This document shows positions 1-22,874 of a DNA stretch of 22,874 bases, piece after piece (the first letter of the stretch is position 1; each line of letters starts with the position of its first letter). The notes under the pieces were generated by a model. The model saw nothing but the letters and a program-made list of their open reading frames with translations. It made no database searches and was not told the DNA's origin. The position numbers and the translations under genes are program-made. The DNA is from a virus: positions 1 through 22,874 of IMG/VR virus record IMGVR_UViG_3300047319_000700. One strand, written 5' to 3'.

Positions 1-128
1 ATCTCGCGTCGGAGCGTTTCCTTGGCCATACGCTTGGCTTCGTCGGTGTAGCGGAACACTTTCATTCGAGCGTTTTTGCGGACATTCCCGCGCGCCTGTT
101 CCTCTGCTGTCAGAATGTGGCGGCTCAT
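1..128 (-). CDS. Small basic protein, C-terminus outside window (partial)
   Basis: I do not recognise this protein. The visible part is the first 42 residues (MSRHILTAEEQARGNVRKNA, then a Lys/Arg-rich stretch containing FRYTDEAKRMAKETLRRE). It is strongly basic and probably helical. The frame is still open at base 1, so the length is unknown. The ATG at 128 overlaps the TGA of the upstream gene as ATGA, and an AGGAG sits about nine bases before it. It is the last visible member of the minus-strand left operon. A small DNA-binding role would fit the charge, but nothing in the sequence shows it. Confidence 0.6.
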   Translation of the reverse strand, partial: MSRHILTAEEQARGNVRKNARMKVFRYTDEAKRMAKETLRRE

Positions 129-451
129 CGTCTCGCTCTCCTGACCAGTCCCAGACACGCCAACGCGAGCACGAACACGGCCCATGACGCTGGTTCGGAA
201 ACAGAGGTCGCCACGGTCGGAACCGCGCCCATAATCGGGCCATATACCGGCATCCAGACCAGGGGCACGGGGACGAACGTATCCACGGGTATAGGTGGCA
301 ACGTCCACCAGACGACGCCTCCCACGGTCACGCAGGACAGCGCGGCGACACTACCAGCGACGATGTTCGGCAGACCCTTGGCGATCGGTGCTGGCAACCA
401 CCGCCAGACCCACCAGCAACGGACCCGGACGTGCGTGCGTAGGAGGATCAT
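125..451 (-). CDS. Two-segment membrane protein with PEP-CTERM-like C-terminus
   Basis: Predicted 108-residue membrane protein. The frame is open back to 529, but the ATG at 451 is preferred: it overlaps the stop of the upstream gene as ATGA and has an AGGGA in front. The N-terminus is Trp- and Arg-rich. A first hydrophobic segment spans about residues 28-51, followed by a Pro/Val-rich middle. The end has an SEP triplet at 85-87, a hydrophobic stretch at 88-103 and a final RRARR. That order, Pro-containing triplet, one helix, then a basic cluster at the very end, is the layout of PEP-CTERM sorting tails recognised by exosortase in Gram-negative bacteria. The usual first Pro is Ser here. Alternatives are a holin-like or superinfection-exclusion membrane protein. 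The membrane topology is fairly safe; the sorting role is inference. Confidence 0.6.
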   Translation of the reverse strand: MILLRTHVRVRCWWVWRWLPAPIAKGLPNIVAGSVAALSCVTVGGVVWWTLPPIPVDTFVPVPLVWMPVYGPIMGAVPTVATSVSEPASWAVFVLALACLGLVRRARR

Positions 452-621
452 TCGAACAAATCCCTGTCTCGCGGCGGTTTCGGTTGGTTCGTTCCCCAAT
501 TCGCTTCGCACATGGCATCGCACCACCATTTATAGACTTCGGTGCTGTCATCGGGCGGACTGATCGGCAATCGTCGAGTTGGCTCGAATTTCCCGCAAAA
601 CGCGCAACGATAATTGTTCAC
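448..621 (-). CDS. Small Cys-pair (probable zinc-binding) protein
   Basis: A 57-residue protein of unknown function. It has C6-x2-C9 and C34-x3-C38, the spacing of a small treble-clef or zinc-ribbon knuckle, with Trp residues around the second pair (KWWC). The tail is charged and ends DRDLFE. The frame is open up to 678, but GTG at 621 is chosen because it overlaps the TGA of the preceding gene as GTGA, like the other junctions of this operon. An ATG at 678 would instead give a 61-nt overlap. Zinc binding is inferred from the cysteine spacing. A role in nucleic-acid or protein contact is possible but not shown. Confidence 0.6.
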   Translation of the reverse strand: MNNYRCAFCGKFEPTRRLPISPPDDSTEVYKWWCDAMCEANWGTNQPKPPRDRDLFE

Positions 622-821
622 TCGAACAACCCCATTTCCGGCGGTCCATCCGTCTCGACGTATTCCGACCGCAACCACGAGTATTCTCCATGTCCGGTGA
701 ACAGAACAGAAACCGTCCGTCCGTCGTTGGACCGATCGCCCGTGACGCCGGCCAGATCAGCGATGTCGGGATTGGCATCGCGACCCGCGTCGGAGAGACG
801 GACCTTCGTGCCGGGGATCAT
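618..821 (-). CDS. Small hypothetical protein, possible SH3/KOW-like barrel
   Basis: A 67-residue protein that I do not recognise. It opens with MIPGTKVRLS and has alternating hydrophobic strands (TVSVLFTG, then HGEYSWLRSEYVE). Short phage proteins with a G-x-x-V-R-L opening and a W-x-R-x-E-Y ending often form a small SH3-type barrel, but this is a weak resemblance by eye. The start is well supported: GGAGGAA lies six bases before the ATG, and the ATG overlaps the stop of the preceding gene. It is part of the minus-strand left operon. Confidence 0.6.
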   Translation of the reverse strand: MIPGTKVRLSDAGRDANPDIADLAGVTGDRSNDGRTVSVLFTGHGEYSWLRSEYVETDGPPEMGLFE

Positions 822-994
822 TGCGTCTTCCTCCGTTCGTCGAGCATCGCCGTCGCTTCCCGCACCTGCCGCACGGTCGGACGCCAGCCCATTTTCCGAT
901 ACAAGCGATACTGAATCCGGTCCATTCGCTCATTCACCGCGAGAAGTCCGTCGAGCAATTGAAGCGCCTCGTCGGTCCATTTCTGCTCACTCAC
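818..994 (-). CDS. Short helical hypothetical protein (58 aa)
   Basis: A 58-residue protein starting with GTG (MSEQKWTDEALQLLDGLLAV). It fills the gap between two better-defined genes exactly: its GTG overlaps the TGA of the upstream gene as GTGA, and its own TGA overlaps the ATG of the next gene. The sequence looks almost wholly helical. The first half is acidic (LLDGLLAVNERMDRIQ) and the second basic (YRLYRKMGWRPTVRQVREA), ending DERRKTQ. The first helix is amphipathic and could form a coiled coil. I recognise no family. The perfect packing between neighbours is the main evidence that it is real. Confidence 0.6.
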   Translation of the reverse strand: MSEQKWTDEALQLLDGLLAVNERMDRIQYRLYRKMGWRPTVRQVREATAMLDERRKTQ

Positions 995-1311
995 TGATCT
1001 GTCGCGCCCGAGGTCGTGTTATGTGCCTTCCGCGCGTGCTTGCCGGTCAGCGGTATGCCACGGTCGTCGAACTCAAGCGCGTCCATCTGTTGCCGCGTCC
1101 TGTGCTCCCGGTGCCAGATTTCCATCTCCGTCGCGATCCGGAACGCGCTGCTGACCTGTGCGCGGTCGGTCTCAGGCCGGGTGCCGAGTTCGATTTGCTG
1201 CAACCGCAACATACACCAGATACGGACAAGCATCGCCGCGTCCCGGTCGTGAGCGGCCACCGTGAACACCGGCTCCCCGGGTTCGGTGACAAGAACAAAC
1301 TCGTCGGTCAT
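991..1311 (-). CDS. Hypothetical protein of the left operon (106 aa)
   Basis: A 106-residue protein of unknown function. The N-terminus reads MTDEFVLVTEPGEPVFTVAA, a strand-like opening. A helix follows around residues 22-42 (DRDAAMLVRIWCMLRLQQIE), then a charged, His/Arg-rich second half. No catalytic motif, signal peptide or membrane span is visible. The ATG is preceded by a distant GAGGA only, so translation may be coupled to the tiny upstream frame, which stops at the same point. It is followed by the GTG of the next gene at its own stop codon. Confidence 0.6.
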   Translation of the reverse strand: MTDEFVLVTEPGEPVFTVAAHDRDAAMLVRIWCMLRLQQIELGTRPETDRAQVSSAFRIATEMEIWHREHRTRQQMDALEFDDRGIPLTGKHARKAHNTTSGATDQ

Positions 1312-1382
1312 TGTGATGTCGCGTCCTCGATATCCCGTGCGATTTTCCGCCGTAGCCGTGCCGCCGTGAGTTCGTCTGGCAT
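1308..1382 (-). CDS. Possible 24-residue microprotein
   Basis: A very short frame, MPDELTAARLRRKIARDIED followed by ATSQ. Its ATG follows GGGGAGGG at about nine bases, a good ribosome site, and its TGA overlaps the ATG of the next gene. It fills the space between the helicase-loader-like gene, which ends at 1387, and the gene starting at 1311. The peptide would be one amphipathic basic helix. It may simply serve to carry ribosomes to the next gene. A different frame starting at 1390 with ATGA overlap encodes an unlikely Arg/His-rich product and was not chosen. Confidence 0.4.
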   Translation of the reverse strand: MPDELTAARLRRKIARDIEDATSQ

Positions 1383-1386
1383 CGGA

Positions 1387-2034
1387 TCATCCCTCCCCAA
1401 ACAGTGCGTCGCCGGGCGGGAACGCGACCGGGACTGGCACGCTATCGAACAGCCCGAGGTTCTGTGGCGCGTGCCTCTGCACCAGTCCGTGCAGCATGTC
1501 CGTCAGAACAGCCTCGCGCGGGTGCCCACGAAGCCCACGGAGGCTCGCCGTGACGTTGGCCGGGTCAGACCAGCTACGGACGGCATCGGCACGCTCAGAC
1601 GCCACACGAGCGGTCCCGGGCCAGATGCCGCGAGCGTCAGGGTATATCCCCTTGCTGTTGAGCCAATAAGCGGTTTTCGGCCCCGGTTGTCCGTTCGAGT
1701 CGGTCAAGATCATTTCGACCACATGCTCTGGAACGATGTCACTACGAAAGCCCGATTGCGCGCGGCGGTTCTGGTCCGAGAACCAGCCCTCGAGCGCGGT
1801 CTTGAGCATCGAGAACGCCGGGAAAAATTCGCATCCATCCACGACGACGGACAGGCTCGCATCGGTCAGGCACATGGACGGCAACTCAGTCGCCAGTTTC
1901 GATGCGTAAAGACCGATCTGCTCCTGCGTCGGGGGTGTCCTGCCCCCAGAGGTCAATAGCGCCAGTCGCGTGACCCAGGAAACGGCTCGCTGTAGGTCTG
2001 TCTTCGATGGTTGCGCCATGGGGATATAACTCAT
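1387..2034 (-). CDS. Phage replication protein, helicase-loader-like
   Basis: A 215-residue protein, probably a helicase loader or replication accessory factor. The core at about residues 35-85 has the pattern of phage loader N-domains: TQEQIGLYASKLATELP, a helix with an AxLSVVVDG run, then FFPAFSMLKTALEGW, the wet-end helix that in this family starts with a W/FFP motif. The C-terminal part is Pro/Gly-rich, without a Walker motif, so it would be a loader lacking its own ATPase. It lies directly after a RepO-like gene, the classic initiator-loader order. Its first 50 codons lie inside the end of that upstream gene in another frame. Starts at 2034 (MSYIPM) or 2019 (MAQPSK) are both possible and neither has a strong ribosome site, so coupling is likely. 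The family call is moderate. Confidence 0.55.
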   Translation of the reverse strand: MSYIPMAQPSKTDLQRAVSWVTRLALLTSGGRTPPTQEQIGLYASKLATELPSMCLTDASLSVVVDGCEFFPAFSMLKTALEGWFSDQNRRAQSGFRSDIVPEHVVEMILTDSNGQPGPKTAYWLNSKGIYPDARGIWPGTARVASERADAVRSWSDPANVTASLRGLRGHPREAVLTDMLHGLVQRHAPQNLGLFDSVPVPVAFPPGDALFGEG

Positions 2035-2353
2035 CCAGAGGGGTCAGGAGATCGAGGCGCAGATCGCGGACCATCCGCGTGGCGCCAGTATCGTATCGGT
2101 CGTGCTGAACGCAAACAGGCGCGGTATCGGTTTCGTATTGCCACCGTTCCTGGTTGAGCCATGTCGCCGGGTGCGGTTGATATTGCCGTTCGGAGCTGAA
2201 TGCGTAGTGGATAAGTCCGTCGATGATCGTCTCGGGATCGGCGCCCATGATCGCCTTGGACCATGCGAGACGGGCCATTTTTTTGACCGTCTTCCTCGGA
2301 TAGAGTGACCAGAAACGATCAAATTGGCTTGTATGAGCGGAAATTTCGCTCAT
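1886..2353 (-). CDS. Phage replication protein, RepO-type C-terminal domain
   Basis: A 155-residue protein. Residues 11-70 carry a motif widely seen at the C-terminus of phage replication initiators and primosomal proteins: FDRFWSLYPRK, KMARLAWSKA, ADPETIIDGLIHYA and HPATWLNQERW. In larger relatives this follows a winged-helix origin-binding domain; here it starts almost at residue 1, so the origin-binding half is missing or encoded elsewhere. The C-terminal third (LLTPLDELYPHGATIEDR and on) is read in the region that also encodes the start of the loader-like protein. The ATG at 2353 has no good ribosome site but overlaps the stop of a 20-codon leader frame, which does. Its likely job is helping assemble the replication complex on phage DNA. 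Confidence 0.65.
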   Translation of the reverse strand: MSEISAHTSQFDRFWSLYPRKTVKKMARLAWSKAIMGADPETIIDGLIHYAFSSERQYQPHPATWLNQERWQYETDTAPVCVQHDRYDTGATRMVRDLRLDLLTPLDELYPHGATIEDRPTASRFLGHATGAIDLWGQDTPDAGADRSLRIETGD

Positions 2354-2354
2354 A
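2332..2354. repeat. Inverted repeat over the start of the replication gene
   Basis: The arms TATGAGCG and CGCTCATA are perfect complements around a short AT-rich centre (AAATTT with one extra G). The element covers the ATG at 2353. A related short palindrome, CGCTCAGAGCG, lies at 2480-2490, and another CCGCTCA half-site lies near 2378. The repeated GAGCG/CGCTC half-sites suggest an operator or an RNA hairpin that masks the start codon. Nothing in the window identifies the binding protein. Confidence 0.4.
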
Positions 2355-2412
2355 TGTCGGAATCCGAACGGAACTTCCGCTCAGTCATGGTATTCATTAC
2401 CTCGGTGTTCAT
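2350..2412 (-). CDS. Possible 20-residue leader peptide before the replication genes
   Basis: The frame encodes MNTEVMNTMTERKFRSDSDI and stops at ATATGA, so its stop overlaps the ATG of the replication gene. GAGAGAGG lies about eight bases before its ATG and is the only good ribosome site in this stretch. The replication gene has none. It may be a real microprotein or just a translation-coupling leader. The two further in-frame ATGs could be internal starts. The call rests on geometry, not on homology. Confidence 0.4.
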   Translation of the reverse strand: MNTEVMNTMTERKFRSDSDI

Positions 2413-2600
2413 TCGCGGCGTTCCTCTCTCTCGGTTCGGAGGACACGCTTGCGAAAACCAACTGGCGCTTGTATCTCGGCGCTCAGAGCGGTCGTCGCAA
2501 ACCCTGTGACCTCCAGGGTTAAGGCTTCAAGCGGGATGGGTTTCGCAGGCCCATCCCCACCGTTCTTATGACAGCAACGTGAACCTGGACCGGGGCATCG
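2413..2600 (-). promoter_or_regulatory. Intergenic region with two hairpins upstream of the replication genes
   Basis: This 188-nt non-coding stretch holds two inverted repeats: AACCCTG with CAGGGTT (2500-2506 and 2514-2520), and GGGATGGG with CCCATCCC (2533-2540 and 2550-2557). Neither is followed by a convincing T-run on either strand. They may be weak terminators for the two genes upstream or a structured 5' leader. The palindrome CGCTCAGAGCG is at 2480-2490. A candidate minus-strand promoter could start at TTGCGA near 2496, but no good -10 follows. The region probably controls the replication genes. Confidence 0.4.
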
Positions 2601-2876
2601 TCAAGCGGTTTGACGCCACTTCGCGCGTTCCCGACACGCCGACCGATACTCGCGGCGGATCACGTCCTCCAGGCGGTCAGGCATCGATATCAGCGTGTAG
2701 CCGAGAGGTGCGAGATTCTCACATGCCTGTCGGATGTTCTTGCCGTCGATCTCGTAGACGTTGGTGCCTAGGCACCTGAATATGCGGATTGTCTCGCCAT
2801 CCGGGCCATCATCGCGGAGGAATACATCGCCGTCATCGGTCCAGACGCGGCGGCTGCGGTGAGTATGGGTAGTCAT
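2601..2876 (-). CDS. Hypothetical protein (91 aa)
   Basis: A 91-residue protein that I do not recognise. The frame is open to 2951, but the ATG at 2876 is preferred: GGGGAAGG lies eight bases before it and it starts five bases after the upstream stop. The N-terminal half (RRVWTDDGDVFLRDDGPDGE) is acidic and strand-rich. Then comes IRIFRCLGTNVYEIDGKNIR, and the last third is helical and basic (DRLEDVIRREYRSACRERAK). Two cysteines are present but not in a metal-binding spacing. It forms a two-gene unit with the gene at 2881-3174, just downstream of the divergent control region. Confidence 0.6.
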   Translation of the reverse strand: MTTHTHRSRRVWTDDGDVFLRDDGPDGETIRIFRCLGTNVYEIDGKNIRQACENLAPLGYTLISMPDRLEDVIRREYRSACRERAKWRQTA

Positions 2877-2880
2877 TGGA

Positions 2881-3174
2881 TCAACCTTCCCCGACCAGAG
2901 TGTAAACCGTCCGGTAGTAGCGGCATTGCCCCTCGCCGCCACGGTAGCCATTCCCGAGCCTCAGAACCTCGTTCTCGGTCTCGGTGTTGATCAGCTTGCT
3001 GCCGGAGAGCGCGCGAGCCATGCGATAGGGGATCGTCCCCTCGAACGCGAAATATTCAACGCGGTAGGTTCCGGGTTGGCATTCGGCGGTCGCGGCGTCA
3101 TCGGAGTTGATGACCAGAGTATCGGTCTGGGTCTGTTTGGCTTTGTCGCGAAGCCAGTTCAATTCGTTCGCCAT
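2881..3174 (-). CDS. Hypothetical protein, first gene of the left operon (97 aa)
   Basis: A 97-residue protein of unknown function. A short helix (MANELNWLRDKAKQTQTD) leads into a strand-rich body (TLVINSDDAATA, YRVEYFAFEGTIPYRMARAL) and a C-terminus with GNGYRGGEGQCRYYRTVYTL. The many Tyr residues and alternating strands suggest a small beta fold. GGAG lies seven bases before the ATG. As the first gene on the minus side of the divergent region 3175-3330, it should be among the earliest expressed if that region holds the early promoter. Confidence 0.6.
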   Translation of the reverse strand: MANELNWLRDKAKQTQTDTLVINSDDAATAECQPGTYRVEYFAFEGTIPYRMARALSGSKLINTETENEVLRLGNGYRGGEGQCRYYRTVYTLVGEG

Positions 3175-3330
3175 CTTCTGTCTCCGCCCCTGGTGATCCG
3201 CGAGGCGCCGGCCGTGGAAGCACCTTGGCCTAACCGTATAATTCCGTCAAGCGATTATTTTTCCTTGCGCCAATTATCTACGAGAATTACGTTGGCGAGC
3301 GGATAATTCAATATGTGAGAGGTCACACCA
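3175..3330. promoter_or_regulatory. Divergent control region between left operon and regulator operon
   Basis: This 156-nt gap separates oppositely directed operons and is AT-rich at 3231-3310, unlike the surrounding DNA. On the plus strand, GATAAT at 3302-3307 could be a -10. TTGCGC at 3265-3270 with TACGTT 17 bases later is a weaker alternative. GAGAGG precedes the ATG of the plus gene by eight bases. On the minus strand, TTGACG (3250-3245) resembles a -35, but no good -10 follows at 16-18 bases. Arms ATAAT and ATTAT (3238-3242 and 3254-3258) and CCAA and TTGG (3270-3273 and 3292-3295) could be operator halves. The exact promoters are not settled. Confidence 0.45.
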
Positions 3331-3837
3331 ATGCCAGGGAAACTCCAATGGTCCGACGACCGGACCCAATACGTCACCGCGCGCCGACAGGTCGGTATCC
3401 CGTGGGACGCGATCGCGATGGAAATGCGCCAGAAATGGCCTGGCGAGCGAATATCCAGACAGGCCATATGCAATCACATGCGCGATCTTGGCCTACTCGA
3501 ATCGATGTCCTGGCCGAATGTCCCGATCCGCCTGGTATCGCAGGCTTCGCCATGGAACCAGGCGACCGTCGATGTCGCGGTGAGTATGCGGAACCAGGGC
3601 AAACTCTGGCGCGAGATCGAGACAGCCACGGGCATCGACCGGCAGGCCGTCGCGCACTATCTCCGCCGCCAGGGGCTCATTAGCAAAGCAGCGGACAAGC
3701 CGATCCGGACCCAGCGGCCAGTCCACGAAATCAATCCCGAGTTTCACGATACGCGATGGGCCATGCCTCCCGGGCATCCCGTGAGTTGGGGCGCGATTAC
3801 CGACGGCACATGCCTCGAAGGGATCGCATACCCATGA
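3331..3837 (+). CDS. Regulator with two helix-turn-helix units, GcrA-like in form
   Basis: A 168-residue protein, likely DNA-binding. Two similar units are visible. Unit one, about residues 7-55, reads WSDDRTQYVTARRQVGIPWD and later ISRQAICNHMRDLGL. Unit two, about 75-116, reads WNQATVDVAVSMRNQGKLWR and later IDRQAVAHYLRRQGL. Each has a leading Trp, a helix, and an S/D-R-Q-A-x-x-H recognition helix ending in GL, the shape of the N-terminal helix-turn-helix of GcrA. The C-terminal part (from about 120) has no Cys cluster, so it is not a full GcrA. GAGAGG lies eight bases upstream, and its TGA overlaps the ATG of the GcrA gene. It probably regulates transcription; the target is unknown. Confidence 0.65.
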   Translation: MPGKLQWSDDRTQYVTARRQVGIPWDAIAMEMRQKWPGERISRQAICNHMRDLGLLESMSWPNVPIRLVSQASPWNQATVDVAVSMRNQGKLWREIETATGIDRQAVAHYLRRQGLISKAADKPIRTQRPVHEINPEFHDTRWAMPPGHPVSWGAITDGTCLEGIAYP

Positions 3838-4430
3838 GCATTTCACCCTCATCATGGCCAGCGGACGACGATCAATCACTCCGGGAATTGTGGTCCAAGG
3901 GACTGCCCTCGGTTGATATCGGACGCATCTTGCACCGGACGAAAAATTCCATCATCGGTCGCGCTCATCGTCTGAACCTGGAACGCAGGCAGTCGATATT
4001 CGTCAACGTCGAACTCTACGGCCCACCGACCAGGGCGACGTGGCGCGATCGGGTCTCACGCGCGGCACAGCAAGAGCGTAGGGACGTGCCATCGCCTAAA
4101 CAGGCATCAACCCTGCCACCGCTCAAGAGCGGCCTGGAACCGCATCCCAAGCCCACCGTGCTACGGATCGTCAGAACCAGACCGCCGGCGCCTCGTCTCT
4201 ACGTCCCCCAACGCCCGCTGCCACCGACTGACGTGCAACCCCCACGCCCCGAACGTGTCCAGCGGCCTCCCGTGTTCGCCGGCGCGTGCTGCTGGCCGAT
4301 CGGGGAACCTCGCGCGGCTGATTTCCGTTTCTGCGACGAACCGCTGACCACGCACCGGAATTATTGTGAGCAGCATCACTCGATCGGATACGTTAGGCGA
4401 TCGGACCCGTTGACCTACGCCGCCGACTGA
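3834..4430 (+). CDS. gcrA: GcrA-family cell-cycle regulator homolog
   Basis: A 198-residue GcrA homolog. Residues 8-50 form the N-terminal helix-turn-helix (WPADDDQSLRELWSKGLPS, then TKNSIIGRAHRLNLERR, matching the GcrA pattern N-x-I-I-G-R/K-x-H-R-L). A Pro-rich linker covers 60-148. The C-terminal domain has CCWPIGEPRAADFRFCDEP, then YCEQHHSIGYV, the conserved Cys/Trp-Pro-Ile-Gly segment of the family. In Caulobacter, GcrA binds sigma-70 through its C-terminal domain and activates promoters carrying GANTC sites methylated by CcrM. A phage copy could redirect host sigma-70 holoenzyme or keep host cell-cycle genes on. The ATG at 3834 is chosen for its ATGA overlap with the upstream gene; the frame is open further back. 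No CcrM-type methylase is visible here. Confidence 0.88.
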   Translation: MSISPSSWPADDDQSLRELWSKGLPSVDIGRILHRTKNSIIGRAHRLNLERRQSIFVNVELYGPPTRATWRDRVSRAAQQERRDVPSPKQASTLPPLKSGLEPHPKPTVLRIVRTRPPAPRLYVPQRPLPPTDVQPPRPERVQRPPVFAGACCWPIGEPRAADFRFCDEPLTTHRNYCEQHHSIGYVRRSDPLTYAAD

Positions 4431-4444
4431 CGCACAAAAGGAAA

Positions 4445-4468
4445 CGGGGTGCCGAAACACCCCGCTTT
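4445..4468 (+). terminator. Rho-independent terminator after GcrA gene
   Basis: A stem CGGGGTG (4445-4451) and CACCCCG (4458-4464) closes a CCGAAA loop and is followed by CTTTC. On the minus strand the same stem is followed by TTTCCTTTTG, so it can also stop the minus-strand operon that ends at 4481. It is placed between converging genes, as expected for a bidirectional terminator. Confidence 0.8.
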
Positions 4469-4480
4469 CAACGAACCAAC

Positions 4481-4684
4481 TCAGCCCGTTCGCCCCCACG
4501 TGACCGGGCTTTTTCTTGTCAGAGTGTCAGCCTCACGATCCCATCTCTCCAGAGCAGCGATGGCAGAACGCAACGCCTCGCGTTCCGGTTGCCCGATTGT
4601 GGGGCCTCCCACGGGATAGAGATCGTCAATTCGTTGCAGCCAAACCCGCGCAGCTTCGATCACGGCTCGCTCACGATCGCTCAT
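4481..4684 (-). CDS. Helical hypothetical protein (67 aa)
   Basis: A 67-residue protein with a mostly helical sequence: MSDRERAVIEAARVWLQRID, a short loop (YPVGGPTIGQ), then PEREALRSAIAALERWDREA. Proteins of this type, two helices separated by a short loop with an E-R-x-A-L-x-x-A-I-x-A-L run, are common unknowns in phage early regions. No catalytic residues stand out. The ATG overlaps the stop of the gene upstream (4681-4938) as ATGA. It is the last gene of a four-gene minus-strand group ending at the terminator 4445-4468. Confidence 0.6.
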   Translation of the reverse strand: MSDRERAVIEAARVWLQRIDDLYPVGGPTIGQPEREALRSAIAALERWDREADTLTRKSPVTWGRTG

Positions 4685-4938
4685 GCCACCATCCCCGCGT
4701 CAATTCGCGCCTGCATGGCGCACTGCTGGCAATACGGCTCAACTTTACCGTCCTCGAACGTAACCATCTCGGTCGCCGGTTCGCGGCAGCCGATCCCCTC
4801 ACAGAACACTTCGATCGTGCCCTCGTGGCACTTCTCGCACCGCCCGGCGTAGGACACGTCCGGATCGTTCCCCCCGTAGCGGGACTTCCAGAGCCGCCCC
4901 TCGCCGTCGCATTCATCGCAAATCCGCATGATGCTCAT
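4681..4938 (-). CDS. Cys-rich zinc-ribbon protein (85 aa)
   Basis: An 85-residue protein with four cysteine pairs: C7-x2-C10, C34-x2-C37, C46-x4-C51 and C70-x2-C73. The first two, CDEC-DGEG and CEKCHEG, resemble the C-x-x-C-x-G-x-G repeats of the DnaJ zinc centre. The last two resemble a zinc knuckle. Two bound zinc ions are likely. There is no J domain, so it is not a DnaJ. Small proteins like this often contact nucleic acid or a host protein. The start at 4938 is supported by AGGAG six bases before the ATG. It begins one base after the stop of the upstream gene. Confidence 0.65.
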   Translation of the reverse strand: MSIMRICDECDGEGRLWKSRYGGNDPDVSYAGRCEKCHEGTIEVFCEGIGCREPATEMVTFEDGKVEPYCQQCAMQARIDAGMVA

Positions 4939-4939
4939 G

Positions 4940-5155
4940 TCAGTCTCCTAAAGCCACGCGGCCCAAATCAGTGACGCTGGCCGAGGCTTTCCCGCCAGAA
5001 TAATAAGCCGCCCGCATCAATCCACGCTCCAGAAGGGTCTGCACTTGGCGCGTGACCGGCTCGCCGTCGATCAGCCACGTCCAGCGATAGCGGATGCAAA
5101 CGCCCTCGATGTGGTCTTTCGTCATGACCACACGCTGCTTGTCGGTCAGTTTCAT
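4940..5155 (-). CDS. Small winged-helix-like hypothetical protein (71 aa)
   Basis: A 71-residue protein. The ATG at 5155 (MKLTDKQRVVMTKDHIEGVC) is chosen because AGGAG lies seven bases before it; the frame is open to 5230 but lacks a ribosome site there. The arrangement, helix, strand (RYRWTWLI), then VTRQVQTLLERGLMRAAYYSG and a final SVTDLGRVALGD, resembles a short winged helix, where TLLERGLM would be the recognition helix and the last strands the wing. That fold is a guess from the pattern; the function is unknown. Confidence 0.55.
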   Translation of the reverse strand: MKLTDKQRVVMTKDHIEGVCIRYRWTWLIDGEPVTRQVQTLLERGLMRAAYYSGGKASASVTDLGRVALGD

Positions 5156-5186
5156 CTCATGTCTCCTGTTGGCCGAAGCCGATGGG

Positions 5187-5369
5187 TCAGAAACCAAGCG
5201 TGCGGCAGGTATCAACGGTGTGTTCACCAATCGCCGCGATAATCTTGCTCATGAGAGTGATCGCGTCGTTCTCGGTCACGCATCCGAAGTTTTCGCCGTT
5301 GAGCCGAACGTCATAGACGCGCGACCCGTCCGAAAGCCTATCTTCGATGATTTGAATTGTGTGTTCCAT
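5187..5369 (-). CDS. Small hypothetical protein, first of minus-strand group (60 aa)
   Basis: A 60-residue protein that I do not recognise. It starts MEHTIQIIEDRLSDGSRVYD, continues with strands (VRLNGENFGCV), then a helix (ENDAITLMSKIIAAIGEH). The pattern is beta-beta-helix with no motif. The ATG at 5369 has AGGAG eight bases before it. The frame is open to 5594, but the extra N-terminal part would run across the CATAC repeats and has no ribosome site. It faces the ribbon-helix-helix gene across a 136-nt divergent region and may be controlled from there. Confidence 0.55.
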   Translation of the reverse strand: MEHTIQIIEDRLSDGSRVYDVRLNGENFGCVTENDAITLMSKIIAAIGEHTVDTCRTLGF

Positions 5370-5505
5370 CTGGTGTGCTCCTGCTGTAAGGGAGTTGTCG
5401 CACATACAGGTTAGTCGGTCAACAGGAAAATGCACATACGAAAGATAATTCGTGCATACGGTTTGCGGGTGTCCTATATGACGAACATACATCAGGACAA
5501 AGGCC
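5370..5505. promoter_or_regulatory. Divergent control region with CATAC repeats
   Basis: This 136-nt region between the minus gene at 5369 and the plus gene at 5506 is richer in A and T than its flanks. On the plus strand, TATATG at 5475-5480 can be a -10. The -35 position around 5452-5457 coincides with one CATAC copy, and another copy (5485-5490) sits at the likely transcription start. On the minus strand, TTGACC (5423-5418) resembles a -35 but its -10 is poor. The placement of the repeats fits repression or activation by a sequence-specific protein. Confidence 0.5.
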
Positions 5506-5650
5506 ATGAGATCAGCCACGAAAACCAAACATACACAGGCGTTTACGATGCGAATCCCACATGAAACGCTCTCGGAACTGCGGCTTGTGTCCAAACATAC
5601 GAGGCGCCCAATCGTTCAGATCGTGCTGGATGCAATCGGCGCGCACATAC
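5401..5650 (+). repeat. Seven same-orientation CATAC motifs
   Basis: Copies end at 5407, 5439, 5459, 5490, 5534, 5600 and 5650. Most read ACATAC and three read CACATAC, often followed by A/G-rich bases (for example CACATACGAAAG). No GTATG was found between them, so all copies point the same way. A given 5-mer is expected about once per 1,000 bases on one strand, so seven in 250 bases is a clear excess. Four copies are in the divergent region and three inside the ribbon-helix-helix gene. Confidence 0.6.
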
Positions 5651-5703
5651 AAAGGCCAATGGTAGAGCCACCGGTAGAGCCACTGTTCGGCACCGACGCA
5701 TGA
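5506..5703 (+). CDS. Ribbon-helix-helix (Arc/CopG-type) regulator
   Basis: A 65-residue protein with the ribbon-helix-helix layout: a short strand at about 11-17 (QAFTMRI), helix one at 19-31 (HETLSELRLVSKH) and helix two at 35-48 (PIVQIVLDAIGAHI), followed by a Pro/Glu tail. Such proteins are dimers that place the paired strands in the major groove and bind repeated short sites cooperatively. The seven CATAC motifs in and before this gene are the obvious candidates, making it likely autoregulated. AGGA lies eight bases before the ATG. Its TGA overlaps the next gene's ATG. It could alternatively act as an antitoxin-like or plasmid-type repressor, but no toxin partner is recognised. Confidence 0.7.
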   Translation: MRSATKTKHTQAFTMRIPHETLSELRLVSKHTRRPIVQIVLDAIGAHIQRPMVEPPVEPLFGTDA

Positions 5704-6020
5704 GCGACTGGAAAGCTCCGTTCATGACGCCCCAGGCCGTCGCGGACCTCGAACGCCTCTGGTGCCACACCGAGACGCCGCAAACGCAAATCCGCGCCAT
5801 GCTGCTCGCTACGCACGGCGTCGATATCAGCCCCGAGGAACATGCTCACAGGCGCGGCCTGCTGCGACTCCATGCGAAGAACCAGGCCAGCAGGACTGAA
5901 CGCTACCAGATGGCGTCCCTCGCCCGTGAGCAGGCCCCAGGACGGCGACAGGACAACCCGGTGCGGAAATCATCGACCCGCTACCCCGCGCCACCAGGAG
6001 GATTCAGGATCGGACAATGA
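5700..6020 (+). CDS. Hypothetical protein, possible helix-turn-helix (106 aa)
   Basis: A 106-residue protein. The first 60 residues are helical: TPQAVADLERLWCHTETPQT, QIRAMLLATHG and SPEEHAHRRGLLRLHAK. The leading L-x-x-L-W and the following Q-I-x-x-M-L resemble the start of the GcrA helix-turn-helix, but the recognition helix differs, so this is only a hint. The second half is Arg/Gln/Pro-rich and probably disordered. The ATG overlaps the stop of the ribbon-helix-helix gene and its own TGA overlaps the next ATG, so the three genes form one unit. A DNA-binding partner is plausible but not demonstrated. Confidence 0.5.
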   Translation: MSDWKAPFMTPQAVADLERLWCHTETPQTQIRAMLLATHGVDISPEEHAHRRGLLRLHAKNQASRTERYQMASLAREQAPGRRQDNPVRKSSTRYPAPPGGFRIGQ

Positions 6021-6226
6021 CCAAATCAGAAAAGCGCGTCCTCGCGATGCTGAATGACGGCGATTGGCACCCGGAAAGCGAAATCCGATCGTCGCGAGCG
6101 TTGCTCGAACGTCTATGGCTCGCAAGCATGATCGAAGGAGGTATGTACGGCGTCGGCTCATACCCTGAACATCGGCTATGGCGGAAATGGAACAACCCAC
6201 AAAACCAAACCCCCGATGCCACTTGA
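6017..6226 (+). CDS. Small winged-helix-like protein (69 aa)
   Basis: A 69-residue protein. MTKSEKRVLAMLNDGDWHPE is a typical first helix and turn of a winged-helix domain (K-R-V-L-x-x-L-x-D-G-x-W/H). SSRALLERLWLASMIEG would be the recognition helix, and MYGVGSYPEHRLWRKW the wing. Short phage transcription factors and replication accessory proteins have this form. The ATG overlaps the stop of the preceding gene. The stop codon TGA is itself part of the -35 of the promoter at 6223. Confidence 0.55.
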   Translation: MTKSEKRVLAMLNDGDWHPESEIRSSRALLERLWLASMIEGGMYGVGSYPEHRLWRKWNNPQNQTPDAT

Positions 6227-6251
6227 CACCGGGGGAAGGGCTTTCTAGGCT
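6223..6251 (+). promoter_or_regulatory. Sigma-70-type promoter
   Basis: TTGACA (6223-6228) and TAGGCT (6246-6251) are separated by 17 bases. The bases before the -35 read CCAC, the same as at the 7356 promoter. The predicted start is about 6257-6259, at the foot of the hairpin 6257-6292. The next certain gene is over 600 nt downstream and terminator-like hairpins lie between. Confidence 0.6.
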
Positions 6252-6296
6252 TTCGGGGTCGCGAGGGCATTGCAAGTGCCGTTCGCGGGACCAACG

Positions 6297-6515
6297 ATGT
6301 CGGAAGCATGCGTTGATCTTGTGAGACGGATTATAGCATCCCTCTCCCCCAAATCAACCCTTCCGAATAAACAGCGTGCGCGCCCGCGAAAGCGCATCTG
6401 CCGGTCTTTCTCAACGCGGCAACCGCCGCCAGGGACGATCCCTGGTGAACTGCACCACTGCCCCGACTGGCCTACGCAAGGGCAACTGCAAGCGAGGGAG
6501 AGAAACCGCTCGTGA
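6297..6515 (+). CDS. Doubtful small frame (72 aa)
   Basis: The frame starts with MSEACVDLVRRIIASLSPKS, has a basic middle (KQRARPRKRICRSFSTRQ) and then PGTIPGELHHCPDW near the end. Short phage proteins with a C-P-x-W motif exist, which is the only reason to list it. There is no good ribosome site before the ATG (GGGA at six bases is the best) and another frame is open over part of the same stretch. It lies within the possible short transcript 6257-6549. Confidence 0.25.
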   Translation: MSEACVDLVRRIIASLSPKSTLPNKQRARPRKRICRSFSTRQPPPGTIPGELHHCPDWPTQGQLQARERNRS

Positions 6516-6527
6516 AGACCCGGGCAC

Positions 6528-6549
6528 CCGCCTATCAGGCGGCATTTCT
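6528..6549 (+). terminator. Rho-independent terminator
   Basis: CCGCCT (6528-6533) pairs with AGGCGG (6537-6542) around an ATC loop, followed by CATTTCTAA. The stem is GC-rich and the T-stretch short. It is the first of a row of hairpins between the middle genes and the late region. Confidence 0.55.
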
Positions 6550-6622
6550 AATGATGACCCGGCTTAGAGTAGCTATGTTCGCTCAATCATCACAAACACA
6601 AAACGATGGAACCATTTAAGGA

Positions 6623-6648
6623 GGCATAACATAGGTTTATGCCGTTTT
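6623..6648 (+). terminator. Second terminator-like hairpin
   Basis: GGCATAA (6623-6629) and TTATGCC (6637-6643) pair perfectly around a seven-base loop and are followed by GTTTTG. An unused AGGAGG lies at the 5' edge of the stem (6619-6624) with no start codon at the right distance, so no gene is called here. Confidence 0.5.
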
Positions 6649-6658
6649 GACTGAGGCT

Positions 6659-6708
6659 GATCGGTCTTCTGACCCAAAATCAGGGAAATGAGCCGATCCC
6701 TCCCCTTT
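6659..6708 (+). other. Third hairpin and rest of the 6227-6871 gap
   Basis: GATCGG (6659-6664) and CCGATC (6693-6698) enclose a smaller CTGA/TCAG stem, and CCTCCCCTTT follows. Together with the two hairpins before it, this suggests a transcription stop zone. From 6709 to 6871 I see AT-richer DNA with no convincing gene on either strand. The only clear signal is the AAGGA ribosome site for the gene at 6872. Confidence 0.4.
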
Positions 6709-6871
6709 ATCCTTGAAAACAATCATCTTCCTTCTAACACGATCAACTCCACCGGTAGGAATACGCTACCCAATGCCGTGATGGTTGATCTAGTGCGCCA
6801 CTCCGCAGGATCGTCCAAAACACTCCGAATGTGCCGCACATGAGGCACCCGATGACCAAAGGACCGCACCC

Positions 6872-7117
6872 ATGAGCAAATCAGCCGCTCAGAAACGAGC
6901 GGAACGATCCGACCTGAAACCACTGCTTGCAGAGGAAAATCGCGAACGAACGGCAAAAGGTTGGAAGACAATCAATATGATGGCGTTCAAGGCCAAACTG
7001 AAAAGGGAACGAGCTAAAGCGACGAGAACGCCAGGATATAACCCAAACGACTGGAAAATCAGGGAAATTGACCCGCGTTATGGCAGACTAACGCTCATCG
7101 CTAACAATGGGAAATGA
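6872..7117 (+). CDS. Small basic hypothetical protein (81 aa)
   Basis: An 81-residue, strongly basic protein: MSKSAAQKRAERSDLKPLLA, then a helical KINMMAFKAKLKRE-like stretch and a C-terminal part with WKIREIDPRYGRLTLIANNG. The charge suggests nucleic-acid binding, but no fold is recognised. AAGGA lies eight bases before the ATG. Its codon use (many AAA, CGA and ATA-type codons) is lower in GC than the late genes, hinting at a separate origin. Its stop overlaps the ATG of the next gene. Confidence 0.6.
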   Translation: MSKSAAQKRAERSDLKPLLAEENRERTAKGWKTINMMAFKAKLKRERAKATRTPGYNPNDWKIREIDPRYGRLTLIANNGK

Positions 7118-7335
7118 CCGTGAAATACGAGATTAGCTGCGAGGCTGGAGGCACCTATCACACTCAGTATTGGGAAGGTCGAGCATCCGAGTTCGATAAG
7201 ATCGTTCGGGCATACTGGAGAACGATCGTAACCACGGGAATGCTGCCCGGTAGCGATAAGAAGGTCTACAATGCTGTTTTCACGCGCGGGAGTGTTTCTA
7301 CCCTTGAGTGGGACCCGAGATGCCCTGAAAAATGA
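7114..7335 (+). CDS. Small hypothetical protein (73 aa)
   Basis: A 73-residue protein of unknown role. MTVKYEISCEAGGTYHTQYW is strand-rich. A helix follows at about 25-42 (ASEFDKIVRAYWRTIVTTG), and the end (KKVYNAVFTRGSVSTLEWD) is again strand-like. A compact beta-alpha-beta fold is likely. ATGA overlap couples it to the gene before. About 20 bases after its stop begins the promoter of the NusG-like gene. Confidence 0.55.
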   Translation: MTVKYEISCEAGGTYHTQYWEGRASEFDKIVRAYWRTIVTTGMLPGSDKKVYNAVFTRGSVSTLEWDPRCPEK

Positions 7336-7355
7336 CCGGAACCCGGATAAACCAC

Positions 7356-7384
7356 TTGACATTCCCCGTAAGCAAAGCTAACGC
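7356..7384 (+). promoter_or_regulatory. Promoter directly before the NusG-like gene
   Basis: TTGACA (7356-7361) and TAACGC (7379-7384) with a 17-base spacer. The sequence CCACTTGACA is identical to that at the 6223 promoter. The normal start, about seven bases after the -10, is 7391, which is the first base of the GTG start codon of the next gene, so the message may have no leader. An in-frame TAA at 7379-7381 rules out a longer protein. Confidence 0.6.
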
Positions 7385-7390
7385 GACCCC

Positions 7391-7921
7391 GTGCTCGACA
7401 CCATCCCTAGGGGTTCAGACGCATCAAGACGCGCTGAATCCAGCGGCAGCGACCCTTGGTTCTGCATATGGACGCAGCCAAACCAAGAACATACCGCATA
7501 TAACAGACTGAAAATGCAGGGATTTCCCGTTTTTCTGCCAATGTTAGAGCGCAGACTTCCGAATCGGCATAAAGTCATCGAGCCTTTGTTCAAAAGATAT
7601 ATGTTCGCCAGCCCGGTCGAAGGCTTCTGGTCCTCGATGCGATCGACGCGCGGCGTCTCCGATGTCCTACGCGATCCGAACGGCAAACCCTACGAGGTCG
7701 CGATCCGAGACGTGGAACGCCTCATGAGCGAAATCGTCGTGCAGCCAATCCGAGCCGCGACCATTAAAGCCGGGACAGTCCTCCGGGCGCTCTCCGGGCC
7801 AATGGCTACCCTCACCGGGACATGCGTCCTCGATGCCGGCGAACGGGTGAAACTCCTGCATACGCTTTTCGGCAGGCCGGTAGAGAAGTGGTATCAGCCC
7901 GAAGACCTGGAAGCCGCGTGA
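7391..7921 (+). CDS. NusG/RfaH-like transcription antiterminator
   Basis: A 176-residue NusG-family protein closer in pattern to RfaH than to housekeeping NusG. The NGN domain is at about 22-115: [42 protein letters not shown] and [16 protein letters not shown] match the RfaH signature (EPLF-x-x-Y-x-F and TRGVS). A C-terminal KOW-type domain at about 127-176 has [31 protein letters not shown] and ends EDLEAA. RfaH-type proteins ride on RNA polymerase via the beta-prime clamp and suppress pausing and termination in long operons. As the first gene of the virion operon it is a good candidate late antiterminator. GTG 7391 is the only usable start: the next possible codon upstream is an in-frame stop and the NGN fold needs this length. 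Confidence 0.82.
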
Positions 7922-7922
7922 C

Positions 7923-8132
7923 ATGCCGCCAGTAAGCCAAGCCCAACGAGCCGCCATGCACGCCGCAGCCGAGGGAAAATCCACACTCGGCATTCCTAAG
8001 AAAGTCGCGCGTGAGTTCGTCGCCGCCGATAAACCCGGAAAATTGCCCGAAAAGGCAAAAGACGAACGCAACAAAAACCGAACCGCTGATCGAGCCGTCG
8101 CCCGAATCAGCAAACCCAGCCCGGTCAAATAA
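7923..8132 (+). CDS. Small conserved-type phage protein (69 aa)
   Basis: A 69-residue basic protein: [52 protein letters not shown]. The pattern S-x-x-Q-R-x-x-M-x-x-A-x-x-G-K-S-x-x-G-I-P-K-K-V-x-x-E-F-x-x-A-D is one I associate with small unknown proteins near phage terminase genes. No function is known to me. It starts one base after the stop of the NusG-like gene, so it belongs to the same transcript. It could be a minor virion or packaging-associated protein. Confidence 0.6.
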
Positions 8133-8164
8133 ACAAACCGGCGTTGTCAGAAGGAATAACTTAA

Positions 8165-8638
8165 ATGGCTGGTTGGTTGACCAATGGCATGACAAATCCG
8201 GGGGCCGTAGGAGTTCCCAACTACCTCAGCTTCGGTGCCGGCGCGGGTCTCATCCCCGTCGATACCCAATTCCCGAGCGGCGGCGTCCCGCAGACCGTCG
8301 CAGTTTCCCTGACCGCGCTGACCGCCTTCGTCGCCTCGATGACAGCGAGCACCGCGACCTCCACAGTCCACGCCGCGACACTCAACACTCAAGGCGGACT
8401 TATCACAACCGAAGCACTTACAACCGCAGCGGGTGCCGACTACACGTTCACACTCACCAACTCGCTGCTCGTCGCCGGATCGCCGTCACCCTCCGTCTCA
8501 ATGACCGGATTGACAAATACCGCAGGACAGATCACACTCAAATCCATCACGAACGCCGTCGGATCAACGGTCATCATCTGGACCAACACCGGCACCGCCG
8601 CCTTCAACGGCACAATGCTCATCGCGTTTCATATTTGA
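8165..8638 (+). CDS. Probable beta-rich virion protein (157 aa)
   Basis: A 157-residue protein very rich in Thr, Ala, Ser and Gly, with alternating polar and hydrophobic residues (AVSLTALTAFVASMTASTAT, ADYTFTLTNSLLVAG). This composition is typical of beta-structured head-decoration or fibre-like virion proteins. It starts MAGWLTNGMTNPGAVGVPNY and ends MLIAFHI without a charged tail. AAGGA lies nine bases before the ATG. The gene at 21542 has the same style but no obvious sequence identity. The virion assignment is inferred from composition and position. Confidence 0.5.
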   Translation: MAGWLTNGMTNPGAVGVPNYLSFGAGAGLIPVDTQFPSGGVPQTVAVSLTALTAFVASMTASTATSTVHAATLNTQGGLITTEALTTAAGADYTFTLTNSLLVAGSPSPSVSMTGLTNTAGQITLKSITNAVGSTVIIWTNTGTAAFNGTMLIAFHI

Positions 8639-8641
8639 GGA

Positions 8642-8661
8642 ACGTCTGTTTAGACGTGTTT
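8642..8661 (+). terminator. Weak hairpin just before the small terminase gene
   Basis: ACGTCT (8642-8647) and AGACGT (8652-8657) pair around GTTT and are followed by GTTTAG. The stem ends seven bases before the terminase ATG, where no ribosome site exists. It may be a weak terminator or an RNA structure controlling terminase translation. Confidence 0.4.
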
Positions 8662-8663
8662 AG

Positions 8664-8960
8664 ATGGCGTTAGGTAAGAAAACAGGCGGACGCCAAAAAG
8701 GTGATCTGAATAAGCGTAATCGCGAAATTGCCGAAAAGGCTATTAAGGAGGGAATTACCCCTCTTGAGGTTATGCTCAAAGCAATGCGGATGAGCGCCGA
8801 CGAAGGAGACTGGAAGGGAGCGGCTGCTATCGCGAAGGATGCCGCTCCTTACATGCACCCGAGGCTCGCATCGGTTGAGCAGACTGGTCCGAACGGTGGT
8901 CCGATGATTACCGAGACGATTTACCGTTGGGCGCCTCCTTCGCCGCTTCCATCAGCATGA
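8664..8960 (+). CDS. Probable terminase small subunit
   Basis: A 98-residue protein. GGRQKGDLNKRNREIAEKA, GITPLEVMLKAM, GDWKGAAAIAKDAAPYMHPR and LASVEQTGPNGGP follow the usual pattern of small packaging proteins next to phage large terminases. It would recognise the packaging site and load DNA onto the motor. It is shorter than P22 gp3 (162 residues) and lacks an obvious large N-terminal domain. No ribosome site precedes the ATG, and a hairpin sits in its place. The codons are noticeably AT-richer (AAA, GAA, ATT, CTT, TAAG-type runs) than those of the large subunit that follows, a sign of separate origin. ATGA overlap links it to the large subunit. Confidence 0.7.
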   Translation: MALGKKTGGRQKGDLNKRNREIAEKAIKEGITPLEVMLKAMRMSADEGDWKGAAAIAKDAAPYMHPRLASVEQTGPNGGPMITETIYRWAPPSPLPSA

Positions 8961-10303
8961 CAGTTCAATTCGTCACTCTCCCATTTACGCCGCGCGAGTG
9001 GCAAATGCCGCTCATCGAGGACCGTGCGCGTTCGATCGTCGCCGTGGTCCATCGTCGCGCTGGCAAGTCAACTGCGTTCGTCTGGCGCGGGTTGCGTCAG
9101 GCGCTTACCGAAGACAGACGGCATATTCCAGCGTCGCGTCGTAACATGAAGGCGGATAAGCCTCGTGTCGTGCATGTGCTACCGGCGCAGGTCATGTGGC
9201 AGCGCACTGGCCTTTGGGACAAAGTGGCGCGAGCCGCTGAGATGATCCCCGGCGCCGTCGCGATGAAGTCGGTGTTGAGGGTCGAATTGCCCAACGGCGG
9301 CGTCTACCAGTGCGGCGGAATGGACAAGCCTGACAGTTGGCGCGGTGGTTACGCCGACAGCGTGATTGAGGACGAGGCGGACGATGTGATCGCTAGTGGC
9401 CTCGATATGGTGATCGAGCCGATGCTGTCGGACTACGATGGCGCGCGGGTCAAGATCGGCACGCCAAAGGGCAACGGACGGCTCGCGGCGGCTTACGATG
9501 CGGCAGGTCATGATCCTCACGCCTCGCGCTATCTCCTACCCTACACCGCCACGCACGCCTTGGATGAGGCGCAGATACAGCGGCTGCGTGACACGCTAGA
9601 CGCCGAGGAATTTGCCCAAGAGTTGGAGTGCTCGTTCACTTCCCCGAACTCAGGCTCGTATTACGGCAAGTGGCTTGACGAGGCGATCCGCGACGATCGC
9701 GTGTGCCGTGTCACTTACGATCCCAAGTTGCCCGTCTATACGGCATGGGACCTTGGCATGGACGACAGTACCGCTATCTGGTGGTTCCAGCGTTCCCCTG
9801 GTGGCGAGTGGCGATGGCTGGAATATCACGAGGACAGCGGGCAGGGCTTCGACTACTACGCCAAATTGTTGCACTCGAAACCCTACGTTTACGGCAAGCA
9901 TTATTTGCCGCACGACATCGAGGTTCGTGAATTGAGCAACGGCGGAAAATCCCGTCGCACCACGCTTCTCGGTCTCGGCATCAAGCCGATTTTCGTCGTT
10001 CCGGCCGCGAACCCCGCCGATCGTGTTAGCGCCGTTCGCCAAATCCTGCCGCGCTCGTTCTTCGACTCCAAGGGCTGTGAGATCGGCATCAAGAAATTGC
10101 GTGGCTACCGACGCGCCTGGAACGAGCACATGGGCGTCTGGCGTGCCGAGCCGGTCCATGACGATGCCTCGCACGGCGCCGACGCGATCGGCACTGGCGT
10201 TCAGGGTTCGACCGATCCCGAGAACGCGGTTAGCAAGTCTGTCATTCCCCCGTTCACCCATCGTCCCCTGCCCGTGGCTTCCGGGCGGTGGGCTTCGCTC
10301 TGA
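8957..10303 (+). CDS. Terminase large subunit
   Basis: A 448-residue packaging motor. Residue 31 on reads VHRRAGKST, the Walker A form usual in terminases. VIEDEADD at about 136-143 is Walker B with the catalytic Glu. KIGTPKGNG near 166-174 is the coupling motif. The nuclease domain shows AWDLGMDDS at about 263-271 with the first metal-binding Asp and HDDASHGADAIG at about 401-412 with the last acidic cluster. So both ATPase and nuclease sites are intact. It cuts concatemeric DNA and pumps it into the prohead through the portal. The ATG at 8957 overlaps the small subunit's stop; an ATG ten codons earlier is less likely. Confidence 0.92.
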   Translation: MTVQFVTLPFTPREWQMPLIEDRARSIVAVVHRRAGKSTAFVWRGLRQALTEDRRHIPASRRNMKADKPRVVHVLPAQVMWQRTGLWDKVARAAEMIPGAVAMKSVLRVELPNGGVYQCGGMDKPDSWRGGYADSVIEDEADDVIASGLDMVIEPMLSDYDGARVKIGTPKGNGRLAAAYDAAGHDPHASRYLLPYTATHALDEAQIQRLRDTLDAEEFAQELECSFTSPNSGSYYGKWLDEAIRDDRVCRVTYDPKLPVYTAWDLGMDDSTAIWWFQRSPGGEWRWLEYHEDSGQGFDYYAKLLHSKPYVYGKHYLPHDIEVRELSNGGKSRRTTLLGLGIKPIFVVPAANPADRVSAVRQILPRSFFDSKGCEIGIKKLRGYRRAWNEHMGVWRAEPVHDDASHGADAIGTGVQGSTDPENAVSKSVIPPFTHRPLPVASGRWASL

Positions 10304-10317
10304 AAGGCACTCAATTC

Positions 10318-10500
10318 ATGGCCGATAGCAAACTGGTCCGCAGCGCACAGGACGGCGGGAAAATGGGCAAGACAGCCCCGGCCGGTGGCGGTCGCGACAC
10401 GATGCCGAAAGGTGACGGCCTCAAGCGCGCATGGGCCGATCAGACCAGCAAGCCGTCCGTGCTGACGAACATGGACGCCGCGAAAAAGCGCGTGAAGTGA
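10318..10500 (+). CDS. Small Gly/Lys-rich hypothetical protein (60 aa)
   Basis: A 60-residue basic, Gly-rich protein: MADSKLVRSAQDGGKMGKTA, PAGGGRDTMPKGDGLKRAWA, then NMDAAKKRVK. It is probably unstructured. Proteins of this kind often lie between terminase and portal genes in P22-like phages. GAAAGG precedes the ATG at about ten bases. The frame extends to 10288 but there inside the end of the terminase gene. No function can be assigned. Confidence 0.5.
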   Translation: MADSKLVRSAQDGGKMGKTAPAGGGRDTMPKGDGLKRAWADQTSKPSVLTNMDAAKKRVK

Positions 10501-10664
10501 CTGAGATCGAGGCTATCGCGCACCTTGAACAGTCCCTACGCGACAAGGACGATATCATCCAGGCTCAGTATGCGGAGTTGGCTTCGACCCGTCACAGGCT
10601 CGACCAGGCCGTGGAAATGCTCAACGAAATGCGCGCGGAACTGAACCGGAGGAAGGTGGCGTGA
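10497..10664 (+). CDS. Short coiled-coil protein, GTG start (55 aa)
   Basis: A 55-residue protein starting GTG, which overlaps the preceding stop as GTGA: MTEIEAIAHLEQSLRDKDDI, IQAQYAELASTRHRLDQAVE, then MLNEMRAELNRRKVA. Heptad spacing of Leu, Ile and Met through most of its length indicates a coiled coil. The role is unknown. It could be a scaffold-like or connector assembly helper, judging only from its position just before the portal gene. Confidence 0.6.
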   Translation: MTEIEAIAHLEQSLRDKDDIIQAQYAELASTRHRLDQAVEMLNEMRAELNRRKVA

Positions 10665-10840
10665 ACCAGAATTATCGTGATCGTCCCGCATCGTCGTCGA
10701 GCAGTTCGCCGTTTATCGAGCCTCGCGTTGATCCTGGCGTGAACACGATCCGTCCCGGTCGCGTCGATCGTCCGTCGAAATTGGCGCCGGCTCCGCCAAA
10801 GGACAGCCCGCAGACCAGTTACCCGAAGACGCGCCGTTGA
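10661..10840 (+). CDS. Pro/Ser-rich small protein, GTG start (59 aa)
   Basis: A 59-residue protein: MNQNYRDRPASSSSSSPFIE, then PRVDPGVNTIRPGRVDRPSK and a Pro-rich end (LAPAPPKDSPQTSYPKTRR). It has a six-Ser run and no hydrophobic core, so it is probably disordered. GGAGGAAGG lies six bases before the GTG, an unusually strong ribosome site, and the GTG overlaps the previous stop. It is kept as a gene on these grounds. Nothing suggests an enzymatic role. Confidence 0.55.
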   Translation: MNQNYRDRPASSSSSSPFIEPRVDPGVNTIRPGRVDRPSKLAPAPPKDSPQTSYPKTRR

Positions 10841-11010
10841 GCGCATCGGGCGAAATGACAGATGCGGAGCGGCATTTGCTGACCGTTACAGCCAGTGTAT
10901 TACTCGTTTTGCTCGCACGAACCGAGCATCATGATCTCGTGCAAACGCTGATGACGGCGCGCCAGGCGTTGAACACTCCGTCAACCTCTTCCGAGATCGG
11001 GCACGGCTGA
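10837..11010 (+). CDS. Small hypothetical protein with hydrophobic helix (57 aa)
   Basis: The frame can start with TTG at 10837, which overlaps the previous stop as TTGA, or with ATG at 10855. From the ATG it reads MTDAERHLLTVTASVLLVLL, then ARTEHHDLVQTLMTARQALN and a short polar end. The stretch LLTVTASVLLVLLA may be a buried or weakly membrane-inserted helix. It is unrecognised and sits immediately before the portal gene, whose TTG start lies two bases after its stop. Confidence 0.45.
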   Translation: MSASGEMTDAERHLLTVTASVLLVLLARTEHHDLVQTLMTARQALNTPSTSSEIGHG

Positions 11011-11011
11011 T

Positions 11012-13219
11012 TTGTCCGACACGCTCGACAGCGACGACACAATCCAATCGGTCGGTGGCCGTAAATATCAGGCCGTGGTCAACCGCGCGCATCGACGCTG
11101 GCGTAAATGCCAACAATGGGAACAATTCGCTCGCACCCATTGGCAAGAAGATTTGAAATTTGCCAATGGTGACGCTTACAACAACTGGCAGTGGCCGTCT
11201 GATGTTTATCAGGATCGTGGCGCGCGTCCATCTCTGACGGTCAACGAAGTGCGCGTGCGGAACCTCCACATTATCAACGAGGCCAAGCAGAACAAGGCGA
11301 GCGTCAAATACCGCCCGACCGGCGGCGGTGCTACACAGGCGGCGGCGGAGGTCTACGAGGGCCTGTATCGCCACATCGCCAACGTCTCCAACGCGCAGAT
11401 GGCGCAGGGCACCGCGATCGAGTTCCAGGTCGATGCCGGCCTCGGGTTCACGCTGATTGAGTCCCGCTACCTGGATGCCGATCCGACCCCCGGACCGGAC
11501 GCGATGGACCAGGAAATCATCATCTCATCGGTGAAAAATCCTCTCGCCGTCATGCTCGATTGTGACTGTGAGGAACCTGACGGAACCGGATCACGCTACG
11601 GGTTCATCTTCTCTGACCGTCCCAAGGATGAGGTCATCGAAGAATATCCGGAACTGCGCGACCGCCTGACAGTCTCCAACTCCGTCGATGGCAATGATGC
11701 CGGCTGGATACGCGACGATCATGTGCGCGAGTGCCGCTACTACGAGGTCGAGGAAGAAAAAGACGAACTCGTGTGCGACGATGAGGGCGTGACGGTTTAT
11801 CGCTCTGACGTTCCGGCCAAATTATTCCGGCAGTGGGAAGATGACGCGGAGGAACAAGGCAAGAAACTCCGTCGCCGCGACACGATCCGGAAAAAGGTCA
11901 AGTGCTATCTGATTATCGGCAACGATGTCGTTGGTGAACCGGACGATTTGCCTGGCACCAGCGTTCCGATCATTCCATGGAACGGGCGTGTCACGCTGAT
12001 CGACAAACATCTTGATCGTGTGTCTCACACGCGCGGGATGATCGATGCGCAACGGATGCTCAATTACAATTGGTCCGCATCGATTGAGTATGGTGCGCTC
12101 CAGAGCAAGTCACCGTGGCTGGCACCCGTTGCCGCGATCGGTGATTACATGACGTATTACGCGACCTCGAACGTGGTCAATCACGGCGTCATTCCGTGGG
12201 TCCACCGCGACGAGGAAGGTCGGGAAATTCCCGCGCCATCGAAAATGCAGCCGCCAACCGCCGCTCCGGTCTACATGGAGGGCGTGCAACTCGCGCAGCA
12301 GTTTATGCAGTCCGCATCAGGCCAATACGAGGCCACGATGGGCCAGCCCGGGAACGAGCGCAGCGGCAAGGCAATCAACGAACGCCAGCGTCAGGGAGAT
12401 CGCGCGACCTACCACTTCATCGACAATCAGGCGCTTGCCATTCGCCGGCAGGGCACGATCATCAAGGAGTGGATTCCGGTGATTTACGACACCGCGCGTG
12501 TCGCGAAAATCATCAACGCCAAAGACGAAGAAGAAGAAATCCAGATCGACCCGAACTCGCCAGATGCTCATCGCGAAAAGGCGATCGGTGACGCCATTCA
12601 GCGCATTTTCAATCCGATGATCGGGAAATATGAGGTCGTTTCGGATGTTGGGCCTGACTACGGCACGCAGCGTCAGGAAGCGTTCAACGCGATCGTGCAA
12701 ATTTTGACGCAGGCGCCGGAACTCATCAACAAAATCGGTGATCTGCTGTTCAAGGTCGCTGACTTCCCGTTGGCCGATGAGATGGCTGAGCGTCTGAAGC
12801 CGGGTCTCGACCCAGCCGCGCAACAGGCCGTCACGCAGCTACAGCAGGCGCTCCAGGTCGCGCAGGCCAAGGGCATGAACACCGAGAAGCTGCTCGCGGA
12901 AGCCATGCAGGCGCTTACCGAAGAACGGCTCAAGGTCAAGGCCAAGGACAGCGACAACACGATCGAGGCGTTCGACGCGGACACGAAGCGTCTGGCGGTG
13001 GTCAAGGACATGATCCCGATGGACCCAGCTGCGATGCAGGCGTTGATCGTGCAGACGGTTCGCCAGGCATTGCAGGACAATCTTGGTCCGGTCGTGGCGA
13101 CGTTGCGCGGCGGGCTGGAGCAGTCCACAAGCGCATCTGGTCCTCCGGGCGCGACTGGCGCGTTGCCGGTCAAAGTGCCCGATGTGGGACAGCAGGCGGC
13201 GCAGCCGGGAGGGATGTGA
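11012..13219 (+). CDS. P22-type portal protein
   Basis: A 735-residue portal protein, close to the 725 residues of P22 gp1. Diagnostic stretches: RPSLTVNEVRVRNLHIINEA (P22 portals have RP-x-L-x-x-N-x-x-x-x-x-V-x-x-x-x-N-x-x), KASVKYRPTGG, AAEVYEGLYRHIANVSNAQM, GLGFTLIESRYLD, and NPLAVMLDCDCEEPDGTGSR. The crown and barrel region near the C-terminus is a long Ala/Gln/Glu-rich helix (about 600-680). Twelve copies form the ring at one vertex through which DNA enters. The start is a TTG at 11012 with little ribosome-site support; an in-frame ATG lies too far in. It follows the terminase cluster and precedes the scaffold and coat, the P22 gene order. Confidence 0.9.
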   Translation: MSDTLDSDDTIQSVGGRKYQAVVNRAHRRWRKCQQWEQFARTHWQEDLKFANGDAYNNWQWPSDVYQDRGARPSLTVNEVRVRNLHIINEAKQNKASVKYRPTGGGATQAAAEVYEGLYRHIANVSNAQMAQGTAIEFQVDAGLGFTLIESRYLDADPTPGPDAMDQEIIISSVKNPLAVMLDCDCEEPDGTGSRYGFIFSDRPKDEVIEEYPELRDRLTVSNSVDGNDAGWIRDDHVRECRYYEVEEEKDELVCDDEGVTVYRSDVPAKLFRQWEDDAEEQGKKLRRRDTIRKKVKCYLIIGNDVVGEPDDLPGTSVPIIPWNGRVTLIDKHLDRVSHTRGMIDAQRMLNYNWSASIEYGALQSKSPWLAPVAAIGDYMTYYATSNVVNHGVIPWVHRDEEGREIPAPSKMQPPTAAPVYMEGVQLAQQFMQSASGQYEATMGQPGNERSGKAINERQRQGDRATYHFIDNQALAIRRQGTIIKEWIPVIYDTARVAKIINAKDEEEEIQIDPNSPDAHREKAIGDAIQRIFNPMIGKYEVVSDVGPDYGTQRQEAFNAIVQILTQAPELINKIGDLLFKVADFPLADEMAERLKPGLDPAAQQAVTQLQQALQVAQAKGMNTEKLLAEAMQALTEERLKVKAKDSDNTIEAFDADTKRLAVVKDMIPMDPAAMQALIVQTVRQALQDNLGPVVATLRGGLEQSTSASGPPGATGALPVKVPDVGQQAAQPGGM

Positions 13220-13220
13220 C

Positions 13221-13499
13221 ATGACCTCGATGAACGAACTTGTGGCGCTGCGTGATTTGGATGCGAAGTCTGCGCTTGAAGCGTCCCGGCATGAGATCGC
13301 GATTTGCAAGGCGCACCTCGCAGCCTCATGGGAACGCGAACAGGCGCTCGACGTGACGATCCGTGAATTGCGCCGCGAATTGGCACAGGCGCACGATTTG
13401 CTTGGTCGAGTCGAAGCGACCGCCGCGCCGTTGAAATTCCCGATATCGGACTGGACGCGCGACATGATATGGTCCGATAGCCGGAGGGTTGGCGGATGA
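13221..13499 (+). CDS. Coiled-coil hypothetical protein (92 aa)
   Basis: A 92-residue protein. MTSMNELVALRDLDAKSALE, ASRHEIAICKAHLAASWERE and LDVTIRELRRELAQAHDLLG form a long helix with heptad repeats. The C-terminus has a non-helical LKFPISDWTRDMIWSDSRRV. GGAGGG lies seven bases before the ATG, one base after the portal stop. The location after the portal gene suggests an assembly factor, but this is only positional. The stop overlaps the ATG of the next gene. Confidence 0.55.
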   Translation: MTSMNELVALRDLDAKSALEASRHEIAICKAHLAASWEREQALDVTIRELRRELAQAHDLLGRVEATAAPLKFPISDWTRDMIWSDSRRVGG

Positions 13500-13900
13500 G
13501 CCTGAAACGTCCGCACATTGGCCGCAAGACCGCTGAATTGTCGCGCTTGTCCGGTGCGAAAACCGGGCTGAACGCGCATCGCATGGTGGCTGAGTGCGCG
13601 CTGCAAATGGCCGAGGCGTTGTTCGAGAAATTCGCGACGGACAACGATTTCTACCGCCGGATGAGAGCGCAAGGACAACTAACAGAGAAGCAAGCGCGTC
13701 TTGTGTTCGTGGAACGTGTCGCGCCTAGATTGCTGGAGGATGCTCGACGCGCGCTCACTGACTGCCTGACGCTTGACGACGACGTGATGCCACGCAAACA
13801 GAAAGACGAGATCGCGGCTGCGTTGGTCCTCGACACCGATCTCCGTGCCAATCGCTTTGTTGCTGCTGAGAACGCGACGATCCCGAGCACGTTGCACTGA
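13496..13900 (+). CDS. Helical hypothetical protein (134 aa)
   Basis: A 134-residue helical protein: MSLKRPHIGRKTAELSRLSG, AHRMVAECALQMAEALFEKF, DNDFYRRMRAQGQLTEKQAR and APRLLEDARRALTDCLTLDD. No motif. The ATGA overlap with the upstream gene puts it in the portal-scaffold transcript. P22 has no equivalent between portal and scaffold, so it is an accessory or a packing-assembly protein particular to this phage group. Confidence 0.55.
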   Translation: MSLKRPHIGRKTAELSRLSGAKTGLNAHRMVAECALQMAEALFEKFATDNDFYRRMRAQGQLTEKQARLVFVERVAPRLLEDARRALTDCLTLDDDVMPRKQKDEIAAALVLDTDLRANRFVAAENATIPSTLH

Positions 13901-13903
13901 TAA

Positions 13904-14062
13904 ATGTCGCGTAATCCCCTGCAACCCGATGAAGATCAGAGGCTGGCTTACCCGCTGGCTCCAGCTTCGTGGCCCGGACAAAATCAGGGCGCCGCGACGG
14001 ATACATGGCACAACTGGATGGGTCGCCTGTCGGACTGGTGGAACAGCGGGCAGCAGGAACAG
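13904..14062 (+). repeat. Shared N-terminal coding repeat, copy 1
   Basis: Encodes residues 1-53 of the 761-residue protein. A hand alignment with the first 53 residues of the 16574 gene gives 35 identical positions without gaps. The DNA has diverged mainly at third codon positions, so this is an old duplication under protein-level selection, or a shared domain acquired twice. Confidence 0.75.
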
Positions 14063-16189
14063 AAGCCGATCTGGAACCCGAATAATCCCGTTGGGACCGA
14101 GACAGTTCAAAGCATGGGAATGCCTCAACCGACCGTTTACGCGGGGCCTGTTGGGCAATTCGTGGACCCATATACTGGACAACTGACAGAGCAAGGCGCG
14201 GCCCGGTTGGAAAATCCAGCCATGGGATTTGGTCCTGCTGATGTGGGCGCTCTGGGCATTGGAGCAATCAAGAGAATGGCTCGCCCCTCGGTGGCCCCGG
14301 CGGCTACGGTAAGTGACATCGGAGGCGGCCAGCGCGGCATGATGGCAGTGCCTAGCCTTCGAAGCATGACCCCGGCTGACGCGGCTCTGGCGGCGGCGAG
14401 TGAGCCGCACATCATCCCGAAACCCGATGGTGGTTTTATTGGCGCTCCAGCGAATGTCCAAACCTTGGATGATATCGCGCGGATGCGAATGAACTTGGAC
14501 GATGCGATCGACAAGGGCGCCATGGGCCGTGACTGGTATCAGAAATCCCGTGGTTGGATATCCAACATTACCGGTTCCGGCTTTGACCCGGTGACAGGCG
14601 CTCCTACGCATGGTGATCCCACGGAAGCACGACGCGCGGCGGAGGGGATCGCCGCGTTCTCTCCGCAGTCTGATCCGAACACTAATCTACAATTTACCAT
14701 GCAGGCGCGTAATGCATATGAACGCGGCGAGCCATTGCCGCTGGTGCGAAACACACAGCAAGCCACGGGCTACAACACTGGAATGGCAGCCAAGGATGTC
14801 GCGCGGGCGGCGGGTGAACCGGAACCTGACATCAGGCTTGGTCCGAAAACACAGCCGTTCGGATGGCATTTGTCGCCGGATCGTCCATACGGCACAACCG
14901 GCGTAAATGATATTTGGCACGCCAGGTCATTTGGTTACACCGATCCGAATGGTGGCGAGTTCTCTGGCACGCCATCGGCGCAACAACATATGTTCATGGA
15001 TTACGAGACGGTGCTGGCGATCGACAGAGCGAACGCGAGAAAAGCCGGTGGGTTCACGGACTGGAACGCGGCGAACGTGCAGGCCGCGCCTTGGGTGGCG
15101 AATAAGGAAGCGAGTCTCGCCGCGAGATATCCAAACTGGAGTCCAGAAAAAGTCCGAGAGACGGCTCTGAAGACATATCCGGACTTCGCGTCTGGTTCGA
15201 CGGCGTATATGCCGCATGAGCAAATGCCGGGTCAGAGCACGGGTCTGCTTGGCATGATCCCGCCGGAAGATGCGGCGAATTTCTCTGGTAAGGCAACGTG
15301 GAAAGACCCGGTGACCGGGCGCGACACGCTGACCGGAGATATGTTCTGGCAACCGGGGATGCCGGATACCACGGGAACATACCGCAACAGCCAGGGCGGC
15401 TTCGAGATGAACCCGGCGCAGACGGCGCAGCCATTAGTCGATTTCGTCGCAAATGATCCAGCCGCGCCCACTGCGCCGCGCGAAATTCATCCGGGCACAC
15501 AGGCTGCTCTAACAGGATCGTCCTACGCGCGTGGCTTGATTGACGCGCAAGAAGGCACTCCTTGGCACTACATCGACACACGCGATGCAGTCCCCGTGAG
15601 AGACGCGACCTCGATGCGCCTGACCGGGCAACGTCCAACACCGGATCAGTTGGAGAAATTGCAGGGAGTCGCGGATAAGCATGGCTATTTCCTGTCCGAC
15701 ACGGGGGATGGCGTTTCCCTGATCCATGCCGGTAATCCAGAGTCCCCCGCGAGCGGTGCGGATTTAAAAGCGCGTCTGAAGGGCGGTATGAAGGCTGAGA
15801 TAGACGCGGCTCTGCCAGGGACAAAGACCACCACGGGGCGCGCATCAGGGGATTACGCGGACCTGGCTGACGAACTGGCACAAGGCGTGATGGGTCAGGG
15901 CCGTGCGACCGACAAGGTTCTTGGCGAATTGGACAACATGCGGACCAAGGCTCCTCGCATGTATGAGAAATTGGTTAATAACCCCGCCATCGCGACCAAG
16001 GCACAGGCGAATCTGGACCGCCTCACGCCGGAGATGCGCGAGGCGCGACCAGACTACGAGCGAATGCTCCAAATCCTTGCAAACGGCAAATTGAAGGGGT
16101 TCATGGAGCACGTCACGAAATATGGCTCTGTTGGGCTACCGGTTGCACTGGCGACATTCGCCGCTGGTAGACAGTCTAACGATGAATGA
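13904..16189 (+). CDS. Large virion-region protein with N-terminal domain shared with 16574 gene
   Basis: A 761-residue protein of unknown function. The first about 53 residues (RNPLQPDEDQRLAYPLAPAS, WPGQN, WMGR, DWW) are shared with the 132-residue protein at 16574. The middle is Pro/Gly-rich with many W-x-P and D-x-x-G turns, a repeat-free soluble sequence. Residues about 540-625 (PWHYIDTRDAVPVRDATSMR, RPTPDQLEKLQGVADKHGYF, LSDTGDGVSLIH) look like a folded alpha/beta domain of large phage accessory proteins. The last 60 residues are helical with a short hydrophobic stretch (GSVGLPVALATFAAG). Its position between portal and scaffold suggests a protein packaged inside the head and possibly ejected. 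No ribosome site is seen. No toxin or enzyme motif can be named. Confidence 0.7.
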   Translation: MSRNPLQPDEDQRLAYPLAPASWPGQNQGAATDTWHNWMGRLSDWWNSGQQEQKPIWNPNNPVGTETVQSMGMPQPTVYAGPVGQFVDPYTGQLTEQGAARLENPAMGFGPADVGALGIGAIKRMARPSVAPAATVSDIGGGQRGMMAVPSLRSMTPADAALAAASEPHIIPKPDGGFIGAPANVQTLDDIARMRMNLDDAIDKGAMGRDWYQKSRGWISNITGSGFDPVTGAPTHGDPTEARRAAEGIAAFSPQSDPNTNLQFTMQARNAYERGEPLPLVRNTQQATGYNTGMAAKDVARAAGEPEPDIRLGPKTQPFGWHLSPDRPYGTTGVNDIWHARSFGYTDPNGGEFSGTPSAQQHMFMDYETVLAIDRANARKAGGFTDWNAANVQAAPWVANKEASLAARYPNWSPEKVRETALKTYPDFASGSTAYMPHEQMPGQSTGLLGMIPPEDAANFSGKATWKDPVTGRDTLTGDMFWQPGMPDTTGTYRNSQGGFEMNPAQTAQPLVDFVANDPAAPTAPREIHPGTQAALTGSSYARGLIDAQEGTPWHYIDTRDAVPVRDATSMRLTGQRPTPDQLEKLQGVADKHGYFLSDTGDGVSLIHAGNPESPASGADLKARLKGGMKAEIDAALPGTKTTTGRASGDYADLADELAQGVMGQGRATDKVLGELDNMRTKAPRMYEKLVNNPAIATKAQANLDRLTPEMREARPDYERMLQILANGKLKGFMEHVTKYGSVGLPVALATFAAGRQSNDE

Positions 16190-16448
16190 TCTGTTGAAGC
16201 CGTTCGACGGCGATGGGCGCCACCATGATCTGGTCGCTTCCGCACTCGTAGCAGCGCAATTCTTCGCGAAAATACGATGCCACGCCGGTTTCAGGCGCGG
16301 CCTGATTCCATTGGTATCCGCATTTGGCGCAAAAGACACGGAAGGGGCGTTCGGAGAGCAATCGCTCCGCTTCTCGGCGGTTTCTTTCCGCCCAGCGCAC
16401 ATAAGCCTCATGCCGGCGGCGGGTCCACTCTGATATGGTGACATGCAT
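16176..16448 (-). CDS. Antisense zinc-ribbon protein inside the late operon (90 aa)
   Basis: A 90-residue protein encoded on the strand opposite to all its late neighbours. MHVTISEWTRRRHEAYVRWA, ERNRREAERL is a basic helix. C40-x2-C43 (FCAKCGYQW) and C66-x2-C69 (RCYECGSDQI) form a classic zinc ribbon, followed by MVAPIAVERLQQIIH. The ATG at 16448 follows AAGGA at seven bases, the reason for this start. The frame's stop overlaps the last 14 bases of the 761-residue gene. It has the look of a moron: an extra gene with separate regulation. A role in nucleic-acid or protein binding is suggested by the fold. An independent promoter could not be pinned down. Confidence 0.65.
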   Translation of the reverse strand: MHVTISEWTRRRHEAYVRWAERNRREAERLLSERPFRVFCAKCGYQWNQAAPETGVASYFREELRCYECGSDQIMVAPIAVERLQQIIHR

Positions 16449-16573
16449 CCTTCGTTCCTTCTCGATCAAGGGCGTCGGTCAGGGGCGGCTGGTGCGCTGT
16501 AACGCGCCAACCGTCCCGCACCATAGCACAAATCGTGGTGGGAAGGGAGTGGATTACCCCATCCGACCGAAAT

Positions 16574-16732
16574 ATGCCGCGTAACCCGTTGCAACCGAGC
16601 GAGGACACAGGACTGGCTTATCCGCTCGCACCCGCGAACTGGCCCGGACAGAACACCGGCGCCACCGCGAACGCATGGCAGGACTGGATGGGGCGCATCG
16701 CTGACTGGTGGCACCAGGGCACCCAGGCTCAG
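16574..16732 (+). repeat. Shared N-terminal coding repeat, copy 2
   Basis: Encodes residues 1-53 of the 132-residue protein and aligns gap-free with copy 1 at 13904-14062. Between the copies lie the rest of the 761-residue gene and the antisense zinc-ribbon gene. Confidence 0.75.
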
Positions 16733-16972
16733 ATGTGGATGCACCCCAATGACCTATTGCCACTATTTATGGGTCCGAGCGACATGCAACCGATTCCGCC
16801 GGAGGACACTCGCTCCTACTGGCTGCGGAACCTGATCGACAACACCCTGCAACCGAACCCGAACGTCGATCCGCGTTTTGAGATTAAACCGGGTGATCCC
16901 CGGGACTATTTGCAGGACCGTCTGCCGTTCATGGGCAATCAGCATGTTCCGCGCCCGTTCACAGAGACGTAA
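16574..16972 (+). CDS. Short paralog sharing the N-terminal domain of the 761-aa protein (132 aa)
   Basis: A 132-residue protein. Residues 1-53 match the start of the 13904 gene (PRNPLQPSEDTGLAYPLAPA, NWPGQN, WMGR, DWW). The rest (PNDLLPLFMGPSDMQPIPPE, RSYWLRNLIDN, then LQDRLPFMGNQHVPRP) is specific to it and rich in Pro. No ribosome site is seen before the ATG, though GGGAGTGG lies about 20 bases upstream. Loss of most of the ancestral gene followed by growth of a new tail, or a shared tag on two proteins, would explain it. Lying just before the scaffold gene, it may be incorporated into the prohead. Confidence 0.65.
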   Translation: MPRNPLQPSEDTGLAYPLAPANWPGQNTGATANAWQDWMGRIADWWHQGTQAQMWMHPNDLLPLFMGPSDMQPIPPEDTRSYWLRNLIDNTLQPNPNVDPRFEIKPGDPRDYLQDRLPFMGNQHVPRPFTET

Positions 16973-17017
16973 CCCCATCCGGCGGGGATCAGCCGTGACG
17001 ACTGACCAGAGGACCAA

Positions 17018-17788
17018 ATGAGCGAGACACAAACCGCCGAACCGACCGAATCCGCGCCTGTTTCCGACGCCACGGTTGAGACTACGCCAGAGGTCCAGAC
17101 CGAGGCATCATCGGATCAGGTCGCGGAGCCTGCCGAGACACAAGCCGAACCGGAGCAACCGAAGCCACGCCGCGCGGATCGACACGTCGCCAATCTCACG
17201 GCTCGACTGAGTGCGAAGGAAGCCGAGGTCGCCGCCGCTGAACGCCGCGCCGCAGCTGCCGAAGCCATGCTACAGGCCGCACGCGAGGGCAACGGCACCG
17301 GACAGCCGCAGACGTTCCCCACGGATATTGAGGCCCGCGCCGATGAGATTGCCCGCCAGCGTGAGTTTAACAAACGCCTGACGGACATCGACACAGCGGG
17401 GAAGAAAGAGGCGGGCGGCGAGACGTGGGAAGAAGCCAAGTCGATCCTGACCGGCCTCGGCGCGACGCAGAACCAGGCGTTCCTCGAAGCACTGGCCGAA
17501 ACTTCGAACCCCACGAAGATATTCGCCGCACTCGCTGACGACAGCGATGAAGTCGTGGCGCTGCTGAAGAAATCTCCCGCCGCGATGGCGGCACACCTCG
17601 GAAGGCTGGACGCGAAAATGGAAACGACTGCCACACCACGCGCCAGTTCCGCGCCGAGACCGCCGGCACCGCTACGGACACCCGCCGTGCAGCCCGAACC
17701 CGACCTCTACGACGAGAAGCTGTCCATGAAGGAATGGGCGGCGATCTGGGATAAGCAGGCGCCACGGTCACTCGGAGGGCGTCGCTAA
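17018..17788 (+). CDS. Probable scaffolding protein
   Basis: A 256-residue protein directly before the coat gene, the scaffold position in P22-like phages (P22 gp8 is 303 residues). The N-terminus is acidic and low-complexity (TQTAEPTESAPVSDATVETT and on to about 50). A coiled coil covers about 53-92 (LTARLSAKEAEVAAAERRAA). A helical middle follows (WEEAKSILTGLGATQNQAFL), then a Pro-rich linker and a small C-terminal helix pair (YDEKLSMKEWAAIWDKQAPR) ending in GGRR. Acidic N-terminus, coiled coil and short basic C-terminus are the hallmarks of scaffolds, which line the prohead and leave before DNA packaging. GAGGA precedes the ATG by four bases. The family call is from position and composition. 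Confidence 0.75.
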   Translation: MSETQTAEPTESAPVSDATVETTPEVQTEASSDQVAEPAETQAEPEQPKPRRADRHVANLTARLSAKEAEVAAAERRAAAAEAMLQAAREGNGTGQPQTFPTDIEARADEIARQREFNKRLTDIDTAGKKEAGGETWEEAKSILTGLGATQNQAFLEALAETSNPTKIFAALADDSDEVVALLKKSPAAMAAHLGRLDAKMETTATPRASSAPRPPAPLRTPAVQPEPDLYDEKLSMKEWAAIWDKQAPRSLGGRR

Positions 17789-17980
17789 CCCTCAACCTCT
17801 AACCCGCGCTCGCCGGATCGCGAGCCAGATCGGGACTGTAACCCTGACGGCGTGCGTAAGTCTAAGATGTGACGGCTACACTTCATTCTCCATCTTGGCT
17901 GTATTGGCATCATCCCGACAAGAACTGTTTCAGTGAGTTAGGGCGATGCCGCGTGTAATGCAGTTTAGGAGATAGTTACG
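17789..17980 (+). promoter_or_regulatory. Leader region before the coat gene
   Basis: This 192-nt gap contains GCTCGC/GCGAGC at 17808-17825, a six-base stem without a T-run, and a longer-range AAGATG/CATCTT pair at 17864-17869 and 17891-17896. AGGAGA lies eight bases before the coat ATG. Sequence from 17860 to 17980 is AT-richer than the scaffold gene. It may hold a coat-specific promoter or an mRNA leader favouring high expression; no clear -35/-10 pair was found. Confidence 0.4.
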
Positions 17981-19186
17981 ATGGCCGATCGCTTGCTCAC
18001 AATCGACATGATAACCCGTGTGGCCGTAAGGCTTTGGAAAAATACAAATGCGTTCATGAGGAACGTCAACACTCAGTACGATGACCAGTTCGCCCGCACC
18101 GGCGCCAAGATTGGCTCCGCGCTGCGTATCCGTCTGCCGGTCGATTACACCGTAGGCACCGGGCAGGCCGTGTCGTTTCAGGACACCGTGGAGAATTTCA
18201 CCACGTTGACGATGGCGACGCAGAACAACGTCGGAATGTCGTTCCCGCAAATCGAACTCACGTTGCAAATCGATGATTTCGCGGAACGCTACATCGCTCC
18301 GGCGGTCAACAATCTCGCCGGCAAAGTGGCTGTCGGGATCATGGCAGGCGCCGAGGGCGGCGTGTGCAACTACGTGGACAACCAGGCGGCGGGCGCGATC
18401 ATCAGCCCCTCGGTCAACACGATCCTGACCGCGAACGCCATTCTCGATACGCAGTCGGCGCCGATGATGAACCACAGATTGGTTGTGAACCCGTTCACCG
18501 ACGCTCGCGTGGCCGGCGCGCTGTCGGGGCTGTTCAATCCATCGACTGAGATTTCCGAGCAGTATCGCAGCGGCAACGTCAAGAACGCTCTCGGCTTCGA
18601 CTGGATGAAGGACCAGACGGTGCTCATGCACACCGCTGGCACATTCTCCGCCGGCACGGTCAATGGCGGTGGTCAGACCGGGACCACGATCACAACGAAC
18701 GCGATCACGGGCACGCTGAAAAAGGGCGATATCATCACTTTCGCTCTGGTCAACGGCGTGAACCGGATTGAGAAGCAGTCCTACGGGCAGCTTCGCCAGT
18801 TCGTTGTCCTCGCGGATGTGGCATCGGGCGGCACGTCGCTGAGCATCTACCCGCCGCTGATCCCGTCGAACCTCGGTAACGACGTGCAATACCAAACCGT
18901 CGATGTCTCGCCCGCGAACTCGGCGGCTGTCACGTTGGTTTCGCCGGCCAGCGCGGTTTATAGGAAAAATATCGCATTCACCCCTGACGCCATAACAATG
19001 GCAACAGCAGACTTGGAAATTCCTCCTAATGTCGAGTCTGCGCGACATGAACTTGACGGAGTTTCAATGTTGATGGTAAGACAATACATCATTGGAACTG
19101 GCGTAACTGGCACAAGAGTTGACGTTGTCTGGGGAGTATTGTGGCTCCGACCAGAGTGGGCCGTGGTTATTCCAGATATAGTCTGA
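17981..19186 (+). CDS. P22-type major coat protein
   Basis: A 401-residue coat protein, against 430 residues in P22 gp5. It opens MADRLLTIDMITRVAVRLWK, NTNAFMRNVNTQYDDQFART, GAKIGSALRIRLPVDYTVGT, matching P22-like coat proteins (L-T-x-x-M-I-x-x-x-A-x-x-x-L-x-N and G-x-x-x-x-I-x-x-P). The middle has FVNNLAGKVA-like and TDARVAGALSGLFNPSTEIS stretches. The end (LVSPASAVYRKNIAFTPDAI, DGVSMLMVRQYIIGTGVTGT, RVDVVWGVLWLRPEWAVVI) is the usual P22-fold C-terminus with a Trp-rich strand. It forms the HK97-fold icosahedral shell with the insertion domain typical of the group. Its first about 80 and last about 230 bases are AT-richer than its centre. Confidence 0.9.
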   Translation: MADRLLTIDMITRVAVRLWKNTNAFMRNVNTQYDDQFARTGAKIGSALRIRLPVDYTVGTGQAVSFQDTVENFTTLTMATQNNVGMSFPQIELTLQIDDFAERYIAPAVNNLAGKVAVGIMAGAEGGVCNYVDNQAAGAIISPSVNTILTANAILDTQSAPMMNHRLVVNPFTDARVAGALSGLFNPSTEISEQYRSGNVKNALGFDWMKDQTVLMHTAGTFSAGTVNGGGQTGTTITTNAITGTLKKGDIITFALVNGVNRIEKQSYGQLRQFVVLADVASGGTSLSIYPPLIPSNLGNDVQYQTVDVSPANSAAVTLVSPASAVYRKNIAFTPDAITMATADLEIPPNVESARHELDGVSMLMVRQYIIGTGVTGTRVDVVWGVLWLRPEWAVVIPDIV

Positions 19187-19204
19187 CGGTCAAGTAAAGC
19201 CATG

Positions 19205-19232
19205 TTGACACATCTTCAGGGCATGGTAGGAT
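19205..19232 (+). promoter_or_regulatory. Strong promoter before the homing endonuclease gene
   Basis: TTGACA (19205-19210) and TAGGAT (19227-19232) with a 16-base spacer. It begins 18 bases after the coat stop. The predicted start (about 19239-19240) is the foot of a perfect hairpin, the same arrangement as the 6223 promoter. Confidence 0.6.
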
Positions 19233-19239
19233 CGGGACA

Positions 19240-19261
19240 GGCCAGCATTCGCGTGCTGGCC
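19240..19261 (+). other. Perfect eight-base-pair hairpin after the coat gene
   Basis: GGCCAGCA (19240-19247) and TGCTGGCC (19254-19261) enclose TTCGCG. It is followed by GCGCCCCTAACC, not by a T-run, so as a terminator it is incomplete. It could end coat transcription with help, or protect the 5' end of the endonuclease message. Confidence 0.55.
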
Positions 19262-19294
19262 GCGCCCCTAACCTTTCACCTGAGGACCCAGGCT

Positions 19295-19819
19295 ATGGCT
19301 GACTACAGGGCTAACATGCCGAACCGCGACCGCCTAATGGAACTCCTGTCGTATGATCCTGCGACGGGGATTTTCGTGTGGCGCAAGAAAGTCGGAGCAA
19401 GGGCTTTGGCCGGCGCGGTGGCTGGCGGAACTTACAAAGATGGCTATCACTACATCGCATTCGATCGGAAGATTTACCGAGCCGCCAGATTGGCATGGTT
19501 CTACGTCTATGGCGATCCCGTGCCAGAATATATTGACCATGAGAACCGGAACCGTTCAGACAATCGAATCGCCAATCTTCGTGAAGCGACCAACTCCGAG
19601 AATTGCAGCAATTCCATCGCCCGGAAGAATAGCAAGTCTGGCATCAAGGGTGTCACATGGGCGCCAGATCGACAGAAATGGCTTGCCAAGATTTGCGTGA
19701 AATATAAGGCGAAGAAGTTAGGCTATTTCGCCACGTCTGAAGAAGCCGCAGAGGCTTATGAAATCGCCGCACGGGCGGCATTTGGCGCGTTCGCCAGAAC
19801 CAAGCAGGAGACCCAATGA
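19295..19819 (+). CDS. HNH homing endonuclease with AP2 DNA-binding domain
   Basis: A 174-residue free-standing homing endonuclease. The N-terminal part has FVWRKKVGARALAGAVAGG and RAARLAWFYVYGDPVPEYID. The HNH_3-type site is at about 80-100: IDHENRNRSDNRIANLREAT gives the D-H pair and the later Asn residues. Residues about 114-166 form an AP2-type DNA-binding domain (SGIKGVTWAPDRQKWLAKIC, YFATSEEAAEAYEIAA). It cuts a homing site, usually in the neighbouring DNA of phages lacking it, and spreads by repair copying. GAGGA at eight bases supports the ATG at 19295. Its stop overlaps the next gene's ATG, so insertion left the operon intact. Confidence 0.88.
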   Translation: MADYRANMPNRDRLMELLSYDPATGIFVWRKKVGARALAGAVAGGTYKDGYHYIAFDRKIYRAARLAWFYVYGDPVPEYIDHENRNRSDNRIANLREATNSENCSNSIARKNSKSGIKGVTWAPDRQKWLAKICVKYKAKKLGYFATSEEAAEAYEIAARAAFGAFARTKQETQ

Positions 19820-20514
19820 GCGGCCACATCAACCGAGCGCAGACCAATTTCCTCATGCAAGGCGGGGCGTATCAGTTCGGCCTCGCCAAGCTACAGGAGG
19901 ACGGAGTTCTGGCGACGGACTACGTTTACCACGAATATCCGCGCATCGTTCGGCTGTCGCGTGGGATTCAGACCTTCAAGCGTTCCACGGACACCTGTGA
20001 CAAGCGGGTGATCGAGTGGGAGGAAACGAAAGAGGTTTTCGAGGACATCGTTGTTTACTCCGAGGAGGAGGAGGAGCGCGTGACCTCGGGCGGGAAGTCA
20101 TCCGTGCAGATGGAGGAAGACCGTCTGGGCCTGCTTCAGCGGGCGCGAAACATGGGCATCCCAGCTGATCCGAAGTGGTCGGCGGTTCGTCTGCGTCGCG
20201 AGTTGGGCGATGCGTTGGACGCGCCTGCCCCGGGCGATGAGATGGCGAAACTGGAAGCGGAACTGGCCTCACTGCGGAAAATGGCCGCGATGCAGGCGGA
20301 GATTGACGCGCTCAAGGCTCAGATCGGTGGGAAGCCTGCTGTGCGTTCCGAGCAGCCTTTGACCTCGCCTCTGTCATCGCACCAGGACGCGGACGAGATC
20401 GATGAATTGCGCTCGCAACTGACCGCGCTTGGCGTTGAGTTCCACCATCGGCACGGCGCGACGAAACTGCGGGAATTGTTGGACATGGCGACGGCTCCGG
20501 AGGGCGCGCGATGA
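19816..20514 (+). CDS. Head-tail region protein with C-terminal HeH/LEM-like motif (232 aa)
   Basis: A 232-residue protein. The N-terminal 85 residues are strand-rich (YQFGLAKLQEDGVLATDYVY, RGIQTFKRSTDTCDKRVIEW). An acidic run EEEEER follows. Residues about 102-135 contain LLQRARNMGIPADPKWSAVR, LRRELG, and the last 40 contain ELRSQLTALGVEFHHRHGAT, KLRELLD. Both look like the helix-extended loop-helix motif seen at the end of phage head-tail proteins. A coiled segment (AKLEAELASLRKMAAMQAEI) lies between. The position after the coat gene fits a head completion or minor virion protein. The ATG overlaps the stop of the endonuclease. Confidence 0.6.
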   Translation: MSGHINRAQTNFLMQGGAYQFGLAKLQEDGVLATDYVYHEYPRIVRLSRGIQTFKRSTDTCDKRVIEWEETKEVFEDIVVYSEEEEERVTSGGKSSVQMEEDRLGLLQRARNMGIPADPKWSAVRLRRELGDALDAPAPGDEMAKLEAELASLRKMAAMQAEIDALKAQIGGKPAVRSEQPLTSPLSSHQDADEIDELRSQLTALGVEFHHRHGATKLRELLDMATAPEGAR

Positions 20515-20792
20515 CACCGCTGGAAATTCTGGAGGAAGGCGCCAAGGAAGCCGAGGCGGCGCTTGAAGAACTGAAGGCGCTCTGGGAGCGTGAGGACGAG
20601 GCGACCAAGGCCAATCGGGCGGCGGTGCTCGAAGCCCACGCGCAGGGCGCCAGGGACCGTGATGAGGCGCGTCGCGCGATGGGGGGTGTGTCTGCGCCGC
20701 CTGCCCCGGAAGCGGATGCTGAGCGTCCCAGGGCGTCATCGTTGCCTGTCACGCCACTCGCCGCGTTGGACCAGGACAAGAAGAAAGCTTGA
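20511..20792 (+). CDS. Coiled-coil small protein (93 aa)
   Basis: A 93-residue protein. LEILEEGAKEAEAALEELKA, LWEREDEATKANRAAVLEAH form a long charged helix with heptad character, ending in a Pro-rich, basic tail (SLPVTPLAALDQDKKKA). No family recognised. It overlaps the preceding gene by ATGA and its stop overlaps the gp4-like start. It could be a chaperone or spacer for head-tail joining; this is from position only. Confidence 0.55.
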   Translation: MTPLEILEEGAKEAEAALEELKALWEREDEATKANRAAVLEAHAQGARDRDEARRAMGGVSAPPAPEADAERPRASSLPVTPLAALDQDKKKA

Positions 20793-21520
20793 TGCCGCTC
20801 ACGACGCCTCAGGAGCAGATCAACTTCGGGCTGCGCGCGATCGGAGTGCTTGGCACTGGTCAGACCGCGCTCCCGGAGGACTACCAGGACGCATTCGCCG
20901 CGCTCAACGGCATGGTGGCCGGGTGGAACGCCAAGCGGTGGCTCGTCTACCACCTGGTTGACGTGTCGGTGCCTACGACCAGCCAGATTTCCTACACGGT
21001 CGGTCCTGGCGGGGATTTCAACGTCGCGCGGCCAACGCGGCTTGAGGCGGCATATCTGCGTCAATTCATCAATTCATCGCCAAATCACGTCGATTATCCG
21101 CTGACCATTTTGCAGTCGCGCGAGGATTATTCGTCCATCGCGCTCAAGACGTTGGGATCGTGGCCGGTCGCGATTTTCTACGACAGCGATTTCCCGGTTG
21201 GTTCGGTGTTTCCGTGGCCGATCCCGAATCAGGCCGGATTTGAGTTGCATCTGATCCTGAAAGCGACGTTGCGGCAATTCGATAGTTACGTGCAGTCGAT
21301 CAATTTGCCGGATGAATATACCGAGGCGATCTGGACCAATCTCGCCATTCGGTTGTCCTCGATTTACCCCGGATCGACACTGACAGAACAAGTGATCGGT
21401 CTCGCGAAGGCATCGCTTGAGACGATCCGCACGGCTAACGCGCAAATCCCCCGGATGGAGTTGCCGACCGGGCTGGTGAGGAAGCCGCTCTACAATATCT
21501 ACTCGAACCTCCGATACTGA
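20792..21520 (+). CDS. P22 gp4-like tail accessory factor
   Basis: A 242-residue protein; P22 gp4 is 166 residues, so this is a longer member. The N-terminus is diagnostic: TTPQEQINFGLRAIGVLGTG, QTALPEDYQDAFAALNGMVA, GWNAKRWLVYHLVDVSVPTT, then SYTVGPGGDFNVARPTRLEA. The pattern is Q-x-Q-I-x-x-x-L-R-x-I-G-V-L, A-L-N-x-M-x-x-x-W, then T-x-G-x-G-x-x-x-x-x-R-P. gp4 binds under the portal and is the first of the factors that close the head and build the tail. The start is ambiguous between ATG 20792 and TTG 20789; the ATG is listed. Confidence 0.85.
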   Translation: MPLTTPQEQINFGLRAIGVLGTGQTALPEDYQDAFAALNGMVAGWNAKRWLVYHLVDVSVPTTSQISYTVGPGGDFNVARPTRLEAAYLRQFINSSPNHVDYPLTILQSREDYSSIALKTLGSWPVAIFYDSDFPVGSVFPWPIPNQAGFELHLILKATLRQFDSYVQSINLPDEYTEAIWTNLAIRLSSIYPGSTLTEQVIGLAKASLETIRTANAQIPRMELPTGLVRKPLYNIYSNLRY

Positions 21521-21541
21521 ATGTTACGGGAGTGAAAACAA

Positions 21542-22045
21542 ATGGCTGACGACACACTGATCCTGACCGGGCCGACGTTCCAGCAAAAGACGCCATCCAC
21601 CATTTTGGTCACGCCGACTGGTGGCACTCAGGGCAATCTCGCTGACCTCATCAATGGAGGCACCGTCACCACTTCGGTATCCGCCACGAACCTGAGTTAC
21701 ACGGGTTTGCTGCACAACTCGATCACGAACAGCATCACGGCGAGCACGACGCAAACATTGGCCGGCGCTGTCGCGATCAACACTGGCATCGCCATCGTGA
21801 CGAAGGTTGGCACAGCGGGCGATGCGGTAAAGTTGCCTCCCGTGGCCGCGACCGGAGGAAATGAGGTATGGATTTTCAACAACGGCGCATCGGCCATGTC
21901 GGTATTCCCGGCTGAGACTTCGACCACGATTGATGGCGGCACGACGGCGGCGGCTGTGACGATGACGAACTCGAAAAACGCGGTCTTCATTCAGACCACT
22001 GGCACGAGTTGGATCAGCGCGCAGGGCGGCGCCAAGAGCGCGTAA
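21542..22045 (+). CDS. Thr/Ala/Gly-rich beta virion protein (167 aa)
   Basis: A 167-residue protein, very rich in Thr, Ala, Gly and Ser: TPSTILVTPTGGTQGNLADL, then NSITASTTQTLAGAVAINTG and GNEVWIFNNGASAMSVFPAE. The repeated short strands resemble phage fibre, spike or decoration domains of the kind with V-x-I-x-N-N-G-A-S motifs. GGGAGTG lies seven bases before the ATG. It lies between gp4-like and gp10-like genes, so it is likely a minor virion or tail component. The exact role is unknown. Confidence 0.6.
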   Translation: MADDTLILTGPTFQQKTPSTILVTPTGGTQGNLADLINGGTVTTSVSATNLSYTGLLHNSITNSITASTTQTLAGAVAINTGIAIVTKVGTAGDAVKLPPVAATGGNEVWIFNNGASAMSVFPAETSTTIDGGTTAAAVTMTNSKNAVFIQTTGTSWISAQGGAKSA

Positions 22046-22874
22046 ATGGCTCGTGTGAATCTCTCTGGTGGTAGCTACGAGGCCCGCAGTGTAATCGCGT
22101 CAGCGGTGCGTTCGGTCAACCTTTACGGGGAGAAAAATCCCGACCAGTCGCCCGCGCCGTTCACTTACTACGGCTGTCCGGGCCTGACATCGCTCGTGAA
22201 GCCCGTCGCCAAAGCGCCAGGACGCGGCCTGTATTGGGCGAACAACGGCACGCTGTATTATGTGACGGGTCCGACGGTTTACGCTGTGAGGGCCGAGACG
22301 ACGACACCGTTCACATGGATCATGACGAAAGTCGGGTCCATCGCTTCGACCGCTGGCCGCGTGAGCATGGTCGATAATGGGACCACGCTGGTGCTGGTGG
22401 ACGGGACGGCGCTTGGATATCAGATTGATCTCGTCTCGAACCAACTCACTCCGATTAACGCAACTAACAATAATCCCGACCCGCCAACATCAGGGGCGGT
22501 GTTCGCGTTCTATGGCGCGGATCGGGTGGATATCATCGACGGGTTCATGGTTCTGAACCAACCAGGGACGCGGAATTTCTACAGCACGTATCTCAATGAA
22601 GTGAAATTCGACTCGCTGTTTTTCGCGGCGAAGAACGGATATTCCGACAACCTCGTGACGATTATTGTCATGAAGCGGGAAATCTGGCTGGTCGGTGAAC
22701 GGACATCCGAGGTTTGGTTCGATGCGGGGGCCGCTGATTTTCCGTTCCAGATCATGCCAGGTCCGTTCGTTCAGCACGGGTGCATCGCGAAGTCGTCCAT
22801 CGCTCAAGCCAACGGGGCCGCGTTCTGGCTGTCGCAGGATCAGAATGGTCAGGCGATCGTGGTCCGCACCGAGG
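22046..22874 (+). CDS. P22 gp10-like packaged-DNA stabilisation protein (partial)
   Basis: The first 276 residues of a protein that continues beyond the window; P22 gp10 has 472. Diagnostic parts: SVIASAVRSVNLYGEKNPDQ and FTYYGCPGLTSLVKP resemble the gp10 opening, where a list of asserted N-terminal strands ends in a G-L motif. MKREIWLVGERTSEVWFDAG, AADFPFQIMPGPFVQHGCIA is the hallmark E-x-W-x-x-G-x-x-x-x-E-V-W-x-x-x-G segment with H-G-C-I-A. gp10 follows gp4 in closing the portal channel. The ATG comes directly after the TAA of the previous gene; no ribosome site is prominent. Confidence 0.8.
   Translation, partial: MARVNLSGGSYEARSVIASAVRSVNLYGEKNPDQSPAPFTYYGCPGLTSLVKPVAKAPGRGLYWANNGTLYYVTGPTVYAVRAETTTPFTWIMTKVGSIASTAGRVSMVDNGTTLVLVDGTALGYQIDLVSNQLTPINATNNNPDPPTSGAVFAFYGADRVDIIDGFMVLNQPGTRNFYSTYLNEVKFDSLFFAAKNGYSDNLVTIIVMKREIWLVGERTSEVWFDAGAADFPFQIMPGPFVQHGCIAKSSIAQANGAAFWLSQDQNGQAIVVRTE

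Follow-up and report, generated by a model that had tools for sequence, protein, structure and literature searches.

The window, the whole 22,874-nucleotide stretch that was analysed (22.9 kb, from an IMG/VR record), comes from a P22-like phage and carries a NusG-family gene, with the genes for terminase, portal and coat following on the same strand. The features of the region are collected in Table 1. The open reading frame was recovered as first described, with a GTG start, 176 codons and an in-frame TAA just 5' of it. The gene had also been called the first gene of the late region. It does stand first in the packaging and virion block, but its transcript need not begin with it because two small same-strand open reading frames (6872-7117 and 7114-7335) lie directly upstream. 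The phage additionally carries a GcrA-like gene at 3756-4430 (PF07750, E = 8.7e-18). GcrA is an alphaproteobacterial cell-cycle regulator that works at methylated promoters, and the gene suggests an alphaproteobacterial host. An Rfam scan of the window returned only a chance lncRNA match, and a tRNA scan found none.

Table 1 Position, strand and basis of assignment of features in the window. L001 and L013 are related viral contigs.
Feature	Position	Strand	Basis
Second promoter-like site, TTGACA-N17-TAGGCT	6223..6251	+	Upstream of structured stretch and two hairpins
Terminator-like hairpin, CCGCCTATCAGGCGG + CATTTCTAAT	6528..6552	+	Terminator scan; weak
Terminator-like hairpin, GGCATAACATAGGTTTATGCC + GTTTTGACTG	6623..6653	+	Terminator scan; weak
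-35 hexamer TTGACA, exact match	7356..7361	+	At -35/-36 from aligned GTG also in L001 and L013
Candidate -10 TAACGC, includes in-frame stop TAA (7379-7381)	7379..7384	+	Sequence; weak; hexamer not kept in L001/L013
Predicted transcription start at first base of GTG (candidate leaderless mRNA)	7391	+	-35/-10 spacing only
NusG-family (NGN + KOW) protein, putative late regulator, 176 aa	7391..7921	+	PF02357, phrog_6386, AlphaFold2 model and Foldseek
GCGGCAGC, degenerate ops core, position-conserved counterpart of GCGGTAGC	7443..7450 (+53..+60)	+	Lead only
NGN domain, residues 23-111	7457..7723	+	Pfam match, AlphaFold2 model
EPLFKRYMF motif typical of RfaH-like NusG paralogs	7580..7606	+	Motif count
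C-terminal KOW beta-barrel, residues about 124-176	7760..7918	+	Predicted strands 130-175; phmmer to NusG KOW 1nz9
Small ORF, phrog_16759 (no assigned function)	7923..8132	+	PHROG match
Probable small terminase (phrog_15261, no assigned function)	8664..8960	+	Position directly before TerL
Large terminase TerL	8927..10303	+	phrog_2 E = 4.3e-25, phrog_2472 E = 2.9e-39
P22-like portal	11012..13219	+	PF16510 E = 4.7e-126
Scaffold-like protein	17018..17788	+	phrog_8865 E = 7.4e-09
P22-like coat protein	17981..19186	+	PF11651 E = 1.5e-29

The NusG-family protein and its candidate promoter

The 176-residue protein is, by profile matches and predicted structure, a member of the NusG/Spt5 superfamily. 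Its NGN domain scored 47.8 bits with PF02357 (cut-off 22.2; E = 2.1e-12), and the whole protein matched phrog_6386, named “transcription antiterminator” (E = 1.1e-13). The Pfam scan gave no KOW match in the protein; the C-terminal KOW beta-barrel was identified through predicted structure together with Foldseek and phmmer matches. The barrel is visible in an AlphaFold2 model, where pLDDT is mostly 84–90 across residues 130–170, and residues 125–164 matched the NusG KOW chain 1nz9 in a phmmer search of the PDB. The model was built from 15 relatives taken from the window and viral contigs and replaced a weaker six-sequence model (pLDDT 56). With a mean pLDDT of 79, it comprises NGN and beta-barrel parts, a disordered stretch of 19 N-terminal residues, and the C-terminal domain in its barrel state only. 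The structural comparison proposed in the preliminary description thus returned an NGN fold, with structures of NusG and RfaH recurring across the top Foldseek matches in the PDB. The BFVD entry A0A6J5PZH6 from an uncultured Caudovirales phage (“NusG Transcription antiterminator”) belongs to the same protein family. Only NusG families matched the protein in Pfam, PHROGs, NCBIfam and Foldseek, and the lambda Q sequence family gave no match.

The motif EPLF-x-x-Y-x-F, on which an RfaH signature had been claimed, occurs once in the 22.9 kb and in none of 100 shuffles. RfaH of E. coli shares with the window protein the NGN and KOW fold, the EPLF..Y.F and TRGVS motifs and the R73 and Q24 equivalents, and it provided the best meaningful sequence matches in the PDB and ranked first among the NCBIfam hits. 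The motif therefore stands, but RfaH is too specific a label because the protein scores far below the equivalog cut-offs (55.1 vs 144.5 bits for TIGR01955; 38.1 vs 124 for NF006534) and keeps only one of four base-reading side chains. These RfaH residues, K10, H20, R23 and R73 (PMC5995543), correspond in the sequence alignment to Q29, R39, M42 and R87. Differences from RfaH also include a 22-residue N-terminal extension and a phage-borne gene lying in cis to one virion operon, with no ops element in the window.

The promoter proposed for the gene consists of TTGACA, a 17-nt spacer and TAACGC, followed by 6 nt to position 7391. The hexamers and their spacing are as described and the position of TTGACA is kept in L001 and L013, but the -10 is weak and the arrangement does not rise above chance in the window alone. 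TAACGC agrees with TATAAT at two of six positions, and GCTAACGC at 7377-7384 resembles the alphaproteobacterial form GCTANAWC. A promoter scan of the window did not list the TTGACA site at 7356, and TTGACA-N29-GTG (at most one mismatch) was found four times in the window compared with 4.25 expected in shuffles. The significance of the promoter derives instead from its conservation in relatives, a comparison covering three distinct sequences: the window, L001 and L013. The NusG proteins of L001 (identical to L002–L004 over the compared 2.9 kb) and L013/L014 are 59% and 56–57% identical to that of the window, respectively. In both, GTG is the aligned first codon and lacks a Shine-Dalgarno sequence, and TTGACA lies at -36, compared with -35 in the window. 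CTTGACA is the sole 7-mer common to all three within 400 nt upstream and occupies the same place in each; the flanking upstream DNA gave no alignment.

A leaderless start at 7391, predicted from this conserved spacing, is rather likely. Leaderless mRNAs are common (375) and well translated in Caulobacter (PMC4117421). The leaderless genes of Gluconobacter nearly all begin with ATG (57, vs 3 with GTG and 2 with TTG; PMC5756330), which counts against a leaderless GTG start. Many window genes, including nusG, terL and portal, lack a good Shine-Dalgarno sequence in any case. It is possible but doubtful that TTGACA matches by accident and that the gene is transcribed, with an ordinary leader, from a promoter farther upstream. 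The weak -10 and the chance-level frequency in the window favour it, and the same-strand upstream genes could give a leadered read-through transcript; against it, three diverged phages keep the same distance between TTGACA and the aligned GTG even though their upstream DNA cannot be aligned.

Recurrence of the gene ahead of terminase genes

A search for the same gene before terminase genes, as suggested in the preliminary description, located it in L013, L001 and four named phages. As in the window, nusG lies between early genes and terminase in all of them, L013 and Bradyrhizobium phage ppBjS10J-1 included. In L001 it precedes a terminase whose TerL is only 37% identical to that of the window, and Synechococcus phage MinM1 has the order nusG, terS, terL. 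Across the record start, nusG is followed by HNH and then terminase in Labrenzia phage vB_LagS-V1 and is the last gene before terS in Microcystis phage yong2. A non-housekeeping NusG copy beside a long operon, as expected of an operon-specific paralog, was therefore present in the window and in other phages, and its place just upstream of the late genes is that of a Q-type regulator. As a control, the coordinates of family-profile hits were compared with those of one terminase family (phrog_2) in the same 398 Pseudomonadota genomes; 50 strong RfaH-like hits were obtained in 47 genomes, and no phrog_2 terminase lay within 10 kb of any of them.

In a phylogenetic tree, the proteins encoded at the Q position grouped together (support 86/87; long branches flagged), apart from chromosomal RfaH-like paralogs. 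This grouping suggests one phage-adapted lineage, to be read with caution given the long branches. The NusGs of S-N03 and of the unannotated jumbo phage L012 joined housekeeping NusG and were left out of the Q-position class. In the T4-like Synechococcus phage S-N03 (L023, MT162466.1, 98426-99016) the gene does not adjoin terminase and represents a second kind of phage NusG. Several other candidates were set aside: L006 was a false match and not NusG; L010 and L011 encode housekeeping-type NusG and, like the gut fragments MT83xxxx, are probably bacterial DNA; and the record “Microcystis phage MaAM05, complete genome” (L024, MW495066.1 33500-45000) appears to be bacterial chromosome deposited under a phage name, since it contains metabolic genes and secE-nusG-rplK-rplA.

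Over window positions 7391-10303, comparison with L013 gave 91% identity for terminase and 90% for portal, with only 56% for NusG. Judging from these identities, the regulator is exchanged, or fast-evolving, inside a conserved morphogenesis module.

Candidate loading sites and terminators

Behind nusG of the Bradyrhizobium phage, a noncoding block is nearly invariant while its surroundings are not: GCAAATCAGT ... CGGCCGGT ... TTTCACCCGCCGGGNGGCTTGTG. The consensus of this element in the rhizobial-phage clade is CACCC-NNN-GGG-N-GGCTTGTG, and its layout of a small hairpin plus consensus pause is like that of the ops element of RfaH. A consensus elemental pause has GG at -11/-10 and TG at -1/+1. 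GGGNGGCTTGTG fits this consensus and overlaps the 3' arm of the CCC-NNN-GGG hairpin. The ops element has itself been described as a consensus elemental pause (PMC5995543). Individual sites were recorded at L008:9792-9891, at L087:5760 and downstream of NusG in L088–L116, with intrinsic terminators following.

A pattern scan found the element in 18 contigs, with nusG just upstream in 14; three contigs start less than 300 nt from the element, and one (L072) has no nusG. Because such a scan selects on the element itself, the association was retested with 29 loci found by NusG profile, independently of the element. The element was present in 24 of these with at most 3/22 mismatches, 79–655 nt behind the NusG match, and the best match elsewhere in the same loci had at least 5/22 mismatches. 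A blind exact search of the 398 Pseudomonadota genomes gave one hit; it belongs to a prophage and is flanked by a NusG gene (E = 4.4e-73) on one side and terS/terL on the other. TerL, from at least four PHROG families, was found downstream in all ten rhizobial-clade loci checked by profile, and ten further loci among the 29 matched TerL by tblastn.

A strict rule was adopted for counting intrinsic terminators because the background of a lenient count was high (52/269 at -10 kcal/mol). Under the strict rule, terminators were found within 600 nt behind nusG in 11/29 rhizobial-clade loci, compared with 35/493 control windows (7%). Terminators also lie between nusG and terS in the Labrenzia phage and in yong2. 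On this sequence evidence, the element and terminators behind rhizobial NusG genes are a Q-like architecture. A role as promoter or as cos-like packaging site, with a link to NusG through shared synteny alone, is unlikely for this element. Its location behind nusG and ahead of the terminase genes is one in which cos sites can occur, and it is partly palindromic (CCCGCCGGG). However, it tracks the NusG clade although the downstream terminases span at least four families, it fits the consensus pause, many loci have terminators after it at about +47..+79 (lenient count), and its place in the deposited linear genome of ppBjS10J-1 is internal and not at an end.

Searches of the window found neither the rhizobial element nor, at up to one mismatch, an ops element (GGCGGTAGNNTG). 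The consensus-pause pattern was uninformative in the window (26 found vs 38 expected). A different loading site is expected, since the base-reading residues of RfaH are mostly changed. The ops core GCGGTAGC occurs exactly once each in L001 and L013 (14–16 kb), in both cases at +53..+60 from the GTG. Its counterpart at this position in the window, GCGGCAGC, has C for T6 of ops and lacks the pause-inducing TG. Alternatively, coding conservation of C/S-Gly-Ser or ancestry could account for the ops-like core at +53. If the core is a loading site, its embedding in the coding sequence would account both for a spacing fixed at 17 codons and for an N-terminus that otherwise cannot be aligned. MinM1 was not counted; its TGCGGGAGC falls at codon 18 only from a second ATG, and a Shine-Dalgarno-like sequence accompanies the start as annotated.

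In the window, L001, L013 and MinM1, the interval from nusG to the late genes contained no strong intrinsic terminator. The terminator-like hairpin at 6528..6552 is weak evidence because 24 such sites were found in that region of the window compared with 17.5 expected. The stretch at 6253-6560 folds better than its shuffles (z = -2.64). Together, the promoter-like site, structured stretch and two weak hairpins at 6223-6653 could possibly form a P_R'/t_R'-like leader or a structured RNA.

Proposed function and relation to known systems

The protein is probably an operon-specific phage NusG paralog that acts as a late antiterminator, a counterpart of lambda Q. It would be encoded near the beginning of the late transcript, whose mRNA would probably be leaderless and start from the TTGACA promoter at 7356. 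The NGN domain of the protein would ride on the clamp helices of the beta' subunit of the host RNA polymerase and displace host NusG, and hence NusG-assisted Rho action. The polymerase would thereby be kept from pausing or terminating across the roughly 15-kb packaging and virion block, which starts with nusG itself. We infer a recruitment site in the window phage, as we do RNA polymerase binding, antitermination and the leaderless start.

There is little to recommend a general anti-silencing factor, which would counter host NusG/Rho on the foreign genome and would not be a site-loaded antiterminator of one operon. Two papers describe RfaH-type paralogs as antagonists of NusG/Rho (PMC5449661, PMC7593976), and no terminator or rhizobial-type loading site is visible behind the window gene. 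The gene of a general factor could sit anywhere, however, whereas the fixed pre-terminase position in many phages and the element and terminators in one clade point to an operon-specific role. A translation-coupling factor, recruiting ribosomes in RfaH-like fashion to late mRNAs poor in Shine-Dalgarno sequences with little direct effect on termination, is very improbable: RfaH is thought to help ribosome loading where canonical ribosome-binding sites are missing (PMC5995543) and several window genes (nusG, terL, portal) have no recognisable Shine-Dalgarno sequence, but other late genes have good ones (8165, 13496, 17981, 19816 and 20511) and terminators lie behind the gene in other phages.

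Textbook accounts of phage late-gene control centre on Q- and N-type proteins; to our knowledge NusG features there only as a host helper. Lambda Q, which loads at the promoter-proximal qut site, resembles the putative late antiterminator in its position between the early block and late genes, in the terminator before the late genes of several relatives and in expected function; it belongs to an unrelated protein family. The NusG paralogs LoaP and UpxY and those of plasmids are likewise encoded with the long operon that they supposedly serve, but these are host biosynthetic or tra operons and not phage late genes. LoaP, whose leader has a hairpin, pause and terminator, is a precedent for a NusG paralog (PMC12691694). 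The rhizobial-phage element resembles this leader layout, with the difference that the LoaP hairpin has a UNCG tetraloop. With the LoaP and UpxY models, the window protein either gave no score or fell far short of the cut-off (UpxY, 43 bits vs a cut-off of 100).

Members of the same family in phages (PHROG 6386, BFVD A0A6J5PZH6) are already annotated as NusG homologs, and PHROGs uses the name “antiterminator”. In the open-licence literature, no paper was found that ties phage NusG homologs to the Q position, to late operons or terminase, or to a cis element. PMC7593976 briefly mentions prophage rfaH-like genes, and the phage passages of two NusG reviews are silent on any phage-encoded paralog serving late genes. 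Phage NusG is probably a so far undescribed alternative to lambda Q for switching on late genes. The earlier suggestion of a different solution from Q and N holds for protein class and position; unrelated phages share the position, and one clade adds the element and terminators. A broader generalisation is offered tentatively and is rather unlikely: the phage NusG clade would be a widespread third solution to late antitermination beside Q and N, each lineage with its own cis loading signal, namely a hairpin-pause element with terminator in the rhizobial phages and, in the lineage of the window, an ops-like core that lies within nusG itself, at +53 of its leaderless message. A self-contained, recurrent cassette of NusG gene, loading element and terminator before several terminase families would be a further, separate class of processive antiterminator. 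It would also be a compact natural test bed for the site specificity of NusG paralogs, with about two dozen natural variants of the element.

In the rhizobial-clade loci L099 and L105, about 192–197 nt past the NusG match, only the first half of the element, CACCCGCCGGG, is kept, and it runs directly into ATTTTTGCG and not NGGCTTGTG; this is perhaps a diverged loading site or a terminator. L092 and L096 have no element and share another motif, ATTCACARGC..GGCG, located 132 nt past the NusG match in both, which possibly reflects an alternative specificity.
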